Assembly (NCBI RefSeq): GCF_017939705.1
Contig: NZ_JAGKSQ010000004.1
Coordinates: 310,001 to 374,000, forward strand
Direction of reading: 5' to 3'
DNA length: 64,000 nucleotides
From: Halalkalibacter suaedae
GTDB taxonomy: Bacteria > Bacillota > Bacilli > Bacillales > Bacillaceae_D
Position numbers and translations under genes: made by a program. Shown piece after piece: positions 1 through 64,000 of the stretch. A model generated the notes under the pieces. It did no database searches and had not been told where the DNA came from. It was given only the letters and a program-made list of their open reading frames with translations. How positions within the stretch are numbered: position 1 is the first letter of the stretch; the number at the start of each line of letters is the position of its first letter.

Positions 1-1
1 A

Positions 2-241
2 ATCGATATGACTACATATGAAATTCACTCTTTATTTGGAGAACCAGATTCTAGCGGCTTTGTTGAATATTTCGATACATTTCGTATGACCTATTCTTTC
101 GATGATTATGCTGCTAGCTTTGAAAACGAAGGTATTGATTCATATGTAACAACTGTACAAATATCTCCTAGAAAATACGCTGAATGTATAGGGGAAGAAA
201 GACTACTAGATCTACTAAATGAAATAGGAACAACTATTTAG
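2..241 (+). CDS. Hypothetical protein, probably 5'-truncated by the window edge
   Basis: The reading frame is open from the first bases to a stop at 239-241. The first ATG is at position 8, but no ribosome binding site fits in the seven bases before it, so the true start may lie upstream. The visible 77-79 residues are acidic and soluble, with no membrane segment or family motif that I recognise. A strong terminator follows at 299-336, which supports this being the 3' end of a transcribed gene. Confidence 0.5.
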   Translation: MDMTTYEIHSLFGEPDSSGFVEYFDTFRMTYSFDDYAASFENEGIDSYVTTVQISPRKYAECIGEERLLDLLNEIGTTI

Positions 242-298
242 TTATTCTGATCATGGGGGTAGTGAATTTTCTTTTAATACTGTACATTATTGCCAATC

Positions 299-336
299 AG
301 AACATCACTTAAATGATTAAGTGGTGTTCTTTTTGT
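299..336 (+). terminator. Rho-independent terminator
   Basis: A 13-bp near-perfect stem (AGAACATCACTTA pairing with TAAGTGGTGTTCT) is followed by a T-rich run. It ends the first gene of the window. Confidence 0.85.
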
Positions 337-391
337 TTTAGACGAATAAATGAGATCATTATAACAACGACTTTTTATTAACCGTAAGGCT

Positions 392-420
392 GCATTTCTT
401 CAAAAAGGAATGCTTTATTT
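392..420 (+). terminator. Hairpin terminator of the dispersed terminator-promoter repeat
   Basis: A 9-bp stem (GCATTTCTT with AAGGAATGC, one G-U pair) is followed by TTTATTT. Near-identical hairpins recur at 4361, 8657, 20504 and 23211. This one sits directly in front of the promoter-like repeat at 427-450. Confidence 0.7.
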
Positions 421-426
421 ATGTAA

Positions 427-450
427 AAAAAAGGAAGTTAGTGTTAAACT
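427..450 (+). promoter_or_regulatory. Dispersed promoter-like repeat, copy 1
   Basis: The variant reads GGAAGTTAGTGTTAAACT. It ends in an extended -10-like TGTTAAACT, and no good -35 hexamer lies 17 bp upstream. It precedes the ABC exporter genes at 564 by about 110 bp. Confidence 0.6.
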
Positions 451-563
451 AAAAAAGCGATTTAAAGTAACAAGATACTCACTTTATGAAGAGGAAGATT
501 CTAAATTAAAATCAATAGAATTAAAGTATTCTATTAAACTTTGTAAATTAAAGAGGAGAGACT

Positions 564-1325
564 ATGAACATTACTGAAGTATTGAGATTAGAAAATATAA
601 CTAAGATTTATAAACAAGAGACGCATCAAGTATTTGCTCTACGCGATGTGTGTTGTAGTCTAAACAAGGGTGAAATGGTTGCAATTATGGGTACTAGTGG
701 ATCGGGGAAAAGTACGTTACTTAATATGGTTAGTGCATTAGATGAGCCAACAAGTGGGGATTTATACTTATTAGGGAAGAAAACGAAGGAGATCTTTAAA
801 GAGCCTCATGCTTCTGACTATCGTAAAGCAAATATTGGATTTATCTTTCAATCTTTTCAGTTATTAAAAAATTTAAACGTCGAAGATAACATTGCCTTAC
901 CACTGATATTAAATGATGTCTCACAAGTAGAAATAAGAGAACGAATCGGATGGGTTATGAAACAACTAGGGATTGATAAGTGGCGTAAGCATCGACCGAC
1001 AGAACTATCTGGGGGACAACAGCAACGTGTAGCTGTTGCTAGAGCGATCATTACCAATCCACCTATTTTACTAGCAGATGAGCCAACAGGGAGTCTTGAC
1101 TTTAATACGACCAAGGATATTATGAATTTGCTTGTACAACTGAAAGAAGCTAATAACCAAAGCATATTATTGGTAACGCACGATCCATATGTTGCAACGT
1201 TTGCAAACAGGGTGTTGTTTTTCCACGATGGCCAAATAATAAATGAATACCACAACACACATCAAGAACAAGATTTAGACATCATCTTATCGAAGTTTAA
1301 AGAGATAACGCGAGGTGGGCATTAA
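564..1325 (+). CDS. ABC transporter ATP-binding protein (MacB/LolD type)
   Basis: This is the cytoplasmic ATPase of an exporter-type or mechanotransmitting ABC system. The 253 residues show a Walker A GTSGSGKST at about 43-51 and a Q-loop near 95-96. The signature LSGGQQQRVAVARA is near 148-161, Walker B ILLADEP near 168-174 and the switch histidine in LLVTHDP. A GAGGAG ribosome site precedes the ATG. The stop codon abuts the TTG start of the FtsX-type permease, so the two are co-translated partners. Families of this kind remove peptides, lipids or antimicrobials from the membrane; the substrate here is not known. No two-component system flanks it, unlike BceAB-type modules. Confidence 0.93.
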   Translation: MNITEVLRLENITKIYKQETHQVFALRDVCCSLNKGEMVAIMGTSGSGKSTLLNMVSALDEPTSGDLYLLGKKTKEIFKEPHASDYRKANIGFIFQSFQLLKNLNVEDNIALPLILNDVSQVEIRERIGWVMKQLGIDKWRKHRPTELSGGQQQRVAVARAIITNPPILLADEPTGSLDFNTTKDIMNLLVQLKEANNQSILLVTHDPYVATFANRVLFFHDGQIINEYHNTHQEQDLDIILSKFKEITRGGH

Positions 1326-3800
1326 TTGTTTACATTGCGAGCCATTTCTCTTAAACTATTTCGGGCAAGTTTACCAACGACCATCGTTACGATATTAACC
1401 ATTGCTGTATCAACATGCCTCATCATGACAATGATGTTGTATTCTATTAATGCCAAAAATCATATGCAGGAACAAATCTATCAGTTATACGGGAATGTTG
1501 ATTTGACTGCAGGCTATAATCTTGAGCAAACTACATATTTAACTACGAACCAACTTGATCGAATTACGCAACTAGACGGTATAGAAGCCCTATCTAAAAT
1601 ATCATTAGCGTTTACGAGTGTGGAAGGGGTATCAGATGAAGTTTATACACTAGGTGTTGAAAATGATGATCTAGTACAAAGTCGCTATCATCACACTAAA
1701 GATTTAACTAATAACGATGTCGTTGTTTCCTCAGCACTTGCCGAGGTCTTAAACGTGCAAGTGGGAGGGCAATTACAGGTTGAAGGTAGCCTATTTACTG
1801 TACGTGAAGTTATATCATTTGAAGACATTCATTCAGAAGCACCAAAACTAATACTGTTATCCAATGATGTAGTAAAAAAGTGGATGAGTTCAACTAGTGA
1901 AGGAGAGGCCTTATTTGCTTTAATCAAAGCAGCAGACAAGGCAAATGCTACGGAACTAGCAGTGGCAATAAAAAAGCTAGACGATACATTGCGTGTAGAG
2001 ATAACAGATGAGGACCCTTTTGTCAAAATGAACATGCAATCATTGTCCATTTTTATAATGGTACTGTCTGTTATGGTCCTTTGTATTACTGGGGTGCTGC
2101 TACTTACTAATTTCCAGCTACTTCTTTATAAAATGAAGCAACAATTTATTATCATGCGATCAATTGGTGCTTCGAGTAAACAAGTGGCCAAGCTTGTACA
2201 AGCTCAGCTAACAACCATTAATGTAATAGGAGTAATAACTGGAACCATTCTCACGTTTTTTGCATTACGATATGGGCTTGACTATTTCGTTGCTTACTTA
2301 CAGTTACCAGATAGCAAGCAGACTTTCTTAATAGGACCGGCAATGATCATAGCTTTTGTTTGCTTCTTAGTTTTACAAATATTTGTATTCATTCAAGTAC
2401 AGAAGAGTTTGAAAATATTACCTATGCAATTAATGGCTGATAATGAGCGCCTTGACTTTTCCTTTTCAAAAACGAAACGATTTATGCTTAAGTTCTTAGG
2501 AGGACTCGCGTTATTTCTCATTCTCTTTAGTCGTATTATTCCCGATTCGAATGGTAAAGGGAGTCTTGTGTTAATTGTGGGAACATTGCTGCTTTGTTTA
2601 ACACTTTTAATGGTTTTCCCACTTCTATTAAGTAAATCCTTAGTGAAAATTTCACCATTAGTGCATCGTCTGTTTGGGAAAGAGGCAGGAATTGCGATAC
2701 ACAATATCATTCCCCAGGTTCGAAGTAATACGTCTGTTATTTTAAGTGTTGTCTTTCTAATGGTCATTGTCATTTTCGGTAGTTCTTTAATGAAGTCGAT
2801 TCAACAGACAGAGCAAGAATACTTAAATGAGCGATTTGAAACACCGATTATCATAACAAGTTCAGTAGGTTATGACACGGAAATTGAACCAATGGAGCTT
2901 GCAGATAGTATTGACTCGCTACCGTCAGTTGATTTTGTTTACTCAAGAGGAACCCTTGCTATAATCGAGCTTGCTACCGATCAGGGATGGGAACATTATG
3001 ATTATACAACAATCGATATTAATAGGATGTTAGCTACAGGACATGTCCAATCATTTGACGGAGATTTATCAAAATCAGTTATTATATCCGAACAAATGGC
3101 AACAACTCAAAACCTCTCTATTGGCGATCAATTACAGTTAGGATATTTTAATGAATCTGCACAAAAAACAGTAGGAATAGGTACATTTACTGTTGGAGGG
3201 ATTGAATCAAATCTCGGTCAGCATGCAGATATGTATGTTGATTGGTCCACATCCCTACCCTTGGAGAATATTGTTTTCAGTGAGTTATTTGTAGAGACTT
3301 CTAATATAGAAGAGACGATAACTTCAATTAATTCGCTAAAAGAAGAGTATCCTGAAATTCAAGTAAGCAATGTGCGAGATAGCTTGGAACAAGCCAATAC
3401 AATGTTTTATCAGCGGTGGGGGTTATTAGTAGGTGTGTTTATCATCCTTATAACAGCTACCTGTATCGGTGTGTTTCAATCACTCATTCATTATATCTAT
3501 ACGAAACGCCATGACTTTGCCATTCATCGATTAATCGGGATGACACCGAATCAATTGATCAAATTAATTGTTTCGCAAACACTTATATTTATTGTATATG
3601 GTTTGTTTGTAGGGTGCACAATAGGTATTATTTTCACTTGCTTATTGTTCCTCATTGATCCAGCAGGAAATTCATACTTGGATATTCCAATGATGTTGCT
3701 GATTAGTCTTGGATTAATTGTATTAACAGTTGCCGTATTTTTAATTCAAGGCTGGTTTGTTAGTCGGCAAAAACTTACAGAAGAAATGCAAGATCTATGA
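1326..3800 (+). CDS. FtsX-like ABC transporter permease
   Basis: This 824-residue membrane protein partners the ATPase immediately upstream; its TTG start follows that stop codon with no gap. A first membrane helix lies near residues 17-38, followed by a large extracytoplasmic region. A helix cluster follows (about 240-365), then a central membrane block, a second extracytoplasmic domain and C-terminal helices. This is the duplicated FtsX/MacB-like layout of large Gram-positive permeases. Such permeases usually convert ATP hydrolysis into movement of an extracellular domain rather than pore transport. Substrate and regulator are unknown. Confidence 0.9.
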   Translation: MFTLRAISLKLFRASLPTTIVTILTIAVSTCLIMTMMLYSINAKNHMQEQIYQLYGNVDLTAGYNLEQTTYLTTNQLDRITQLDGIEALSKISLAFTSVEGVSDEVYTLGVENDDLVQSRYHHTKDLTNNDVVVSSALAEVLNVQVGGQLQVEGSLFTVREVISFEDIHSEAPKLILLSNDVVKKWMSSTSEGEALFALIKAADKANATELAVAIKKLDDTLRVEITDEDPFVKMNMQSLSIFIMVLSVMVLCITGVLLLTNFQLLLYKMKQQFIIMRSIGASSKQVAKLVQAQLTTINVIGVITGTILTFFALRYGLDYFVAYLQLPDSKQTFLIGPAMIIAFVCFLVLQIFVFIQVQKSLKILPMQLMADNERLDFSFSKTKRFMLKFLGGLALFLILFSRIIPDSNGKGSLVLIVGTLLLCLTLLMVFPLLLSKSLVKISPLVHRLFGKEAGIAIHNIIPQVRSNTSVILSVVFLMVIVIFGSSLMKSIQQTEQEYLNERFETPIIITSSVGYDTEIEPMELADSIDSLPSVDFVYSRGTLAIIELATDQGWEHYDYTTIDINRMLATGHVQSFDGDLSKSVIISEQMATTQNLSIGDQLQLGYFNESAQKTVGIGTFTVGGIESNLGQHADMYVDWSTSLPLENIVFSELFVETSNIEETITSINSLKEEYPEIQVSNVRDSLEQANTMFYQRWGLLVGVFIILITATCIGVFQSLIHYIYTKRHDFAIHRLIGMTPNQLIKLIVSQTLIFIVYGLFVGCTIGIIFTCLLFLIDPAGNSYLDIPMMLLISLGLIVLTVAVFLIQGWFVSRQKLTEEMQDL

Positions 3801-3886
3801 TTAAGACTATATGTAAATAAACAGAAAATTCCACTTAAACTAAAAGAGTAGAATCGTGGAGAAGATTTAATAATAGGAGGTAGATT

Positions 3887-4345
3887 ATGCTAATTCTATC
3901 TTCAGGAATTACTGGGTTTCTGCCAGCACCATCTGTTGATGAGAAAGAATTTAAGCAAATTTGTTATTCTCTATTCGGTTCAAAAGTGTTGAACTATATT
4001 GAGTATAGAACGGCCGAAAATTTTTACGAATGTGTTGTTCAAATAGGGGATAGAGAGGTTCACGTCTTACTTAATGGTCAGTATCCTTTAATGGCATTCA
4101 CTTCTAAACGTGAACTAGATGTATACTATTTCCCTTTCATAAACGAACCTGAACTATCAAAAATGTTTGAACCGTATTATGAAATATTAAATTTAGATCA
4201 ACTAAGTGAACCATTGAATTACATTAAAAGAGGTAATAAGATATCAATGGAAAACGATAACTCTTTACATCAAGATGAATTAAAGCAAATCATTTTTTGG
4301 CAACCTAGATCGGTAGGGGAAGTAGTATTTAATTATTGGGATTAA
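3887..4345 (+). CDS. Hypothetical protein, 152 aa
   Basis: A good ribosome site (AGGAGG, 6 bp before ATG) and a following terminator show a real single-gene unit. The protein is soluble and mixed alpha/beta, with a C-terminal region rich in acidic and aromatic residues (ends VVFNYWD). I do not recognise the family. Size and style resemble the small accessory or immunity-like proteins common in Bacillus islands, but nothing in the sequence proves that. Confidence 0.7.
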   Translation: MLILSSGITGFLPAPSVDEKEFKQICYSLFGSKVLNYIEYRTAENFYECVVQIGDREVHVLLNGQYPLMAFTSKRELDVYYFPFINEPELSKMFEPYYEILNLDQLSEPLNYIKRGNKISMENDNSLHQDELKQIIFWQPRSVGEVVFNYWD

Positions 4346-4360
4346 ATTTCACTAAAGGTT

Positions 4361-4390
4361 AGCATTCCTGCAATTAGGAGTGCTTATTTT
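4361..4390 (+). terminator. Terminator hairpin of the repeat module
   Basis: AGCATTCCT pairs with AGGAGTGCT and is followed by TATTTTTAT. It ends the gene at 3887-4345 and is followed 10 bp later by the promoter-like repeat. Confidence 0.75.
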
Positions 4391-4399
4391 TATGCGAAC

Positions 4400-4422
4400 A
4401 AAAAGAGAAATAATGTTAAGCT
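4400..4422 (+). promoter_or_regulatory. Dispersed promoter-like repeat, copy 2
   Basis: It reads AAAAGAGAAATAATGTTAAG then CT, with the extended -10-like TGTTAAGCT. No intact gene follows, only short remnants before the convergent chemoreceptor gene. Confidence 0.55.
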
Positions 4423-4432
4423 ATTAAACACA

Positions 4433-4635
4433 ATGTTCAAAGGGTGACAAGATCAATTCAAACTTAACCCTGAAGAGAGAGAAATAGATGTACATGGTTC
4501 TTATAAGGTGAATAAAGAATGAATGATGAGGATATTGGGGTTGCTGACGTTCATAAAACAGACGGTCAGTGGATCACTAAAGAAATAGGTCAAATGAGAC
4601 TAAATAAAACGCCTGTATCAATTGCTAGCAGTTGA
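4433..4635 (+). pseudogene. Degenerate gene remnant
   Basis: Behind a repeat-module promoter lie two short open stretches. One, from an ATG at 4433 broken by a TGA, encodes FKLNPEEREIDVHGSYKV up to a stop at about 4521. The second (ATG 4519, stop 4635) encodes 38 residues with VADVHKTDGQWITKEIG. Neither has a ribosome site. The protein-like composition and the position where other modules carry a gene suggest a decayed gene. The family is unknown. Confidence 0.3.
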
Positions 4636-4650
4636 TACAGGCGTTATTGT
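4606..4650. terminator. Bidirectional terminator
   Basis: A 13-bp perfect stem (ACGCCTGTATCAA with TTGATACAGGCGT) has T-rich tails on both strands. It mainly ends the minus-strand chemoreceptor gene. Confidence 0.85.
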
Positions 4651-4655
4651 TCTAA

Positions 4656-6356
4656 TTAAATTTTAAACGTTCGTACAATATGTTGCAGTTTATCTGAATA
4701 GGAGGCGAGAGATTCAGCAGAACTACTAATTTCTTGCATCGAGCTACTTTGTTGTTGGGCAGTAGCTGTACTTTGTTCAATACCAGCCGCTGCCTCCTCG
4801 GCTGATTCTGCAATTTCTTCAGAAGAAACCCTTACTTTTTCACTGTTAGTAGAAATGTCTTCTAAATTCGCAGTAACCTTTTCAATTCCAGTTAGCATGT
4901 TGAGCAACTCATTATTAATTGAGGTAAAGGATTCTCTACTAATGCCAATTTGTTTGTTGCCTTCGTTTACTTTTTCGAAACCAGATTCTAATGAAGTTAC
5001 AACTAAATTCGATTCAGTTTGAATGCCTTGAATAATACCTGTAATTTCGCTAATAGAGTCGCTAACTTGTTCTGCGAGTTTTCGAACTTCATCAGCAACT
5101 ACAGCAAAGCCTTTTCCATGTTCACCTGCACGTGCTGCCTCAATGGCTGCATTTAAAGCAAGAAGATTGGTTTGCTCAGCTATTTCTTCAATTACTTTTA
5201 CAAGCTTAGAAATATCTTGTGCCTTGTGATCAAGTCCTTTTACATTTTTAACAGATTGACTTACAACGTGATTAATTTCAGTCATAAGGTGAACAGATTG
5301 TTCCATATTATCTTTCCCGCTGTTAGATAATGCAATAACTTGCTTTGAGGATTTCTGAAGTAACTCACCCTCATCTCGAGTGTTTAAAATTTGACTATTT
5401 AATGAGTTAATTAAATGAGAAATTTCTAACGAAGAACTAGACTGTTCTTCTGCTCCAGCCGAAAGCTGTTCCATCGTCGCAGCAATTTGATCAGCTCCCA
5501 AACTTCCTTGGTTAGAAACCTGTGTCAATTCTTCGCTCTGGCTATTCACATCGAGGGAGACATCAGTTATTTCTTTAATTACATTTTTTAAATTGTCACG
5601 CATTGCATTTATAGAGCTTGCTAATTGGCCAATCTCATCCTTACCATAATAATCTACTTTTTCAACAGAAAGGTTCCCGTTTGCAATTTGGTCACTGATG
5701 TAAACTACCTTTTTAAGCTGATTTTGAATTCGGCGATTAACAAAGTAGGTAATGATTGCTCCGGAAACTATTGATATTACAAGGGCAATGAGTAAAACAA
5801 TAAAGGTATATGAAGCGTCGTCTTTTGCTAAATTTGCTGAAATTTCTCTTTCTTTATTTACAATTCCTCTGAGTTCATCAAGTAGATCATCTGTCTCAGA
5901 ACGAAGCTCAATTGTCGTCGCTCTTAATTCTAGAGCTTGTTCAATATCACCGTTATTAACTGCTGGAACAATTCCATCTAAAAAGAGGTCATTAACTATT
6001 TTATCATTTTCGATAACCTGATTGAATAGTTTGCGTTGTTCATCTGTATCCATTTCTGAATTAACATCAGTCTCTAGTTTATTAAAATCCTCCCGTTTAT
6101 CTTCAAATTCCTGAATTAATGCTTGGTCTTTGTAAGTAATAAAATCTGCTATTCTAGTATCTTTAGATCGGAATTGAGAACCCATTTCCGTTAAGGTTAC
6201 CGAGCGGTCGCCTCTTCTCTCTAATGTATCAATTCCACTGTTGATTTGAAGAAGAAGAATAGAAATAATTGCAGTTGAGACTACAAATAAAATGATAGTT
6301 GCGATCAACGAAAGACTGTATTTTGTTCCGAGTTTCATATTATTCCAACGTAACAT
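4656..6356 (-). CDS. Methyl-accepting chemotaxis protein
   Basis: This is a membrane chemoreceptor that would control CheA. The start is ATG at 6356, preceded by AGGAGG; a longer TTG-started frame would place this ribosome site inside the gene. Of about 566 residues, a first helix lies near 16-38. It is followed by an extracytoplasmic four-helix-bundle sensor of about 140 residues, a second helix near 185-208, a HAMP domain and a long coiled-coil signalling domain. The hairpin-tip motif [19 protein letters not shown] is present. No ligand-binding Cache or PAS domain is visible, so the ligand cannot be guessed. It is a lone receptor with no chemotaxis genes nearby. Confidence 0.93.
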
Positions 6357-6830
6357 CTGTGATGTTCCTCCTAAGTTATACAACGTTAAAAATTACTATA
6401 AAAACAGTAGTGAAAATTTCTCACTTTATTAGAATTCCTTTCACTTAGATTATAGTAATATTATATTAGCACACTGAAGAGAAGGGTAGTCAGTTATTTT
6501 TCAAGTATATTATACCAAGAGGCTCTAGGATAATATGGAGGCGATAACTTCAAATCTTTACATATCCGTCCTAAATTGTCGTGAAGCTTTTTAGTGTGGG
6601 AAAAAATTAACTCTAATGGGGAGAGGATGAAAATTTGAAAGGCTGTAGTCCTATAATTTACTTCATTCTAAGCATTTTATTTTGATTCCAAGTTATTAAA
6701 AGCTAGACTATACTTTGTATCAAATCATTTTATGTTAGGTTTTATTAGGAACTGACAAGAGAGAATGACTTCTTAGGAAGAAACTAATACTAGAGCTGAC
6801 AAATATATTCAGTAAAAGGAAGTGCTAGTT

Positions 6831-7766
6831 ATGCGTGCAGTTGTCATCAATGAATATGGTAGTAAAAATGTGTTAGTGGAACAGGAGCTACCGAAACCGG
6901 AAATCAAAGCAAACCAAGTACTTGTTAAGGTGTATGCAACTTCTATTAATCCGATTGATTGGAAGCTTCGTGCGGGTTATTTAAAGCAGATGCTTGATTG
7001 GACATTCCCCATTATCCTTGGCTGGGATGTTGCTGGTAAGATCGTTGAAGTTGGAAGTGAAGTGAAGAATTTTCAGGTTGGAGATGAAGTTTTTGCACGA
7101 CCGGATACGAACGCTGAAGGTACATATGCCGAATATACGACTGTGGAAGAGGACTTACTTGCGAAAAAGCCTAGCAACTTGACATTTGAAGAGGCTGCCT
7201 CTATCCCATTAGCAGGTTTAACAGCTTGGCAGTGTTTAGTGGATAATACAAAAGTGAAGCAAGGAGATAAAGTACTTATCCATGCTGGGGCTGGTGGTGT
7301 AGGAAGTTTGGCAATTCAAATGGCAAAACATTTGGGTGCGTATGTTGCTACAACAGCGAGTGAACAAAATGAAGCATATGTAAAAGAGCTAGGTGCAGAT
7401 GAATTCATTAATTACCGTACACAACAATTTGAAGAAGAATTAAGTGATTACGATGTGGTTATTGAAACAATGGGCGGCGACATTTTAAATAAAAGCTTCC
7501 AAGTATTAAAGCCTGGTGGTCGACTAGTAACAATTGCCGGACAACCTGATCCAGCACTAGCAGAAAAGCATCAAGTTACAGCAAGCTCCTATTGGTTAAC
7601 GCCAAATGGGAAGCAGCTAAGCGAAATAGGAGAATTACTTGAAAAAGGAATACTTAAGCCTCAAGTGGGTAACGTATTTGGTTTTTCAGCAGAAGAGTTA
7701 CAAAAAGCACATGAATTAAGTGAGACACATCATGCCAAAGGGAAAATTGTGATTAGAGTTAAATAA
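6831..7766 (+). CDS. NADP-dependent quinone oxidoreductase-like MDR family protein
   Basis: This is a zinc-independent medium-chain dehydrogenase/reductase. The ATG at 6831 is preceded by AAAGGA; a GTG 9 bp upstream would leave no room for it. The roughly 311 residues have an N-terminal GroES-like domain (INPIDWKLRAGY, GWDVAGKIVEVG) and a nucleotide-binding Rossmann domain (HAGAGGVGSLAIQMAKHLGA). The C-terminal GKIVIRV is typical of the family. Zinc-ligand cysteines are absent. The family reduces quinones or enones with NADPH; the true substrate is unknown. It is a single-gene unit ending at a strong terminator. Confidence 0.88.
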   Translation: MRAVVINEYGSKNVLVEQELPKPEIKANQVLVKVYATSINPIDWKLRAGYLKQMLDWTFPIILGWDVAGKIVEVGSEVKNFQVGDEVFARPDTNAEGTYAEYTTVEEDLLAKKPSNLTFEEAASIPLAGLTAWQCLVDNTKVKQGDKVLIHAGAGGVGSLAIQMAKHLGAYVATTASEQNEAYVKELGADEFINYRTQQFEEELSDYDVVIETMGGDILNKSFQVLKPGGRLVTIAGQPDPALAEKHQVTASSYWLTPNGKQLSEIGELLEKGILKPQVGNVFGFSAEELQKAHELSETHHAKGKIVIRVK

Positions 7767-7795
7767 TAATTGCAGAGCCCGAGTTCATAATAAAG

Positions 7796-7829
7796 CATCC
7801 AATAACTTCTTGTTATTGGATGTTTTTTT
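7796..7829 (+). terminator. Rho-independent terminator
   Basis: An 11-bp perfect stem (CATCCAATAAC with GTTATTGGATG) is followed by eight T residues. Confidence 0.9.
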
Positions 7830-8035
7830 GATACAGTTAGTTTATTTTTCTATGTGTAAAAAATAACTATTTGTAGGTTCTGTCTTTGTTGAGCAGGCCA
7901 TGTCATTCAACCATACAGTACAATCATACTAGAAGATATGGTTGATTATAAACGGATCTACCGTTATTATTAGTCGTTTCATTATTTCTTGGCTGGGTAT
8001 GTATAATTAAGAAATCTTATAATAGGGTGGTTATA

Positions 8036-8395
8036 ATGCCGGTACATTTAAAGCGAATTTATGAGGACGCAAAGAAGGATGATGGTGTTCGAGTTTTGGT
8101 TGATCGAATATGGCCGAGAGGTATCAAAAAAGAAGATGCGAAATTAGATTATTGGATGAAAGAAATTGGACCATCAAATGAATTACGCGAATGGTTTGAA
8201 CATGATCCTGAAAAATATAATCAGTTTAAAAAGAAATATAAAGAAGAGCTTGAAGATGGTGAACAGCAAGAAGAACTTGAAAAACTAAAGGACATCACAA
8301 AAAAGCATAATAAAAATTTAACGTTATTGTTTTCAGCAAAAGATGAGAAAAACAATCAAGCAAACGTGTTAAAGGAAATATTAGATAGGCAATAA
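8036..8395 (+). CDS. DUF488 family protein (YeaO-like)
   Basis: This is a 119-residue protein of the DUF488/COG3189 family, whose biochemical role is not settled. The family hallmark VLVDRIWPRG is near residues 20-30, and the region WMKEIGPSNELREWF matches the conserved core. The ATG at 8036 has the ribosome site GGGTGG just upstream; a GTG at 8027 lies inside that site and is rejected. The C-terminal half is highly charged. It is a single-gene unit with its own terminator. Confidence 0.88.
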   Translation: MPVHLKRIYEDAKKDDGVRVLVDRIWPRGIKKEDAKLDYWMKEIGPSNELREWFEHDPEKYNQFKKKYKEELEDGEQQEELEKLKDITKKHNKNLTLLFSAKDEKNNQANVLKEILDRQ

Positions 8396-8419
8396 TGATA
8401 TAGAAGTAAATATATGATG

Positions 8420-8457
8420 AACAAACGAATCTGGTTAGGACTGATTCGTTTGTTTTT
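8420..8457 (+). terminator. Rho-independent terminator
   Basis: An 11-12 bp stem (AACAAACGAATC with GATTCGTTTGTT) runs into a T-rich tail. Confidence 0.88.
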
Positions 8458-8482
8458 TATTGTTAAGTAATATAAAGAATAA

Positions 8483-8671
8483 TTTAAATTCAAAGGAGCG
8501 ATAGCAGAACAGGGTAGTTTGTTCACAGGGGATAAGATTAATTATGTTTTTGGCTACCTTATTGTCGAAAGTATTTTTCTATTTCCTTTGTATTTAAAAT
8601 GGCTGAAAATTAAATTCTTTCTGAGACACTTCACAACATTAATAAACAGAGTTAACAGCATTTCATTATAA
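8483..8671 (+). pseudogene. Remnant of a small membrane protein gene
   Basis: A frame open from 8483 to TAA at 8669-8671 encodes a hydrophobic helix (YVFGYLIVESIFLFPLYLKW) followed by basic residues, as in a small membrane protein. An AAAGGAG site lies at about 8493-8498, but the codon at the right distance is ATA. The first usable start is TTG at 8519, too far from that site. The stop overlaps a terminator hairpin. I read this as a decayed gene or a start-codon mutant; a real peptide starting at TTG is possible. Confidence 0.35.
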
Positions 8672-8686
8672 TAGGAATGCTTTTAT
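8657..8686 (+). terminator. Hairpin terminator related to the repeat module
   Basis: AGCATTTC pairs with GGAATGCT and is followed by TTTATTTTT. The hairpin matches those at 392 and 20504, but no good promoter-like repeat follows. Confidence 0.7.
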
Positions 8687-8736
8687 TTTTGTCGGGGCTA
8701 ACGTGTGTAACAATAAAGTTCTTGTGAATTTAAATA

Positions 8737-8763
8737 AATATTTATTGTAATTCAATAAATATT
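8737..8763 (+). promoter_or_regulatory. Inverted repeat, candidate operator of the YoaS/YozG-like pair
   Basis: A perfect 11-bp inverted repeat (AATATTTATTG, 5-bp spacer, CAATAAATATT) lies about 45 bp before the DUF2975 gene. The downstream operon encodes a Cro/CI-type regulator, so autoregulation through this site is a natural inference. Confidence 0.45.
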
Positions 8764-8805
8764 ATGATAAATTCAGTTTGACATTATACAAGTGAGGTGC
8801 TTTTT

Positions 8806-9288
8806 ATGAAACGAGGATCAACACTTTTTTTAAGAGCGGTGGTTATTCTTATAGGAATCCCTATTCTAGCGGTGTGTATTTATGGGTTAGCTCGATTTGA
8901 CCATAATTCTCCATATTGGGAACTACCTGAGCTGGCTAATTTGCAATATCCTTTATTGATTGGAATGTATGCAGCAACGATCCCCTTTTTCTTTGCTTTG
9001 TATCAGACTCTAAAACTGTTAAACTTTATTGACAAAGAGGAAGCATTCTCGAAATCATCTGTAAAGGCTCTAAATAGTATAAAATACTGTGCAATTACTA
9101 TTAGTATTTTGTTTGTTTTCGAGATGCCAGTTTTATACATGCTGACTAAAGTAGACGACACACCAGGGAGATTAATCGGAATGGTCGTTATCTTTGCATC
9201 AATGGTAATTGCAGTCTTTGCGGCTGTTCTCCAAAAGTTATTGGAAAATGCGATCGATATAAAATCTGAGAATGATTTAACGGTTTGA
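8806..9288 (+). CDS. DUF2975 membrane protein (YoaS-like)
   Basis: This is a 160-residue integral membrane protein with four predicted helices (about 7-28, 45-65, 85-110 and 118-140). It matches the DUF2975 style seen in B. subtilis YoaS. The ATG at 8806 is preceded by GAGGTG; a GTG inside that site is rejected. The next gene encodes a small Cro/CI regulator whose ribosome site overlaps this stop codon, the same pairing as yoaS-yozG. The function of the pair is not established. Confidence 0.8.
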   Translation: MKRGSTLFLRAVVILIGIPILAVCIYGLARFDHNSPYWELPELANLQYPLLIGMYAATIPFFFALYQTLKLLNFIDKEEAFSKSSVKALNSIKYCAITISILFVFEMPVLYMLTKVDDTPGRLIGMVVIFASMVIAVFAAVLQKLLENAIDIKSENDLTV

Positions 9289-9297
9289 GGTGATTAT

Positions 9298-9519
9298 GTG
9301 GCAATTATCATAAATATTGATGTGATGCTCGCTAAAAGGAAAATGAGCGTGACTGAACTTACGGAAAAGGTTGGAATAACGATGGCAAACGTTTCTATAC
9401 TGAAAAATGGAAAAGCCAAAGCAATTCGATTATCAACTTTAGAGGCGATTTGTCATGCTTTGGACTGTCAGCCTGGAGATATTTTAGAATACCGAAGTGA
9501 GGATAACAACCATGGGTAA
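9298..9519 (+). CDS. Small XRE-family helix-turn-helix regulator (YozG-like)
   Basis: This is a 73-residue Cro/CI-type DNA-binding protein, essentially a single HTH domain. The region MSVTELTEKVGITMANVSILKNG contains the two recognition helices (about residues 18-40), and LEAICHALDCQPGDILEY is the classic family tail. GTG is the start, with GAGGTG 5 bp upstream. It is translationally coupled to the DUF2975 gene and probably controls that operon. Confidence 0.87.
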   Translation: MAIIINIDVMLAKRKMSVTELTEKVGITMANVSILKNGKAKAIRLSTLEAICHALDCQPGDILEYRSEDNNHG

Positions 9520-9622
9520 GGAGTATTTAAAATGAACAAGATTCAGAACTATATCTTACTATTAATATAATGCTATGGGTAATTAATTCTAATAATTTCA
9601 GGGGACTTAAAGAGGTGATGGT

Positions 9623-10090
9623 GTGTTAAGAGGTGTTAGTTTCGAGATACCAAATAAATATGGAACTTTTCTCGCAGATATATTAAAACCAATTGAGCTT
9701 TCAACATATAATTGGCTAAATCAAAATGAAGAGGCTTATATAATAAAGGATGGTCATTTAGATGAAGAGTTATTTCCAGGAATTGAAGAAGTTATCGATG
9801 GAAGCCTTCTTGAAAATAGAATAAAAAACAATCAATATTATGTGATTTTTGCAGATTTAAAAGCCTTTCCTAAAGGGGAAAAAGTTCATAATATCAAGAC
9901 ATATGAAGAATTTTCGAATAGTAGATGTGAGCTTGTTTTATTAGTGGTTGACTCGGGTTATATAACAATTTACTGCAAGGATAAAGAAAAACTGAATTTT
10001 TTACATAGAAACGCAATTGAATGTAGTTTCGAAAATGTTGAATATATAACTGATGAAAATGATGGTAGAACAGGACTATCTGTTTGGTAG
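9623..10090 (+). CDS. DUF2691 family protein
   Basis: The 155-residue protein begins RGVSFEIPNKYGTFLADILK and has PIELSTYNWLN shortly after, which is the pattern I associate with DUF2691. It is soluble, without a signal peptide. GTG is the start, with a GAGGTG site 5 bp away. The role is unknown. It is a single-gene unit within the accessory island. Confidence 0.65.
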   Translation: MLRGVSFEIPNKYGTFLADILKPIELSTYNWLNQNEEAYIIKDGHLDEELFPGIEEVIDGSLLENRIKNNQYYVIFADLKAFPKGEKVHNIKTYEEFSNSRCELVLLVVDSGYITIYCKDKEKLNFLHRNAIECSFENVEYITDENDGRTGLSVW

Positions 10091-10192
10091 CATTTTTCCT
10101 TTAGGTCCTTTGAATGCCTTTTTTAATGCGGTGCGTGATCGTAAGAACGGATTATCAAGGGACTGAAGAGGTACATTATAACAAAGTATATT

Positions 10193-10328
10193 CTATGTTG
10201 TTCGTTTCCTGATTTTCTTGATTAACTGAAATAAAGCCATCATGGTTATTGCTAGATAAACAGGCAATACTTTATAGTCATTATGCTGTTTTTAATTTAT
10301 CTACCTCTAGCAAGTTAGATAAATTCAT
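10193..10328 (-). pseudogene. Small membrane protein gene with a frameshift
   Basis: On the minus strand, an AGGAGG site 4 bp before ATG (10328) opens a frame encoding MNLSNLLEVDKLK, which stops after a run of five A residues. Removing one A joins it to a frame encoding HNDYKVLPVYLAITMMALFQ and then LIKKIRKRTT, ending at TAG (10193-10195). The fused product would be a 44-residue single-helix membrane protein with a basic tail. I infer a one-base insertion in the A tract; a sequencing error or slippage on the A run are alternatives. Confidence 0.45.
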
Positions 10329-10427
10329 AGTTCCTCCTGTTTTTTTAGATAATTTATTACATCTGGATATATGTTGAAAGAAAAAAAGGTAAAAAATATT
10401 AATTAACTTTGTTAAAGAACTTTGAGT

Positions 10428-10452
10428 GTCCTGAGTTTCGGGACGTTTTTTT
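10428..10452 (+). terminator. Terminator hairpin of the repeat module
   Basis: GTCCTG pairs with CGGGAC (one G-U pair) and is followed by eight T residues. It lies immediately before promoter-like repeat copy 3. Confidence 0.7.
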
Positions 10453-10461
10453 TATGTCAGT

Positions 10462-10484
10462 AAAAAGGTAATTAATGTTAAACT
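10462..10484 (+). promoter_or_regulatory. Dispersed promoter-like repeat, copy 3
   Basis: It reads AAAAAGGTAATTAATGTTAA then ACT, with the extended -10-like TGTTAAACT. It lies about 70 bp before the gene at 10553. Confidence 0.6.
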
Positions 10485-10552
10485 TTTAGAAATAAACAGT
10501 TATTTTAAGAACATGAAACATTTTGGTGTTAGAAATATCGAGGGGGGAGACT

Positions 10553-11074
10553 GTGAAAAAAATATTACTTGGTTTTGGAGTTGTTGTAACAATGGTGGTA
10601 GCTGCCTTTATCTCTTTAGAGAATGGTAAAAAGAATAATTCATATTCGACTCCAGAAGCAGCATTAAACAATGTTGAAAATCCTAAATATGAAGTCTTAG
10701 AAATTATTGATACAAAGGTCTTCGACAGTATTGCGTATGTTTTTTATTATTCAGAAGTAGGTCTAAATCAGAAGAATTATTTAGCAGTAGCAAAAATAGA
10801 TCAGAATAAATATGGTTGGCGGTTTCACGAACTACTTGGGATCGGAGACATCAATGAAAGTAATGTGGGGAATTCTTCAGGCAAGGATAACTATATCGTC
10901 GGCTTCGCTCCAAAAGAAGTAGATAAATTGAAATTTGGAAGTGTTGAGGCTGAATTGATAGCAATGGAGACGAAAGGTATGAAAGCATTTTTACTACACG
11001 GTGTAGAATCTGAATTAATGGGTCAAGCCGATTTTCAGTATTTTGATATTGAAGGTCACGAGTTAACCTATTAA
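10553..11074 (+). CDS. Membrane-anchored hypothetical protein
   Basis: This is a 173-residue protein with an N-terminal signal-anchor helix (about residues 3-22, LLGFGVVVTMVVAAFISL) and a soluble extracytoplasmic remainder. GTG at 10553 follows a strong GGGGGAGA site; the upstream ATG at 10523 is rejected. The exported part (YEVLEIIDTKVFDSIAYVFY) looks like a small secreted beta-rich domain common in Bacillus. The family is not recognised. Confidence 0.7.
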   Translation: MKKILLGFGVVVTMVVAAFISLENGKKNNSYSTPEAALNNVENPKYEVLEIIDTKVFDSIAYVFYYSEVGLNQKNYLAVAKIDQNKYGWRFHELLGIGDINESNVGNSSGKDNYIVGFAPKEVDKLKFGSVEAELIAMETKGMKAFLLHGVESELMGQADFQYFDIEGHELTY

Positions 11075-11193
11075 ATGTTTACTCGGATAGCTTTTTAGAT
11101 TGAGGGATAAGGCAAGTTCCTGTAATAAGAATTTTATTAAGTTAAGGAACTATAGATTCGGTTGTAATTTGTAAATAAGGGAGTTTAAGGGAT

Positions 11194-11793
11194 ATGAAAG
11201 ATACAATAGGAAAGATAGATTATACCAATTATTTTTGGCAAGATGATAAGGTTAGGTTACGCAGTATTCAACCTGAAGATTGGGAGGGAGACTATTTAAG
11301 TAAGTTTGATAGTCCTGCACGTCGTTTATTGGAATGTGCTATTGAGTTGCCTCCTACAATTTCTAGTTCTAAAAAGTTCGCAGAGGAAGATGCTGATTTT
11401 GCTGGAACGAATGGAAGAATAATGTTCACTGTAGAAAATCTAGAAGGTAGAAGTATAGGTGGAATTAATTTAAATAGTATCGACGAGAGAAATGGTACAT
11501 TTAGTATTGGAATCGTTATTGATAAGGAACACCGTGGAAAGGGATACGGAACAAGTGCAATGAGAATCCTTTTAAAATATGCCTTCCTTGAGCGAAGACT
11601 TAATAAATTCAATGACTATGTTCTTGAAGGAAATGAAGGTTCTGCTAAGATGATGAAAAACCTCGGCTGTGTGCAAGAAGGCGTTCGCCGACAAGTTGTA
11701 TATCTAAACGGACAATATCTGGATTTTATTTTGTTTGGGTTAACAAAAGATGAGTTTATTGAGACAATTAAAGCAGAACGTACTTATGAATAG
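11194..11793 (+). CDS. GNAT acetyltransferase, RimJ/RimL type
   Basis: This is a 199-residue N-acetyltransferase. The acetyl-CoA pyrophosphate loop is in KEHRGKGYGTSAMRILLKYAF, and NEGSAKMMKNLGCVQEG matches the RimJ/RimL C-terminal core. The ATG follows a weak GGGA site. The family acetylates ribosomal-protein N-termini, amino sugars or antibiotics; the substrate here is unknown. It is a single-gene unit. Confidence 0.85.
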   Translation: MKDTIGKIDYTNYFWQDDKVRLRSIQPEDWEGDYLSKFDSPARRLLECAIELPPTISSSKKFAEEDADFAGTNGRIMFTVENLEGRSIGGINLNSIDERNGTFSIGIVIDKEHRGKGYGTSAMRILLKYAFLERRLNKFNDYVLEGNEGSAKMMKNLGCVQEGVRRQVVYLNGQYLDFILFGLTKDEFIETIKAERTYE

Positions 11794-11914
11794 GTATGCG
11801 ACTGTTCAATATGAACTTCACTTTTTCTTTATAATACAAATTGTAAAAAATGCTATTATTTATTGAGTTGTTGGAAATTTTTCGTTTATTTTCTAAAATA
11901 ATCAATCAATTCAA

Positions 11915-11943
11915 TTGAGAATCTTTATCATTTGTTGTATAGT
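11915..11943 (+). promoter_or_regulatory. Sigma-A promoter overlapped by a Fur-box-like operator
   Basis: TTGAGA (11915-11920), a 17-bp spacer and TATAGT (11938-11943) form a good vegetative promoter. The 15-mer TGAGAATCTTTATCA (11916-11930) matches the 7-1-7 Fur box TGATAATNATTATCA at 12 of 14 defined positions and overlaps the -35. Iron-dependent repression of the following gene is inferred. Confidence 0.6.
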
Positions 11944-11983
11944 AGATAGGAAGATACATATATACAAGTGAGGAGAAGATATA

Positions 11984-12706
11984 ATGCAAATTTACTGGAC
12001 TAAAATAAATAAGATTATTGAAGAAACGCCTGAGGTTAAAACATACCTGCTTGATTGTCCGGAAGGCTTTACATGGGAAGAGGGTTCCCACACTCACTTC
12101 GCATTGGAAGGTTTTAATGCTGATGAGGATAAACCAAATCGTAGCCTAATCCGCCACATGTCTATCTCCACTTTACCGCACGAAAATTCAATCGGGATCA
12201 CAACTCGCATTAAAGAGCAGTGCTCTGAATTTAAAGCGATCTTAAGAAGTCTTGAAATCGGCGATGAAGTTGCAATCTTCAAAACTCATTCGAATGTACC
12301 ACTTAAAAGAGAAGATAAAAATGTTTATCTGCTGTCATCTGGTGTTGGTCTAGCAACGTTCAGACCGCTTGTTCTTGATTATTTCGAGCGTGCTGACAAC
12401 GTTACTCACATTCATTCCCTCAACATCGATTCAACAAAAGATTTCTTGTTTACTAATATTTTTAAGACAGCTCCTGAAAAGAAGTTTACATCACAGTTCG
12501 TTGATAATAGAACAGATTACTATGAAGAAGTGAAAAATCTTGCAGCTGACAAGGATGGACTTTTCTATGTTGTCGGTAGTGACGAATTCCTTGTACAGAA
12601 CATTAAAGTCCTTCGTGAACAGGGCATCAAGCCAGAACAGATCATGCTCGATAAGCATGAACAAATGCTGCCTGATTTTTTGTCAGTTGATTTGGCAACT
12701 AATTGA
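11984..12706 (+). CDS. Ferredoxin-reductase-like flavoprotein, probably iron-regulated
   Basis: This is a 240-residue protein with the two-domain FNR fold. The flavin-binding motif RHMSIST is near residue 58 and the nucleotide-binding motif LLSSGVGLATFRPL near 117. The end (EQGIKPEQIMLDKH) resembles the usual NAD-domain terminus. No iron-sulfur cysteine cluster is visible. The Fur-type box on its promoter suggests a role in reducing ferric iron, a siderophore or heme-related substrate, but the substrate is inferred only from regulation. GAGGAG precedes the ATG. Confidence 0.75.
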   Translation: MQIYWTKINKIIEETPEVKTYLLDCPEGFTWEEGSHTHFALEGFNADEDKPNRSLIRHMSISTLPHENSIGITTRIKEQCSEFKAILRSLEIGDEVAIFKTHSNVPLKREDKNVYLLSSGVGLATFRPLVLDYFERADNVTHIHSLNIDSTKDFLFTNIFKTAPEKKFTSQFVDNRTDYYEEVKNLAADKDGLFYVVGSDEFLVQNIKVLREQGIKPEQIMLDKHEQMLPDFLSVDLATN

Positions 12707-12790
12707 GACAAAATTTAGATATTAGATAGATTCAACTGACGAGGGAACATAAGGGTTTCTAAGATCCTTTGAAGCCTATATTAAACTTAT

Positions 12791-12835
12791 AAAGTAAAAG
12801 AATGGCTTCTGATTAAGCCATTCTTTTACTTTTAT
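12791..12835. terminator. Bidirectional terminator between convergent genes
   Basis: An 18-bp perfect stem from AAAGTAAAAGAATGGCTT to its complement is flanked by A/T runs on both sides. It serves the flavoprotein gene and the convergent RDD gene. Confidence 0.9.
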
Positions 12836-12942
12836 TGTGAACATATGACCTTACACGACGTCAATTATTATAAAGTAACAATTCATCTTACTCCATCTAT
12901 CATAAATCATTAAAACAGCTTTGTCCCAGCTCCATCTTTTGC

Positions 12943-13362
12943 TTATATTTCTGGTGGGTCATAGGTTACATACGTACCAGCAATGAGATCGTGAATCGAA
13001 CGGTTATCATCCCGTATACCGACCATAATCGCACTAACAATGATACCTACACCAAACGTCACGACATATACTATACCTGCAACAATGTTTCTTAACGCCA
13101 TTGTCCCAAGTCCAAGCTTTTCCCCATCCACTCTTACAATCCGTATCCCCAATATTCGTTTGCCAACCGTATAGCCATGCCAAATAATCGGTAGAATCAG
13201 ATAATACAGTAAATCAATTAAATCGAATGGGAATGCTTCATCTCTTCCGTATTGCCCGAAAAAGATGGAAGAAATGAAATTCATTGCAATAGACAGCAGA
13301 ATTCCATCTAACAACGTCGCACCGAGTCTAGCCCAAAAGCCAACTGAATTCTGACAATACAT
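12943..13362 (-). CDS. RDD family membrane protein
   Basis: This is a 139-residue integral membrane protein. The RDD hallmark residues are visible: the opening VGFWARLGATLLDGILL has the Arg and Asp, and VGKRILGIRIV and DDNRSIHDLIAGTYV follow. Three membrane helices are predicted. The ATG is preceded by GGGAGGGGG. The family resembles B. subtilis YckC/YteJ; some RDD proteins act in ion tolerance, but the role here is unknown. Confidence 0.88.
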   Translation of the reverse strand: MYCQNSVGFWARLGATLLDGILLSIAMNFISSIFFGQYGRDEAFPFDLIDLLYYLILPIIWHGYTVGKRILGIRIVRVDGEKLGLGTMALRNIVAGIVYVVTFGVGIIVSAIMVGIRDDNRSIHDLIAGTYVTYDPPEI

Positions 13363-13607
13363 TCTGATTCCCCCTCCCGAACAAACTAATGCTGCTCCTC
13401 CTAAAAGCTATGTGTCCTTTTCCTTTTTGTCTATCCCTTAATTTTACATTGAAATAATAAGTCTCTACAAGACATATCGTATGTTAGAAATACACCTATA
13501 ATGCTTGTCTACCTCGAGATGTACCTCTGCCAGTATTCTCCAACCTTAATTTATTTTGATTAGTGCCTCAGATGGTTGCAGATTAGTTCGTTAAGGGAAA
13601 TAATGTA

Positions 13608-13636
13608 TTAACAGTTAATTTTTTATGGGGTATAAT
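13608..13636 (+). promoter_or_regulatory. Promoter of the methyltransferase leader RNA
   Basis: TTAACA (13608-13613), a 17-bp spacer and a perfect TATAAT (13631-13636) are present. A degenerate copy of the dispersed repeat (AAGGGAAATAATGTATTAA, about 13593-13611) overlaps the -35. Transcription would start near 13643. Confidence 0.7.
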
Positions 13637-13667
13637 CATATTAATTCTTTCAAATGAGGTGTACGGC

Positions 13668-13697
13668 ATGTCTAACCGGATTGTTCGAAGTAATTAG
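13668..13697 (+). CDS. Leader peptide 1, 9 aa
   Basis: ATG at 13668 encodes MSNRIVRSN and then TAG. The ribosome site GAGGTG is 6 bp upstream, as good as that of any full gene here. The last codons lie in the 5' arm of the long leader helix, so a stalled ribosome would open that helix. Confidence 0.45.
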   Translation: MSNRIVRSN

Positions 13698-13741
13698 TTT
13701 TCGGGCTGGAAAAAACGCGTACCAGCTATAAAGGGAGGAGT

Positions 13742-13783
13742 ATGCCCTTTTTACGAAAACTAAAACTTGAACAGTGTCGGTAG
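13742..13783 (+). CDS. Leader peptide 2, 13 aa
   Basis: ATG at 13742 encodes MPFLRKLKLEQCR and then TAG. GGGAGG lies only 3 bp upstream, so initiation may be weak. The KLK triplet fits the +X+ pattern known from macrolide-dependent stalling peptides such as ErmDL. The ORF covers the 3' arm of the long leader helix. Confidence 0.35.
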   Translation: MPFLRKLKLEQCR

Positions 13784-13800
13784 TCATTATGCAACTAAAA

Positions 13801-13834
13801 GCCTAAGACGCTGAACGGTGTCTTAGGGTTTTTT
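13801..13834 (+). terminator. Terminator in front of the methyltransferase gene
   Basis: CCTAAGAC pairs with GTGTCTTAGG across an 8-nt loop and is followed by six T residues. It lies about 20 bp before the gene start, so read-through of this hairpin must be needed for expression from the leader promoter. Confidence 0.85.
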
Positions 13835-13855
13835 ACATTTGAAAGGTGGATGAAA

Positions 13856-14605
13856 ATGATAAATGAAATGGATTATAAAAGCTTTTATGAAAAAGTTGGC
13901 AAAACGAATGGTTGGGATTTTAGTAAGTTAAAGGTTAGATTAGAAGGAGCATTATGGGATTTCAATGAGGAAATCAAGAATAAATCAAGAACCTCAGACA
14001 TTCTTCTGGACATCGGAACAGGTGGTGGAGAAAATCTCTTAACGATTGCTTCTTCGTTCCTATTCTTAAGCGGTATTGATTTATCCTATGAAATGATTGA
14101 ATCAGCACAAACAAATTTGAAAAGAGCTGGTATATCAAATGTTCGTTTCTCTCAAATGTCTTCTGACAAATTAGAATTTCCTGCGGGATTTTTTGATGTG
14201 GTCACTTGCCGTCACGCACCATTTAGTTCAATGGAGGTGGCTAAGGTGTTGAAGAAGGGCGGGTACTTTTTAACTCAACAAGTCGGTGAAAGGGATAAAG
14301 TAAATCTAAAAAGAGCATTTAAGCGAGGACAAGTTTCACAAAAGAATGAGGCATTATTAGCAAGATATGTCAAAGAGTTAGAAGAATTGAGTTTTTCTAA
14401 AGTTCAACACTTTGAATACGATGCTACTGAGTATTACCAAAGAACAGAAGACCTCATCTTCCTACTAAAGCATGCACCGATCATTCCGAATTTTGGTGAG
14501 GAAGTTAATGATTTTGAACTGTTGGCTGATTTCATAAAAGAGAATAGCACTGAAAAAGGGATTCGAACCAATTCGAATCGGTTTCTGATAATAGCTAGGA
14601 AGTAG
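13856..14605 (+). CDS. Class I SAM-dependent methyltransferase
   Basis: This is a roughly 249-residue methyltransferase with the SAM-binding motif I (ILLDIGTGGGENLL, near residue 43). GIDLSYEMIESA, the acidic post-I strand (FFDVVTCRHAPF) and VLKKGGYFLTQQV follow. ATG at 13856 is 6 bp after AAAGGTGG; the ATG at 13850 abuts that site and is less likely. The methyl acceptor is unknown. The leader-peptide attenuator upstream suggests a ribosome-related or antibiotic-resistance role, which is inference from regulation only. Confidence 0.87.
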   Translation: MINEMDYKSFYEKVGKTNGWDFSKLKVRLEGALWDFNEEIKNKSRTSDILLDIGTGGGENLLTIASSFLFLSGIDLSYEMIESAQTNLKRAGISNVRFSQMSSDKLEFPAGFFDVVTCRHAPFSSMEVAKVLKKGGYFLTQQVGERDKVNLKRAFKRGQVSQKNEALLARYVKELEELSFSKVQHFEYDATEYYQRTEDLIFLLKHAPIIPNFGEEVNDFELLADFIKENSTEKGIRTNSNRFLIIARK

Positions 14606-14660
14606 AAGGAGTGGACAGTTGAAAATTAAGATCCAATCTAACTATGCGAGGTGATCCCAC

Positions 14661-15191
14661 ATGCAAATATATCCTTACTGTCCACTGAAAACCAGAACTA
14701 TTGAAGTAGGTGGACTTACAAAAGTGCAGCTTATTCAGAAGTTGGAACGAAACTTCATTATGATGAATGAGTATGGAAAGAGACTACTATCGGATGAACG
14801 TTTCAAGATTTCTAACGTGAAATATAATCTTGAGACTGTAGAATTAACCGTTAGAAACCTTGGCCTCCCTAATGGAGGGACAACTTCTCATATTTTTAAA
14901 AGAGCTAGGGAGCTTGGTTTAGTGTTGTGCCCGCTTGAGCTAGGTCCCTATTTAAGACTAGAATATCGGGATCAGACTGAAGGTGGTCAAGGGAATTCTG
15001 TGCAAAATCAAGCCCCAGTAGGCTCTGTTACAATTGCATCTGAAATCTTAAGTGCAAATGATGAATTCCCGAAAGGATTTTATCTTAGACGTTTAAGTGA
15101 TGGGTTGTGGTTGCGTGGTTATGTTGCTGACGATTTACATATTTGGGATCCAGGTGATCACTTTATTTTTTGTAAAGCGGTTGGAGTTTAG
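14661..15191 (+). CDS. Conserved hypothetical protein, 176 aa
   Basis: This is a soluble protein with GAGGTGAT 8-10 bp before the ATG. It contains VGGLTKVQLIQKLE, DERFKISNVKYNLETVELTV, LELGPYLRLEYRDQ, GSVTIASEILS and FPKGFYLRRLSDGLWLRGY. I recall similar proteins in other Bacillaceae annotated only as hypothetical. The many paired aromatic and charged motifs suggest a compact folded enzyme-like or binding protein, but no function can be assigned. It lies 55 bp after the methyltransferase and may be co-transcribed with it. Confidence 0.75.
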   Translation: MQIYPYCPLKTRTIEVGGLTKVQLIQKLERNFIMMNEYGKRLLSDERFKISNVKYNLETVELTVRNLGLPNGGTTSHIFKRARELGLVLCPLELGPYLRLEYRDQTEGGQGNSVQNQAPVGSVTIASEILSANDEFPKGFYLRRLSDGLWLRGYVADDLHIWDPGDHFIFCKAVGV

Positions 15192-15216
15192 TGTTTTAGT
15201 TTCAATCTTTATTTAA

Positions 15217-15400
15217 GCGGACATCTGTTCCGTTATTAAAGAATAAAGAGCATGTTTTTAGCGTAATACGGACATCTATTCCTCTATTCACCTCTAAAAG
15301 TGCTACTAACAGTCGATTACCAGCTTATAACGGATCAAATGTCCTTTAAACCTATCAAACCATCGAATATATTAGTAATAACGTACCAAATGTCCGTTCT
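15217..15400. repeat. Inverted cluster of CGGACATCTGTTCCG-type repeats
   Basis: Four related units lie in this gene-free stretch. Two point one way (GCGGACATCTGTTCCGTTAT at 15217; TACGGACATCTATTCCTCTA at 15267). Two are inverted (ATAACGGATCAAATGTCC near 15327; AACGTACCAAATGTCCGTT near 15380). The same motif occurs twice in duplicated form at 35104-35795. As RNA the cluster would fold into a long hairpin. Confidence 0.6.
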
Positions 15401-15489
15401 AGTTTAAAAGATGCAGCACGTTATTCTAAACAAAAGTTTAGTTGATTCTATGAAATTTAAATCAGAATTAGAGTAAGTGAAACAGGATA

Positions 15490-15525
15490 GGATTCAGCTT
15501 AAACGCTGAATCCTTCTTATTTTTC
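15490..15525 (+). terminator. Terminator hairpin of the repeat module
   Basis: GGATTCAGC pairs perfectly with GCTGAATCC across 6 nt, followed by a T-rich run. Promoter-like repeat copy 4 follows. Confidence 0.85.
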
Positions 15526-15533
15526 TACCCAAT

Positions 15534-15555
15534 AAAAGGAAATTAATGCTAAAAT
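15534..15555 (+). promoter_or_regulatory. Dispersed promoter-like repeat, copy 4
   Basis: It reads AAAAGGAAATTAATGCTAAA then AT, with the extended -10 TGCTAAAAT. It lies 46 bp before the DUF4269 gene start, a normal distance for a promoter. Confidence 0.65.
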
Positions 15556-15600
15556 AATGAGGACTGGATAAAGATTAATTAGGAACGATCGGGAGCTGCT

Positions 15601-16134
15601 ATGTTTGAAAAGATTACTTATTTAGAATCAGGAAATACAAAACAAAAACGTGCTTATAAAGTGATAAATGATGTAGGAATAATGACTAGCTTAGCAGAGT
15701 TTAATCCAATACTTTGCGGAACTTTACCCATAAATCTAGATATCTCTGGCTCTGATCTAGATATCATTATGGAAGTTTATGATTTCGAGCACTTTGAGAA
15801 AATGGCGAGACGTCTGTTTGGTGATAGGGAAAACTTTAAAATTAAACGACTTGTTATAAGAGAAGTACCAGTGATAAAAGTGAATTTTGTGTATGATGGT
15901 TTTGAATTTGAATTGTTTGGCCAGCCGGTTCCTGTTACAAATCAATATGCTTATTTGCATATGGTCATTGAGCATAGGCTAATGGAACAGCATCCTCACC
16001 TAAGGGTGGCGGTTATTCAGAAAAAAGAGCAAGGTATGAAAACAGAGCCTGCATTTTGTAAGCTTTTGGGCTTAGAAGGAGACCCGTATGAAAGTCTATT
16101 AGAGTACGGGAAATCGCTTGGTTTTACGAAATAG
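15601..16134 (+). CDS. DUF4269 nucleotidyltransferase-like protein
   Basis: This 177-residue protein has the diagnostic run LCGTLPINLDISGSDLDII near residues 38-56. The GTLP, SGSDLD core resembles the metal-binding part of nucleotidyltransferase-fold enzymes, and the DUF4269 family carries it. VIKVNFVYDGFEFELFGQ supplies a possible third acidic strand. The substrate is unknown. GGAGCTGCT precedes the ATG weakly. The gene is followed closely by a GNAT gene, a pairing seen for small-molecule-modifying enzymes. Confidence 0.85.
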   Translation: MFEKITYLESGNTKQKRAYKVINDVGIMTSLAEFNPILCGTLPINLDISGSDLDIIMEVYDFEHFEKMARRLFGDRENFKIKRLVIREVPVIKVNFVYDGFEFELFGQPVPVTNQYAYLHMVIEHRLMEQHPHLRVAVIQKKEQGMKTEPAFCKLLGLEGDPYESLLEYGKSLGFTK

Positions 16135-16167
16135 ATTCAAGTGTGATTATGTAAATTGAGGAGACAA

Positions 16168-16608
16168 ATGAAAATGAACCTACATATAACGAAAGAGTTA
16201 AATCAAAAGGATAAACAATATATTTCTGATGAACTTTATTATTTTAATTTGAAGCATTTCCCTAAGGATCTGGGAGGTAGGTATGAAGAAATCTGCCTAT
16301 ATCTCAAGGACGATGAAGGCGTTGTTCGTGGCGGAATGCTCAGTGAAATTTGTTGGAATTGGCTCGAGATTCATACGTTTATGCTTAACGAAGATATTAG
16401 GAAACAGGGATATGGAACGAAATTATTAGCAGAAATTGAGAAAATAGCTGTAGAAAAAGATTGTGATTTTATTAAGGTAGATACATTGAGTTTTCAAGCG
16501 TTAAATTTTTATCAGAAGAATGGTTATAAAGTTTTCGGGAGTATCGACAATGTCGGGCGAGATTTTGAGCACTATTATTTAAAAAAGGATTTAAAGACTA
16601 GTAAATAG
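16168..16608 (+). CDS. GNAT acetyltransferase
   Basis: This is a 146-residue N-acetyltransferase. The acetyl-CoA loop is in NEDIRKQGYGTKLLAEIEKIA (about residues 76-96), and FQALNFYQKNGYKVFG is the usual C-terminal segment. ATG at 16168 has GAGGAG 4 bp upstream. A second ATG 6 bp later is possible; a TTG before the ribosome site is not. The substrate is unknown. Confidence 0.87.
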   Translation: MKMNLHITKELNQKDKQYISDELYYFNLKHFPKDLGGRYEEICLYLKDDEGVVRGGMLSEICWNWLEIHTFMLNEDIRKQGYGTKLLAEIEKIAVEKDCDFIKVDTLSFQALNFYQKNGYKVFGSIDNVGRDFEHYYLKKDLKTSK

Positions 16609-16623
16609 AGAAGGCGGAATAAG

Positions 16624-16782
16624 GTGGAGATGAATAAAGAGACAACTAGAAAACAAAAACAACCTGGAGTGTTAAAGTGCATCCTTATTGAGATTCGGGA
16701 TTCGATCATTTTTGAAATCATTTGGAGCATTGTAACCTTCATTCCGAGAACGATCATACGTGTGATCAGAAATATGAATTAA
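16624..16782 (+). CDS. Small membrane protein, about 52 aa
   Basis: GTG at 16624 has AAGGCGG 6 bp upstream; an in-frame ATG at 16630 has a site too close. The product ends in a hydrophobic, basic segment (IIFEIIWSIVTFIPRTIIRV). It is likely a membrane-surface or single-helix peptide. Similar short IPRxIIR-type proteins occur in Bacillaceae without known function. It lies 15 bp after the GNAT gene. Confidence 0.55.
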   Translation: MEMNKETTRKQKQPGVLKCILIEIRDSIIFEIIWSIVTFIPRTIIRVIRNMN

Positions 16783-16810
16783 TCTAAGAAATGAGTGGGA
16801 GTTGAGTTCT

Positions 16811-17452
16811 TTGAATAATCGACACTTATTTTTGTTTGGAGGGGGCCCACCTTTTAACGAGAAGCTGGGTGAGACATTTGCTTCCTATTCACTCAAGGAA
16901 AATGGTAAGGTTGGTCTTTTATTGATCGAGCGAGAGGGATGGAAAGAGTATATGCCGAGTTATACGTCGCTCCTAGAGGATCACGGATTGAAGAACTTTG
17001 TCTGTCTTCCGCTTTCTTTATCTCCTGAAATGATAATGAAAGAACTTAATTCTTGTACTGGGGTTATTATTTGTGGGGGAGAGACTGAACGTTATCGTGA
17101 TTTAATCGTTGATACGGCTGTTGGTAAATATATTAAAGATATGTATCAATCAGGTATTCCAGTAGCTGGTTTTTCTGCTGGTGCTCTAATCAGTCCAACC
17201 TATTGCGTCATTCCACCAATAGACAATTCGAAAGGTAAGAGTCTATACCTTACTGGATTAGGATTGGTCAGTGATTGTGTAATCAGCGTTCACTTTTCAG
17301 AGTGGGACGAGAAAGATAACTTACATAGAGCAATAGAAAGAATGAATGTCTTAAAAGGCTATGGAATTGATCAAGATTCTGGTCTATATTTTCAAAACGA
17401 AGATCTGACCTACACTGAAGGGAACATTTATATAGTGAATAGACTACGATGA
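16811..17452 (+). CDS. Peptidase E-like protein (S51 family)
   Basis: This 213-residue protein has the class I glutamine-amidotransferase-like fold of peptidase S51. The nucleophile elbow GFSAGALISP (Ser near residue 122) is present, as is GVIICGGETERYRDLI before it. VISVHFSEWDEKDNLHRAIE supplies the histidine region. TTG at 16811 is 9 bp after TGGGAG; a TTG at 16802 would abut that site. The family cleaves Asp-X dipeptides or cyanophycin; the substrate here is unknown. Confidence 0.83.
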   Translation: MNNRHLFLFGGGPPFNEKLGETFASYSLKENGKVGLLLIEREGWKEYMPSYTSLLEDHGLKNFVCLPLSLSPEMIMKELNSCTGVIICGGETERYRDLIVDTAVGKYIKDMYQSGIPVAGFSAGALISPTYCVIPPIDNSKGKSLYLTGLGLVSDCVISVHFSEWDEKDNLHRAIERMNVLKGYGIDQDSGLYFQNEDLTYTEGNIYIVNRLR

Positions 17453-17483
17453 AAGAAGAATAGCTGTTTCTAGAGGAGGCAAA

Positions 17484-17837
17484 ATGGACTTTTATACATT
17501 CGGTAAAAAAAGCGGTCATTCAATCTCTACATTCAATTCAGATTTCATTATGTCTCGTATTCTCCAAACTGAAAAGGAAACTCGTATAGGGTGTATGTAT
17601 TTAGAAGAGAATGGAGTCATCGGCTATCATCGAGCAACAACACCCCAGCTATTATTAATTGTGAGTGGGGAAGGGTGTGTTCGTGGTGAAGAAGATAAAT
17701 ACTATTCCGTTCAGCCAGGCGATGCTGTTTTTTGGAAAAAGGATGAATGGCATGAAACGAAAACAGAAAAAGGATTAACTGCTCTTGTTGTTGAAAGCAA
17801 GGAGCTAAATCCGTCCTTATTTATGGATAAGAGGTAA
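17484..17837 (+). CDS. Cupin-domain protein
   Basis: This 117-residue single-domain cupin is preceded by AGAGGAGG. Cupin motif 1 is represented by IGYHRATTPQLLLIVSGEG and motif 2 by VQPGDAVFWKKDEWHET (about residues 77-93). Motif 1 has only one histidine, so metal binding may be weak or absent. It could be a sugar-binding, isomerase-like or sensor cupin. It lies 31 bp after the peptidase gene and may be co-transcribed. Confidence 0.85.
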   Translation: MDFYTFGKKSGHSISTFNSDFIMSRILQTEKETRIGCMYLEENGVIGYHRATTPQLLLIVSGEGCVRGEEDKYYSVQPGDAVFWKKDEWHETKTEKGLTALVVESKELNPSLFMDKR

Positions 17838-17888
17838 TGAGTTTTACAGCAACTCATTGAAAATAGGTGACGAATAATAGGAGGCAAC

Positions 17889-18031
17889 ATGGTACGATCT
17901 ATCTTATCCGTCACGGGGAAACGCAATGGAATCTAGAAAATCGTCTACAGGGTTCAAAGGATTTAGAGCTTACTGAAAAAAGAGTTAAGGAGATATGCGA
18001 TACCTCTCATTTCATGGATGAGATCATTTAA
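17889..18031 (+). pseudogene. Truncated, frameshifted histidine phosphatase (phosphoglycerate-mutase-like)
   Basis: After a good site (AGGAGG) and an ATG at 17889, the frame breaks one base later. The next frame encodes TIYLIRHGETQWNLENRLQG and SKDLELTEK, the unmistakable catalytic N-terminus of the family with its RHG histidine. It stops at 18029-18031 after about 45 residues of a protein that is normally near 200. Both a frameshift and a large deletion are present. Confidence 0.8.
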
Positions 18032-18098
18032 AATAGTTAGGTCAATTTCTATTTAGATCAATCGTAGTGATCAAAATAAATGGAGAAATCCATAAACG

Positions 18099-18128
18099 AA
18101 GCGTCCATAACTGGAACGCTTTTTCTTT
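18099..18128 (+). terminator. Terminator hairpin of the repeat module
   Basis: AGCGTCC pairs imperfectly with GGAACGCT, followed by TTTTTCTTTTT. Copy 5 of the promoter-like repeat starts 13 bp later. Confidence 0.7.
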
Positions 18129-18140
18129 TTACAAACCTCA

Positions 18141-18163
18141 AAAAAGGAAATTAATGTTAAGAT
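18141..18163 (+). promoter_or_regulatory. Dispersed promoter-like repeat, copy 5
   Basis: It reads AAAAGGAAATTAATGTTAAG then AT, ending TGTTAAGAT. It lies about 90 bp before the membrane-protein gene at 18254. Confidence 0.65.
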
Positions 18164-18253
18164 AATAAGAGGAATGATCCACTAATTTAGCTGAATCACT
18201 GTATTGGGCACTAAGTTAATTGATAAGAAAATGTGAAAAGGTGGCTGTCCATT

Positions 18254-18589
18254 ATGGAATTTAAACTAGGTGACTTTGCTATTGTTTTGCCCCCTTTACC
18301 TATTACAGTTGCGATTATCATTATTATTTACCTTTTAGTAAGGTGGGGGAAGGAATTGGAAACAGGACGTCATAAACTGTTGTTCTACTTCTTGATTAGT
18401 GCATTCGTTACACCGATTTATTCTCACAGTACCCAAGAAGGTGTTTTTGAATTGTGGGTTCCCTTAGGATTTATTATCATTTTCTTTTACTTAGCTCGAG
18501 GCAAAAGCAATCATCCAGCCAAGATGAAAGCTAGTCTTTTGGGACTTTGCCTAGCGATCTATCAAATCATTTTGCAATATATGGGGTAG
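18254..18589 (+). CDS. Small integral membrane protein, 111 aa
   Basis: ATG at 18254 is 9 bp after AAGGTGG; the GTG at 18233 lies before that site and is rejected. Three to four membrane helices are predicted (about 8-31, 44-60, 67-82 and 92-109). The loop RWGKELETGRHKLL is basic and likely cytoplasmic. I do not recognise the family. It is promoted by a repeat module and followed by another small membrane protein gene. Confidence 0.7.
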   Translation: MEFKLGDFAIVLPPLPITVAIIIIIYLLVRWGKELETGRHKLLFYFLISAFVTPIYSHSTQEGVFELWVPLGFIIIFFYLARGKSNHPAKMKASLLGLCLAIYQIILQYMG

Positions 18590-18658
18590 ATTTAATTTTG
18601 GGTTTTTAGTGAGAAATTATATTCTGCACCTTAATTAATCATTAGTTGGAGGCATTTT

Positions 18659-18898
18659 ATGTTTTTACTTTTCTCTATAATTTTTAGTACTATTTTGGGA
18701 TTCATTTTACTAATGATGGGCCCAGTTGTTGGTGGGATTGTTGCCTTTGGAATCGTAGTTGGCTGTATGTTTAGAGGATTGTACTTGCTTAATGATATAC
18801 ACAAAAGAATGGAATCAAAAGAAGATCATGTTGAAAAAGCATATCGAGAATACCTAGAAGAAAACAGAGAAGTGGATGGTGATAAAAGTGAATACTGA
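18659..18898 (+). CDS. Small membrane protein with acidic tail, 79 aa
   Basis: A GGAGG site 7 bp before ATG supports translation. Two hydrophobic helices (about 2-22 and 24-46, rich in Gly) are followed by a highly charged cytoplasmic tail (NDIHKRMESKEDHVEKAYRE). The family is not recognised. The stop overlaps the start of the DUF4440-like gene, so the two are translationally coupled. Confidence 0.7.
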   Translation: MFLLFSIIFSTILGFILLMMGPVVGGIVAFGIVVGCMFRGLYLLNDIHKRMESKEDHVEKAYREYLEENREVDGDKSEY

Positions 18899-19259
18899 AA
18901 CAAACCTGAAACTGCTATTGCAAGAGTTAGAAGAAAGTCATTTAAAACCAGAAATTCGTTCGTCTAGTAAAAAATTAAACGAACTATTAGCAGATGATTT
19001 TTTTGAAATAGGTAGTTCCGGGACGGTTTTTTATAAAAAGGATTGCGTAGGAGAGGGAGGGTTAGAAGTTCGAGAATTATCTCTTCATGATTTTGACATT
19101 CATCTTTTATCCCAAGATGCTGTGTTATCGACGTATCGAGTTCGAGATGAAACTCGAAAGCAGGAGACATTGCGTAGTTCTATTTGGAAATACACAAATG
19201 GTAGATGGCAGCTGTTTTTTCATCAAGGAACGGTTACTAAATCAAACTTACAACTATGA
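18876..19259 (+). CDS. DUF4440 / SnoaL-like (NTF2-fold) protein
   Basis: This is a roughly 123-127 residue protein with the DUF4440 pattern: SSKKLNELLADDFFEIGSSG, VYRV-type strands (LSTYRVRDE) and a final SSIWKYTNGRWQLFFHQG. The start is uncertain: ATG at 18876 overlaps the previous gene by 23 bp, and a GTG at 18888 overlaps by 11 bp. NTF2-like proteins bind small hydrophobic ligands or form enzymes; no active site is certain here. Confidence 0.8.
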   Translation: MVIKVNTETNLKLLLQELEESHLKPEIRSSSKKLNELLADDFFEIGSSGTVFYKKDCVGEGGLEVRELSLHDFDIHLLSQDAVLSTYRVRDETRKQETLRSSIWKYTNGRWQLFFHQGTVTKSNLQL

Positions 19260-19269
19260 GGTAGATGAT

Positions 19270-19738
19270 GTGAGAATTAGAGCTGTAACGCTTTCAGATG
19301 CACCAGTTATTCATCATTTAATGATAAAGGCATTTGGAGAATATAAGGATGTAATTCCTCCATCGAGCACATTAGAGGAAACATGTTCAATCAGTTTCTA
19401 ATGCTTTAGAAAATGGAGAAAACGCATTGATAGCTTATGAAGAGAATAATCCAGTTGGCATGGTACGGTTTCAATTGAATAAAGAGGGTTTATACTTTTA
19501 CCGCATGTCTGTGATTCCTGAACACCAAGGAAAAGGCATTGCCAAGAAGCTATTATATTCTTTGGAGAACTATGCAATTGAATCACGAGTATCTACATTA
19601 CTGTGCAAAGTCCGAATGACAGTGTCTAAGAACATGAAGCTATATAGTTCGTTAGGTTATCGCGTTTATGATGAAGAGGAGGTATATAAACCGAACGGTA
19701 TTGTTTTGAGGATCGTTTCAATGCAGAAGGAGGTTTGA
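19270..19738 (+). pseudogene. GNAT acetyltransferase gene with a single-base frameshift
   Basis: GTG at 19270 opens VRIRAVTLSDAPVIHHLM and continues to TLEET near 19383. Dropping one base (about 19384) continues in a second frame with VQSVSNALENGENALIAYEE. It then runs through MSVIPEHQGKGIAKKLLYSL, the acetyl-CoA loop, to 19738. Together they give a normal-length GNAT of about 155 residues. A one-base insertion, or a sequencing error, is the simplest reading. It sits directly behind the DUF4440 gene. Confidence 0.8.
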
Positions 19739-19859
19739 TTATAACTTAATAAATAAAGATGAATTTGGACATGATCAGTAAAGTATAGGATGCCTTCTTA
19801 GATGCGGTAGTTAGTTGAAATAAATCAAACAAAATCATAGTCAAAGAGAGGTAAAGATA

Positions 19860-20177
19860 ATGAAAATTAAAATGATTATATTCCTTACATCTACAAAAGA
19901 AAAAACAGAAAATAGATCAGAAATGGTAATGAAAACGTTTGAATCAACTATTCGTCCTGTTAAAGGAGATATCATTGATGACCCAGGTTTTGACTCGAGA
20001 TTTCATAATGGTTATGAAGTTGCAAAAGTAACGTTGAATTATGAGGAAAATGAATGTTATGTATCCCTAAGTCCACTTGTAATTGAATTAGAGGAAATGA
20101 CTATTAGTGAGTATATAGATAAACTTGTAGCTAATGATTGGCGTATCGTTTCAAAAGAAGAAATATTAAATAAATGA
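19860..20177 (+). CDS. Hypothetical protein, 105 aa
   Basis: GAGAGG about 8 bp before ATG supports this start, though in-frame ATGs at codons 21 and 23 are possible. The product is soluble. The second half (EVAKVTLNYEENECYVSL, SEYIDKLVANDWRIVSKEE) looks like a small alpha/beta domain. I recognise no family. Confidence 0.6.
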   Translation: MKIKMIIFLTSTKEKTENRSEMVMKTFESTIRPVKGDIIDDPGFDSRFHNGYEVAKVTLNYEENECYVSLSPLVIELEEMTISEYIDKLVANDWRIVSKEEILNK

Positions 20178-20202
20178 GAGGCTTTTTGAAGGGTGAGATT
20201 AA

Positions 20203-20496
20203 ATGATTCTGGAAGCCGTTATGTTGCAGGTTAAGCTAGGTATGGAAAAGGAGTATGAGGAAGCATTTCGAGAGGCATCAACAATCATATCCTCAATGAG
20301 AGGCTATGTGTCTCATGAGTTACAACGATGTCTAGAAGTTAAAGGGAAGTACTTATTGTTGGTTAAGTGGGAAACATTAGAAGACCATACAGTTGGATTT
20401 AGACAATCAAAAGAGTATCAAGAATGGAAAAGACAGCTGCATCATTTTTATGACCCATTGCCAACAGTTGAGCACTTTGAGAGTGTGCAACTGTAA
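20203..20496 (+). CDS. Antibiotic biosynthesis monooxygenase (ABM) domain protein
   Basis: This is a 97-residue single ABM domain, a dimeric alpha/beta ferredoxin-like fold. The features are LEAVMLQVKLGMEKEYEEAF, ISSMRGYVSHELQRCLE, YLLLVKWETLEDHTVGFRQS and the end TVEHFESV. Members act as cofactor-free monooxygenases, heme-degrading enzymes or stress proteins. The residues here do not decide between them. A GGGTGA site precedes the ATG. Confidence 0.85.
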   Translation: MILEAVMLQVKLGMEKEYEEAFREASTIISSMRGYVSHELQRCLEVKGKYLLLVKWETLEDHTVGFRQSKEYQEWKRQLHHFYDPLPTVEHFESVQL

Positions 20497-20503
20497 GGTT
20501 TAA

Positions 20504-20535
20504 GAGCATTTCTTTAACAAGGAATGCTTTTGCCT
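20504..20535 (+). terminator. Terminator hairpin of the repeat type
   Basis: AGCATTTC pairs with GGAATGCT, followed by TTTGCCTTTT. A degenerate promoter-like repeat (AAGGAAATTTATGTATTAA) follows at about 20579-20597. Confidence 0.7.
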
Positions 20536-20658
20536 TTTATCTAAAAAAGTGGAAAAATGTTTTTTTCTTTATTTTTTATAAGGAAATTTATGTATTAATT
20601 GGAAGCGGAATTGTTATAGTTAATGTATAATTAGATTGTAATTCAAAGTGAAATCTTG

Positions 20659-20760
20659 GTGTGTATAACTGGCGTACGTGGCAAACCACGGGGGAGTACA
20701 TGCTTATATAGTCGCACGCCTGGGCAAAGTATTTGGATATTCCAAATACTTTTTATTATT
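20659..20760 (+). promoter_or_regulatory. ZTP (pfl) riboswitch with intrinsic terminator
   Basis: The aptamer shows TGTATAACTGGCG, the hairpin ACGTGGCAAACCACG with GGGGGAG after it, a P1 closure (TGTA with TACA) and CACGCCTGGGCAAAG. The GGCG and CGCC elements can form the conserved pseudoknot. This is the pattern of the ZTP/pfl class. A terminator follows at once: AAGTATTTGGA pairs with TCCAAATACTT, then a T-rich tail. High ZTP, a sign of 10-formyl-THF shortage, would be expected to prevent termination and turn on the DJ-1/PfpI gene. Confidence 0.82.
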
Positions 20761-20777
20761 TTGTAGGGGATGATTGG

Positions 20778-21374
20778 ATGGGAAATGCTAAAAAACCAAG
20801 AAAAGTAGCAATTTTGATTTATGAAAATGTTGAAATTTTAGATTTTACCGGCCCGTATGAAGTGTTTCTAGCAGGGAGTAAAAGAGGAGAAGATTTCTCT
20901 GTATATACGGTAGCGGAAGAAAAACTCCCCGTTCATGCATTAGGGAACTTAAGTATAAACCCTAACTACTCAATTTATGATTGTCCCACTCCCGACATAC
21001 TAATCATTCCTGGTGGTTGGGGAGCAAGAAAAGAAATGCATAATCAAAAAATCACGAACTGGATTAATGAGATTTCGAATAAAGTTGAACTCGTTTTATC
21101 TGTTTGTACAGGGGCTTTATTATTGGCGCAAGCAAACCTATTAGACGGATTACAGTTAACAACAAATCGAAATGCTATAAATGAATTAAGGGAGGTTGCT
21201 CCTGATTCTGCCGAGATAATAGAGAATTCACGATATATAGATAATGGGAAAATTATTCTATCTGCGGGGGTGTCCGCAGGTATTGATATGTCCTTGTACG
21301 TTGTTGGAAAATTATTGGGGAAAGAAAGAGCGGTGGAGGCAGCCAGTCTCATGGAATACGATTGGAAGAATTAG
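20778..21374 (+). CDS. DJ-1/PfpI family protein
   Basis: This is a 198-residue class I amidotransferase-like protein. The nucleophile elbow SVCTGALLLAQ carries the cysteine (near residue 107), PDILIIPGGWGAR precedes it, and SAGVSAGIDMSLYVV is the C-terminal helix region of the GlxA/isonitrile-hydratase-like branch. ATG at 20778 is preceded by AGGGGATG; an earlier in-frame ATG lies inside the riboswitch terminator and is rejected. It lies just downstream of a ZTP riboswitch, so a role under folate or purine stress, perhaps in deglycation or small-amide hydrolysis, is inferred. Confidence 0.87.
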   Translation: MGNAKKPRKVAILIYENVEILDFTGPYEVFLAGSKRGEDFSVYTVAEEKLPVHALGNLSINPNYSIYDCPTPDILIIPGGWGARKEMHNQKITNWINEISNKVELVLSVCTGALLLAQANLLDGLQLTTNRNAINELREVAPDSAEIIENSRYIDNGKIILSAGVSAGIDMSLYVVGKLLGKERAVEAASLMEYDWKN

Positions 21375-21410
21375 TTATTAGGGTTTAATAGTATATAAGG
21401 GAGTGTAAAC

Positions 21411-21833
21411 ATGAACATTCGACCTTTAGAAAACAAGGACCTCAATGCTGTTAAAGAAATGATGGAAGAACATCCTCTACAGTTCCCAAGGTTTATTATA
21501 GATAAATACCCTCCACGTTGGAGAAACATCTTACATTCAAAAGTCGATAGTGAAATAAATGGTTATTATGTTGCTTGTACGGAAACTGATGGGATAATTG
21601 GTCATGCAGGATATATTTTTGATAATGTAACAGGTCTATTTGAAATAGTCGGAGTTGTTGTAAAGATGGATTTTCAGAGAAAGGGTATCGGAAAAGCACT
21701 AATAGATTCAATATGTATGAGGGTCAAAGGCTTCGGTGGAAAAAAAGTCATTCTTTATACATTAGGTCATCCTGGAAATGAATCAACTATATCCTTTTAT
21801 CAAAATATAGGATTTGTGGATAGTCAACAGTAA
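21411..21833 (+). pseudogene. GNAT acetyltransferase, C-terminus clipped by an IS3 element
   Basis: The 140 residues contain a good GNAT core (EIVGVVVKMDFQRKGIGKAL for acetyl-CoA binding; NESTISFYQNIGF near the end). The TAA stop is formed by the first bases of the insertion-sequence end (CAG then TAAACTAG). GNAT proteins normally continue 5-20 residues past the FYxxxGF motif. Beyond the element, a short frame VADSLT then TAG (about 23021-23041) could be the lost tail. The truncated protein might keep activity, so the pseudogene label is tentative. Confidence 0.6.
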
Positions 21834-21834
21834 A

Positions 21835-22668
21835 CTAGACAACTTTTTTAAGGTGTTCAAGTTTGAATTCTAATGGGCTCAAATAGCGTAGTGTGCCATG
21901 GATTCGTTTGTGATTAAACCAATGGATATATTGAGAGAGGTCCTTTTCTAAGTCTTTAAGACTATCAAAATGCCGTCTCTTAATAAATTCCGTCTTAATG
22001 ATTTTAAATGTTGCTTCTGCTACTGCATTATCGTAAGGACACCCCTTCATACTGAGTGAACGCTTGATGTTAAATGTCGCTAATGCCTCATCAATGAGCT
22101 TGTTCTTAAACTCACTACCACGATCTGTATGGAAAAGTTTAATCTGACGTAGGTCTGTTTTAATTGACGCCAAGGCCCGATAAACTAATAATGCATTTTT
22201 ATGGCGACCGGCACTATATCCAATAATTTCACGATTAAAAAGATCAACAAATACACATATGTACTGCCATTTTTTATCGACTCTAACATATGTTAAATCA
22301 CTTACAACGACTGATAATGATTCTTTTTGTGTAAACTGACGATTCAGTTCATTTTTATGTTCCGACTCATTCGTCCCACTAGAATGTGGTTTAAATTGTG
22401 CTAGCGTATAAGAGGAAACCAGGCCCTGTTCCTTCATAATTCGCCCAATCCGCCGTCTGGACACAATCTTCCCACGTTTAACTAATTCCTTTTTAATTTT
22501 ACGAGTCCCATAGTTTTGAAGACTCTTGTTAAAAATTTCAATAATATCGGAAGTGATGTCGTCTTCGGCCTGACGTTCTTTTGCTTTATAATAATAGGTA
22601 CTTCTCTTAATTTGTAGGACTTTGCACATTGCTGATATCGAGTATTTGTGTTGATTTTTCTTAATCAC
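21835..22668 (-). CDS. IS3-family transposase OrfB (DDE integrase core)
   Basis: The 277-residue catalytic subunit has an N-terminal HTH_21-like region (YSISAMCKVLQIKRSTYYYKA) and the rve core. The catalytic residues are Asp in VVVSDLTYVRVDKKW, Asp in LFHTDRGSEFKN, and Glu in YDNAVAEATFKIIKTE, with the usual K/R seven residues on. GTG at 22668 follows the OrfA stop by 2 bp in a different frame. In IS3 elements a frameshifted OrfAB fusion is the active transposase. I see no classic slippery A6G here, so the fusion mechanism is unclear. Confidence 0.93.
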   Translation of the reverse strand: MIKKNQHKYSISAMCKVLQIKRSTYYYKAKERQAEDDITSDIIEIFNKSLQNYGTRKIKKELVKRGKIVSRRRIGRIMKEQGLVSSYTLAQFKPHSSGTNESEHKNELNRQFTQKESLSVVVSDLTYVRVDKKWQYICVFVDLFNREIIGYSAGRHKNALLVYRALASIKTDLRQIKLFHTDRGSEFKNKLIDEALATFNIKRSLSMKGCPYDNAVAEATFKIIKTEFIKRRHFDSLKDLEKDLSQYIHWFNHKRIHGTLRYLSPLEFKLEHLKKVV

Positions 22669-22670
22669 AT

Positions 22671-22955
22671 TTACTTTCGTCCTAGTATCAGCGCGGCTTG
22701 CTTTAAAATGTCATTCTCCATTTCTAATTGCTTATTTCTCTTTTTTAGTTCAGCTAATTCCTGTTGTTCAGGGGTTAGGTTGTCCTTTTCCTTGAAAGAA
22801 CCAGAGGTCTGACTCTGACTCACCCATTTATCTAAAGACGACGGAGTAAGGTCGTATTCGCGAATAATCTCTTTTCTTGGTTTCCCGTTCTGGTACAGCT
22901 GCACGATCTGTTGTTTGAATTCTTCAGTAAATGTTCGACGTTCTCTTTTAGTCAT
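22671..22955 (-). CDS. IS3-family transposase OrfA (helix-turn-helix)
   Basis: The 94-residue DNA-binding subunit has RRTFTEEFKQQIVQLYQNG and KPRKEIIREYDLTPSSLDKW as its HTH. A leucine-zipper-like helix follows (ELAELKKRNKQLEMENDILK) that mediates oligomerisation. It ends QAALILGRK, the common OrfA terminus. GAGGAG lies before the ATG. It binds the terminal repeats together with OrfB. Confidence 0.93.
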   Translation of the reverse strand: MTKRERRTFTEEFKQQIVQLYQNGKPRKEIIREYDLTPSSLDKWVSQSQTSGSFKEKDNLTPEQQELAELKKRNKQLEMENDILKQAALILGRK

Positions 22956-23029
22956 CGTAGATTCTCCTCGATTATGGTATCTGTAGTCTACTTGACCTTA
23001 ATTTTTCTGTCTAGTTTAGTGTAGCCGAT

Positions 23030-23120
23030 TCATTGACTTAGTTAGCTTCGATAGAGACTTTTTCATTCCTGATTATCATCGTGTAACATTTATGAGGGTA
23101 ATAGATTGTTAAGTCAATGA
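23030..23120. repeat. Small inverted-repeat-bounded segment
   Basis: TCATTGACTTA (23030-23040) and its perfect complement TAAGTCAATGA (23110-23120) bound 91 bp of gene-free DNA just outside the IS end. It could be a hairpin, a regulatory site or a small mobile relic. No gene is visible inside. Confidence 0.3.
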
Positions 23121-23210
23121 GGTTTATAGTCTCTGAGTAGATGTTGTAATCACTTTATCGTTCTAATTAATAAGGGAGAGCATGTGAAACCTTGTATTTA
23201 AACTAAAGGG

Positions 23211-23239
23211 AGTATTCCTTCAACAAGGGATGCTTTTTC
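23211..23239 (+). terminator. Terminator hairpin of the repeat module
   Basis: AGTATTCCTT pairs with AAGGGATGCT (two G-U pairs) and is followed by TTTTT. It was probably the terminator of the GNAT gene now split by the IS. Promoter-like repeat copy 6 follows. Confidence 0.75.
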
Positions 23240-23249
23240 TATAAAAATG

Positions 23250-23271
23250 AAAAGGAAATTAATGTTAGACT
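23250..23271 (+). promoter_or_regulatory. Dispersed promoter-like repeat, copy 6
   Basis: It reads AAAAGGAAATTAATGTTAGA then CT, ending TGTTAGACT. It lies about 130 bp before the GNAT gene at 23402. Confidence 0.65.
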
Positions 23272-23401
23272 ATAGGAGCTTATCTTAGTTGTATAATTTT
23301 GCAATTAAATGTAGTGTTACACAGTGTTTGTTTTCATTTATTCAAATTAATTAAGCATATCTACAGAGCTAATCTTAGAAAATTTAAAGAGGAGAGTTCT
23401 T

Positions 23402-23869
23402 ATGGTGGAGATTAAAAGAGCTGAAGTAGAAAATTATCAAGTTATCACAGAGTTGTACGAAGAACTTATAAAAGAGATTTGTATTAAAACCAATGTCGTA
23501 CCCCATTTACCGTGCAAATCTCAATCATTAGAACTGTGTAAAGATTATTTGGAAAATGAAGCTATAAAAGTATTTGTTGCAGAAATGGAGATGGAAATTG
23601 TCGGATTCATATCGCTCTGTTCAAGTTACTCTCTATATGCAGGTGGGAAATTTGGAATTATTCAAGAATTTTTCGTTTGTCCTAGTTATCGTTCAAACAA
23701 AATAGGCTCAAAATTACTAAATGAAGCAAATAAATATGCAAAACAGGAGGGCTGGAAGCGTTTAGAAGTTGCAACTCCACCTTTACCACAGTTTGATAAA
23801 TCTTTTTTATTTTATAAAAATAATGGGTTTGTAGATGGGGGAGGAAGAAAAATGAAATTTATGTTTTAG
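23402..23869 (+). CDS. GNAT acetyltransferase
   Basis: This is a 155-residue N-acetyltransferase. Strand 4 and the acetyl-CoA loop read IIQEFFVCPSYRSNKIGSKLL (about residues 85-105). The loop has R-S-N-K-I-G in place of the common Q/R-G-x-G-x-G/A, an unusual spacing residue. SFLFYKNNGFVDGGG ends the fold. GAGGAG precedes the ATG. The substrate is unknown. It is a single-gene unit behind a repeat module. Confidence 0.85.
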   Translation: MVEIKRAEVENYQVITELYEELIKEICIKTNVVPHLPCKSQSLELCKDYLENEAIKVFVAEMEMEIVGFISLCSSYSLYAGGKFGIIQEFFVCPSYRSNKIGSKLLNEANKYAKQEGWKRLEVATPPLPQFDKSFLFYKNNGFVDGGGRKMKFMF

Positions 23870-23966
23870 TCATTTTCTTAAATCCCTCAGTTAGATAGGA
23901 AAATCACTCAAATACTCTATAAATGGTCCATTCCTACATCAAGAAATCCTTTTCTGCACCGACAAT

Positions 23967-23987
23967 AAAAGGAAATAATGTTAAATT
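23967..23987 (+). promoter_or_regulatory. Dispersed promoter-like repeat, copy 7
   Basis: It reads AAAAGGAAATAATGTTAAAT then T, one base shorter in the AT spacer than other copies. It lies about 130 bp before the methyltransferase gene at 24116. Confidence 0.6.
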
Positions 23988-24115
23988 ACACGTGCAGAAG
24001 TGTTCAATAGAGTATTCGCTTTTTTATTAAACTAAGATATAAGATAGTTGAAAAAGGTGTTTTTACTTTCGTATGGAAGTTTGAATGGATTGGATGTACA
24101 AGGAGGTAGAATATA

Positions 24116-24892
24116 GTGTTACTTAACCCCACCACTTTAGCAAATTGGTTGTCACCACATTCAATAGAATGGTACAAACAACTTAGTAACCTTCAAGGGA
24201 AATATACATATTCTTGGAATTCTACGATTACAGAGCCCAACGGAGAATCAATTTTCGATAAAGAAGTGGTTCAAAACATATTAGATAAGAAAGTTTTAGA
24301 TGTTGGATGTGGACACGGAGAGTTCACACTTGAATGTAGTCCTTTTGCAAAAGAAATAGTAGGTTTTGATGTAACAGATAATTTTGTAAAAATCGGTAGA
24401 GAAAATAAAAGGAAAAATGTAACTTTTGTTTTGGGAAATACAAAAAGTGGATTGCCTTTTGAACCCAATGAGTTTGATTTTGCTTACAATCGAAAGGGTC
24501 CCACTTCCGCATATCCTTCTCTCAAAAAGGTTGTAAAAAAAGGTGGGAAACTGCTCGGACTTCACCCAGGTGATGAATTAGGAAAAGAATTACCACTTTT
24601 ATTTCCTGAGTTATTCGAAACTCTACAAGGTAGCCCAATCTTAGATACGATTTATCAAAGACTAGATCTAAGTAATTTCTCTCATAAAGAAGTTGAAGTA
24701 GTAAATAGTATTGAACTTTTGCATACCCCATTAGATGTAATAAAATTACGATGCTTTGGTCAAGACCCTAAAATTTATGAAGCTTTAATAGAAGAAAACC
24801 TCTCTGAAATATCTAAGATTTTTGAACGAAATACAACAAAAGAAGGTTTACCAATAACATTTTCTCGTTATATAGTTCGTGCAATTGTCTAA
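24116..24892 (+). CDS. Class I SAM-dependent methyltransferase
   Basis: This is a 258-residue methyltransferase with motif I KVLDVGCGHGEFTLE near residues 59-73. EIVGFDVTDNFVKIGREN, LPFEPNEFDFAYNRKGP and VKKGGKLLGLHPGDELGK follow, as in small-molecule methyltransferases. GTG is the start, 9 bp after AAGGAGGT. The acceptor is unknown. It is a single-gene unit, with a broken Nudix gene 150 bp downstream. Confidence 0.87.
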   Translation: MLLNPTTLANWLSPHSIEWYKQLSNLQGKYTYSWNSTITEPNGESIFDKEVVQNILDKKVLDVGCGHGEFTLECSPFAKEIVGFDVTDNFVKIGRENKRKNVTFVLGNTKSGLPFEPNEFDFAYNRKGPTSAYPSLKKVVKKGGKLLGLHPGDELGKELPLLFPELFETLQGSPILDTIYQRLDLSNFSHKEVEVVNSIELLHTPLDVIKLRCFGQDPKIYEALIEENLSEISKIFERNTTKEGLPITFSRYIVRAIV

Positions 24893-25041
24893 TGAATGTA
24901 TTTTTTCTTCAGCTGCTTGAGTTGTTTGGGATTTATTCGGGTAAGCAATATGACAAAACATTTTCTAATGGAGACCAATCCTTTAAGCAGCAGAATAATC
25001 AAACCAAGGTTTCCAGTAGTGGATTAGTGGGAGGGTGTAAA

Positions 25042-25504
25042 GTGAAGATTAGAAATTCAGCCAAAGCTATTATAATTTCTGATTCTAAGGTTTTGTTAAC
25101 GAAAAATAAAGATGATGATGGTTATTTTTATCTTTTTCCTGGTGGTGGACAAGAGTGGCGAAACTATTCATGAAGCGTTAGCTAGAGAGTGTATTGAGGA
25201 AATAGGAAAACAGGTCGAAATAGGCGAACTTCTTCATATTCGTGAGTATATAGGAAAAAATCATGAACATGCTTCATTTGATTTTGAGGTCCATCAGGTT
25301 GAATATTACTTTGTTTGTATACTTGAAACTCTAGAAAAAGAGTATGAAATGCCTACAAATCCCGATAGTCACCAAGTTGGAGTGGAATGGATAGATATTA
25401 ACAACTTAAAAGAGTATAGAATCTACCCAAAAGAGCTAAGGAAATACATATCAAAATATATTATGAATGAAAGATCTCCAATTTATTTGGGGGATATTAA
25501 TTAA
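25042..25504 (+). pseudogene. Nudix hydrolase gene with a frameshift in the Nudix box
   Basis: GTG at 25042 (GGGAGGGTG upstream) opens IRNSAKAIIISDSKVLLTKN and runs to FPGGGQEW, then stops. The next frame continues GETIHEALARECIEEIGKQV to the end at 25504. The Nudix box GX5EX7REUXEEXGU is complete only if one residue is restored between QE and GET, so about two bases near 25156 are missing. The product would be about 155 residues. It may be a real pseudogene or an assembly error. Confidence 0.82.
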
Positions 25505-25521
25505 ATTTTTGGGAGCTATCT

Positions 25522-26070
25522 ATGCAGGAACAGATTCGTTTTCCGATCGGTCAATTTGAACCATTACAGAATCCAACTCCAGAACAACGTAATAAATGGA
25601 TTCAGGAGATTTCAGAAATGCCGAAACTCCTTCGGCTTACAGTAGAAAATCTATCTATTAAGCAACTGCACACGCAATACCGTTCTGGTGGCTGGACTGT
25701 TCAACAGGTAGTTCACCATATGGCTGATAACAATATGAATGCCTACATCCGATTTAAAAAAGCATTAACTGAAGAGAATCCAATTGCGACTTCTTATCGA
25801 GAAGATTTATGGGCAGAATTTTACGATTATAAAAATACACCTATTGAACTATCATTGAACCTTATTGAACTATCATTGAACCTTATTGAATACATTGATA
25901 ATAGATTTACTACATTACTTGCTTCGTTAACTGCAACTGAGTTCGAAAGGACATTTAAGAGTCCTACACACGGCTTAATGAATTTAGCTGTTGCAACACA
26001 AAGGTATGCTTGGCACGGTAGACATCATATTGCACAAATTGAATCGCTTAAACAACGTAGGGGTTGGTAA
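25522..26070 (+). CDS. yfiT: DinB-like putative metal-dependent hydrolase (YfiT family)
   Basis: This 182-residue four-helix-bundle protein closely follows B. subtilis YfiT: IRFPIGQFEPLQNPTPEQRNKWI, then YRSGGWTVQQVVHHMADNNMN, and YAWHGRHHIAQIESLKQRRGW. The HH in VVHHMAD and the H..HH in WHGRHHI are the metal ligands. A 7-residue tandem duplication (ELSLNLI twice, residues about 109-121) extends one helix and is probably recent. The enzyme activity of the family is not settled; DinB-like members handle small thiols or damaged metabolites. Confidence 0.9.
   Translation: MQEQIRFPIGQFEPLQNPTPEQRNKWIQEISEMPKLLRLTVENLSIKQLHTQYRSGGWTVQQVVHHMADNNMNAYIRFKKALTEENPIATSYREDLWAEFYDYKNTPIELSLNLIELSLNLIEYIDNRFTTLLASLTATEFERTFKSPTHGLMNLAVATQRYAWHGRHHIAQIESLKQRRGW
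25843..25884 (+). repeat. 21-bp tandem duplication inside the YfiT-like gene
   Basis: Two exact 21-bp copies (25843-25863 and 25864-25884, each starting ATTGAACTATCATTGAAC) add seven in-frame codons to the gene. Confidence 0.9.
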
Positions 26071-26120
26071 TACAATAGCCTACTTTGCTAGATTGTGAAG
26101 CAATATCCTTAAACAAAAAG

Positions 26121-26157
26121 GTGCATTACCACAACAACGGTAATGCATCTATTTTTG
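26121..26157 (+). terminator. Terminator hairpin of the repeat module
   Basis: TGCATTACC pairs with GGTAATGCA across 8 nt, followed by TATTTTTGT. Promoter-like repeat copy 8 follows. Confidence 0.8.
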
Positions 26158-26164
26158 TGCTAAT

Positions 26165-26187
26165 AAAAAGGAAATTAATGTTAAACT
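26165..26187 (+). promoter_or_regulatory. Dispersed promoter-like repeat, copy 8
   Basis: It reads AAAAAGGAAATTAATGTTAA then ACT, ending TGTTAAACT. Only a gene remnant follows, then a small membrane-protein gene at 26455. Confidence 0.6.
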
Positions 26188-26266
26188 GTAGAGACGGGAA
26201 TGTTGATAAAGGAAAGAGAAACCCCCGTGAAAAAGGAGGGGGAATTATTGGTGTAAAAGGGAATAG

Positions 26267-26389
26267 AACGTTTTGGTATATGCTATCAGTCTTTCTAGAG
26301 AAGTTGAAGTAAACTTTGTAAGAAAAGATGGTACAGAGGATAAAGTAGAATCAATTGATGAGGAAATGCTAAAAGGTTTGAGAGAATAA
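26267..26389 (+). pseudogene. C-terminal remnant of an unknown gene
   Basis: A frame from 26267 to TAA (26387-26389) encodes YAISLSREVEVNFVRKDGTE and then DKVESIDEEMLKGLRE, a protein-like sequence with no start codon at a usable distance from a ribosome site. A GGAGGGGG lies at about 26236, too far away. It is probably the tail of a gene whose front was deleted. Confidence 0.4.
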
Positions 26390-26454
26390 TAGTTTTTTTG
26401 TAGTAACGGATACTTATCTTAAAATTATATAAAATGATTAGAGGGGATGCGTAC

Positions 26455-26652
26455 ATGGGTATATTATTGATCGTTCTTCCAATCGCTTCAATTTTAGTTG
26501 GACTATATTTCATTACATTAGGTCTTTGGGAATTAAGAGAAGGCGTAAATAGAAAACAATACATTAAGTATATGTTCACAGGGTTATTTTTACTGGTTAT
26601 TCTAACACCAATGATGTGGCTTTTTGGTGGTAGCCTTCTCGGGATGAGTTAA
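26455..26652 (+). CDS. Small membrane protein, 65 aa
   Basis: ATG at 26455 lies about 9 bp after GAGGGG; an ATG at 26434 before that site is rejected. Two membrane helices (about 2-24 and 42-60) are joined by a polar loop (LREGVNRKQYIKY). The family is not recognised. Confidence 0.65.
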   Translation: MGILLIVLPIASILVGLYFITLGLWELREGVNRKQYIKYMFTGLFLLVILTPMMWLFGGSLLGMS

Positions 26653-26693
26653 GGTTGTGAATCTGAAAGTGCTTATCTAGGGAGGTTGTTGAT

Positions 26694-27272
26694 ATGGAAA
26701 ACACGCTGCTAATGAGAACAGAAGCTTCTCACTCATTAAATTTTTTAATATATATTCAAAATTTGTTTCTAAATCAAAATGAAAATAGAGATGAATTGAA
26801 ATTTCCATACATACCAACAAAAATTGAGTTTCGGGAAGACTTTGATACGTGTTATCGAATGTTATGGGAAGAAGTATTGAAGCGAATTACAGAGCATCCC
26901 AAAAATGACCTAAAGATGTACATCGAAAAGAAAAATTTGTTTTACCACGGTTTATTCGCTGAAACAGAAAATACTTTAAATGGATTTAATCAATTATATC
27001 AAGCCTTCAAAGTATGGTGGGATAGCCTAGCTGGGCGTTTCTCAGTAGAAAGGTCGATTGATGATCAAGGACAAAAAATATATGCAGCATTAGCGGATCT
27101 ACTTATAGAAGAAAGAATAACACCTAAAAAGGAATTGAATATTATCTTAATCTATGATGATTGTGTCTTAGTTGATCTAGAACCTTCTTCTTATTTGGCA
27201 GTTCTTTCTATAAGTGATTGTTTGATGAAGTACAAAGAGTTAATCCGGAAATTACAGTTAAGTATTGATTAG
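26694..27272 (+). CDS. Hypothetical protein, 192 aa
   Basis: GGGAGG about 8 bp before ATG supports the start. The protein is soluble, mostly helical in the first two thirds, with strands near the end (ELNIILIYDDCVLVDL). I recognise no family. It lies 40 bp before the HicB-like gene and both are probably in one transcript. Confidence 0.65.
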   Translation: MENTLLMRTEASHSLNFLIYIQNLFLNQNENRDELKFPYIPTKIEFREDFDTCYRMLWEEVLKRITEHPKNDLKMYIEKKNLFYHGLFAETENTLNGFNQLYQAFKVWWDSLAGRFSVERSIDDQGQKIYAALADLLIEERITPKKELNIILIYDDCVLVDLEPSSYLAVLSISDCLMKYKELIRKLQLSID

Positions 27273-27315
27273 TCAGTCAAGGCTTAAAAAAGCATATATT
27301 TAAGGATGTGTCACT

Positions 27316-27855
27316 GTGTTCGAATTCGGAAAAGTAGTTTATCCAGCGTTCATTCACAAGGAAGATGAAGAGATGTTTTGTGTTTATTTCCCAGCTCTAT
27401 TTCCGGAATCGGGCTGGGATTATCCTTTATCACGTGGGAAAACAAGGAGTCTAGCTATAGAAAATGCAGAAAAGGAGTTAGCTTGCGCCTTGGCAGGGTT
27501 CATATATGATAATGAAAAAGTACCTGGACCGATTCCTATTCCAAGTAATCGCCTTTCCAAAGAGATGGAATTAATCAAGATAGAGACATCGTTAGAGCAA
27601 TATGCAGAGGAAATAGAGGAGCATTTAAAAGGTCGTCACTGGCATATTGGCTATTACGTCGAAGAAAGTGATGAATATTTTGAAGCAATCGGATTTAAAA
27701 ATGAGCAAGGAAACTGGGATATTTTTTATTCAGAGGAAAAAGAAGATTCTAATGAAGTTTTACTTTTTACAGTGAAACTAGAATCTGAAGCCTACGAGAA
27801 ATTTAAACAGTTTGTTGAAAATCTCATAATTAAACGTCGTGGTGAGTTAGAGTAA
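27316..27855 (+). CDS. Protein with an N-terminal HicB-like domain, 179 aa
   Basis: The first 70 residues follow the HicB antitoxin fold: VYPAFIHKEDEEMFCVYFPA, LSRGKTRSLAIENAEKEL and NEKVPGPIPIPS. The C-terminal half is an unrelated acidic alpha/beta region (HWHIGYYVEESDEYFEAIGF). No HicA toxin gene lies on either side. It may be a solitary HicB-fold protein with another job. GTG is the start, after AGGATG. Confidence 0.65.
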   Translation: MFEFGKVVYPAFIHKEDEEMFCVYFPALFPESGWDYPLSRGKTRSLAIENAEKELACALAGFIYDNEKVPGPIPIPSNRLSKEMELIKIETSLEQYAEEIEEHLKGRHWHIGYYVEESDEYFEAIGFKNEQGNWDIFYSEEKEDSNEVLLFTVKLESEAYEKFKQFVENLIIKRRGELE

Positions 27856-27915
27856 AGCCAAAATAAGTATTTTTTTAAAGAACTAGTGACAAATTGATTA
27901 GATTAGGAGGATCAT

Positions 27916-28143
27916 GTGCCAAACTTTGAGAGAGTTAAAAGATTGTCCAATCTATTATTTGGAGCAAGTGGTGTGTTAGTATGTTTCATTGTAATTAAAC
28001 TACCGAACTATACAACTGAAGAAAGATTTATGTCGACTTCTCTTATCCTGTTAATTTTCTGCATGATCTTAGCAATCTCTTTAAGATGTGTTGCAAAAGA
28101 TGCAAAAGAATATATTAATAGTGTGAATAAATATAAACGGTAA
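27916..28143 (+). CDS. Small membrane protein, 75 aa
   Basis: GTG at 27916 is 6 bp after AGGAGGATC. Two predicted helices (about 14-30 and 40-58) lie between polar ends; the tail DAKEYINSVNKYKR is basic. The family is not recognised. A degenerate promoter-like repeat (about 28183-28203) follows. Confidence 0.65.
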   Translation: MPNFERVKRLSNLLFGASGVLVCFIVIKLPNYTTEERFMSTSLILLIFCMILAISLRCVAKDAKEYINSVNKYKR

Positions 28144-28292
28144 GTGATTAATTTTTGAATTGGATTGCTCTCTTCAATGAGTTAAATGAAATTAATGTGA
28201 ACTACAGCTGTGAGTTGGATGTAGATGTTGATATTTAAGGTAACATCAGGGAACAATAATCTCTAAGAGTCGCTAAATAAGGGGGATTATTG

Positions 28293-29135
28293 TTGAAGAA
28301 AATTATCTTGTTTTTTATGTTGGCATCGGTCTTTTTTAATTTTTTACCAAATTTTATTTATGCTGAAGAAAAGATAAATAACGATCTATTGAAAGTGATC
28401 AATGAATGTTTACCACCAAACTCAGAATTGATAAGTCCCGAGGAACCTAAATCAACTAAGCCATACCAGCTATACGATTTAAATCAGGACGGAAGAGAAG
28501 ATGTAATTATTAATTTTGTAATAAAGGCAGAAGAACAACCGAACCCATCACAATATGGTGTAATAGTTCTAAGGAAAGAAAATGAAAGATGGAAAAAGGT
28601 CTGGGAAAGCCAAACCCAAGGAGTAGGATTAGCTTATTCAGGTACGGCAGATCTTACTGGTGACGGAATTAATGAGTATCTCTTTGGAGTGACAATTGGT
28701 GCTTCAGCTGGAAATACATTAGAGGTTTTTAGATGGAATAATCATTCTTTTCAGAGGATAGCAGAAATTCCGAATCATATGATGGAGCTAATAACGGATA
28801 AGAAAACAGGTATAGCTGTTTGGCAGCGCTACATTGCAGATGCCTATTTTGTAAATGTTCTAAAATGGAATGGCGTTCGTTTAGCTCGGAATGAAGAACT
28901 GTTCTCTAGTTACTATCCTACAATTGAAAAATTTTATCAGGATAAAATAGCAAAGTTAGATGCGTGGTTCTATTGGTACACACTTGCAGATGCTCAAATT
29001 AAGGCGAATTTATTTGAAAAAGCGAGGAATTCAATACAGAAAGGTACTGAATTAGCAAAAGAATCATCACTACCTGACGAAGTAGAAAGTTTCAAACGAT
29101 TGCTTGATGAGCTGGAAGAAAAGCAAAAATCATAG
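28293..29135 (+). CDS. Secreted protein with FG-GAP/VCBS-like repeats
   Basis: TTG at 28293 is 6 bp after GGGGGA. The N-terminus is a signal peptide (KKIILFFMLASVFFNFL, likely cut after YA near residue 25). Calcium-binding-like blades follow: YDLNQDGREDVIINF near residue 63 and ADLTGDGINEYLFG near 125. The C-terminal 60 residues are helical (EKARNSIQKGTELAKES). Such proteins act at the cell surface in adhesion or as enzyme domains; no catalytic motif is visible. Confidence 0.75.
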   Translation: MKKIILFFMLASVFFNFLPNFIYAEEKINNDLLKVINECLPPNSELISPEEPKSTKPYQLYDLNQDGREDVIINFVIKAEEQPNPSQYGVIVLRKENERWKKVWESQTQGVGLAYSGTADLTGDGINEYLFGVTIGASAGNTLEVFRWNNHSFQRIAEIPNHMMELITDKKTGIAVWQRYIADAYFVNVLKWNGVRLARNEELFSSYYPTIEKFYQDKIAKLDAWFYWYTLADAQIKANLFEKARNSIQKGTELAKESSLPDEVESFKRLLDELEEKQKS

Positions 29136-29182
29136 TATCCGGAATCATTTTAGAAGCAAGTGTCAGTTAGTTATTACAACAA

Positions 29183-29219
29183 TAAAAAGCCTTGAGAGGA
29201 TTAGGATTCCTCTCAAGGC
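29183..29219 (-). terminator. Terminator of the sigma/anti-sigma operon
   Basis: A 12-bp perfect stem (GCCTTGAGAGGA with TCCTCTCAAGGC) has a T run on the minus strand (GGCTTTTTATT). Confidence 0.88.
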
Positions 29220-29245
29220 GAGTTGGGAACGAAACCGTTAGTGTA

Positions 29246-30079
29246 TTAATACACCATCAGATCATTTACAATGGCTACTAAATCCCAAGCCCCTTCTTGA
29301 TTCTTGTCGAACACGAGATTCAGACTTCTCCAATCCAATCCATCATACTCTTCTGTACCGTCATAATGAAATTCAACGACCCTCGATTCTGGGTAAAATT
29401 CCTTAATATTTGTACTTCTTTGATCACTAGGATCATCTGGATTTGGATCGACATTCATTTCATCTGGGTTCAGAAATCTTTCTGGAATCACTCGTTCATC
29501 AAAATATGCTTCAGGACTTAACTTGATTTCTGTATTCGCTTCTTGTATGCCCCAAACATATTCGGTTGGGTCCTCTAGTAGCGTGACCACTTTGCTTTGG
29601 GCAACTTTCACCGAGAAATCTGCGATATATCCGTCAGGTGAAAACAATAGCCCTTTTTCTTTGTGAACATAATCTGCGAGTACGTCCATATCGCGGTCGT
29701 GTAATGCTTGAACGATTTCCTCTGCCTTTTGCTCGATCGTGATTTGTTCTTCAGTAGGCTCTTCTTGATCAGTCACTTCTGGTTGTTCGTTTGGAGACGG
29801 CTTCTCTACACTTTCGACGTTCTCGACATTATCTGTTGATTGTTCGTTAGTCGTCAATATGTTAACGCCAATAATGGAAAATAAGGTGAGTGCTGCAGCT
29901 GTTGCAATACCTACGGTGAGCTTTTTTATGTCCATTCCACTCTTTATTGGTTGTGACCCATCATCATCGTTAAGAGACTCCATCAGATTTTGGTGAATCT
30001 GGTCTTTTGTCGATTGAGATAACCGATGTGAAGGTAGTTCTTTGACTTTATCTTCGAATGATTTATGATTATTGTTCAT
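29246..30079 (-). CDS. Anti-sigma factor-like membrane protein
   Basis: This is a 277-residue protein overlapping the sigma-factor gene by 11 bp, the classic cognate arrangement. The cytoplasmic N-terminus (about 1-50) precedes one membrane helix near 53-75 (LTVGIATAAALTLFSIIGVN). An acidic linker rich in Glu/Pro and an extracytoplasmic sensory domain of about 150 residues follow. No zinc-binding HxxxCxxC is visible, so it is not of the ZAS class. It would hold the ECF sigma factor inactive until an envelope signal. Confidence 0.8.
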   Translation of the reverse strand: MNNNHKSFEDKVKELPSHRLSQSTKDQIHQNLMESLNDDDGSQPIKSGMDIKKLTVGIATAAALTLFSIIGVNILTTNEQSTDNVENVESVEKPSPNEQPEVTDQEEPTEEQITIEQKAEEIVQALHDRDMDVLADYVHKEKGLLFSPDGYIADFSVKVAQSKVVTLLEDPTEYVWGIQEANTEIKLSPEAYFDERVIPERFLNPDEMNVDPNPDDPSDQRSTNIKEFYPESRVVEFHYDGTEEYDGLDWRSLNLVFDKNQEGAWDLVAIVNDLMVY

Positions 30080-30590
30080 CTGATTGCCTCCCGATTTCTT
30101 CAGTCCTCAATGCTTTAATGGCACGATGGTAATTGGTTCTGACCTTTGTTTCATTCCAACCTAAGATTTCTGCTGTTTCCTTAACTGATAAATCCTGAAT
30201 GCCACGTAAAATCAGGACATCACGGAATTTCTTTTTTTGTTTTGAAATAGCCGCATAAAGTCCCTGGTATTCTTCTTTTCTTAAGAGGAGCTGCTCAGGA
30301 TTGGCATCTGATTGCTGATTCCAAATGCTTTCATCAAAGGGAGTGGCGGATTGACTAAGCTTGTTCTTCTTCTTTCTCCCTTCATCAATGGCAACATTAC
30401 GTGCAATGCTGAAAAGCCAAGTCTTCGGAGTCGATCGTCCTTGATAGGAATGAAGACCCTTCCCAGCCTTAATGAATACGTCCTGAACTAAATCTTCTAC
30501 ATCCGTTTTACCGGTGTAGTAAACAAGGAAATTGTAGACATCATCACTGTACTGGTAAAACCATTCTGAAATTGTTTTCTTTGCCGTCAT
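30069..30590 (-). CDS. ECF-type RNA polymerase sigma factor
   Basis: This is a 173-residue sigma-70 family protein. Region 2 covers about residues 10-75 (DVYNFLVYYTGKTDVEDLVQ, TPKTWLFSIARNVAIDEGRK) and region 4 about 110-160 (FRDVLILRGIQDLSVKETAE, LGWNETKVRTNYHRAIKAL). The next gene overlaps it and encodes its probable anti-sigma factor. An ECF-type promoter lies just upstream, consistent with autoregulation. Confidence 0.92.
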   Translation of the reverse strand: MTAKKTISEWFYQYSDDVYNFLVYYTGKTDVEDLVQDVFIKAGKGLHSYQGRSTPKTWLFSIARNVAIDEGRKKKNKLSQSATPFDESIWNQQSDANPEQLLLRKEEYQGLYAAISKQKKKFRDVLILRGIQDLSVKETAEILGWNETKVRTNYHRAIKALRTEEIGRQSDEQ

Positions 30591-30623
30591 AATTTAGCTC
30601 CCCGTATGTGATTTCACTTATTA

Positions 30624-30649
30624 GACGTAAGGCATTTTTTTATGTGTCA
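30624..30649 (-). promoter_or_regulatory. Candidate autoregulatory ECF promoter
   Basis: Read on the minus strand: TGACAC, 16 bp, CGTC. This is close to the TGAAAC-N16-CGTC type recognised by Bacillus ECF sigma factors. It would give a leader of about 25-30 nt before the sigma gene. Confidence 0.5.
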
Positions 30650-30791
30650 AAAAAAGAGTGTTTTTTTAGTTTTAGAATTTTCATTTTGGGATTCATTAAT
30701 TGTATTATAGGGGGAATTTGAGGAGGGTTGTTTGATTTGACCGTTATTAATTTCACGTTAAGTATGAATTTTTATCTATTTACGCTCAATT

Positions 30792-30813
30792 AAAAGGAAA
30801 TTAATGTTAAAAT
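30792..30813 (+). promoter_or_regulatory. Dispersed promoter-like repeat, copy 9
   Basis: It reads AAAAGGAAATTAATGTTAAA then AT, ending in a strong extended -10 TGTTAAAAT. No clear terminator hairpin precedes it. A short open stretch at 30816-30929 without a ribosome site (KIPWDLDTDGFKENQWIFFG) may be a gene relic. The next good gene is at 30993. Confidence 0.6.
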
Positions 30814-30992
30814 TAATGGAAGATAGTTTCAAAATACCTTGGGACTTAGACACAGATGGCTTCAAGGAGAATCAGTGGATTTTTTTCGGACGAGGAAGAG
30901 TGGGATGTTCGTTTAGAACGTTAATCTAGGACAGTTGGATGCTTTTAACGATCTATTTATAGGGACTGAGTAAATTTTTTTGGGAGGCGAAA

Positions 30993-31400
30993 ATGAATCA
31001 ATTTTTAAAGTATTTTATATGGACTGTGATCATTGGATTTGTCATGTATATCGGTATTAGATTTCAGCTTAATCTAGAAGAGAAAGCTGAAACAACTTAT
31101 ACTTTGATTCCGACTACACTTTTTCAGGTTCTTTTTCCTATCATTTTAGGGCTATTACTTCGCTTACCGCTATTACTAGACGAAATCAATAAAAAGAAAA
31201 GATGGACAGTGAATTGGGCGAAAATAATCGTAATTGGTATACCTAGTTTATATATAGCTCTGACGCCCCTTCTTTATTTTACATCCTTTGGAAACTATTT
31301 GCCCCTTACCCTTGAAATGGTCATGCTAGAATCAAATACAGTCACTACAGTAGCCGGTTTGATCTTTGGTTATCTTTTACTCGATAGCCTAAAGGAATGA
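30993..31400 (+). CDS. Integral membrane protein, 135 aa
   Basis: GGGAGG about 7 bp before ATG. Four predicted helices (about 6-24, 38-58, 76-97 and 112-130) have a basic loop (NKKKRWTVNWAK). The family is not recognised. It is a single-gene unit of the island. Confidence 0.7.
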   Translation: MNQFLKYFIWTVIIGFVMYIGIRFQLNLEEKAETTYTLIPTTLFQVLFPIILGLLLRLPLLLDEINKKKRWTVNWAKIIVIGIPSLYIALTPLLYFTSFGNYLPLTLEMVMLESNTVTTVAGLIFGYLLLDSLKE

Positions 31401-31458
31401 GTAAATGAAACTTTTGAAATTCGAAACTGTGATACTTACTTGTTAGGAGGTGGCTCGA

Positions 31459-31935
31459 ATGAATACTAATAACTCAAACAATAATAGCTGCGTGAAAGAA
31501 GAACTAATACCATGGCAACCAACTAAGAGCTTAAAAGGTAATAATACCTATGATTTTAATATGATTGAAATGGAAAGACATAATGATTATTTGAAAATAT
31601 CATTTGAGGATCATTACGGAAATATAGTAGATGTTTTCTATAGGGATCTAAATAATCTATGTCCATTAGAATACTGTGTATGGGCATTTCGCTACAGTAC
31701 AGAGCTTGGAAGTATCCATCTAAATAATAGAGACATTAAGGGAGTAAATGTTGATCAGGATTCAGTTTGCTTTTATAAAGCGAAGAACTCGGTGTATGTG
31801 AGTGAGTTTGATGAAAATCCAATTGCGAACAAAGTGGTATTTCCAGAAGTGGAACATCACCTTTTTATAACAGGAGATGAAATTTTTGAGGTTATAGCGA
31901 ATTATGAGCCTGAATTTGTTGAAAGAAAGAAATGA
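31459..31935 (+). CDS. Hypothetical protein, 158 aa
   Basis: ATG at 31459 lies 5-7 bp after AGGAGGTGG; the GTG inside that site is rejected. The Asn-rich N-terminus (NTNNSNNNS) is followed by a soluble beta-rich domain (YLKISFEDHYGNIVDVFYRD). I recognise no family. Confidence 0.65.
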   Translation: MNTNNSNNNSCVKEELIPWQPTKSLKGNNTYDFNMIEMERHNDYLKISFEDHYGNIVDVFYRDLNNLCPLEYCVWAFRYSTELGSIHLNNRDIKGVNVDQDSVCFYKAKNSVYVSEFDENPIANKVVFPEVEHHLFITGDEIFEVIANYEPEFVERKK

Positions 31936-31964
31936 TTTTTTATTATGTACATGTTGGAAGAATT

Positions 31965-31973
31965 TGTTATGAT
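31965..31973 (+). promoter_or_regulatory. Extended -10 promoter of the holin-like toxin gene
   Basis: TGTTATGAT matches an extended -10 (TGnTATAAT type). Transcription would start near 31980, giving a 60-nt structured leader. Confidence 0.4.
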
Positions 31974-32040
31974 GGTTTATAGGTGCAATTGTATAGGCAG
32001 GGTGGCGTTCAAAATCCCCCATCAGTAAGGGGGTGAGAAC

Positions 32041-32130
32041 ATGAGTGGAGACTTTGATTTAGCGACAGCTACATTTATTCTTCTGTTCATCACACTACTT
32101 GTTACTTTAATTGATAAAATCAAAAAGTAA
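32041..32130 (+). CDS. Holin-like small toxin peptide, 29 aa (candidate type I toxin)
   Basis: ATG at 32041 encodes a single-helix peptide: short polar start (MSGDFDLAT), hydrophobic helix (ATFILLFITLLVTLI) and basic tail DKIKK, the layout of putative holin-like toxins. The strong ribosome site GGGGGTGA is paired with CCCCC (32016-32020 with 32029-32033), which would mask it. The leader GGCAGGGT can also pair with ACCCTGCC beyond the stop. Sequestered translation and a likely antisense RNA from the 3' side point to a type I toxin-antitoxin locus. Confidence 0.65.
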   Translation: MSGDFDLATATFILLFITLLVTLIDKIKK

Positions 32131-32165
32131 CCTACCCTGCCGCCAAAGCTGTGTAGGTTACTTTT
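32123..32165. terminator. Bidirectional terminator of the toxin and antisense RNA
   Basis: A 13-bp perfect stem (AAAAGTAACCTAC with GTAGGTTACTTTT) has T runs on both strands. It overlaps the toxin stop codon. Confidence 0.85.
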
Positions 32166-32216
32166 TTCCATACTGCTGATGGTTGACCGCCTTCAAACGG
32201 TCTATACGATTGTACC
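32123..32216 (-). ncRNA. Candidate antisense antitoxin RNA
   Basis: The minus strand at 32216-32201 reads CGGTACAATCGTATAG, matching the toxin mRNA 5' end (GGTGCAATTGTATAG at 31982) at 13 of 16 positions, including one end mismatch. RNAs of Fst-type loci likewise share direct repeats. Transcription leftward from near here would end at the bidirectional terminator and overlap the toxin mRNA. The promoter is not certain. Confidence 0.3.
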
Positions 32217-32217
32217 G

Positions 32218-32249
32218 CAAGCTATGGTGACCGCCATAGCTTGTTTTTA
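32218..32249 (+). terminator. Strong hairpin terminator
   Basis: CAAGCTATGG pairs with CCATAGCTTG across a short loop, followed by TTTTTACTTTTTG. Confidence 0.8.
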
Positions 32250-32462
32250 CTTTTTGTTACATTCTAGATTCTATACAAGAATTATATGTTATTTAGGGAA
32301 ATGTTTCAAGTATGGCAAACTTAACACGTTCGTGAAGGCTCTCTGTCTTCATGGATAATGCTAAATGTTTAAAAACACGTAAATCAGCAAACTGTACATA
32401 TATTATACGTCTGTTATACAATGTTGTTGAACTTTAGCTTAGTCATTGAAAAGAGTGCTTGT

Positions 32463-34121
32463 TTGAAGAATATCGCCATTTATCGAATCATTGTCATTGT
32501 AAACATGGCGGTGAAGTTTTTTATACAAATTATTCTCTTTCAGAAAAGGTATCAGCATAATTGGAGTAGTGATCAGGCCCAACGCAAGTGGGAGGCTTTA
32601 TTAAAGAAGCAAGCAGCTGAATATCGTGAGACGGCGATTAAACTAGAGGGGCTTTTAATTAAATTAGGTCAGTTCCTAAGTTCAAGAGCCGATATTATGC
32701 CACAGGTGTTTTTGAATGAATTAGAAGAGCTTGTCGACCGAGTTCCAGCTGTCTTTTGGGAAAAAGCAAAAAAGGTGTTAGAAGACGAATGGAATGGTGA
32801 TTATGGAGCCATCCTTCATAAAGTGAGTGTTGAACCGGTCGCTTCAGCTTCGATTGGTGAAGTGTACCATGGTTATTTGCACAATGGTGACTCGGTTGCA
32901 ATTAAAATCCAGAGGCCTGGCATAGACAAAATCATCCGTACCGATTTTAAAGCGATGAGAATCGTGATGTGGCTTGCAAAGACGTTCACGTCATATGGAA
33001 AGAGAATGGACTTATCAAAGCTATATAAGGAAATGACGATTGTCATTGGTGATGAACTAAATTTTATCAAAGAATTAAAGAATGCGACCTATTTTCAGAA
33101 TCGATATTTGGATTCGGCTGAAATGAAAATACCTAGTTATTATCAAGAATATTCAACTAGAAAAGTACTTGTGATGGAGTGGATTGAAGGAACGAGAATT
33201 ACCGATTTATCTTTTTTGGAGAAGAATGGAATTAATCGTGACGAGCTTGCTGAGCGTTTATTTAAAGCATTTTTGGAACAAATCCTTCAAGAAGGTAGGT
33301 TTCATGCAGATCCACACCCTGGAAACATTATGGTACAGAGCGACGGGACGATTGTGCTTCTTGATTTCGGGATGGTTGGAACGATTCAGAAGAATGACGC
33401 TGTTGCGATTCGTAGGCTTGTTGAAGGGATTCTGTTTGATGATTACGATAAGGTCATTGAAGCATTGGAAGCCTTGCGTTTCTTATTGCCTCATGCGAAT
33501 AAAGAGAAATTAAAAGACGTTATAAGGACATTGATTAACACCTATGTCGAGCGGGATTTCACTCAAATGGATGACTATTTAGTTCAGCAAATTCTTGATG
33601 ATATTCAAACGGTGATTAAAGAGGAACCGATTCAATTGCCGAGTGAATTAGCGTTCTTTGGTAGAGCGATCTCAACATTTGTCGGCATTCTCTATATTCT
33701 TAATCCTAAAATTAATATCTTGGAAATAAGTAAGCCACTGATTATGGAGTGGTTACGGGATTTCAAGGAGGATGGTCGTTCTTCAGCAGTCGGGCTTATT
33801 CAGCAATACTTAAAGCCGTTATTAGGGGTTCCGCGTAAATTGGATGACGTCTTAAATGAACCTAAACGATTCCGGCAGTTACAAGAAGAAAAGGAGCAGC
33901 TCCGCCTCCGGGAATCGTTTTACCGATCGGTCAAACGAGATACGTTCGTCTTTATGATTCTTAGTTTGATCGGTAGTTATATTGGGGTGATCCTAGACCA
34001 GACCGAATTGATCTATGGAAGTGTCGCAACCTTTGTCATTAGTACGTTGTTCTATCTACGTTCACTGCTTTCTTACCGGCGGTTAGTGAAACGATCGTTC
34101 AAAAATGAATCGAAAGGATGA
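32463..34121 (+). CDS. ABC1/UbiB-family atypical protein kinase
   Basis: This is a roughly 552-residue UbiB-type kinase-like ATPase anchored by C-terminal helices. It has the signature KLGQFLSSRADIMP (KxGQ, near residue 67), the altered P-loop VASASIGEVYHGYL, the lysine strand SVAIKIQRPG, the catalytic loop HADPHPGNIMV and the metal motif LLDFGMVG. Two helices close the protein (FVFMILSLIGSYIGVIL and a second). The start is uncertain: TTG at 32463 (weak AAAGAG upstream), TTG at 32421 or ATG at 32505. The family supports isoprenoid-lipid or quinone metabolism. The next gene overlaps by 4 bp or nearly so. Confidence 0.9.
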   Translation: MKNIAIYRIIVIVNMAVKFFIQIILFQKRYQHNWSSDQAQRKWEALLKKQAAEYRETAIKLEGLLIKLGQFLSSRADIMPQVFLNELEELVDRVPAVFWEKAKKVLEDEWNGDYGAILHKVSVEPVASASIGEVYHGYLHNGDSVAIKIQRPGIDKIIRTDFKAMRIVMWLAKTFTSYGKRMDLSKLYKEMTIVIGDELNFIKELKNATYFQNRYLDSAEMKIPSYYQEYSTRKVLVMEWIEGTRITDLSFLEKNGINRDELAERLFKAFLEQILQEGRFHADPHPGNIMVQSDGTIVLLDFGMVGTIQKNDAVAIRRLVEGILFDDYDKVIEALEALRFLLPHANKEKLKDVIRTLINTYVERDFTQMDDYLVQQILDDIQTVIKEEPIQLPSELAFFGRAISTFVGILYILNPKINILEISKPLIMEWLRDFKEDGRSSAVGLIQQYLKPLLGVPRKLDDVLNEPKRFRQLQEEKEQLRLRESFYRSVKRDTFVFMILSLIGSYIGVILDQTELIYGSVATFVISTLFYLRSLLSYRRLVKRSFKNESKG

Positions 34122-34126
34122 TCACC

Positions 34127-34384
34127 ATGACAGAGGAAAAGGTACAGAAACAAGCAACAAAAGAATACGGTCCATATGAGTTCAAGCTTGAAGGATTGGA
34201 GGATGGCTACCGGGTAACGTTTAAAGGAAATAAAGAAGAGATCAAATCGCAGCGACGGGTAGGAGCTTCATTTATCAATTTCTTGCGACAAGCAGAAAAA
34301 GCTGGCTGGCCAATTCCGTTTCCGTTTCGTCTCTTGTTGAAGTTTTGGAGTGAGTATAATGGGAAAGGGGAAAAAGTGGGTTAG
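34127..34384 (+). CDS. Small conserved protein following the UbiB-like gene, 85 aa
   Basis: ATG at 34127 is 8 bp after AAAGGATG; an ATG at 34118 overlaps that site. The product is small, basic and soluble (YEFKLEGLEDGYRVTFKGNK, GASFINFLRQAEKAGWPIPF). Start and stop lie tightly behind the kinase gene, so it is likely a partner or accessory. I recognise no family. Confidence 0.72.
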   Translation: MTEEKVQKQATKEYGPYEFKLEGLEDGYRVTFKGNKEEIKSQRRVGASFINFLRQAEKAGWPIPFPFRLLLKFWSEYNGKGEKVG

Positions 34385-34409
34385 GTTTGAAAAAATAAGA
34401 CTATATTCT

Positions 34410-34442
34410 GTTTCTGACTTATTTCGAGTCAGGAACTTTTTT
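34410..34442 (+). terminator. Rho-independent terminator
   Basis: GTTTCTGACT pairs with AGTCAGGAAC (one G-U pair), then seven T residues. Confidence 0.85.
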
Positions 34443-34459
34443 TGTGGTATGTTGCAAGA

Positions 34460-35110
34460 TTAAATATGAAGCTGATACGTTCGGTTTCGCTTATCCCCAC
34501 TTGCTACACGGAGGATCTTTGAATCAACGAGTTTATGTAGGAGGCGTCTAGCATGACGATCACTAACTCGTAGATGAGTGGCGAGCTCTAGCGGGGTGAA
34601 TGGACGAAGCAGTCGCTCGGCGAATCTGACAATTTCTACTTCTACCCATGGTAGTGGTGGAGAGGTAGTTGTTGAGATGAATTTTCCTATAAAAGCAAGA
34701 ATAAATTGTTGACATTGTTTAGGCTCATCCTTGATTGATAGATAAGCAATTGGTAGTATAGTCCAGCCATCTAATGCTAATAAAGAATGCCGCCAGCATA
34801 AATCCTTAAAACGTCTCACGTCAAGATCCCTCGCATGAGGCCCATATCCTTGAATTTCAATACACCCTTTGGCATCCATCGGCCTATAGGCAAGGTCTAG
34901 GTAACGGTATCCGTTGTTGAGATCTCGCACTTCCCATTCGGGATACAAATGATCAAAGTTCCCTACAGTGGGGAACCAAATCAAGCGAAGAAATTCAACG
35001 GTTCCATGACCCAATCCCTTCTCTAGGAGCTCTCGTCGTCTATGATTCTTTTCCTCAGAAATATTTAAATAAAGCCAATTGTCATATTCTTGCTGGAATC
35101 GTAGTTTCAT
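34460..35110 (-). CDS. Endonuclease-fold (DUF559/Vsr-like) protein with C-terminal winged helix
   Basis: This is a 216-residue protein. The middle reads YRYLDLAYRPMDAKGCIEIQ, then GYGPHARDLDVRRF and LCWRHSLLALDGWTILPI. This is the order of a DUF559/Vsr-like restriction-endonuclease fold: Asp, E-x-Q in place of E-x-D/K, then the H..D..R helix. The last 55 residues form a winged helix (TPLELATHLRVSDRHARRLL). ATG at 35110 is preceded by GAGAGGA. A longer frame reaching 35212 would translate repeat DNA and is rejected. It could be a DNA-binding regulator or an active nuclease; the function is unknown. Confidence 0.6.
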   Translation of the reverse strand: MKLRFQQEYDNWLYLNISEEKNHRRRELLEKGLGHGTVEFLRLIWFPTVGNFDHLYPEWEVRDLNNGYRYLDLAYRPMDAKGCIEIQGYGPHARDLDVRRFKDLCWRHSLLALDGWTILPIAYLSIKDEPKQCQQFILAFIGKFISTTTSPPLPWVEVEIVRFAERLLRPFTPLELATHLRVSDRHARRLLHKLVDSKILRVASGDKRNRTYQLHI

Positions 35111-35409
35111 TGATTCACTATCCTCTCTGGTTTTTGTTTGTTGGGGATTACTTACGGACATCTGTTCCGCTAATCTGCGCGAAAAATAGACATATTTGGG
35201 AGTAACGGACATTGAGTACGTTAATTTTGTTAAATAGCTGTCAATATAGAAGGAATGACCAGAAATAAAGGAATGGATGTCCGTAAAGAAACAAAAATGA
35301 CGATTTTGAAGAAAATAACGGAACAGATGTCCGTAAAATAATCGAAGGGATTTTTGTTAGGGGTTTTACTGGTGGGATCTTTTTTAAATACTGCATTTTT
35401 AATTTTTAT
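35104..35409. repeat. Structured repeat unit 1 of a direct duplication
   Basis: This unit of about 305 bp covers the start codon and upstream region of the endonuclease-like gene. It is repeated almost exactly at 35492-35795. Inside, TTACGGACATCTGTTCCG (35153-35170) and its perfect 18-bp complement (35319-35336) flank two shorter related motifs. Confidence 0.85.
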
Positions 35410-35491
35410 GGATGTGTTTATGGTTGATAAATGATAGCTCAATCATAGAGTTATTGAGAATAGAATTTTGGATATGCTTGCATAAGCTACT

Positions 35492-35795
35492 GTTTCATTA
35501 ATTCACTATCCTCTCTGGTTTTTGTTTGTTGGGGATTACTTACGGACATCTGTTCCGCTAATCTGCGTGAAAAGTACACATAGTTGGGAGTAACGGACAT
35601 TGAGTACGTTATTTTGCTAAATAGCTGTCAATATAGAAGGAATGACCAGAAATAAAGGAATGGATGTCCGTAAAGAAACAAAAATGACGATTTTGAAGAA
35701 AATAACGGAACAGATGTCCGTAAAATAATCGAAGGGATTTTGCTAGGGGTTTTACTGGTGGGGTCTTTTTAAATATACTGCATTCTAGTTTTTAA
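35492..35795. repeat. Structured repeat unit 2 of a direct duplication
   Basis: This is a near-identical copy of 35104-35409, after an 82-bp spacer. It includes a copy of the gene's ribosome site and start codon (ATGAAA on the minus strand) that runs into TAG after three codons. It shows a segmental duplication of the gene's 5' region with its inverted CGGACATCTGTTCCG elements. Confidence 0.85.
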
Positions 35796-35914
35796 TAAAA
35801 GTATCGATTTTGACAAATGGATTCAATCTAGTGTGATCTACCTAACAGCATAAAATACTTTCCCTGTTTAAACTAGCTATGAAATGATAAAAAAAGCATA
35901 AAGGGAGGAAAATC

Positions 35915-36292
35915 ATGCGGAAATCATATATGCCTCTTGTCTATTCGTGCTCTGGCTGTTCATCTGCAGCACAAACCGCTAATGCCATTGTTTTGAGGAT
36001 GGACCGAGAGCAGGTAGCGGAAATGTCTTGTATTGCAGGGGTTGGGGGTGATGTTAAGTCGCTTGTCAAAACTGCAAAGTCCGGAAGAAGTATTATCGCG
36101 ATCGATGGGTGTTCGTTATCGTGCAGCAAAAACTGCTTGGCAAGACATGGTGTCGGAGTCGATTCTTATCATGTTCTTTCAGACTATTCAGTACCAAAGC
36201 TCAAAGGCAAGGATCCAAATCCCGATTTACTCGAGCAAGCGTATAAGCAAATCATGGTAGATCTTCACGAAGAAAATTTAGTGATTAGATAA
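35915..36292 (+). CDS. DGC-domain putative zinc-binding protein
   Basis: This 125-residue protein has the DGC-family cysteine pattern: VYSCSGCSSAAQTANAIVLR near residue 9, MSCIAGVGG near 36, and IIAIDGCSLSCSKNCL near 61 with the DGC motif. About six conserved cysteines suggest zinc or iron-sulfur binding. The biochemical role of the family is unknown. GGGAGG lies before the ATG. It is a single-gene unit with its own terminator. Confidence 0.88.
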   Translation: MRKSYMPLVYSCSGCSSAAQTANAIVLRMDREQVAEMSCIAGVGGDVKSLVKTAKSGRSIIAIDGCSLSCSKNCLARHGVGVDSYHVLSDYSVPKLKGKDPNPDLLEQAYKQIMVDLHEENLVIR

Positions 36293-36305
36293 CTCTATTG
36301 TAAGC

Positions 36306-36336
36306 AAAAGCCTTGGTTCATGAGAACCAAGGCTTT
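36306..36336 (+). terminator. Rho-independent terminator
   Basis: AAAAGCCTTGGTT pairs with AACCAAGGCTTTTT across a 6-nt loop. Confidence 0.92.
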
Positions 36337-36438
36337 TTGTGGAGGAGAGAAGGCTGTTCCAAATCTCCTTTAACAAGGAGATTATTGTAGCACATTACAT
36401 AATTTACCTGTAGTATAAATGGTAAGAGGTGAGGAGAT

Positions 36439-37836
36439 ATGACGAAACAGAAACTACTATTGGTTTTGGCCGTCTTTGCAGCCCTTGCCATTTTTGCATT
36501 TGTGAGTAAAAACGTGCAAATAGATACCATCGGAGAATTGGAAGAAGAGATTGAAAATGAGACAGAGAAAGAACCACCCAATGAACAGGTGCAACACCAT
36601 CCTTTCGTTCAGGAAATGACCGAGGATGAATGGAAACATCATACGGCTCAACTAATCCCAGGATTTGAATGGGCTCGTGAATTAGGGTTAACTCGTACAT
36701 ATGATGAAAAATGGATGGTTAAGGGAACAGATAAAACATTTAAGATTGAAGAAATTTGGTACAGCAAAGATTACGTCGCCATGATTTATAGTGTGGATAT
36801 CGATGAAATAGCATCAGAACTAGAAAGACCCAGCTGGCATTATTCGATTTATTATAATGAAGAGAAATATCTTCAGATAGAGGGACAGAGGATGTCGAAC
36901 TTTGAAGATGATCGTATCGTTAATGGGCGTTACCACCAGATTGCTTTATTTCCAGCCATACGTAAGGAAGACCAAATGTTGGTTAGAGAAGTAGAAGAGT
37001 TAGATTTACGAGACATGACAATTACTTTACGTGGAAGGATCTATCATCTCTCTAATCAGAAGGTTCCTGTCTCTTTTAATGCAGATGACTTAGAGCAGCT
37101 AACAGTTGAAATGGATCAAAAGATTGAACTTGATGAAAATATAAGGATTACCTTCAAATCCCTTCATATAGCCCCTGGTTATACGTATCTGAATGCTGTT
37201 CTTGAAGATAACCAGGATCAAGTTATGTTTATACGAACTTCATTAACTGATGATACTACTGGTCATCGTTCTTCAGGACATTATACAAATGATCCTTCTA
37301 GCGAAGAAAAGAGAGAAGAAGTGGCGGTGAAGTCTATGTCATTTTACCCAATTAATTACCTTCCAACTAATTTGAACTTAACAGTTGATTCAGTAGAGAT
37401 GACTAACACTGAAGTCATAGAATTCAACGTACCGATCCAATTAGAGGAGGATAAGACGCTAGAACCGATTGCAATTAATGAGCATTATAATGGGATTGTT
37501 GAGGTGAAATCGAGAGAAGAAAATAGAGTGGTTTGGGGTATTACATTTGAGGAAACTGGTGTTGAAACAAATCAAAAAGTGACTACTGACATGATTAACT
37601 TTCCCTTAAATTCAAGTAAGTTCAAGCCTAGTAATCTGATTTCTTACATTGACGATAGGGGTCAAGTAATGCCAGATAGCTCTTACAAGAATATGGGGTC
37701 TTCTGATACCACGATGCATTTGGGGATAGATATATCAACTCTTCCCAAAGAAACTGAGTACGTCACAGTTAAAATCGAAAACCTTCTATTTGAGACAGCT
37801 GTTAATAAAACAATCCAGATTTATGAAAATGAATAA
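36439..37836 (+). CDS. Membrane-anchored extracytoplasmic protein, 465 aa
   Basis: The N-terminal helix (about 5-24, LLLVLAVFAALAIFAFV) anchors a large beta-rich extracytoplasmic region, preceded by a Glu-rich linker. Strands such as ITFKSLHIAPGYTYLNAVLE and TVDSVEMTNTEVIEFNVPI resemble DUF4179/DUF5643-type domains found on anti-sigma-like proteins. There is no cytoplasmic sigma-binding part here. GAGGTGAGGAG precedes the ATG. The role is unknown; the amidase gene follows after 49 bp. Confidence 0.7.
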   Translation: MTKQKLLLVLAVFAALAIFAFVSKNVQIDTIGELEEEIENETEKEPPNEQVQHHPFVQEMTEDEWKHHTAQLIPGFEWARELGLTRTYDEKWMVKGTDKTFKIEEIWYSKDYVAMIYSVDIDEIASELERPSWHYSIYYNEEKYLQIEGQRMSNFEDDRIVNGRYHQIALFPAIRKEDQMLVREVEELDLRDMTITLRGRIYHLSNQKVPVSFNADDLEQLTVEMDQKIELDENIRITFKSLHIAPGYTYLNAVLEDNQDQVMFIRTSLTDDTTGHRSSGHYTNDPSSEEKREEVAVKSMSFYPINYLPTNLNLTVDSVEMTNTEVIEFNVPIQLEEDKTLEPIAINEHYNGIVEVKSREENRVVWGITFEETGVETNQKVTTDMINFPLNSSKFKPSNLISYIDDRGQVMPDSSYKNMGSSDTTMHLGIDISTLPKETEYVTVKIENLLFETAVNKTIQIYENE

Positions 37837-37885
37837 CGACACTTAATCGTTTGTCATAGAAACACTTAAAGGATGGAGAATAAGG

Positions 37886-39361
37886 ATGGGCATGCATTTT
37901 AAAGACTTCTTCAAGGAAGAGCTAACAGTCGATGAGATACAAGAGGCTATGGCCGCTGGAGTGATCACATCAAAAGAATTGGTTATGTATTATCTTGATC
38001 GAATAGCAAATTATGACCAGGATGGACCTAAGATAAATTCTATACTTGAAATCAATCCTGAAGCAGTCTTCATTGCCGAGGGACTCGATCATGAACGAGA
38101 AACAATAGGTGCTAGGGGACCATTGCACGGAATTCCTGTTGTTTTGAAAGATAATATTGAAACGAACGATAAGATGCATTCAAGTGCAGGAATGATTGCC
38201 CTCGAAACCCATCTGGCTAGTAAAGATGCCTTTCTCGTGAAGAAGCTTCGAGATGCAGGTGCTGTTATCATGGGGAAAACGAATATGACAGAATTAGCTA
38301 ATGGGATGTCTAGTGAGATGTGGGCGGGTTACAGCTCAAGAGGAGGACAAACATTAAATCCTTATGGTGATCCGACTTTGTTTGTTGGTGGCTCTAGTTC
38401 AGGATCAGCGGTGTCAGTTGCTGCAAATTTTACCGTTTTGGCCGTTGGAACTGAAACGGACGCGTCGATTCTAAGTCCTGCGATCCAAAACTCAGTAGTA
38501 GGAATTAAGCCAACTGTCGGTTTAATAAGTAGAAGTGGTCTGATTCCATTCACTTATTCTCAGGATACAGCTGGGCCCTTTGCAAGAACGGTGAAAGACG
38601 CCGCGATCCTACTAGGTGCTCTAACAGGCGTAGACAATGCTGACGCTGCTACTTACAAAAGTGAAGGACGGTTCCAGAAAGACTATACAAGCCATTTAGA
38701 TGCTAAAGGACTAAAAGGTGCTAGAATTGGTATCTTTCAAAACGCATCTAAAGAATTTTATCAATCTGACGAGTTTGACGAGGAACTATTTACGAATGCT
38801 ATTAATGTTTTAGAGGAGGAAGGTGCCACTATCGTTAACAACATCGAAATTGCTGCCTTTCATCGAGAATGGAAATGGGGCGTGAATTTTTACGAATTAA
38901 AACATAGTCTAGAGAATTATCTAGCTACATTGCCAAGACATTTGCCTGTCCACTCTATATCTGAATTAATTGAGTTTAATAAATGCATAGCAGAGAAAGC
39001 ATTGAAATATGGTCAGGATAAACTGGAACAAAGAGCAACATTTCCGAACACACTAAGAAATTCTGACTATTTAAAAGCAAAGCTAGAAGACTTATATTTT
39101 TCACAAGAACAAGGGATCGATTATGTCCTGAAAACGTATGAGTTAGACGCGATTGTCTTTCCGTCATACATAGGTTCAACGATTAGTGCGAAAGCTGGAT
39201 ACCCTTCTATTGCTCTTCCAGCTGGGTATATGAAAAGTGGTAGACCTTTTGGGATCACATTAGCAGGTCCTGCTTTTAGTGAAGGTGCCTTAATCAAACT
39301 TGCCTATGCTTTTGAGCAAGCAACGAAAGCTCGAAAAAGTCCACCTACATGTACAAAATAG
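37886..39361 (+). CDS. Amidase signature (GatA-like) family hydrolase
   Basis: This 491-residue enzyme has the Ser-cisSer-Lys triad: Lys88 in VVLKDNIE, the cis-Ser near residue 172 in GGSSSGSAVSVA, and nucleophile Ser194 in TETDASILSPAI. The residue before the nucleophile is Ala, where the family usually has Gly (DGS). The C-terminal YPSIALPAGYMKSGRPFGIT matches stand-alone amidases rather than the GatCAB subunit. No gatB or gatC lies nearby. It probably hydrolyses a small amide; the substrate is unknown. Confidence 0.9.
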   Translation: MGMHFKDFFKEELTVDEIQEAMAAGVITSKELVMYYLDRIANYDQDGPKINSILEINPEAVFIAEGLDHERETIGARGPLHGIPVVLKDNIETNDKMHSSAGMIALETHLASKDAFLVKKLRDAGAVIMGKTNMTELANGMSSEMWAGYSSRGGQTLNPYGDPTLFVGGSSSGSAVSVAANFTVLAVGTETDASILSPAIQNSVVGIKPTVGLISRSGLIPFTYSQDTAGPFARTVKDAAILLGALTGVDNADAATYKSEGRFQKDYTSHLDAKGLKGARIGIFQNASKEFYQSDEFDEELFTNAINVLEEEGATIVNNIEIAAFHREWKWGVNFYELKHSLENYLATLPRHLPVHSISELIEFNKCIAEKALKYGQDKLEQRATFPNTLRNSDYLKAKLEDLYFSQEQGIDYVLKTYELDAIVFPSYIGSTISAKAGYPSIALPAGYMKSGRPFGITLAGPAFSEGALIKLAYAFEQATKARKSPPTCTK

Positions 39362-39410
39362 TTGGTTTTGGGTGAGGGTTTGCTAATTCATTAGGATATA
39401 TTGTATTCAG

Positions 39411-39437
39411 ATGCATCTCTTTGAGGTGCATTTTTTG
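39411..39437 (+). terminator. Rho-independent terminator
   Basis: ATGCATCT pairs with AGGTGCAT (one G-U pair), then six T residues. It ends the amidase gene. Confidence 0.8.
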
Positions 39438-39462
39438 ATTAAGGTATTCGATCATTTCCGAC

Positions 39463-40065
39463 CTATTTTATTTCCACGTCAGCCAACGCACCTTGTTTCA
39501 CATATCTTATCAGTTTTACAGATTCATCCTGTACTCGTTTCCGACCTAAATCAGATAAAAACCAGTTATCCTTTCGAGTGTTGTTGTCCTCAGCAGCACA
39601 TAAAGTATAGTTAATCCAGCTAGGCATATATGTCTTTAGGGTCAGATGGAGTCTTTTCATATGATAGGATGTTGTAACGGCTAAAAGACGGTTGATTTTA
39701 TATAAATGAAACTCCCGGTCTAATACCAATAATGAAGCCAAAACATTTTCTAATGTATGTAATGACTTGTCTTCAATTAGTATATCTTGTTCAGGAATAC
39801 CTAAGGATATTGCTTCTTTTTTCAAAGAAATGGCCTCTGAGAAATCATTTCCACTCCATGTTACTCCGCCTGAAAATAATATTTTGCTGGCTCGTCCTGC
39901 ATTATATAATTCGACTGCCTTTGGTAAGCGATAGTGAATTGCTTTACTGCTGCCGACTACAAAAATGCAATCACCATCCTTACCATAATCTTCAATATCT
40001 GAATACAATAGCTTTGTCATTTGTCTGTCTGATAGCTTTTCAGTTTCTAATTTAGATAGATACAT
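39463..40065 (-). CDS. YdcF-like DUF218 domain protein
   Basis: This is a 200-residue protein. ATG at 40065 is 5 bp after AAGGAGG; a longer start at 40092 would put that site inside the gene. The DUF218 features are CIFVVGSSKAIHYRLPKAVE, LYNAGRASKILFSGG, EDKSLHTLENVLASLLVLD and LLAVTTSYHMKRL. The ElyC/SanA/YdcF family is involved in envelope or vitamin-related processes and may bind nucleotide-like ligands. It lacks the membrane helix of ElyC, so it is cytoplasmic. Confidence 0.85.
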   Translation of the reverse strand: MYLSKLETEKLSDRQMTKLLYSDIEDYGKDGDCIFVVGSSKAIHYRLPKAVELYNAGRASKILFSGGVTWSGNDFSEAISLKKEAISLGIPEQDILIEDKSLHTLENVLASLLVLDREFHLYKINRLLAVTTSYHMKRLHLTLKTYMPSWINYTLCAAEDNNTRKDNWFLSDLGRKRVQDESVKLIRYVKQGALADVEIK

Positions 40066-40371
40066 GATAGCCTCCTTATCTGAATTCCCCATTAAAAATA
40101 TACCACAATTTACAAGTTGATGACTGGCTGAGTAAACGGTCTTTGGCTTTATTGGTTGAGTTGTTTGATCAGCAGAAAATCATGCTCACGCGGTGGTTTG
40201 TAAGGAAACCCTCTAGCCTCTAGGCAGGTCAAAAGATTATCGCTAAAATAAAATAATGTGATCTCCTTCCAGATGGGAGAGCAGGGACCTCCAATTATAA
40301 AGTATTTATTAAATCTAAAATCTTATCAATAAATCAGTCTACAATAGGTTTTGTGAGAGGGGTAGGAAGAA

Positions 40372-41073
40372 ATGGTTTCGATTTTACTCGTTGAAGATGA
40401 TAAAGAAATTGCGAGAATTTGTCGTGATCACCTTAGTCGCAATGGAATGAGGGTGACCTGGGCTTCGACAGGATTAGAAGGCTGGGAGGATTTCAAGCAA
40501 GCGAGCTACGATCTTGTGCTTGTCGATTTAATGCTTCCCGAAATGGACGGCTTTCAGCTGTGCAAAAATATTCGATTATCGAGTGATGTTCCTCTACTTA
40601 TTATTAGTGCGAAACAAGAGGATGAAGCGAAAATTAAGGGATTGGATTTGGGGGCTGATGACTATATCACAAAGCCATTTAGTCTAGTCGAACTAACAGC
40701 ACGGGTGAACTCTCATTTACGGAGGTATCAAAGATATCAGGGAATAGAAGTTGCTGAGAAGCGGTTTTCCTTTAATGATGGTTTGGTGATTGATTTAGAG
40801 CAACGAATGGTCAAGGTTGATGATAGTGAAAAATCATTAACGTCGAAGGAGTTTGCAATGCTGCAACTACTAATGACACATCCATGTCGGACGTTTTCTA
40901 AATCTGAGCTATACGCACAGGTCTGGGGTGAGGTGGATGTGGATGGCAATAATACGATCAATGTTCATATTAAAAGCCTCCGCAAGAAACTTGGGGAACA
41001 TCTAAAAGAACCGAAATGGATTGAGACCGTCTGGGGTACGGGGTATCGATTTATTGGAGAAACCCTTTCATGA
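40372..41073 (+). CDS. OmpR-family response regulator
   Basis: This 233-residue protein has a receiver domain with acidic pocket VEDD (8-10), phosphorylated Asp52 in LVLVDLMLPEMDG and the conserved Lys in DDYITKPF near 102. The C-terminal winged helix starts around residue 135 (TSKEFAMLQLLMTHPCRTFS; NTINVHIKSLRKKLGE; WGTGYRF). It overlaps the kinase gene by 4 bp. It probably controls this operon and other targets. Confidence 0.95.
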   Translation: MVSILLVEDDKEIARICRDHLSRNGMRVTWASTGLEGWEDFKQASYDLVLVDLMLPEMDGFQLCKNIRLSSDVPLLIISAKQEDEAKIKGLDLGADDYITKPFSLVELTARVNSHLRRYQRYQGIEVAEKRFSFNDGLVIDLEQRMVKVDDSEKSLTSKEFAMLQLLMTHPCRTFSKSELYAQVWGEVDVDGNNTINVHIKSLRKKLGEHLKEPKWIETVWGTGYRFIGETLS

Positions 41074-42533
41074 AAATTCGGACATGGTTAATGGTTACGT
41101 ATTTAATAGTGATGTTCTTACCACTCGCTGCAGCATACGGATTCTTTCTGCTTGTCCAAGAATGGGATCAGTCAAAACGGTTAGCAGATATGTTTGAATT
41201 AAATGAACAAATTCGGACGATAGAGGATCATCTTCAGTCCCGTAGTCTCTATCAAGTTCAGCCTAAGGAAGAAATAGAAAAGCAGTTGCCAGAGGAGACG
41301 AAAAGGGCTGGGGTGACGATTCAGCTCTATCGTTCAGATGGCGTCTTGGTCTATCATTCTGATGATGACTATCAGACATTACAGCAGGTGGACCGTTCCC
41401 AATTAATGAAGAATCTCTACAATTATGAGTTATCCTATCAATTCTTAAGTGTCAAAAAGCCGATCTACGAAGATCAGCAAATTCATGGGATTTATGAAAT
41501 CCAGATGGATCGTTCAGATTGGGTCGACGGGGTCAAGGAAAGAAGAACAATGATGATTGCCTCGCTAATGATCTTATTTACTGCCTTGTATGGTGCTGTC
41601 ATTATTTTATTGCAACGAAAACTGAACAGGCCGTTGAAGCAATTAATGAATGGCATGTCATCATTCGCTGCAATGCAGAAGCCAATTCATTTCAAGCAAA
41701 AGAAAAATGATGAGATTGGCCAGCTGATGAGACATTTTGAGCAGATGCAGGAGCAAATTGTAAATGCTCAACAGGCAGCTAAAAAAGAACAAGAGGAAAA
41801 ACAGCTGATGATGGCGTCGTTTTCCCATGATATAAAGACGCCATTAACCGCATTGCAAACGTATGCCGAAGCATTACAGGATGAGTCGAATTTAACGCCA
41901 GCTGAGCGTAAAGAATATCTACAAATTCTTAAAAATAAATCCAGTCATTTAAAAGGGATCATTGAGGATTTGACGACCTATGCCAAATTACAATCTAGCC
42001 AATATGATATCGAGTTACCTGAGGTGGATGCAGAAGAATTTTTCGATATGCTATTTGAAGGCTATGACGAGCTCGCACGTCAGCAGGGGATTTTGTTACA
42101 GAAACACGCCGTAATCTCAGGAACCTGTTTTATGAATGACCAGCAGATGGTTCGCTATCTTGATAATTTGATGAGCAATGCATTACGCTACACCCCGACA
42201 GGTTCCATGATTGGCCTTGCTGTTATTAATGCAGGCGAGGAACTACCTGAGTGGATTTTTGAGGAAGCACGCAGTCAACTAGAGCAATTCCATGAAGATC
42301 ACGCCCTACTAATTGTGCAAAATGATGGGCCGAAAATCCACGACTTAGAAGCGGTTTTTACCCCCTTCTACCAAGAAGAGGATGCGAGAACGTTTGAACA
42401 GGCAAAGCATACGGGACTAGGCCTCAGCATTGCAAAGAGAATTGCTGAGAAGCATAACGGTGAGATGAAGCTATCCTCATTTAATGGAAAAGGTACATTA
42501 ATTACGATGAGGTTTAAACAAAAAAGGACGTAG
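41070..42533 (+). CDS. Sensor histidine kinase
   Basis: This 487-residue membrane kinase has two helices (about 5-29 and 161-181) bounding an extracytoplasmic sensor of about 130 residues. HAMP follows, then the HisKA domain with phospho-accepting His253 (FSHDIKTPLTALQTY). The ATPase domain has the N box (DNLMSNALRYTP), and TGLGLSIAKRIAEKHNG as G2. It pairs with the response regulator upstream. The sensor domain has no recognised ligand motif. Confidence 0.95.
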   Translation: MKIRTWLMVTYLIVMFLPLAAAYGFFLLVQEWDQSKRLADMFELNEQIRTIEDHLQSRSLYQVQPKEEIEKQLPEETKRAGVTIQLYRSDGVLVYHSDDDYQTLQQVDRSQLMKNLYNYELSYQFLSVKKPIYEDQQIHGIYEIQMDRSDWVDGVKERRTMMIASLMILFTALYGAVIILLQRKLNRPLKQLMNGMSSFAAMQKPIHFKQKKNDEIGQLMRHFEQMQEQIVNAQQAAKKEQEEKQLMMASFSHDIKTPLTALQTYAEALQDESNLTPAERKEYLQILKNKSSHLKGIIEDLTTYAKLQSSQYDIELPEVDAEEFFDMLFEGYDELARQQGILLQKHAVISGTCFMNDQQMVRYLDNLMSNALRYTPTGSMIGLAVINAGEELPEWIFEEARSQLEQFHEDHALLIVQNDGPKIHDLEAVFTPFYQEEDARTFEQAKHTGLGLSIAKRIAEKHNGEMKLSSFNGKGTLITMRFKQKRT

Positions 42534-42545
42534 GAGTGATTGTCT

Positions 42546-43631
42546 ATGAAAAAGTCATTGGAAAGCTTATCAATAATTAGCCTAGGATTGGTGTTGGGGG
42601 CATGTTCAGTTCAAGAAACAGGCCACTATTCCCCAGATGAAATTGTCGCAAATGCCGTTGAACAGAATAATGACATTCAAGGCTATTACATGAAGGTGGA
42701 TTTTGAAGTATATAAAGGTCAAGAGCTGATTGATGACTCAACGATGGAGCAGTGGATGGACAATGAAGGGAATCGAACGAAGGTGATCTCAGCAACAGCA
42801 GATGGAGAAGTCACGATGTCACTAAATGACGGGAAAAAAGTTATTTTCTACTCAGATTCGCAGGAAGCTGCATACGAAATGGACGCTCCTGAGCTTAGTT
42901 CGGAATGGACTGGACAAAATCAACGTGAACAAATTGAGATAACTTTAGAAGAAACAAGGAAAACCCATGATATTGAATTAATTGGCGATGAGGAATTGAA
43001 TGGCTTCGATACGTTTCATATTAAGGCAGTCCCAAAAGAGAAAAACAGTTTAAGAGGAGTAGAGGAATACTGGGTGACAAAGGAGCATTGGATGATCGTT
43101 CAGTCGATTACGGAAAGTGACGATATCAAGGTGAATTATAAGGTGACCGAATTGGAAGTGAATCCGAGCTTTGATGATCAGACGTTCACACTTGATTTAC
43201 CTGAGGGAGTCGAGATCAAACCATTTGAAGAAATGAATCCGGCCGAAGAGGTGACCTTAGAGGATGCTGCCGCTATTTACGGGCAACCAATTCTAACAAT
43301 CACCGACGGAGGATATGAGCTCGTCCGTATAGAGCAATTTCGGATGGAGAACTTTGATCGAACTGAGATCAGTCAAGAATACCAAAAGGATGGCTTTTCA
43401 CAGCTAATCCTATCATCCTTTGAAACACCGGAGGAAGAGGGCCTCCCAATTGGATTTGGAAAAGAGGAAGAAATCGAGCTTCGAGGGACGACAGCTATCT
43501 ACACGGAGGAAGTCATTACAAATCTCATCTGGGATGAAGCAGGCCTGCGATATTCCTTATTAGTTCAGAATCCAGATCTAACAAAAGAAGATGTCATTAA
43601 AATTGCAGAAAACCTAGAGTTTGTGGAGTAA
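42546..43631 (+). CDS. LolA-like (outer-membrane lipoprotein sorting protein-type) lipoprotein
   Basis: ATG at 42546 follows AGGAG; TTG at 42540 is rejected. A signal peptide ends in the lipobox LGAC with Cys near residue 20, so it is lipid-anchored outside the cell. The mature part shows the LolA/LppX-type half-barrel (NDIQGYYMKVDFEVYKGQEL, FDTFHIKAVPKEK, EYWVTKEHWMIVQS), then a DUF4367-like C-terminal domain (YELVRIEQFRMENF). It is encoded in the two-component operon and may modulate the kinase or bind lipid. Confidence 0.82.
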   Translation: MKKSLESLSIISLGLVLGACSVQETGHYSPDEIVANAVEQNNDIQGYYMKVDFEVYKGQELIDDSTMEQWMDNEGNRTKVISATADGEVTMSLNDGKKVIFYSDSQEAAYEMDAPELSSEWTGQNQREQIEITLEETRKTHDIELIGDEELNGFDTFHIKAVPKEKNSLRGVEEYWVTKEHWMIVQSITESDDIKVNYKVTELEVNPSFDDQTFTLDLPEGVEIKPFEEMNPAEEVTLEDAAAIYGQPILTITDGGYELVRIEQFRMENFDRTEISQEYQKDGFSQLILSSFETPEEEGLPIGFGKEEEIELRGTTAIYTEEVITNLIWDEAGLRYSLLVQNPDLTKEDVIKIAENLEFVE

Positions 43632-43637
43632 TTGACA

Positions 43638-44129
43638 ATGAAAAAGCGATTATACCTTCATTTGTATGACAGAAGGCGAGAGCAATTCTGTACGTATGTT
43701 GAAAAGCACAAAGATAGGATCTTTCAGCTCAGCTATCTACTCGTTAATAACAAACAGATAGCTGAGGAAATTTCTAAAGAGGTACTAATCGAAGCCTATG
43801 CTGATTTCGATTCACAGCGAAAAGGACGAGAAGATAAGATTTTGCTGTATAAACAAGTGATTAAACACACGCTGACGATTCTAGATCAGCAAGTAGATGA
43901 AGTGAATGGCTCTATCATGCATGTAAAGATGTCAGTGGCAAAAGGGTTAATGAACCTAGCATTTGAAGAACGCGCCATTCTCATATTAAAGCATGTGTGC
44001 CTGCTTTCGATTAGTGATATTAGTGAAGTGGTTGGCTTACCTAAACCACTGGTGAAGGAACGTCTTATACAAGCGAGAGACATATTAGTTTTGGAGATTG
44101 TGAACGGTCCTGTGATTGGTGTAGGATGA
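43638..44129 (+). CDS. Divergent ECF-sigma-like protein
   Basis: This roughly 163-residue protein ends the two-component operon. A sigma-2-like region (FCTYVEKHKDRIFQLSYLLV then AEEISKEVLIEAY) and a sigma-4-like HTH (FEERAILILKHVCLLSISDI then EVVGLPKPLVKERLIQARDI) are visible. Both are divergent from typical ECF factors, especially in the aromatic region 2.3/2.4. There is no separate anti-sigma gene. It may be a true sigma factor or a degenerate regulator. ATG at 43638 lies a few bases past the lipoprotein stop. Confidence 0.72.
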   Translation: MKKRLYLHLYDRRREQFCTYVEKHKDRIFQLSYLLVNNKQIAEEISKEVLIEAYADFDSQRKGREDKILLYKQVIKHTLTILDQQVDEVNGSIMHVKMSVAKGLMNLAFEERAILILKHVCLLSISDISEVVGLPKPLVKERLIQARDILVLEIVNGPVIGVG

Positions 44130-44163
44130 TATGGAATGCACTTCAATTCTTATAAAAAATATA

Positions 44164-44203
44164 AAAAGGAATCCGAGCAATTAGTGCTTTGGTTCCTTTT
44201 TGT
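44164..44203 (+). terminator. Terminator of the two-component operon
   Basis: AAAAGGAA pairs with TTCCTTTT, with an inner AGCA/TGCT pairing, followed by TTTTTG. Confidence 0.82.
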
Positions 44204-44351
44204 TGTGTAGAAGGAATCTACATTTCTATGTTCTTCTCTCTTTTCCCTTAATAAACTCTCCCAAATTCATCTAAAATAATGCTACTATTAATACAAATAG
44301 AAACGGAATCGACAGATAGGAACAATCAGATAGAAATGAGGAGAGGATAGT

Positions 44352-45422
44352 ATGTATCAAATTGAGCCTCTAAGTCAAAAAGAGAGAGATCAGTTATTAA
44401 TTGAGCTCAGTGACGGGCAGAGGGCATTTGTGATCGAGCTTATGAAAAGGGGCAGAAGAACGGTTTTTTCAAATGTTCTAGCAAAGGATAAAGCGAGTGG
44501 AAGTGATGAGGACGATATCGAAGAAGTAGCAGCACAATGGGAGCTACTAGACTATCTTGATGCGGGTGAAACGTGGCAAAGTACGTCTGACCTACACTGC
44601 GAGTGCGGTCGTCCCCTTAGATACCAGTACATCGTCCAAAACGAAAAAACGAGAGAGATTAAGAAATTTGGTATTAAACATTTTGAAGAACATACCGGAA
44701 TCCCTCCGCATCTTGCTAAGGATATCGTTAAAGGCATTGAAAAAATAGATTATGAATTAGATGAAGTGTTAGTAAAACTAGCAAATGGTTGGACACTTGC
44801 GGACGAGGGTATAGGCGATATTCCAGCTTCGATTGAGATTCCAAACGATATTCAGGAACATTTCGATCATGACGTTCCTCTGCTAGACAGGCAGGTTCAG
44901 CGGTTGCGAACGCGAATTTCCGAACAATCTCGTGCAGAAAAAAGAAGACAGCAGGAAAATGAAAAAGCCGAACAGGAAAAAGAAGATAGAAGACAAAGAG
45001 AAATTGCAGCTGAGCGTAGAAACCTCATGTCTGCCAAGCTTAGCTCTGGGCAACAAGTCATAAAGAGCAATATTCAATTAGATGCAAAACTACAGCTAGG
45101 TGTTCTGGTTTATATCGACAGTTTAAATGGCACAGAATTTCGTGCTATTGACGTCTGTAACGACTTAGTAAAAAATCACGGTGCTCCCAAAAAAACGTAT
45201 TCAACCGGCACTCTCCGAATCTACCCACATGTATGTCTCTTTTTGGATGCACTTGTAAAAGACGATAAACTGGAATTAAGTGACGAGCATGGGTTGGGGG
45301 CTCGGGCTTATAAGTTGAATGATGCTGTAGATTTGGTTGAAGTTGAGGAAAAGATTGAAGAAACTAAAACGAAACCTGAAGTAGAAACTGAAACTGACCA
45401 GTTGAGTTTGTTTGAGTTTTGA
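44352..45422 (+). CDS. DUF3895-type protein with zinc-like cluster and coiled coil
   Basis: This 356-residue cytoplasmic protein has an N-terminal part containing DLHCECGRPLRYQYIV, a C-x-C pattern suggesting metal binding. A long charged coiled coil follows near 185-225 (RAEKRRQQENEKAEQEKEDR). The C-terminal domain (LGVLVYIDSLNGTEFRAIDV; YSTGTLRIYPHVCLFLDAL) resembles DUF3895 of Bacillus. The tail ends QLSLFEF, a QxxLF-like peptide resembling sliding-clamp-binding motifs. GAGGAG precedes the ATG. The function is unknown; a link to DNA processes is only a suggestion. Confidence 0.68.
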   Translation: MYQIEPLSQKERDQLLIELSDGQRAFVIELMKRGRRTVFSNVLAKDKASGSDEDDIEEVAAQWELLDYLDAGETWQSTSDLHCECGRPLRYQYIVQNEKTREIKKFGIKHFEEHTGIPPHLAKDIVKGIEKIDYELDEVLVKLANGWTLADEGIGDIPASIEIPNDIQEHFDHDVPLLDRQVQRLRTRISEQSRAEKRRQQENEKAEQEKEDRRQREIAAERRNLMSAKLSSGQQVIKSNIQLDAKLQLGVLVYIDSLNGTEFRAIDVCNDLVKNHGAPKKTYSTGTLRIYPHVCLFLDALVKDDKLELSDEHGLGARAYKLNDAVDLVEVEEKIEETKTKPEVETETDQLSLFEF

Positions 45423-45650
45423 TGTTGGAACACATAGTTGTTGAAGTCATGTTAGGTTTTTTTTAGGATTCCCTATTAAAAATTGAATGTCAGGGATCAG
45501 AAGATTTGTTTATACGATCATCATTTTAAAAAAGAGGCGTAGAAAAGTATTATTAAACATAAAGAGGAGGGTTTTTTTTCCAATTTGTGTGTTCAGATTC
45601 GTTTCGTGGAAGGTGTGAATAGGACGATCATTCAAAAACGAACGGTTGCT

Positions 45651-46034
45651 TCATTTGTTCGTTAACTGTTTAACGGAGTTTGTATCAATAAATTCCCAGC
45701 CTCCTTTCCTTTCTGATATATGTGTAACAACCTCATATTGCTTAGTGTCTATTTCAAATATATAGGTTACGATACAATAATCATGGTTTCCTACAAAATC
45801 TCTATGTTCAAAATAATGCTTGAACTGAATGTCTTTATCAACAACGATCATCTCAGCATGATCTATCTCTTCGGCTTTAATAAATTCCATAACTGCATCT
45901 TCAGAAGGCTTTTTAGCTTCACTATAAATAGCTTGTTTTTCCAGGTATTCGGATAAAAAAGTTATTAAAAGAAACGCTCCTACAAAAATTAGCGAGTAAA
46001 CCAGTGGTTTTAATAACTTTTTCTTATTTTTCAC
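45651..46034 (-). CDS. Membrane-anchored hypothetical protein, 127 aa
   Basis: The N-terminus KNKKKLLKPLVYSLIFVGAF opens a membrane helix (about 9-28). A small exported domain (YCIVTYIFEIDTKQYEVVTH) ends in WEFIDTNSVKQL. GAGGAGG lies about 12 bp before the ATG on the minus strand. It resembles many unassigned exported Bacillus proteins. Confidence 0.7.
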   Translation of the reverse strand: MKNKKKLLKPLVYSLIFVGAFLLITFLSEYLEKQAIYSEAKKPSEDAVMEFIKAEEIDHAEMIVVDKDIQFKHYFEHRDFVGNHDYCIVTYIFEIDTKQYEVVTHISERKGGWEFIDTNSVKQLTNK

Positions 46035-46210
46035 AGCATTGACCTCCTCCAGTATTTGGTGATTAAAGTATAACAGGCTTCTTATTTTGATAAAGACTTT
46101 TAATATTTAGATTTAGTTAATTTTAATAATACACTTAAAGTTCTATTAATTCCGTTGGTTGACGGGGGTTTGTTTGGTGAGGGTTTTTGATTATTAAACG
46201 GGAGGGTATT

Positions 46211-46690
46211 ATGATGAAAGATTATCTTGATCTAGAAGAAGAGGAAATTATCTACTATGTCTATAATCTAAATTGGTCCCTTCCGAAAGAAGCACAAGAG
46301 GAATCGATCTTGATTCTTTCACAATTACCTGAGGAAAAGGTAGATCGAGTGCTTCCTAAATACGGGAAAGAATGTTGGCAAAACGGTGTGCTGGTCATAA
46401 AGAAAATTGGCTATCCAAGAAATAAAAAGGCTTTGCCCAAATTAGCACGATTACTGCAAGATCGAAATTGGCCCGGAGCTCTAGAAGCAATTGAGGTATT
46501 TAGAAGTATGGGTAGGGAAATTAGTGTGCCATACATTGAAAAGGAATGTGAAGAGGCGTTACGCTGTCATGATGCTGATTGGCTTGAACATCTTTGTTTC
46601 GCTTGCGACTGTTTAAATTTAACTAAAAGTGACTTTAGCAATGAAGACAACTTTCTGCAAATGAAGAAGCTAGCTGAAGGGTTAGATTAA
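46211..46690 (+). CDS. DUF5071-like (HEAT-type) protein
   Basis: ATG at 46211 (or 46214) lies 5-8 bp after GGGAGG; an earlier TTG at 46187 is rejected. The 159 residues are helical, with WSLPKEAQEESILIL, CWQNGVLVIKKIGYPRN and DRNWPGALEAIEVFRSMG, a pattern typical of DUF5071/HEAT-like repeat proteins. No catalytic residues are evident. It probably binds a partner protein. Confidence 0.75.
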   Translation: MMKDYLDLEEEEIIYYVYNLNWSLPKEAQEESILILSQLPEEKVDRVLPKYGKECWQNGVLVIKKIGYPRNKKALPKLARLLQDRNWPGALEAIEVFRSMGREISVPYIEKECEEALRCHDADWLEHLCFACDCLNLTKSDFSNEDNFLQMKKLAEGLD

Positions 46691-46790
46691 CAGGAAGGGT
46701 TACAATAGCTGTAAGCATCCTGCTTAAATGCTAATGAAATTGGTAAGGATATAACGAATTAACGGCTATATCGCATGGGAGGCATAGATC

Positions 46791-47246
46791 GTGTCAGAGC
46801 ATGGAGCAATTATTAAGAAGCTGCAGTTAAAAGATCAGAGTAAGCCGGTATTGATCATAAATGGACCTAAGGAATATGACGAAACTATCACCTTTGAAGC
46901 AGAAGTACATAAAGAGGTTAGATTAGACTCGTATCCTTTTGTGCAAGTATTCGGCTCTTCTAATGAAGAAATTCAAAGTCATGCGAGAGAGGGTTTGAAG
47001 GTTCTTGAGGAAGACGGCTTATTATGGCTTTGTTATCCGAAAAAGTCTTCTAAGAAGTATAAAGGGTCTAATTGTAGTCGGGAGACAGTCGCTGGATTAC
47101 TTGCTGATGAAGGATTTGAGCCCGTTCGGCAAATAGCTATTGATGAAGACTGGTCCGCATTGCGCTTCAGACCAGTTGATAAAATTAAAAAGATGACACG
47201 GAAGAACGCAGTAACAGAAAAAGGAAAAGAACGTATTGTAGAATAG
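46791..47246 (+). CDS. DUF3052-like protein
   Basis: This 151-residue protein contains LLWLCYPKKSSKKYKGSNCS and GFEPVRQIAIDEDWSALRFR, the two conserved runs I associate with DUF3052. GTG is the start, 8 bp after GGGAGG. It is soluble, and the C-terminus is basic. No function is known; one small domain of this kind is often near stress or stationary-phase genes. Confidence 0.78.
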   Translation: MSEHGAIIKKLQLKDQSKPVLIINGPKEYDETITFEAEVHKEVRLDSYPFVQVFGSSNEEIQSHAREGLKVLEEDGLLWLCYPKKSSKKYKGSNCSRETVAGLLADEGFEPVRQIAIDEDWSALRFRPVDKIKKMTRKNAVTEKGKERIVE

Positions 47247-47309
47247 ATTGGTATCGGGCATTAATTTGTTAATGGCTATCTTATTCAGAGTGAGTTCTTA
47301 GATAAAACA

Positions 47310-47338
47310 TTGACCTTTTCATATCCATAATTTAGAAT
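47310..47338 (+). promoter_or_regulatory. Sigma-A promoter of trpS
   Basis: TTGACC (47310-47315), 17 bp, TAGAAT (47333-47338). Transcription would start near 47345, directly before the T-box. Confidence 0.78.
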
Positions 47339-47349
47339 GAAAAATAATA

Positions 47350-47624
47350 ATTGAGAGCAATGAAGAAGAAGAGTAAACGTTAAGAACGCTTTAGAGAGCT
47401 GATGGTTGGTGAAAATCAGTGCAGGACTAATGTTGAATGGGCTTCTGAGCTACTTGACTGAATTAATAGTAGGTTGAGCGGAACGTCTTACCGTTAAAGG
47501 AGACTAAGTATCGAAACAACGACTGATGTTTCTGTACGGCTAAGTGCGTTTGCTTTTGTAAACGAATTAAGGTGGCACCACGGGTTACTCGTCCTTTTTT
47601 TTTGGGACGGGTAACCCTTTTTGT
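47350..47624 (+). promoter_or_regulatory. Tryptophan-specific T-box leader
   Basis: The stem I region contains the specifier loop GTTGAATGGGCTTC, where TGG (47438-47440) is the Trp codon. The T-box sequence AAGGTGGCACCACGGG lies at 47569-47584. The terminator GGGTTACTCGTCC pairs with GGGACGGGTAACCC, followed by T residues. Uncharged tRNA-Trp would bind, form the antiterminator and raise trpS expression. Confidence 0.95.
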
Positions 47625-47659
47625 GTTTAAAATTATTTGTTATAAGGGAGGGATTAGTT

Positions 47660-48658
47660 ATGGGTAGAACGATATTAACAGGGATCAAGCCAACAGGACA
47701 AATTCATTTAGGGAACTATATCGGAGCAATCAAACCAGCATTAGATCTAGCTGTATTGCCTGGCTATAAATCTGCTTATTTCGTAGCGGATTATCATGGT
47801 CTTACACAAATCCATAATGCTGAGGAGTTTAGACAGTTATCATATGGGATTGCAGCAACATGGTTAGCACTCGGACTTGATCCTGAAAAGGTAGTCTTTT
47901 ATAGACAATCGGATGTACCTGATATTTTTGAATTAAATTGGATCTTGAGTTGTTTTTCATCTAAGGGTTTAATGAACAGAGCTCATGCATATAAAGCGAG
48001 TGTCGAACGTAATAAGAATTCTGAGAAAGACCAGGATTTCGGTGTGAATATGGGTTTGTATAACTATCCAATTCTAATGGCTGCCGATATTTTGATGTTT
48101 AAAACCGAGGTAGTACCTGTCGGGAAAGACCAGGTTCAGCATGTCGAAATCGCCAGAGACATTGCTGAGGTTTTTAATCATACCTACGGTGAAACATTTT
48201 TGCTACCAGAATACAAAATTCAAGAAGATACGGCTGTATTACCTGGATTAGATGGCCGGAAAATGAGCAAAAGCTATAATAATACAATCCCACTTTTTGA
48301 AGAACCGAAAAAGTTATTAAAGCTGATAAATAAAATCAAAACAGATTCATTGCCACCAGAAGCACCAAAAGATCCAGAGCATTCTCCTATCTTTATGCTA
48401 TATAAGGAATTTGCTTCAGAGATTGAAGTGGAACAAATGAAGGAACAATATCTCACAGGCATTAGCTGGGGAGATGCGAAAAAGGAATTGTTTAATGTCA
48501 TGAATCGATTTCTTGAGGAACCGCGAGAAAAATACAATGAATTAATGTCCTCTCCAGAAAAAATTGATGAGATTCTTAGAGAAGGAGCAGAAAAGGCTAG
48601 GTCTATTACCACACCATTTTTAAAGGAGATTAAAAGCAAAGTCTGGATTTATGTTTAA
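47660..48658 (+). CDS. trpS: Tryptophanyl-tRNA synthetase
   Basis: This 332-residue class I synthetase charges tRNA-Trp. The HIGH-type motif is HLGNYIG, and the KMSKS motif is intact in GRKMSKSYNN near residue 200. ATG at 47660 follows GGGAGG. It is under a Trp T-box and T-box terminator. An earlier in-frame start would begin inside the terminator. No trp biosynthesis gene is adjacent; many Bacilli carry trpS as a single gene with this T-box. Confidence 0.97.
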   Translation: MGRTILTGIKPTGQIHLGNYIGAIKPALDLAVLPGYKSAYFVADYHGLTQIHNAEEFRQLSYGIAATWLALGLDPEKVVFYRQSDVPDIFELNWILSCFSSKGLMNRAHAYKASVERNKNSEKDQDFGVNMGLYNYPILMAADILMFKTEVVPVGKDQVQHVEIARDIAEVFNHTYGETFLLPEYKIQEDTAVLPGLDGRKMSKSYNNTIPLFEEPKKLLKLINKIKTDSLPPEAPKDPEHSPIFMLYKEFASEIEVEQMKEQYLTGISWGDAKKELFNVMNRFLEEPREKYNELMSSPEKIDEILREGAEKARSITTPFLKEIKSKVWIYV

Positions 48659-48852
48659 AAGGTTTTTGTGTGTAAAGGAAATTGAAGTAGGTTTTACTAC
48701 TAGATTCTAGCTGAATTATTTATTAGGATGTTTACCAAATATATGATTCATTCACTAATGAGCTTTCGAATTCTTTGATTATGTTTATTGCGACAGTCTA
48801 GAGCGTTATAACTATACTTTTTTATGAAAATTAAAAGGATCGCTTCTTTAAC

Positions 48853-48916
48853 AAGCCCCTATTTAAAGTAAACAGATGAAATAAGAATCTGTTTATTTTA
48901 AGAGGGGCTATTTTTC
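48853..48916 (+). terminator. Long hairpin terminator
   Basis: AGCCCCT and AAAGTAAACAGAT pair with ATCTGTTTATTTT and AGGGGCT in one long imperfect stem, followed by ATTTTT. The region 48,660-49,040 otherwise holds no gene. Confidence 0.75.
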
Positions 48917-49040
48917 ATGTCTAAATAGTAAAAAAACAAAGAGCATATTACCCCTTGTGAGAAATCATTAAAGGATAGTTGTTATTTTATAAACAATAAA
49001 TTAAAATGTTTATATATTAATAAACGTTAAGGAGTTTTGT

Positions 49041-49808
49041 TTGCTTATGGATAATGAAGAGCGTTTTTGGAATGCAACAGTTGATGAGCTTGCAAATGGG
49101 TACGTTCATTCGAATGATGAATTTACTTGTCTTCTATGTAATGAAAGCTTTGTAGATGGGATTATTTATCCGATGGATGGTGTTTTGTACGAAGCCAAAA
49201 AAGCAGTAAGTCGACATATACAGGATACTCATATCTCAGTCTTTGACTATTTACTTAGTCTGGATAAGAAACACACGGGATTGTCAGATCACCAAAAGGA
49301 ATTACTGGATTTTTTCATGAAGGGGTTAAGTGACAAAGAAATCGTACAAGAGTTGAATGGTGGTAGCCCTTCTACTGTTAGAAATCATCGATTTAAACTC
49401 AAGGAAAAGGAAAAACAAGCAAAGGTATTTCTTGCGATCATGAATCTATTAAGTAAAAAGTCAGATAAACAAGCTGAACCTAATTTTGTTAGTTTTCATA
49501 AGGGGGCAACAATGGTGGATGAACGCTATGCAACAACAGAAGAAGAAAAGCAAAAGGTGCTGTCAAGATATTTCAAGCAAGGTGCCGATGGAGAATTAGA
49601 TACGTTTCCAAGTAAGGAAAAAAGGAAGCTGATTGTATTACAACATATTGTAAAGCGCTTTGAACCAACTAAAAGATACTCTGAAAAAGAAGTGAATGAA
49701 ATATTGAAAGCAATATACAGTGACTTTGCAACAATCAGAAGATACCTGATTGAGTATGGTTTCATGAAGCGTAGCAAGGATTGTACTGAATATTGGATTG
49801 GGAATTAA
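49041..49808 (+). CDS. DUF2087-domain regulator with LuxR-like HTH and zinc-finger-like front
   Basis: TTG at 49041 is 6 bp after AAGGAG; the ATG at 49047 is an alternative. The 255 residues show a C2H2-like front (FTCLLCNESF then SRHIQDTH). A LuxR/sigma-4-like HTH is near 90-120 (LSDHQKELLDFFMKGLSDKE then STVRNHRFKLKEKEK). The DUF2087 C-terminal domain follows (FPSKEKRKLIVLQHIVKRFE; YSDFATIRRYLIEYGFMKRS). It is likely a DNA-binding regulator with unknown targets. Confidence 0.8.
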   Translation: MLMDNEERFWNATVDELANGYVHSNDEFTCLLCNESFVDGIIYPMDGVLYEAKKAVSRHIQDTHISVFDYLLSLDKKHTGLSDHQKELLDFFMKGLSDKEIVQELNGGSPSTVRNHRFKLKEKEKQAKVFLAIMNLLSKKSDKQAEPNFVSFHKGATMVDERYATTEEEKQKVLSRYFKQGADGELDTFPSKEKRKLIVLQHIVKRFEPTKRYSEKEVNEILKAIYSDFATIRRYLIEYGFMKRSKDCTEYWIGN

Positions 49809-49818
49809 GGTGGTTCAA

Positions 49819-49929
49819 ATGAATGTTGAACTTACAAGATTTAAAGTGAAAGATGGCAAGTCAGAAAGGTTAGGGTTGGTATGGAACCATAGCGGTCATT
49901 TCAATCTCAACCTAGCTACACAATTTTGA
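49819..49929 (+). pseudogene. Truncated DUF6176-like remnant
   Basis: ATG at 49819 has AAGGTGG 5 bp upstream. The first 17 residues (MNVELTRFKVKDGKSER) match the start of DUF6176-like proteins, then the frame diverges and stops at 36 residues; the family is near 100. The middle and end appear deleted. Confidence 0.5.
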
Positions 49930-49951
49930 TTACATTTTTTTGGGGTGAACA

Positions 49952-50152
49952 GTGGTGGGTGTGTTTTTTGAAAAAAGAAAATCGACGAAAAAAGATTTAC
50001 TAATAATCATTCTTTTCTTTATAAACGCGATGATAAGTATCATTCGATATTTTACAGATTTAGAATTATCTTGGCTGTTCATTGTTGTAACTTCCGCGTT
50101 AGTCGTGCTTGCATTTTTGGTTCTTTTCGAGGAGGAAAAATTGAAGAAATAA
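49952..50152 (+). CDS. Small membrane protein, 66 aa
   Basis: GTG at 49952 is preceded by GGGGTGA. Two hydrophobic helices (about 16-31 and 37-57) separate a basic N-terminus (FFEKRKSTKKD) from an acidic-basic tail (FEEEKLKK). The family is not recognised. Confidence 0.6.
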   Translation: MVGVFFEKRKSTKKDLLIIILFFINAMISIIRYFTDLELSWLFIVVTSALVVLAFLVLFEEEKLKK

Positions 50153-50239
50153 ATAGGGCTTTCTCTGCTGAAGCTTTTTGATGGTGGAAGTTAAATAGGG
50201 TTTTTAATTTATACTGAGTTAGTTTTTAGGTGAAGATCT

Positions 50240-50486
50240 AATAAGAGGCTGGGACAAAAGTGATTTAATTACTAGAAAATGCGAACAAAGATAGTTGGTG
50301 GACGCAAACCGCTCCTGAAATATACTTCGCTTTCCGCGGGAAGCCGCTGAGCCTCCTCGGCTACGCCTGTGGGGTCTCACCCTTGGCTTTTTCATCCCGC
50401 AGGAGTCTACGTATATTTCATCCGCTATGTGATTACTTTGTTCGGAATTTCAGTTAGACACTTTAGTTATGTCCCAGCCTCTTATT
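50240..50486. repeat. Bacillaceae intergenic repeat (terminal GAGGCTGGGAC), full copy
   Basis: This non-coding element of about 245 bp has 16-bp inverted ends (ATAAGAGGCTGGGACA at 50241 and its complement at the right end). It has a GC-rich centre containing CGCTTTCCGCGGG, GAGCCTCCTCGG and CCCGCAGGAGTCTACGT. Elements of this type are scattered through many Bacillaceae genomes. A shortened inverted copy occurs at 55829-55970. Confidence 0.8.
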
Positions 50487-50538
50487 TTGATCTATAAAGA
50501 AAATATTTACAATTTTTCATCAAATCTGCTACTGTTAT

Positions 50539-50560
50539 GTTATACGATATATCGCGTTAC
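50539..50560 (+). promoter_or_regulatory. Palindrome in front of the PadR gene, candidate PadR operator
   Basis: GTTATACGATATATCGCGTTAC has a perfect 10-bp core CGATATATCG (50545-50554) and imperfect arms, flanked by ATGT and ACAT. It sits 25 bp before the padR-like gene, so autoregulation is plausible. Confidence 0.45.
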
Positions 50561-50584
50561 ATAATAATTGATGGTAGGTGAGTT

Positions 50585-50908
50585 ATGGGGAATTCGGATT
50601 ATACGCCGATGACAGAGGCAATGTATTATGTTCTGCTTGCTTTATCGACGCCTCTTCATGGTTATGCAATGATGGAAGCGGTTCAACGGGTGTCGAGTGG
50701 TCGGATTAAGATGGGGCCAGGTACTCTTTATGGGATTTTAAAAAGATTGCAGAAGAATCATCTCATTTTTTTAGAGGAAGCAGATGGTCGGCGAAAAGTC
50801 TATCAAATTACAAATCTTGGTCGGGAAGCGTTAGAGTTAGAATATAAGAGATTAATAAGCATGGTCGAGGATGGTGCTTGGATCGTACGGGGAGGTGACA
50901 AGGCATGA
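50585..50908 (+). CDS. PadR-family transcriptional regulator
   Basis: This 107-residue winged-helix repressor has MYYVLLALSTPLHGYAMMEA, the wing KMGPGTLYGILKRLQKNHLI and GRRKVYQITNLGREALE, all typical PadR. AGGTGAG precedes the ATG. The stop overlaps the start of the DUF2812 gene by 4 bp, the common PadR/DUF2812 pairing. It probably represses this two-gene operon. Confidence 0.93.
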   Translation: MGNSDYTPMTEAMYYVLLALSTPLHGYAMMEAVQRVSSGRIKMGPGTLYGILKRLQKNHLIFLEEADGRRKVYQITNLGREALELEYKRLISMVEDGAWIVRGGDKA

Positions 50909-52089
50909 AAAAAACAAAAAGGAAATGGATTTGGTTTGATGCTTGGGATATAGAAGAATTTGAATCGTGGCTGACAGACATGGCTGAAAATGGATGGAAA
51001 TTGATCCGTTTGAATCATTGGATCGCCACATTTGAACAATGTGAGCCGAGACAGCTTCAATACCGATGTGAGATTAAATCAAAGAACCAAGCAGATAATG
51101 AACGTATCGACTTTTACGAAGAATTTAGTTGGGATTATATTGGTTCGAGGCAATTGATTGATGTTTTTCAGTGCGAAGGAGAAGTAACATTGAAGGAGGA
51201 GTTACATACAGATGCAGCGGAGTTTAGTGATGCTCTTTCAAATTTGAAAAGAGAGATTTACTGGAGGGCTCTTACAGCAGTTGGTCTGACGCTTGCTCTT
51301 TTTTGGATAACTTGGAGCAGTCTAACTCTCTCTTCTACTAGTCATTTTCTTGATAATACCTCGACACAGTTAGGGTGGATGTTATTACCTTATTATTTAA
51401 TTCTCTGCTGGACTATGGTAAGGGGGATGGTTCATATTTCATTCCTTGTCAAAAAGTTAAAAAAGGGACAAATGTTAAATCACAGAGTCAACTATAGGAG
51501 AAGACTGCATATTAATCGAGGCGTCGTTGGAGCTGTGATTGTGTTAACGGTTGTCTATTTCTCTTTTTCTATGAGTGAACTCTTAGAAACGTTGGGGGAA
51601 AATCAACATCCGAAAATCCCAGAAAACGTCTCGGTTCTTTCGTTACATGATGTGTTGGGAGATACTTTTATTCAGAGTGGAAATGGCAATCATGATAATC
51701 ACTATACGCTCGAATCGAGTTTATTAGCACCAGCTCAGGTCGAGCTATATCAAGGTGGAGAAGTACCGGGTATGGAATGGGAGGATGGCAGTGGCCCATA
51801 TACGCCAACTATTCGTTCTTTTGGTTACAAGCTTAGAACAGAGTGGCTAGCAGAGCGTTTTGTGACAGCAATGCTAGAAGATTCATTTTCTTCTCTAAGC
51901 AATTACTCCTTTGAGACAGACCTGGACTTTGATGAAATCTGGGTCAGTCAAACAGATTCAGCGAGCTTCACTTTTGTTGCACGCATCGACCAAGTTGTCT
52001 TTCAGGTATATTATTTTGGGATGGAGCCATTGGAAGAGGTTTTGGCTTTGAGTGTGGAGAAAATGAGGGGCTTTTTGGATGAAGAGTAG
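50905..52089 (+). CDS. DUF2812 membrane protein
   Basis: This 394-residue protein is the usual partner of the upstream PadR repressor. The N-terminal DUF2812 domain reads WFDAWDIEEFESWLTDMAEN then GWKLIRLNHWIATFEQ. Three membrane helices follow near 133-155, 165-185 and 205-225, then an extracytoplasmic C-terminal half of about 170 residues. PadR/DUF2812 pairs often respond to envelope or antibiotic stress; the signal here is unknown. Confidence 0.85.
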   Translation: MKKTKRKWIWFDAWDIEEFESWLTDMAENGWKLIRLNHWIATFEQCEPRQLQYRCEIKSKNQADNERIDFYEEFSWDYIGSRQLIDVFQCEGEVTLKEELHTDAAEFSDALSNLKREIYWRALTAVGLTLALFWITWSSLTLSSTSHFLDNTSTQLGWMLLPYYLILCWTMVRGMVHISFLVKKLKKGQMLNHRVNYRRRLHINRGVVGAVIVLTVVYFSFSMSELLETLGENQHPKIPENVSVLSLHDVLGDTFIQSGNGNHDNHYTLESSLLAPAQVELYQGGEVPGMEWEDGSGPYTPTIRSFGYKLRTEWLAERFVTAMLEDSFSSLSNYSFETDLDFDEIWVSQTDSASFTFVARIDQVVFQVYYFGMEPLEEVLALSVEKMRGFLDEE

Positions 52090-52233
52090 TGATTGACTTA
52101 TCAAATGATTTTCCTTATGTTACCATTTATGATAGAGGTAGAAGCATCTTGGATAAAAAATATTCAAGGAAGAACCGTTCATTTTTGCTTCTAAGAATAG
52201 AACGGGATAAATGGTCAATCGAGGGGTGGAAGA

Positions 52234-52428
52234 ATGCTAAAATGGAATCTCACATATGGTTTAAGTTTTTTCGCTGTATTTACAATTAATGACATGATCT
52301 TTTCTGAAGAAATACAGTGGATCGACAATCTTGGTATATCAATCCTTGCATTCTTGTTCAAGTCTTTATGGGAGTGGTCAAAAAAACCGTACGACTGGAA
52401 CAAACATAAAAATAAGGTTATGAAATAA
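52234..52428 (+). CDS. Small membrane protein, 64 aa
   Basis: ATG at 52234 is preceded by GAGGGGTGGAAGA. One or two helices (about 7-22, 30-48) are followed by a basic tail (KKPYDWNKHKNKVMK). It is immediately followed by the DUF2200 gene, 12 bp away, so the two are likely co-transcribed. The family is not recognised. Confidence 0.65.
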   Translation: MLKWNLTYGLSFFAVFTINDMIFSEEIQWIDNLGISILAFLFKSLWEWSKKPYDWNKHKNKVMK

Positions 52429-52440
52429 AGGAGGCATATC

Positions 52441-52791
52441 TTGACCAAACATAAAATCTATACAATGAGCTTCGCAAGTGTCTATCCTCATTATGTGACG
52501 AAGGCTGAGAAAAAAGGACGTACGAAAACAGAGGTTGATGAAATTATCCGTTGGCTGACAGGTTACAGCCAAAAGGAGTTAGAGGAACAACTAGAACAAC
52601 AGACTGATTTTGAGACCTTCTTTGCGGAAGCGCCCCAGCTAAATCCTTCTCGGACCTTGATCAAGGGTGTGATCTGTGGGGTTCGGATTGAAGAGATTGA
52701 AGAACAAACGATGAAGGAAATTCGCTATTTAGATAAGATGATTGACGAATTAGCAAAGGGAAAAGCGATGGAGAAGATTTTACGGGCGTAG
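52441..52791 (+). CDS. DUF2200 family protein
   Basis: This 116-residue protein has the DUF2200 hallmarks: [40 protein letters not shown] and [20 protein letters not shown], with a helical end ([15 protein letters not shown]). TTG is the start, after AAAGGAGG. No function is known. Confidence 0.92.
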
Positions 52792-52894
52792 CGATCGGTT
52801 ATGATTGAATACAGAGTCTCGAAAATACTATTAGGTTGAATATGTTTTGGTTTGGCAATGTATTGTTTTTCTAAATTAAAGTTTCAAGCAGTAG

Positions 52895-52938
52895 AAAAAG
52901 GGTGACCAAATGTCCGCAATTGGACGTTTGAGTCACCC
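52895..52938 (-). terminator. Terminator of the YjcZ-like gene
   Basis: AGGGTGAC and GTCC pair with GGAC and AGTCACCCT in one imperfect long stem; on the minus strand it ends in CTTTTTCT. Confidence 0.78.
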
Positions 52939-52951
52939 TCACTTATTTTAA

Positions 52952-53086
52952 TTAAAGCCAAGAAGCGCCGACAATGATAAGAAGGATGAACAACACGACA
53001 ATCAACGCGAAGCCATTACCTCGTGTAGTTGGTGTGACGGGAGCGCCATAACCGTAACCGTATGGTGTATATCCGTAACCGAACAT
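52952..53086 (-). CDS. YjcZ-family sporulation-type small membrane protein
   Basis: This 44-residue minus-strand gene starts at ATG 53086, with AGGAG 7-8 bp upstream. The product has a Gly/Tyr-rich head (FGYGYTPYGYGYGAPV) and the C-terminal membrane helix GFALIVVLFILLIIVGASW, the signature of the YjcZ/SscA-like family of small spore-associated proteins. A CATANNNTA-type -10 (CATATAGTA, 53126-53118) lies in front, as used by mother-cell sigma factors. Confidence 0.92.
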   Translation of the reverse strand: MFGYGYTPYGYGYGAPVTPTTRGNGFALIVVLFILLIIVGASWL

Positions 53087-53117
53087 GCTCAATCACTCCT
53101 TTCCGGTATTACATTAA

Positions 53118-53126
53118 TACTATATG
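53118..53126 (-). promoter_or_regulatory. Candidate sigma-E/sigma-K -10 of the YjcZ-like gene
   Basis: Read on the minus strand: CATATAGTA, matching CATANNNTA. A -35 could not be fixed. The 30-nt distance to the start codon is normal. Confidence 0.4.
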
Positions 53127-53346
53127 TAAAAATGTCTGGGGTGTGTTTGAGTAGAGTGAAAATAGGCGGAGAAATCAAAGTGCAAAGCGTTCCTATTGTA
53201 GCGTATTTGTCGAATTTTAGTTTGATCAAACGCATTTATTCATGGTATAAGTATAAAGGGAGCAGAGAGACCTTCTTTGCTTTTTATTTTTTTGGGCTTA
53301 CATGCGGGTTTATCCTGATGCCCCATGAATGAGAGGATTTGAGAGT

Positions 53347-54306
53347 ATGATGAAAGATAATTTTTGGCGTGAGCTACCACGTCCGTTTTTTATATTGGCA
53401 CCAATGGAAGAGGTGACGGATGTTGTATTCCGTCATGTCGTGAGTGCTGCAGCTAGACCTGATGTCTTTTTTACAGAGTTTACTAACTCGGAAAGTTATT
53501 GTCATCCAAAGGGGCATCATAGTGTTCGCGGGCGCTTGACATTCACAGAAGATGAGCAGCCAATGGTCGCTCATATTTGGGGCGATAAACCGGAATTGTT
53601 CCGTCAAATGAGTATTGGTATGGCTGAAGAAGGTTTTCGTGGACTTGATATCAACATGGGCTGTCCCGCGCCCAATGTCGCAACAAACGGCAAGGGCTGT
53701 GGTTTGATCCGTCGTCCAGACGTGGCCGCAGAGCTCATTCAAGCAGCGAAAGCAGGAGGATTACCTGTAAGTGTGAAGACAAGACTTGGTTATACGAACG
53801 TCGATGAGTGGCGGGGCTGGCTTACGCATGTGTTGAAGCAAGATATCGCTAATCTCTCCATTCACCTACGTACCAAGAAGGAAATGAGTAAGGTTGATGC
53901 CCACTGGGAATTGATCCCGGAGATTAAGCAGCTTCGAGATGAAATTGCACCAGATACCCTTTTGACAATCAATGGCGATATTCTTAATCGTCAAATGGGT
54001 GAGGAACTCGTTCGTCAAACAGGTGTGGATGGGGTAATGATTGGACGCGGAATTTTCAAAAATCCATTCGCCTTTGAGCGTGAACCAAAAGAGCATAGCA
54101 GCAAGGAATTGATTGATCTCTTGAGATTGCACCTTGACCTCTACGACCACTATTCAGAAATGCTAGAAACACGCCCATTCCAAGCACTTCGTCGCTTCTT
54201 CAAAATCTATGTCAATGGTTTTCCGGGTGCGAGTGAGTTAAGAAATAAATTAATGACAACAAAGACAACGGATGAAGTGCGTGCGATGCTTGATCAATTT
54301 CAGTGA
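53347..54306 (+). CDS. tRNA-dihydrouridine synthase
   Basis: This roughly 319-residue FMN enzyme reduces uridine in tRNA. It has the TIM-barrel Dus motifs [15 protein letters not shown] near the N-terminus, [20 protein letters not shown] with the catalytic-loop Cys, [19 protein letters not shown] (HLRT in place of the common HGRT/HART), NGDIL and [20 protein letters not shown] at 53347 follows GAGAGG; an earlier ATG at 53329 is rejected. It differs from the DusB-type genes usual in Bacillus, and which tRNA position it modifies is unknown. Confidence 0.9.
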
Positions 54307-54366
54307 TAGATAGTTCGGGTATAAAATGATTTACTTAAGCTGAAAGTTGATTTATAGATGAAGTCA

Positions 54367-54395
54367 GGGAACCTCATCGTTACGAGGTTCCCTTA
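54367..54395 (+). terminator. Rho-independent terminator
   Basis: GGGAACCTC pairs with GAGGTTCCC across 8 nt, followed by TTATTTG. Confidence 0.85.
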
Positions 54396-54438
54396 TTTGC
54401 TTACATAAGTAAATAAGAAGTTAAGTAATAACATACCA

Positions 54439-55461
54439 TTACTGACTAGTATTCGCATGGATAGAGTTCAAGTTTTTCGTTGAATTCCTTATTACTAGTT
54501 TGGTCCCGATATAAACCTTTTTCGGGATTTTACGTTCGTTGGTGAGTCGTTCGATGATTAAATCGATTGCTGTTTCTCCCATGAGTTCAGTTTCTATTCT
54601 TACCGTACTTAGAGAAGGATAGATATACTTCGAAATACTCACATCATTAATTCCGATGATGCTTACTCGATCTGGTACTGAAATATTTTCCTCCTGTAAT
54701 GCTCGTAAAGCCCCGATAGCGAGAGGGTCATTCCCTGCATAAAAAGCTGTAGGTAGATCATCCTTCAACGTATGAATTGCATTCTTCATAAGTCTGTATC
54801 CTGCGTTTACGTTGAATTTTTCAATGAAAACATACCGTTCATCAAGGAGTCCTTTTTCCTCCATATATCTTCGGAAAAACGTTTCGCGTTTCTCTTGGAT
54901 AGGTGGTTGATCATCTGCGAAATTTTGAGTTCCTCCTAAGAATCCGATCTCTTTATGTCCAGTATCTAATAGAAAGTCTAGAACTTGACTTGAGACTCGT
55001 TCGAAATCGACTAATACTGCATCGCAGCTGTCATCTACATAGAAAGAATCGATCATCACAATATTTGGGGTAATATTCTTTAGCTTTTCTACCTGTTCCT
55101 CAAATGTATCGCCGACAACGATGATACCATCGATATCGGTTACTATATTATCTAAATCGCCTTTTAGATACTTAAGTAACTCAACTTTATGATAATCCGC
55201 TCGTTCCTCGATCCCGACCCGAATGGACATGTAATACACATCATCTAACTCTTCTTCTTCTGTTTTAATATGAACGAAGGCAATTCTCCTATGGGCGGGT
55301 GTTCTTTTCCGTCTCTTTCTATAAGAGAGTTCCTCGGCTACTTTGAAAATTTGTTTTTTGGTGCTTTCACCAACAGATAAACTTGAATCGTAATTTAATA
55401 CTCTAGATACAGTAGCGCTTGATACCCCTACTTTTTCAGCAATATCCTTAATCGTCGCCAA
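54439..55461 (-). CDS. LacI-family transcriptional regulator
   Basis: This roughly 340-residue repressor has the LacI HTH at its very start (ATIKDIAEKVGVSSATVSRV then LNYDSSLSVGESTKKQIFKV). A periplasmic-binding-like ligand domain follows, with IDGIIVVGD, VDFERVSSQVLDFLLDTGHK and SIIGINDVSISKYIYPSLST. TTG at 55461 is 8 bp after AAGGAG; GTG at 55470 is too close. It is divergent from the transporter operon and almost certainly controls it through the palindromes at 55581-55728. Confidence 0.93.
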   Translation of the reverse strand: MATIKDIAEKVGVSSATVSRVLNYDSSLSVGESTKKQIFKVAEELSYRKRRKRTPAHRRIAFVHIKTEEEELDDVYYMSIRVGIEERADYHKVELLKYLKGDLDNIVTDIDGIIVVGDTFEEQVEKLKNITPNIVMIDSFYVDDSCDAVLVDFERVSSQVLDFLLDTGHKEIGFLGGTQNFADDQPPIQEKRETFFRRYMEEKGLLDERYVFIEKFNVNAGYRLMKNAIHTLKDDLPTAFYAGNDPLAIGALRALQEENISVPDRVSIIGINDVSISKYIYPSLSTVRIETELMGETAIDLIIERLTNERKIPKKVYIGTKLVIRNSTKNLNSIHANTSQ

Positions 55462-55580
55462 ATTCTTCACTCCTTTTTTCCGACACCGTCAGTTCTGCTT
55501 TTTATTAGTTAAGAGGATATGTATTAGTCACTAAAATGAGTTGTTTCTTAAAGGTATAGCAGATTTGAAGAATAGTCAAA

Positions 55581-55619
55581 TTAAGCTAGTAAATATTTAC
55601 TTAATATTTACTAGCTTAA
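55581..55619. promoter_or_regulatory. Nested palindromic operator 1
   Basis: A perfect 15-bp inverted repeat (TTAAGCTAGTAAATA, 9-bp spacer, TATTTACTAGCTTAA) also contains the 14-bp palindrome AGTAAATATTTACT at 55588-55601. It lies between the LacI gene and the sugar operon. Confidence 0.6.
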
Positions 55620-55712
55620 TTAATTTATAATTGTTTTATCGTATGATTATAATAAAATTTAACTATATTATAGACGTTTATGTACTAATTAAGTAAAATT
55701 TTATATTTATTT

Positions 55713-55728
55713 AAGTAAATATTTACTT
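55713..55728. promoter_or_regulatory. Palindromic operator 2
   Basis: AAGTAAATATTTACTT is a perfect 16-bp palindrome sharing the AGTAAATATTTACT core with operator 1, about 125 bp away. A weaker half-match (AATAAATATTTACTG) lies at about 55787-55800. Looping between sites is possible. Confidence 0.65.
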
Positions 55729-55761
55729 GACTGATATTACTTACTGGGATAACATGGTAAT

Positions 55762-55775
55762 ATAAAACGCTTACA
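55762..55775 (+). promoter_or_regulatory. Candidate CcpA cre site
   Basis: ATAAAACGCTTACA matches TGWAARCGYTWNCW except at the first two bases. It lies upstream of the transport operon, where carbon catabolite repression would be expected. Confidence 0.45.
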
Positions 55776-55828
55776 TAAATGAATTAATAAATATTTACTG
55801 AATGTAATGTTTGGTAAATAGTTTTTGA

Positions 55829-55970
55829 GGTTGGGACTTGACTAAAGTGTCTAACTAGAATACAGAACAAGCAATCATGTAGCGGAGTATATTTCAGGAG
55901 CGATTTACATCCGCAAACTATCATTGTTTGGATTTTCTATTAGTTAAATCGCATTTGTCCCAAACTCAAA
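55829..55970. repeat. Shortened inverted copy of the GAGGCTGGGAC intergenic repeat
   Basis: Compared with the reverse complement of 50240-50486, this copy keeps both ends (GGTTGGGACTTGACTAAAGT; AAATCGCATTTGTCCCAAAC) and the AGTATATTTCAGGAGCG part. It lacks about 100 bp of the GC-rich centre. It sits between the operators and the binding-protein gene. Confidence 0.75.
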
Positions 55971-56052
55971 TAAAAAGTCATGACATAGGGGGATAGTCTT
56001 ATTTAGTGAAACTGGTTTTTCTTATTACTATTTAAGTTGAGGGGGAAGGGTA

Positions 56053-57501
56053 ATGAAAAAGAAACGTTTTCTATTAATGATTAGTTTACTAGCGTTTGGC
56101 TTAATCCTTGGGGCTTGTGGAAATGAGAGTACTAGTACAAATGAAGATAGCGACGATGGTGACAGTGACGTTGTAACCTTAACATTTTGGAATAGATATG
56201 CTGAGCTTCGTGGGGGATTAGAAGTATTTATTAAAAATTTCGAAGAAGAACATCCCAATATTAAAATTGATTTGCAAGAAACACCTAGTGGAACGGCAGA
56301 AACTCAATTACGAACTGCCTTATCAGAAAGTCAACTACCTGATTTATGGACTAATACAGTAGAACTAAAGGAACTTATTGCTGTTGATGCAGTCAAAAAC
56401 TTAGATGAGGTTTTCACAGATGAAGTAAGAGCTTTGTTTCATGAGGGTACTTTCTTTGAAAATGGAACAACTTCTGATGGATCTGTATATGGTTTCCCAT
56501 TAGCATCCCCAAGAAGTAAAGCAATGATGGCTTATTACAACAAGGATGTTTTTGAGGAATTAGGATTAACAGAAGCTGACATTCCAGCTTCATGGGAGGA
56601 GTTTGAACAGCTAGGTAATCAGATTGTCGAAAAATCTGGAGGGGCTATTTATCCATTGGTATGGAATAATCCAGGTTGGGCAAATGATCAATTAGTATCA
56701 ATGATGGGGACGGCGATTAGTCCTGAAACTCCGTGGAGGCACGACTTTAAAGAAGGTGTTCCAATGTTATATACACAAGGGAAATTAGAGTCTGCCGTTT
56801 GGTTAAAGGATATGCTAGATAAGGGGCTTATCGCACCCGAAAGTGTTGAGATTGGACTAGGGGAAGCGGAAGCGATCTTTGCAATCGGAGGGGCTGCTTT
56901 CTTATATAGTGGAGACTGGGTTGGTAGACAGCTTTCTATTGAAAATGAGTTTGAAAACTGGGGTGTAGCTCCACTCCCAACGAAGGATGGCAAGCCTTAC
57001 TATTATCGTGCTGGATCGGAAGCAAGTAGTATTCAGGTAAGTAATGATACAGAGCATTGGGAAGAAGTAAAAACATTCTTAGAATATGCAATTGAGCATT
57101 TTCACAAAGAGGTCTATGTCAATACCGGAGCGGGAATTCCTGCGAAAATGAATGTCGAAGGAAATCCGCCATTTGAACAGGCTGAAGATATTAGTGAATT
57201 ACAAGAGCAATTGGTGATCCCTGTGCCGAAGCCGGGTGAGTTAAATCCTGCAACGATTCAATTCGAAAGAGATGTAGCGGCGAAATTAGAAGTTGCTGGA
57301 ATTGGCGATGCGATTGTTGGTTACTTAACGGGGAACATCGATGATTTAGAAGCAGAGCTTGAGAAATTAGACCAAAGTTACAAGGATGCATTTTTTGAGA
57401 CATTAGAGGAAAATAGCGATGTTTCTCAAGAGGATTATATTTTCCCTAATTGGGAGCCATTTGTCCCTTTTACAAACGATATGTATGAGGAATTAAAATA
57501 A
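56053..57501 (+). CDS. Sugar ABC transporter substrate-binding lipoprotein
   Basis: This 482-residue extracellular solute-binding protein of family 1 has a signal peptide with lipobox LGAC (Cys22), followed by an Asp/Ser-rich linker. The fold then starts with VTLTFWNRYAELRGGLEVFI. ASPRSKAMMAYYNKDVFEEL, IPASWEEFEQLGNQI and GGAAFLYSGDWVGRQLS are typical of oligosaccharide binders. GGGGGAAGG lies before the ATG. It is the first gene of the uptake operon and probably the most highly expressed, given the hairpin after it. Confidence 0.95.
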   Translation: MKKKRFLLMISLLAFGLILGACGNESTSTNEDSDDGDSDVVTLTFWNRYAELRGGLEVFIKNFEEEHPNIKIDLQETPSGTAETQLRTALSESQLPDLWTNTVELKELIAVDAVKNLDEVFTDEVRALFHEGTFFENGTTSDGSVYGFPLASPRSKAMMAYYNKDVFEELGLTEADIPASWEEFEQLGNQIVEKSGGAIYPLVWNNPGWANDQLVSMMGTAISPETPWRHDFKEGVPMLYTQGKLESAVWLKDMLDKGLIAPESVEIGLGEAEAIFAIGGAAFLYSGDWVGRQLSIENEFENWGVAPLPTKDGKPYYYRAGSEASSIQVSNDTEHWEEVKTFLEYAIEHFHKEVYVNTGAGIPAKMNVEGNPPFEQAEDISELQEQLVIPVPKPGELNPATIQFERDVAAKLEVAGIGDAIVGYLTGNIDDLEAELEKLDQSYKDAFFETLEENSDVSQEDYIFPNWEPFVPFTNDMYEELK

Positions 57502-57527
57502 TTTAAGTTAAGTAGTGTGGAGCCAGC

Positions 57528-57564
57528 GTCACTATAGTCTAGTAATCTAAAAGACTATAGTGAC
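57528..57564 (+). other. Intercistronic stem-loop
   Basis: A perfect 13-bp inverted repeat (GTCACTATAGTCT with AGACTATAGTGAC), with an outer AGCCAG/CTGGCT pairing, lies between the binding-protein and permease genes. No T run follows, so it is more likely an mRNA stabiliser or processing site than a terminator. Confidence 0.6.
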
Positions 57565-57634
57565 ATGTGCCTGGCTGCTGTTTTACTACAGGCAAGGAGT
57601 GTTACCGATTACTCATAGAAAGGGTGAATTCAAC

Positions 57635-58651
57635 ATGTCTAGTCGTATTCAACCGAATTCTGAGCGTGTATCCCCTAGTGTTCCGCCCGGAAAAGAACCA
57701 TCTTCACGTAGTAAGCTGAAAAGAAAGAAAGCTATTTGGGCATATATCTTTCTCGCACCGCAAATCATTGTATTTTTTATTTTTTCGGCATACCCAATTG
57801 TCATGAGTTATGTGTATTCCTTTTATGATTGGACTGGAATTGGTCCGTTGACTAATTTCATTGGATTTGGAAACTACGTCCAGCTTCTCCAGTCGGATCG
57901 CTTCTGGAATTCCTTATTTGTGTCTATTTACTACATACTTGGAACGACTGTTCTAGGTGTTGGGGTTGCACTTATTTTAGCTATTATCTTGAATGATGCC
58001 AAGCTAAAGGGAAGAGGGTTTTACAGAGTTATTTACTTTTTGCCTGTAGTAACGACAACAGCGATTGTTGGAATTATTATGAGCAATCTATTTGGTGTGC
58101 GAGGTCTTGTTAACCAAGTGTTAATGCAGGCGAATATTATTGCCTCACCGATTACATGGCTTACAGAAGGCACTTTAGCCATGTTAATTTTGATTGTTGT
58201 CGGTTCTTGGAAAGGTCTTGGTATTAATATGGTCTATTGGTTAGCGGGTCTTCAATCCATTCCGCATGATCTGTACGAATCAGCCCAGTTAGACGGGGCT
58301 GGCTTCTGGAAGACACTGAGGTATATCACATTACCGTTATTAAAGCCAATGCTTATGGTCATTGTCTTATTATCATTAGTTGGTGGAATTAATGCCTTTG
58401 ATCTAGTTAAAACATTAACAGATGGTGGTCCAAACTTTGCGACAGAAACGCTAGATTTATTTATTTACAACTATGCCTTCTCTAGTCAACTTGGTGGGAC
58501 ATCGACTCGAATGGGTTACGCTTCTGCAGCGGGTGTTCTGTTAGGTATATTTACATTCATTATAAGTACAGCATTTGGGGCAGCGGCATTCGGTAAGAAT
58601 TTAATGAAACGAAAAGTTCAAATAGATCCTAAAGGTGGTGCGAAAAAATGA
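57635..58651 (+). CDS. Sugar ABC transporter permease (MalF type)
   Basis: This roughly 338-residue permease has six helices. ATG at 57635 follows AAAGGGTGA; an earlier in-frame start at 57560 is rejected because it lies in the hairpin. A Pro/Ser-rich cytoplasmic head precedes the first helix (AIWAYIFLAPQIIVFFIFSA). The EAA loop is YESAQLDGAGFWKTLRYITL then PLLKPM. It pairs with the next permease to form the channel. No ATPase gene is in the operon, as usual for systems using shared MsmX-type ATPases. Confidence 0.93.
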   Translation: MSSRIQPNSERVSPSVPPGKEPSSRSKLKRKKAIWAYIFLAPQIIVFFIFSAYPIVMSYVYSFYDWTGIGPLTNFIGFGNYVQLLQSDRFWNSLFVSIYYILGTTVLGVGVALILAIILNDAKLKGRGFYRVIYFLPVVTTTAIVGIIMSNLFGVRGLVNQVLMQANIIASPITWLTEGTLAMLILIVVGSWKGLGINMVYWLAGLQSIPHDLYESAQLDGAGFWKTLRYITLPLLKPMLMVIVLLSLVGGINAFDLVKTLTDGGPNFATETLDLFIYNYAFSSQLGGTSTRMGYASAAGVLLGIFTFIISTAFGAAAFGKNLMKRKVQIDPKGGAKK

Positions 58652-59478
58652 TAACAACCAAGTCAGCGCGCCTCATAACGCACATATGTTTAATCTTTTT
58701 CGGTATCATTTGGATCTATCCATTTATCTGGATGATCTTCTCGTCTCTAAAAACAAATAGGGAATTTCTCACGAGTGGAACATCGCTTTTACCAGAAACG
58801 ATGCAGTGGGAGAATTATTACAGAGCCTGGGAAACGGCCAACTTCTCAGGATACTTCATCAATACGATTATCTTTACGATTTCTACGGTTCTAATTGTGA
58901 TCTTCCTGTCTTCCTTAACAGGCTATGCACTTGGTCGAATAGATTTTCCAGGTCGAAAAACGATCATGATTATTGTTGTAGCTATTATGTTCATCCCGAA
59001 AGGATATACGATTATCCCGTTATTTAAAATCATAAGCTTTATGGGGTTACAAGATTCTGTTCTCGGTATGATTGTCGCTGAATCGTCAGGGGCTCATGTC
59101 CTTTTCATATTAATGTTTGCCTCCTTCTTTGCTAATATTCCTAAGGAGCTAGAGGAAGCGGCGGAAATTGATGGTGCTGGATTTTTGACAGTATTTACGA
59201 AAGTGATGTTGCCACTAAGTATGCCTATTGTTGCGACAACAGCGATTATGCAATTTATTTGGACGTGGAGCTCATTCTTAGTTCCTCTCGTTCTTTCGAT
59301 TAGTAAACCGGAGATTAGAACACTGGCTGTTGGAATGCAAAGCTTCGTTGGTACGTATGCGACCGATTTCTCGGGAATGGCAGCAGGGGCTACGATTGCA
59401 CTATTGCCTGTGATGGTTATCTTTATAATTATGCAACGCTACTTTATTGAAGGAATCGCAGGTGCGGTCAAAAACTAA
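58648..59478 (+). CDS. Sugar ABC transporter permease (MalG type)
   Basis: This 276-residue permease overlaps the MalF-type gene by 4 bp. Six helices are predicted; LEEAAEIDGAGFLTVFTKVM then LPLSMP is the EAA loop, and QRYFIEGIAGAVKN is the standard C-terminus. It is the second half of the importer. Confidence 0.95.
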   Translation: MITTKSARLITHICLIFFGIIWIYPFIWMIFSSLKTNREFLTSGTSLLPETMQWENYYRAWETANFSGYFINTIIFTISTVLIVIFLSSLTGYALGRIDFPGRKTIMIIVVAIMFIPKGYTIIPLFKIISFMGLQDSVLGMIVAESSGAHVLFILMFASFFANIPKELEEAAEIDGAGFLTVFTKVMLPLSMPIVATTAIMQFIWTWSSFLVPLVLSISKPEIRTLAVGMQSFVGTYATDFSGMAAGATIALLPVMVIFIIMQRYFIEGIAGAVKN

Positions 59479-59522
59479 TAAACTGCTGGTAAAGATAGCC
59501 TCAGGAACGATTCCCTCAGCTG

Positions 59523-59567
59523 AAGGCCACTGAATAAGTTAACATTCGTCCCTGTTTTAGTGGCCTC
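59523..59567 (+). other. Intercistronic stem-loop
   Basis: AGGCCACT pairs with AGTGGCCT around a 29-nt loop after the permease genes; a TC-rich, not T-rich, tail follows. It may reduce but not end transcription before the YesL-type gene. Confidence 0.5.
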
Positions 59568-59617
59568 TATAGTCAAGAGGATAAATTTAAAGGTGTATTA
59601 CCTAAAGGGGTGAGAAT

Positions 59618-60259
59618 ATGTTCACAATGGATTCGCTTTTATATAAATTCACCGTATGGTTTATGCGCTTAGCGTATGTCAATATTTTGTGGATCGTGCT
59701 GACGATCACTGGATTAGGCGTATTTGGCTTTTTCCCTTCGACAGTAGCGATGTTCGCGGTTGTCCGCCATTGGATTAGAGGAGATACCGAGATTCCAATT
59801 TTAATAACATTTTGGAGCCATTATAAAACGAATTTTATGAAAACCAATATGCTTGGCATGGTTATGACGCTGCTAGGTCTCATGATTTATTGGAACCTAT
59901 TGTTTTTTATCAGCATGAATAATCAAATCGGTGCAATGCTATTTTATTTAACAATTGCACTAGCACTTGTTTATTTTGTGGTTGTATCGTTTATCATTCC
60001 GGTCTATGTTCACTATGATCTCAAAGTAGTGGGTTACCTCAAATACGCATTTATTATTAGTTTATCGTATCCACACCACGCTCTTTATATTGGATTTAGT
60101 TCAATTGTCATGTATTACGCTACATTATTCTTTCCGGTCCTCTTTCTATTCTTTTCAGGTAGCTTTCTAAGCTTACTGATCATGCGATTTGCTTATGTTG
60201 TTTTTGAAAGAGTAGAGAGGAAGAATAGTTCAAAAGAGGTCGTAGCGGCCGAGGTCTAA
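59618..60259 (+). CDS. YesL-type (DUF624) membrane protein
   Basis: This 213-residue protein with five or six helices matches DUF624: LAYVNILWIVLTITGLGVFG then FFPSTVAMFAVVRHWIRGD, and FWSHYKTNFMKTNMLG. In B. subtilis, yesL lies in the rhamnogalacturonan operon, and DUF624 genes recur with sugar importers of this class. The precise job is unknown. It follows GGGGTGAG with ATG at 59618. Confidence 0.9.
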   Translation: MFTMDSLLYKFTVWFMRLAYVNILWIVLTITGLGVFGFFPSTVAMFAVVRHWIRGDTEIPILITFWSHYKTNFMKTNMLGMVMTLLGLMIYWNLLFFISMNNQIGAMLFYLTIALALVYFVVVSFIIPVYVHYDLKVVGYLKYAFIISLSYPHHALYIGFSSIVMYYATLFFPVLFLFFSGSFLSLLIMRFAYVVFERVERKNSSKEVVAAEV

Positions 60260-60291
60260 ACCGATACAATCTCACTGGAGGTTTCATACTT

Positions 60292-62190
60292 ATGAAGAAC
60301 TTTAACCTAGCGATCTATCAGAACAAGTTAACGTCAAAAGAGGATATTCAACTAGCTATTGAAGAAATTTGTCAGCCGGTAACAAGCTGCTCCAACACAT
60401 CATCGACCGCACATCTTCATATTGGAAATACAAGTGCAGCCTACCCTGATCCGATTGCTGAAATGGAGGGCTTCTCAAGATTGTTATGGGGAGTTGTTCC
60501 GTATCTGGCAGGGGGAGGGGACTATACTTCTTGGGAAACGACACTTCAAGGGATCACGAATGGAACGGATCCTAACCATGAAGAATACTGGGGAACGATT
60601 CATGATTATGATCAACGTAGCGTCGAGATGGCGGTTTATGGCTTTGCACTCGCACTTGTCCCAGAAAAAATCTACGAGCCACTAGCGGCGGAAGCGAAAG
60701 ACAATCTCGTAAAATGGCTATCTCAAATAAACTGCAAAAAAGTCCATGATTGCAACTGGCTGCTGTTTGCTGTCCTTGTCAATATCGGGTTGAAAACGGT
60801 GGGAGTACCTTATGATAAAGAAAGGATAGATAAGAATTTAGATAGAATAGATGAATTCTACCTCGCTGATGGCTGGTATTCAGACGGCGTCAATGGCCAT
60901 TGTGACTACTATACTTCTTTTGCGATTCACTATTATTGTTTGCTGTATGCCAAGCTAATGGAGAAGGAAGACCCCGAACGTTCTGTCCTATACAAGGAAC
61001 GTGCTCGCCTATTTGCTCGTGATTTCATTTACTGGTTTTCAAAGGATGGTTCCGCATTACCATATGGAAGAAGTCTGACGTACCGTTTTGCTCAATCGTC
61101 TTTTTGGAGTGCAATGGTCTTTGCCGAAGTGGAGGAGTTTACATATGGCCAAATGAAAGGCATTATCTTAAACAATCTCCGTTGGTGGTTTACCCAGCCG
61201 ATTTTTCATAAGGATGGCACATTAACTATTGGTTATGCATATCCGAATTTAGTCATGGCTGAAAACTATAATTCACCAGGGTCTCCTTACTGGGGCATGA
61301 AAATATTCCTGATATTAGCACTTGATGATCACCATCCCTTCTGGCAAGCAGAAGAGCAGGAGCTACCTCATCTAAATAATATTTCCGTTCAAAAACCAGC
61401 CCATCTTGTGATATTTCGACAAGAGGAAACGGGGCATGTAGCTGCTTTTAATTCTGGTCATCCTTCTACAAATGATCACACGCATACATCAGCGAAGTAT
61501 GAAAAGTTCGTGTACTCGACCTCGTTCGGATTTAGTGTACCTCGAGCGGAGTGGGGTCTTGGCCAAGGTGCATTTGACTCAATGCTCGCGGTAAGTGAGG
61601 GTGATCATTTATACCGAGTAAAGAGGAAAAATGAGGACTATGAAATAAATGGAAATATTATTTATATGAAATGGAAGCCGTGGGATGACGTTGTTATACG
61701 CACATGGATCGTAGCTGGTCTTCCTTGGCATATTCGAGTTCATCATCTTGATTCCAACCGGAAGTTGGACGTCGCTGATGGTGGATTTGCATTAGGGAAA
61801 ACAAACGAGGGTTTTCGAGAAGAAGCGGTTAATGAAGTGAAGGACGCTCATTCTGCTTTCGTTAAAACCCAGCTAGGCAGAAGTGGAATTGTCGACCTAA
61901 CCCGAAAAGGAAATGTGGCTCTGATCCATCCTAATGCCAATACAAACATCCTTCATACACGTACTGTTATTCCAACAGTTAAAGCGTCTCTTTCTAAAGG
62001 TCATCACATACTCGCAACAGCAGTATACGGAGAACCAGGTCATGACAAACCGACCGACAGTTACAAGGAAGTACCGTACCTAGAAATGGATGGAACAAAA
62101 CTAACCATCTATTCCGCAGATAATCGTATTCTCTTTCAGCAAGACTTATCAGAGTCTCCCTCTAGCGAAAACAAAGGAGTTTTAAGATGA
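60292..62190 (+). CDS. DUF2264 protein, probable polysaccharide-degrading partner
   Basis: This 632-residue cytoplasmic protein (no signal peptide) has ISxxGDYTSWE-type start motifs (GGGDYTSWETTLQGITNGTD) and EMAVYGFALALVPEKIY. CNWLLFAVLVNIGLKTVGVP, FYLADGWYSDGVNGHCDYYT and GYAYPNLVMAENYNSPGSPY follow, the DUF2264 alpha/alpha-barrel pattern. It then has a beta-rich C-terminal domain. In this operon it sits between the importer and a heparinase II/III-like lyase, so action on imported uronate oligosaccharides is inferred. The catalytic role of DUF2264 is not established for me. Confidence 0.85.
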   Translation: MKNFNLAIYQNKLTSKEDIQLAIEEICQPVTSCSNTSSTAHLHIGNTSAAYPDPIAEMEGFSRLLWGVVPYLAGGGDYTSWETTLQGITNGTDPNHEEYWGTIHDYDQRSVEMAVYGFALALVPEKIYEPLAAEAKDNLVKWLSQINCKKVHDCNWLLFAVLVNIGLKTVGVPYDKERIDKNLDRIDEFYLADGWYSDGVNGHCDYYTSFAIHYYCLLYAKLMEKEDPERSVLYKERARLFARDFIYWFSKDGSALPYGRSLTYRFAQSSFWSAMVFAEVEEFTYGQMKGIILNNLRWWFTQPIFHKDGTLTIGYAYPNLVMAENYNSPGSPYWGMKIFLILALDDHHPFWQAEEQELPHLNNISVQKPAHLVIFRQEETGHVAAFNSGHPSTNDHTHTSAKYEKFVYSTSFGFSVPRAEWGLGQGAFDSMLAVSEGDHLYRVKRKNEDYEINGNIIYMKWKPWDDVVIRTWIVAGLPWHIRVHHLDSNRKLDVADGGFALGKTNEGFREEAVNEVKDAHSAFVKTQLGRSGIVDLTRKGNVALIHPNANTNILHTRTVIPTVKASLSKGHHILATAVYGEPGHDKPTDSYKEVPYLEMDGTKLTIYSADNRILFQQDLSESPSSENKGVLR

Positions 62191-64000
62191 ATCAAAGAAA
62201 GATTAGTTCATTGCTCACTTCAACTATAGCTCAATTGTTCTCAAATAAGGAAGAACAAGACAAGTGGTTTCTCCATCTGAGCCAAAATCCGTCAACTCTT
62301 GTGGAAGAAATAAGGGTAGAGGCTGAGAAGCAATTAAAGGAATCTGACCCTGTACTTAGCCATTCCTTATTCAAGATTTTTTTAGAAAAAGGATCGCGGC
62401 TAGAGTATGAACGAGTGTATTTTTCAAAACGAAGGCGTTTAAATACATTTGCGATTATGACACTGTTAGAGCCGGACAATCAGATATACCGAGATGCATT
62501 GCAAAACTCAATTTGGTCTATTTGTGATGAATACACATGGTGTTTACCTGCTCATTTAGGAGATTTGAAAGAAGGGAGAGGTGAAGATCTATCGCTTTTT
62601 CAAGATACAAGTCACGATGCGATCTCACATTCTATTGATCTCTTTGCAGCAGAAACAGCCTTTGCCTTAAGCGAAGTCTATCATTTAACAGAGCATCTGA
62701 TTGACCCGATAGTCGGTCGGAGAATACAGGAAGAAGTCTATCGAAGAGTGTTTTGGCCCTTTCATCATCGTAGCTTTCACTGGGAGGTAGCCACACATAA
62801 CTGGTCCTCCGTCTGTGCAGGTTCGATTGGCGCCGCGGCAATCTATTTAATAGATGATAAAGAAGAGCTATCTAGCATTTTAGCAAGAGTGATCCAAGCA
62901 TTGGAGTATTATTTGCAAGGCTATTATGATGACGGTGCTTGTTTAGAGGGATACGGCTATTGGCAATATGGCTTCGGGTTCTTCGTGTATTTTGCTGATT
63001 TGTTAAAAAGGAAAACAGCCGGGCAAATTGATCTGTTCCAGTCGGAGAAGGTGCATCAGATTGCCATGTTTGAACAGAAAAGCTTCTTAACAAAAAAGCA
63101 GATCGTCAATTTTTCCGACGCTGTGCCAGAATCAACTGTCTTTTTAGGTCTTAGTCATTATTTACATCAGCTCTATCCAGACATTCAACTGCCGGAAGAG
63201 GAAATAGCCTCTCGCTATGTAGATGATCATTGTAGTAGATGGGCTCCGGCGATACGTAACCTATTGTGGGTCTCGGATGAGTTAAAAGGAAAACCATGGC
63301 AGGATCATTCGTATTATTTAGCTGAAGCTCAGTGGTTCATTTCTCGAGTTACCTATCGAGAAAGTAGGTACGCATTTGCTACAAAAGGTGGTCATAACGC
63401 AGAACCACACAATCATAATGATAGTGGTCACTTTATTCTTCTCGGAGATCATGACGTGTTTTTGCAGGACCTTGGTAGTGGAGAATATACGAAAGAGTAT
63501 TTTGGTGAAAGACGATATGAGTTTGTCTGCAACAGCTCTGAGGGTCACTCTGTGCCGATTATTAATCAACAATACCAAGGAGCTGGAAAGTCTTTCGCTG
63601 CTTCTGAATTTATCGTGGTGTCAGATGACGAGTTAGAAGAGGATACGATAAAACTAGATTTATCTCGTGCGTACGACGTGAAAAGTTTGAATCAATTAGA
63701 AAGAAGGTTTACGTGGAAGAAGCAGGGTCGCCCGTCACTCCAACTGAAAGACACGTATACATTTACTGAAAAACCAGAATCGATTATTGAACGTTTTATC
63801 ACGCCGGTTTTTGACGTAATGGAAGACGTGAAAGGGATCTACCTTGAAGGGGATGGGAATCAAAAGCTACGAATAACCTATCAGCAAGACAAACTAGCAT
63901 TTAGGAAGAAGAAAATGAAGTTTTCCAATCATCAAGGAGAATTGCAAGAGTTTATAGCATTAGATTTCATTGTGAAACAACCTGAAAAGCGATGTACAGC
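62187..64000 (+). CDS. Heparinase II/III-like polysaccharide lyase, 3' end outside the window
   Basis: ATG at 62187 overlaps the previous stop (ATGA), 7 bp after AAAGGAG. The frame stays open to the last base, about 604 residues. The N-terminal alpha/alpha toroid has VATHNWSSVCAGSIGAAAIY and YYDDGACLEGYGYWQYGFGF. The catalytic-type motif GGHNAEPHNHNDSGHFILLG matches the HxHxDxGxF region of heparinase II/III-like lyases, and a beta-sandwich follows. No signal peptide, so it cleaves imported oligosaccharides in the cytoplasm. The substrate is a uronic-acid-containing glycan; which one is not decided by the sequence. Confidence 0.88.
   Translation, partial: MNQRKISSLLTSTIAQLFSNKEEQDKWFLHLSQNPSTLVEEIRVEAEKQLKESDPVLSHSLFKIFLEKGSRLEYERVYFSKRRRLNTFAIMTLLEPDNQIYRDALQNSIWSICDEYTWCLPAHLGDLKEGRGEDLSLFQDTSHDAISHSIDLFAAETAFALSEVYHLTEHLIDPIVGRRIQEEVYRRVFWPFHHRSFHWEVATHNWSSVCAGSIGAAAIYLIDDKEELSSILARVIQALEYYLQGYYDDGACLEGYGYWQYGFGFFVYFADLLKRKTAGQIDLFQSEKVHQIAMFEQKSFLTKKQIVNFSDAVPESTVFLGLSHYLHQLYPDIQLPEEEIASRYVDDHCSRWAPAIRNLLWVSDELKGKPWQDHSYYLAEAQWFISRVTYRESRYAFATKGGHNAEPHNHNDSGHFILLGDHDVFLQDLGSGEYTKEYFGERRYEFVCNSSEGHSVPIINQQYQGAGKSFAASEFIVVSDDELEEDTIKLDLSRAYDVKSLNQLERRFTWKKQGRPSLQLKDTYTFTEKPESIIERFITPVFDVMEDVKGIYLEGDGNQKLRITYQQDKLAFRKKKMKFSNHQGELQEFIALDFIVKQPEKRCT

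Follow-up and report, generated by a model that had tools for sequence, protein, structure and literature searches.

What controls the methyltransferase gene of Halalkalibacter suaedae that lies behind a promoter, a nine-codon open reading frame, a long helix and a terminator? We examined this leader within a window of 64,000 nt (NZ_JAGKSQ010000004.1, 310,001 to 374,000, forward), whose positions serve as coordinates throughout; all features below lie on the + strand. A preliminary description had listed these four elements, and all of them are present in the H. suaedae leader. The sigma-A-type promoter, TTAACA-17-TATAAT (13608-13636), which had been called strong, agrees with the consensus at 11 of 12 positions. 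Promoter-like sites are no more numerous in the scan than in shuffles (3 against a mean of 3.8), so the case for this one lies in its quality and its conserved place: in 134 of 138 catalogued leaders, a TANNNT box lies no more than 16 nt ahead of the element, compared with 571 of 2760 random places. Transcription of the H. suaedae leader is expected to start at about 13643, and the arm that pairs with the gene's ribosome site (the anti-SD arm, described below) would therefore lie near the 5′ end of the RNA. The leader (13642-13866) folds with −73.2 kcal/mol (z −6.35), and none of 200 shuffles was as good.

Covariance models recovered the leader in at least 21 of 397 genomes of the H. suaedae order (its own genome included) and in at least 148 of 392 genomes of another order. 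In a sample of the phylum, it was present in at least 4 of 299 genomes, namely H. suaedae and three others of the same class. These genome counts are lower bounds, obtained with stricter filters on. Our catalogue holds 138 leaders, 60 of them a nonrandom choice from the 148-genome set (taken from the head of the hit list, passing over some). A gene for this methyltransferase follows 93 leaders, an ABC exporter gene follows 39, and an MFS transporter gene follows 3; the remaining 3 precede none of these, and one of them is followed by an esterase-like gene. A match at 5.2e-4 (L059), in which the uORF start is followed immediately by a stop and the core is lost, was left out of the counts, and L057 was replaced by L087, which occupies the same place. 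The ABC exporter and MFS transporter genes encode ABC_membrane/ABC_tran and MFS_1 proteins. The NCBIfam relatives listed for them include drug exporters, with no score reaching a curated cut-off. For the ABC protein, the best-scoring models describe peptide, lipid, and type I secretion exporters, not drug exporters.

A search of Rfam 15 with the H. suaedae leader gave no match at gathering and two sub-threshold chance matches (E 1.6 and 7.1). The same search with 20 related loci at E ≤ 0.5 gave one sub-threshold match (24.7 bits; gathering 128), located upstream of the L049 leader. No leader match was found in phages and viral contigs (blastn with the H. suaedae leader and one exact pattern), and the only plasmid record with the leader was a 1.4 Mb replicon of Niallia taxi. 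In those portions of the open-access literature that were covered, the element was not recognised and the peptide string RIVRSN was absent. We conclude from sequence comparison that the leader is one copy of a conserved RNA family that matches no Rfam 15 model.

The nine-codon ORF (ORF1, hereafter the uORF; 13668-13697) reads ATG TCT AAC CGG ATT GTT CGA AGT AAT TAG, encoding MSNRIVRSN followed by a stop, and the ribosome site ascribed to it in the preliminary description is there as GAGGTG directly upstream. A short predicted leader ORF with a ribosome site, as found in vmlR- and tlrB-type leaders, is thus present in H. suaedae, and a fixed filter recovered such a uORF in 132 of 138 leaders (in L064, the count reads an overlapping frame, its own start being TTG). 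Its length is exactly nine codons in 122 cases. Arginine occupies codon 4 in 107 of these 122, through four synonymous codons, and codon 7 in 104, where it is replaceable (variants RTVARN and RTVTRN). The reading frame is kept with synonymous Arg codons, including through a one-codon shortening in the MFS group, and one peptide sequence, MSFRIVRSN, is shared by the leaders of 8 methyltransferase genes and 9 ABC genes. By this comparison, the uORF is conserved as codons. The macrolide arrest triplet K/R-x-K/R is absent from H. suaedae ORF1 and from the uORF consensus; 17 of 132 uORFs carry it and 115 do not.

In the H. suaedae fold, uORF codons 6-8 form the 5′ arm of helix P0 (13683-13691), which pairs with 13765-13772 as a putative anti-antiterminator. 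A three-way-junction core lies directly 3′ of the uORF stop. It is closed by P1, whose 5′ arm GUUUUCG (13697-13703) pairs with 13754-13760, and it contains two hairpins: HP2 (13704-13727; stem 13704-13709/13722-13727), with the conserved strand AAAAAACGCGTA at 13710-13721, and HP3 (13730-13750; stem 13730-13735/13745-13750), with the loop AGGAGTATG at 13736-13744. Each base of ACGCGT is identical in at least 132 of the 133 leaders (of 138) located by a CGCGT-like pattern, a search that itself favours this count, and GT.TG is common among the loop letters of HP3. In L057 and L058, an additional stem is inserted beside the conserved strand, and the strand is retained. No loop-loop pairing between HP2 and HP3 was found by eye. 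A small hairpin, CGAA...UUCG, proposed by RNAalifold for the first 13 leaders was left out of the second covariance model because it competes with P1 and P0.

The preliminary description had called for a covariation check of the leader, and this check supports the ORF1 helix, the three-way-junction core, and the pairing of the 5′ end with the gene's ribosome site. In alignment A4, 86.4% of the cells of P0, P1, HP2, and HP3 taken together are paired. The fraction reaches 98.6% in HP2 and 91.1% in HP3, and it is 79.6% in P0, where three pairs are unpaired in 16-20 of 47 rows. Double changes occur at 4 of 6 pairs in HP2 and at 4 of 7 in P1, and the four helices contain 57 double-change cells in all; shuffles gave 17.2, and slid versions never exceeded 17. 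For the swap tests, 133 of 135 gene-classified leaders (those with the CGCGT-type motif) were dereplicated to 85. With partners swapped within gene type and order, the uORF paired far better with its own 3′ arm than with swapped ones (z −13.3, 0/3000; control z −1.2), as did the uORF alone in the stratified test (z −7.4, 0/3000). Comparison among leaders establishes the family, its conserved uORF and helices, and its set of genes.

Downstream of the core, scan and fold place an intrinsic terminator at 13802-13834 (stem 13802-13812/13817-13827, then T's), for which 10.8 of 11 pairs are expected in the free leader. The scan returned 3 terminator-like sites against 0.7 expected, and the other two are one inverted repeat within the methyltransferase gene, seen on both strands. 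No convincing antiterminator had been drawn in the preliminary description, but such a pairing exists: its 5′ arm (13772-13783) shares nucleotides with the uORF helix (3′ arm) and pairs with the terminator's 5′ half (13772-13778 with 13807-13813; 13781-13783 with 13803-13805). In folds of the nascent RNA to 13816, the antiterminator forms when a ribosome covers 13672-13704. Its swap test gave moderate support, with z −3.65 (1/5000) in the 18 leaders whose terminator lies at most 40 nt from the gene and z −2.9 (9/5000) in all 28 leaders with a terminator-like site. The H. suaedae leader thus combines an anti-antiterminator that overlaps the uORF, a mutually exclusive antiterminator, and a terminator, as vmlR- and tlrB-type leaders do. 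It shares with them, by fold and swap tests, a sequestered ribosome site of the target gene. The anti-SD arm CTTTCAAATG (13647-13656) pairs with 13836-13845 within the methyltransferase ribosome site (13836-13849), and own partners paired better than swapped ones both across the 85 dereplicated leaders (z −11.5, 0/2000) and on stratification by gene type and order (z −9.4, 0/3000; inside-gene control z 0.04).

Even with a ribosome on the uORF, the complete leader at equilibrium retains its terminator and loses only a minor part of the anti-SD helix; the switch must therefore be kinetic. Terminator-like hairpins, some of them weak, were found in 13 of 60 methyltransferase leaders, 12 of 22 ABC leaders, and 3 of 3 MFS leaders. 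None was found in the other 47 methyltransferase leaders, where the core is kept, nor in the L040-L043 group, where P0 is mostly gone. Because such hairpins were found in only some of the relatives and some are weak, control in many of them may be of translation alone.

We consider the leader to be, more likely than not, a ribosome-sensing attenuator like the vmlR and tlrB leaders, working at two levels and probably induced by a translation inhibitor; stalling of the ribosome by a drug would probably switch on genes with a protective function. In the resting state, the uORF would either go untranslated or be translated rapidly, its 3′ half would pair with the 13765-13783 arm (P0/P1, the anti-antiterminator), and the terminator would form. 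In transcripts that pass the terminator, the 5′ end (13647-13656) would pair with the gene's ribosome site and block translation. On induction, we infer, an inhibitor-bound ribosome on the nine-codon uORF would cover the 5′ arm of P0, and the freed arm would pair with the 5′ half of the terminator as antiterminator, allowing transcription to continue. A ribosome near the uORF start would also release the ribosome site of the gene. The three-way-junction core would play a further role, with stall support, polymerase pausing, and ligand binding as candidates. One device stands before methyltransferase, ABC exporter, and MFS transporter genes, and the signal is therefore probably shared; most probably, it would be a translation-inhibiting antibiotic or a class of them, and the types of downstream gene would suit a putative role in resistance to it. 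The earlier proposal that expression is conditional on an attenuator with a translated leader is strengthened by ORF1 codons that are kept, helices that covary, an antiterminator, and exporter genes that share the leader.

The preliminary description had also pointed to a second ORF and had taken its KLK triplet for the macrolide stalling pattern. ORF2 (MPFLRKLKLEQCR, 13742-13783) exists in the H. suaedae sequence and lies opposite ORF1 in the long helix as described, but it is not a conserved feature, and we judge it to be due to chance. A start codon (ATG, GTG, or TTG) stands at its position in 21 of 126 scorable leaders and is missing in 105, nor is there one in the two closest relatives, L008 and L009 (proteins 80 and 77% identical), which have CTG. 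The ATG of ORF2 itself lies in a conserved hairpin, as part of its apical loop. Frames with K/R-x-K/R occur at the ORF2 place in 6 of the 126, five of them in relatives of H. suaedae's own kind (L039, L048, L049, L051, and L060) and one before an MFS gene (L087), and Lys and Arg arise there anyway because the strand is rich in AAA and CGA. The start codon of ORF2 is mostly lost while the RNA pairs stay, an outcome that the preliminary description had itself named as refuting, and we rejected ORF2 as a second leader peptide. A device of two leader peptides with KLK as the macrolide stall site, as in erm leaders, is therefore hardly credible, even with both ORFs present in H. suaedae and a start plus triplet in those six leaders.

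The conservation of the core loops exceeds what the proposed attenuation mechanism needs. It is possible, and we advance it tentatively, that the leader is a hybrid sensor whose core takes a direct part in sensing, either as a binding site for the drug or through contact with the stalled ribosome, adding specificity beyond the nine residues of the peptide. We think it unlikely that the core is instead a riboswitch aptamer for a drug or metabolite, with the uORF merely tuning the response. The ACGCGU strand and the GU.UG loop are conserved across two orders while the neighbouring stem changes, and the extra stem beside the retained strand in L057 and L058 is typical of internal-loop ligand sites. 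However, a ligand-stabilised core would be expected to stabilise P1/P0 and thereby favour termination, the opposite of drug induction of exporters, and the uORF is conserved as codons in the 132 leaders that pass the filter. The codon-level conservation also weighs against a processive antitermination or polymerase-pause element, of which put RNA is an example, with the uORF secondary. Such an element would suit a terminator preceded by two neighbouring hairpins whose loops are conserved, and also the T run that follows HP3 in many of the 49 A4 members, but the core is kept in the 47 methyltransferase leaders where no terminator was found, and we regard this explanation as very improbable. Equally doubtful is autoregulation, in which the methyltransferase or another RNA-binding protein would bind the core because it mimics the rRNA target, and would repress its own mRNA: the conserved loop adjoins the gene for an enzyme that may modify RNA, but the core is shared with ABC and MFS transporter genes, and RNA binding would not be expected of transporters. 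Some trans-acting protein other than the methyltransferase may nevertheless be involved. The frequent Arg at codons 4 and 7 would fit amino-acid attenuation, with ribosomes awaiting charged tRNA(Arg) at these codons switching the genes on. A device of this kind would be expected to have more than two Arg codons, however, the one at codon 7 is replaceable, and none of the downstream genes is known to be linked to arginine, leaving this reading scarcely likely.

The gene downstream in H. suaedae (13856-14605) encodes a class I SAM-dependent methyltransferase (Methyltransf_25, E 6.2e-15). A start at 13850 is also possible, but 13856 is more likely because most orthologs begin with MNE or similar, corresponding to the second Met, and because the spacing from the ribosome site is better. 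At E ≤ 0.001, the protein matched six Pfam families, all of them general Methyltransf or Ubie models. An Erm 23S rRNA methyltransferase was rejected, since no Erm-type Pfam model (RrnaAD, the Erm/KsgA-type model) appeared at this threshold. RlmA-I, the G745 enzyme, was rejected at 34.4 bits versus a cut-off of 303 (NCBIfam PRK11088); this test of RlmA (23S G745/G748) covered the RlmA-I model, no separate RlmA-II model being among those listed. In an AlphaFold2 model (pLDDT 90.3), the closest chains among the matches listed were YcgJ (Z 21.4, rmsd 4.2, 200 aligned), SpnL, TleD, TmtA/GtmA, and RlmA-I. The RlmA-I fold is compatible (Z 18.3, rmsd 3.0, 211 aligned), as are many others, and the predicted fold appears about equally close to small-molecule and RNA methyltransferases among the matches listed. 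The substrate may thus be rRNA or a small molecule, and the ribosome-protecting role suggested in the preliminary description is one candidate. A protein scan of a collection of genome contigs found 5 distant relatives only.

In erm leaders, a drug stalls translation of the leader, and the ribosome site of a methyltransferase gene is thereby exposed. By analogy, the present leader would be alike in having a translated leader before a methyltransferase gene and a ribosome site that is unmasked; it differs in that its enzyme has no Erm-type match and that the H. suaedae leader has a terminator and an antiterminator. The further comparisons draw on parts of the published accounts. As described there, the Bacillus subtilis leader of vmlR, which serves ABC-F resistance, likewise has a uORF inside the anti-antiterminator, an exclusive antiterminator, and an intrinsic terminator, and it likewise controls the gene's ribosome site, combining transcription and translation attenuation (PMC9226507). 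Its uORF is the tripeptide Met-Ile-Asn (PMC9226507), whereas the present family mostly has nine codons and a conserved peptide; no counterpart of the three-way-junction core is seen in the parts drawn on, and the present family, in contrast, precedes three or more unrelated gene types. The B. subtilis tlrB/yxjB (RlmA-II) leader, in the passages used, also places a 9-residue leader peptide before a methyltransferase gene and also has a terminator and a ribosome-site-sequestering hairpin (PMC6851288). Its peptide MIIQFIRYR ends in an RYR arrest motif (PMC6851288), whereas the RIVRSN consensus lacks K/R-x-K/R, and the present methyltransferase falls below the RlmA-I model cut-off. Ribosome-mediated attenuation before an ABC exporter is shared, on the portions consulted, with the bmrB leader of the B. 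subtilis multidrug transporter bmrCD, where it is induced by lincomycin, erythromycin, and chloramphenicol; there, however, the leader ORF has 53 residues and itself carries the terminator (PMC4191407). The uORFC-6-1 motif before hflX in Bacillales, according to the sections drawn on, similarly joins a conserved uORF and structured RNA to a downstream ribosome-rescue gene, but its peptide has Arg-Leu-Arg and its main target is hflX (PMC8632094).

An attenuator before unrelated gene types would provide a ready label for resistance genes of an as yet unnamed drug. Curated functional models reach neither the methyltransferase nor the ABC protein, and the identity of the inducer would point to substrates for several gene families together. 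With a conserved core adjoining the uORF stop, the family also allows a test of whether structured RNA aids drug sensing by a leader peptide. If the leader is indeed a hybrid sensor, it would represent a new regulatory RNA class common to methyltransferase, ABC, MFS, and perhaps esterase genes, and it would mark a set of factors that make these bacteria resistant to a single class of antibiotics.

The leader lies on the forward strand of a 4.32 Mb genome, behind a promoter located by scanning (TTAACA-17-TATAAT, 13608-13636) from which the RNA would be expected to start at about 13643. Sequence reading placed ORF1 (MSNRIVRSN) at 13668-13697 and ORF2 (MPFLRKLKLEQCR) at 13742-13783, and a terminator scan placed a terminator at 13802-13834, ahead of a class I methyltransferase gene that starts at 13850 or, more likely, at 13856; the promoter, ORF1, and terminator had all been named in the preliminary description. 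Up to the gene, the leader folds with -73.2 kcal/mol (z -6.35; 0/200 shuffles equal). In the minimum-energy fold, the first bases of the RNA (the anti-SD arm, 13647-13656) pair with the gene's ribosome site (13836-13845), and ORF1, hereafter the uORF, pairs with a 3' arm at 13760-13787, helix P0 being formed by its codons 6-8. P1 (13697-13703/13754-13760) closes the hairpins HP2 (13704-13727) and HP3 (13730-13750) into a three-way junction, the core.

When 149 related genomes were searched at the protein level, relatives of the methyltransferase turned up at 30 loci, including the window's own (L007-L036; L-numbers denote loci or leader copies). The leader stands upstream of the gene in 13 of them, frequently as a near letter-for-letter match, and is still visible at ∼40% protein identity. 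R1, a covariance model built on those 13 leaders, matched 8/41 genomes of the family and 21/397 genomes of the order, the window's own genome included in both; a second model, R2, matched 28/398 genomes of the class, 4/299 of the phylum (all four within the window's class), and 148/392, in 19/49 genera, in the apparently Paenibacillus-like order of genome G683, all of these counts being lower bounds. Niallia taxi (Bacilli, Bacillales) carries a copy on a plasmid of 1.4 Mb. Neither the window's leader nor any of 20 related loci scored at threshold with an Rfam 15 family. Elsewhere on the window's forward strand are a T-box leader (47351-47599; 147 bits, RF00230) and a ZMP/ZTP riboswitch (20655-20732; 52.6 bits, RF01750). 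Judged from sequence, the leader seems to have been gained or lost independently of the methyltransferase gene, because no such leader was seen upstream of orthologs with 53-64% identity (L011, L014-L016, L019, and L021-L027). L059 (in genome G083) is a remnant in which a promoter-like box and a uORF start with an immediate stop are left, the core being gone and other sequence following.

We catalogued 138 leaders: 49 aligned, 29 more R2 loci, and 60 further R2 matches from the order of G683, taken from the top of the match list with some skipped. Matching the DNA 3' of each leader to three reference proteins assigned a methyltransferase to 93, an ABC half-transporter to 39, an MFS transporter to 3, and none of these to 3. 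Two leaders with no assigned gene type are L044, which is decayed, and L079, which has no long gene within the sequence compared. In a single case (L162), the leader precedes an alpha/beta hydrolase of esterase type (L184, 2657-3394, forward strand), possibly a fourth target type; another methyltransferase-like ORF follows the hydrolase gene. The ABC protein has ABC_membrane and ABC_tran domains (one example, 573 residues), and two MFS proteins match MFS_1. NCBIfam relatives listed for these proteins include drug exporters (tetracycline, multidrug), none at the curated cut-off; for the ABC protein, models of peptide, lipid, and type I secretion exporters, also below their cut-offs, outscore them. 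Genome G1250 carries the leader twice, before an ABC gene (L104) and before a methyltransferase gene (L170).

The preliminary description had asked for covariation analysis across homologous leaders, and the helices do covary. In A4, an alignment of leaders with 47 distinct rows that was fitted to the model and hence leans toward it, 86.4% of cells were paired. Double changes fell at 13/26 pairs vs. 8.8 in shuffles (7/500 equal) and in 57 cells vs. 17.2 (SD 3.2; 0/500), with at most 17 when partners were slid by one to three columns. HP2 was the best-supported helix (98.6% paired); P0 and P1 were weaker (76-85%), three P0 pairs being unpaired in 16 to 20 of the 47 rows. In an alignment-free swap test, the duplex energy of each leader's own arms was compared with that of arms exchanged among 85 dereplicated leaders or, when stratified, only within the same gene type and order. 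The uORF plus P1 against the 3' arm gave z -16.2 (0/2000; stratified z -13.3, 0/3000), and the anti-SD arm against the ribosome site gave z -11.5 (0/2000; stratified z -9.4, 0/3000). With gene-internal DNA as the control partner, the same arms gave z -2.2 (39/2000; stratified -1.2, 353/3000) and z -0.3 (stratified 0.04), respectively. Two cases of covarying arms can be read directly in the sequence: TTTGAAATGA/TCATTTCAAA replaces CTTTCAAATG/CATTTGAAAG in L056, and L057/L058 have CTTTCAGA/TCTGAAAG.

Folding also identified an antiterminator on the forward strand, whose arm CAGTGTC (13772-13778) can pair with the 5' half of the terminator (13807-13813), with an extension at 13781-13783/13803-13805. 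In nascent RNA ending at 13816, it is computed to form when 13672-13704 is covered as by a ribosome; in the free RNA, P0 sequesters the arm and prevents it from forming. Own pairs were favored over swapped pairs in 18 leaders whose terminator lies ≤40 nt from the gene and has an energy of -9 kcal/mol or lower (z -3.65; 1/5000) and in all 28 leaders with any terminator-like site (z -2.9; 9/5000). At equilibrium, the terminator prevails in the complete leader in all three computed cases, and placing a ribosome on the uORF does not abolish the anti-SD helix (expected pairs, 8.0 to 10.8 vs. 10.75 in the free RNA); the choice between the two states would, therefore, have to be made co-transcriptionally, as the available parts of the reports describe for tlrB (PMC6851288) and vmlR (PMC9226507). 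A terminator-like hairpin, weak in several cases, occurs in 13/60 methyltransferase, 12/22 ABC, and 3/3 MFS leaders, and leaders without one could be controlled only via the gene's ribosome site. No terminator was found in the two tested members (L040 and L043) of the L040-L043 group, which has little of P0 left and yet keeps the core and anti-SD arm.

Under one fixed filter, a uORF with a ribosome site was present in 132/138 leaders (122 with nine codons, 130 with ATG). Outside the 132, two leaders (L133 and L079) carry a uORF of this kind whose upstream match falls beyond the filter; in L044 the frame stops early, ATA replaces the start codon in L083, and the stop codon is lost in L147 and L173. 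In the nine-codon set, Arg occupies codon 4 in 107 (CGT 77, CGA 15, CGC 12, CGG 3) and codon 7 in 104, and Val occupies codon 6 in 112. MFS-group uORFs are one codon shorter with the frame kept, those of the L040-L043 group are longer (MLFYYGRGIFHSG and similar), and the peptide MSFRIVRSN stands before eight methyltransferase and nine ABC genes. K/R-x-K/R is absent from the uORF consensus, the triplet occurring in 17/132. Ribosome stalling by phenicols and oxazolidinones is most efficient when the penultimate residue is Ala, Ser, or Thr; in the uORF, the penultimate residue is Ser in 82/132 and Gly in 30/132, which is at most a lead. ABC leaders such as L063 and L065 have a second nine-codon frame (MNVLPYRSK, MDVFPYRSK) that overlaps the uORF from a start four bases upstream, with poor ribosome-site spacing. 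ORF2, described earlier as a second leader peptide with a KLK triplet, is not conserved: among 126 leaders with a scorable HP3 loop, 85 read CTG at its start position and 21 have a start codon there, and K/R-x-K/R occurs in 6 of those 21 frames (the window's leader and five others), where Lys and Arg come easily because the strand is AAA- and CGA-rich for pairing. The two closest relatives have CTG there.

The gene after the window's leader, METHYLTRANSFERASE, has a general Methyltransf_25/31/11 domain and no Erm-type match at E ≤ 0.001; RlmA-I was rejected as its identity (34.4 bits vs. a cut-off of 303). Thirty columns are invariant among 37 sequences, and the confident predicted structure fits, among the matches listed, numerous class I enzymes that act on small molecules or on RNA. 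The exporters under the same leader are compatible with either the ribosome or a drug as substrate. Directly 3' of the gene lies a 176-aa ORF (14661-15191, forward strand) that matches neither Pfam nor NCBIfam at E ≤ 0.001. A distant relative of the methyltransferase (32% identity over 80%) on Streptomyces angustmyceticus plasmid p1 (L187, 7851-8633, forward strand) adjoins 7-deazaguanine biosynthesis genes (QueE, folE, others), perhaps a nucleoside-antibiotic cluster.

As far as the accessible portions of the reports go, the family resembles four known systems by anatomy. In vmlR (PMC9226507), the uORF has three codons and lies in an anti-antiterminator; an antiterminator and a terminator are also present, and access to the gene's ribosome site is controlled as well. 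The tlrB/yxjB leader (PMC6851288) encodes nine residues, MIIQFIRYR, including the arrest motif RYR, and combines a terminator with a hairpin at the ribosome site. For the ABC exporter behind bmrB (PMC4191407), which 50S drugs induce, the leader is 53 residues long, and uORFC-6-1 (PMC8632094) is a structured uORF motif upstream of hflX. The family departs from them in its peptide, in its conserved core, and in standing before unrelated genes, and we recognized no published description of the element in the open literature searched. By its anatomy, the leader would work like these systems.

A CGCGT-like pattern placed 133 of 138 leaders, and among these every base of ACGCGT is identical in at least 132, a result that the pattern itself favors; the motif is absent within 160 nt in 3/138 (L083, L175, and L176). 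The stem beside this strand varies with compensation, and an extra long stem-loop inserted in HP2 of L057/L087 and L058 (before MFS genes), 5' to the conserved AAAAACGCGTA strand, leaves the strand unchanged. The conserved letters are not required by the attenuation model. A ribosome that has reached the uORF stop would meet the RNA at these letters, which, thus, may contact the ribosome, slow polymerase, or bind a ligand.
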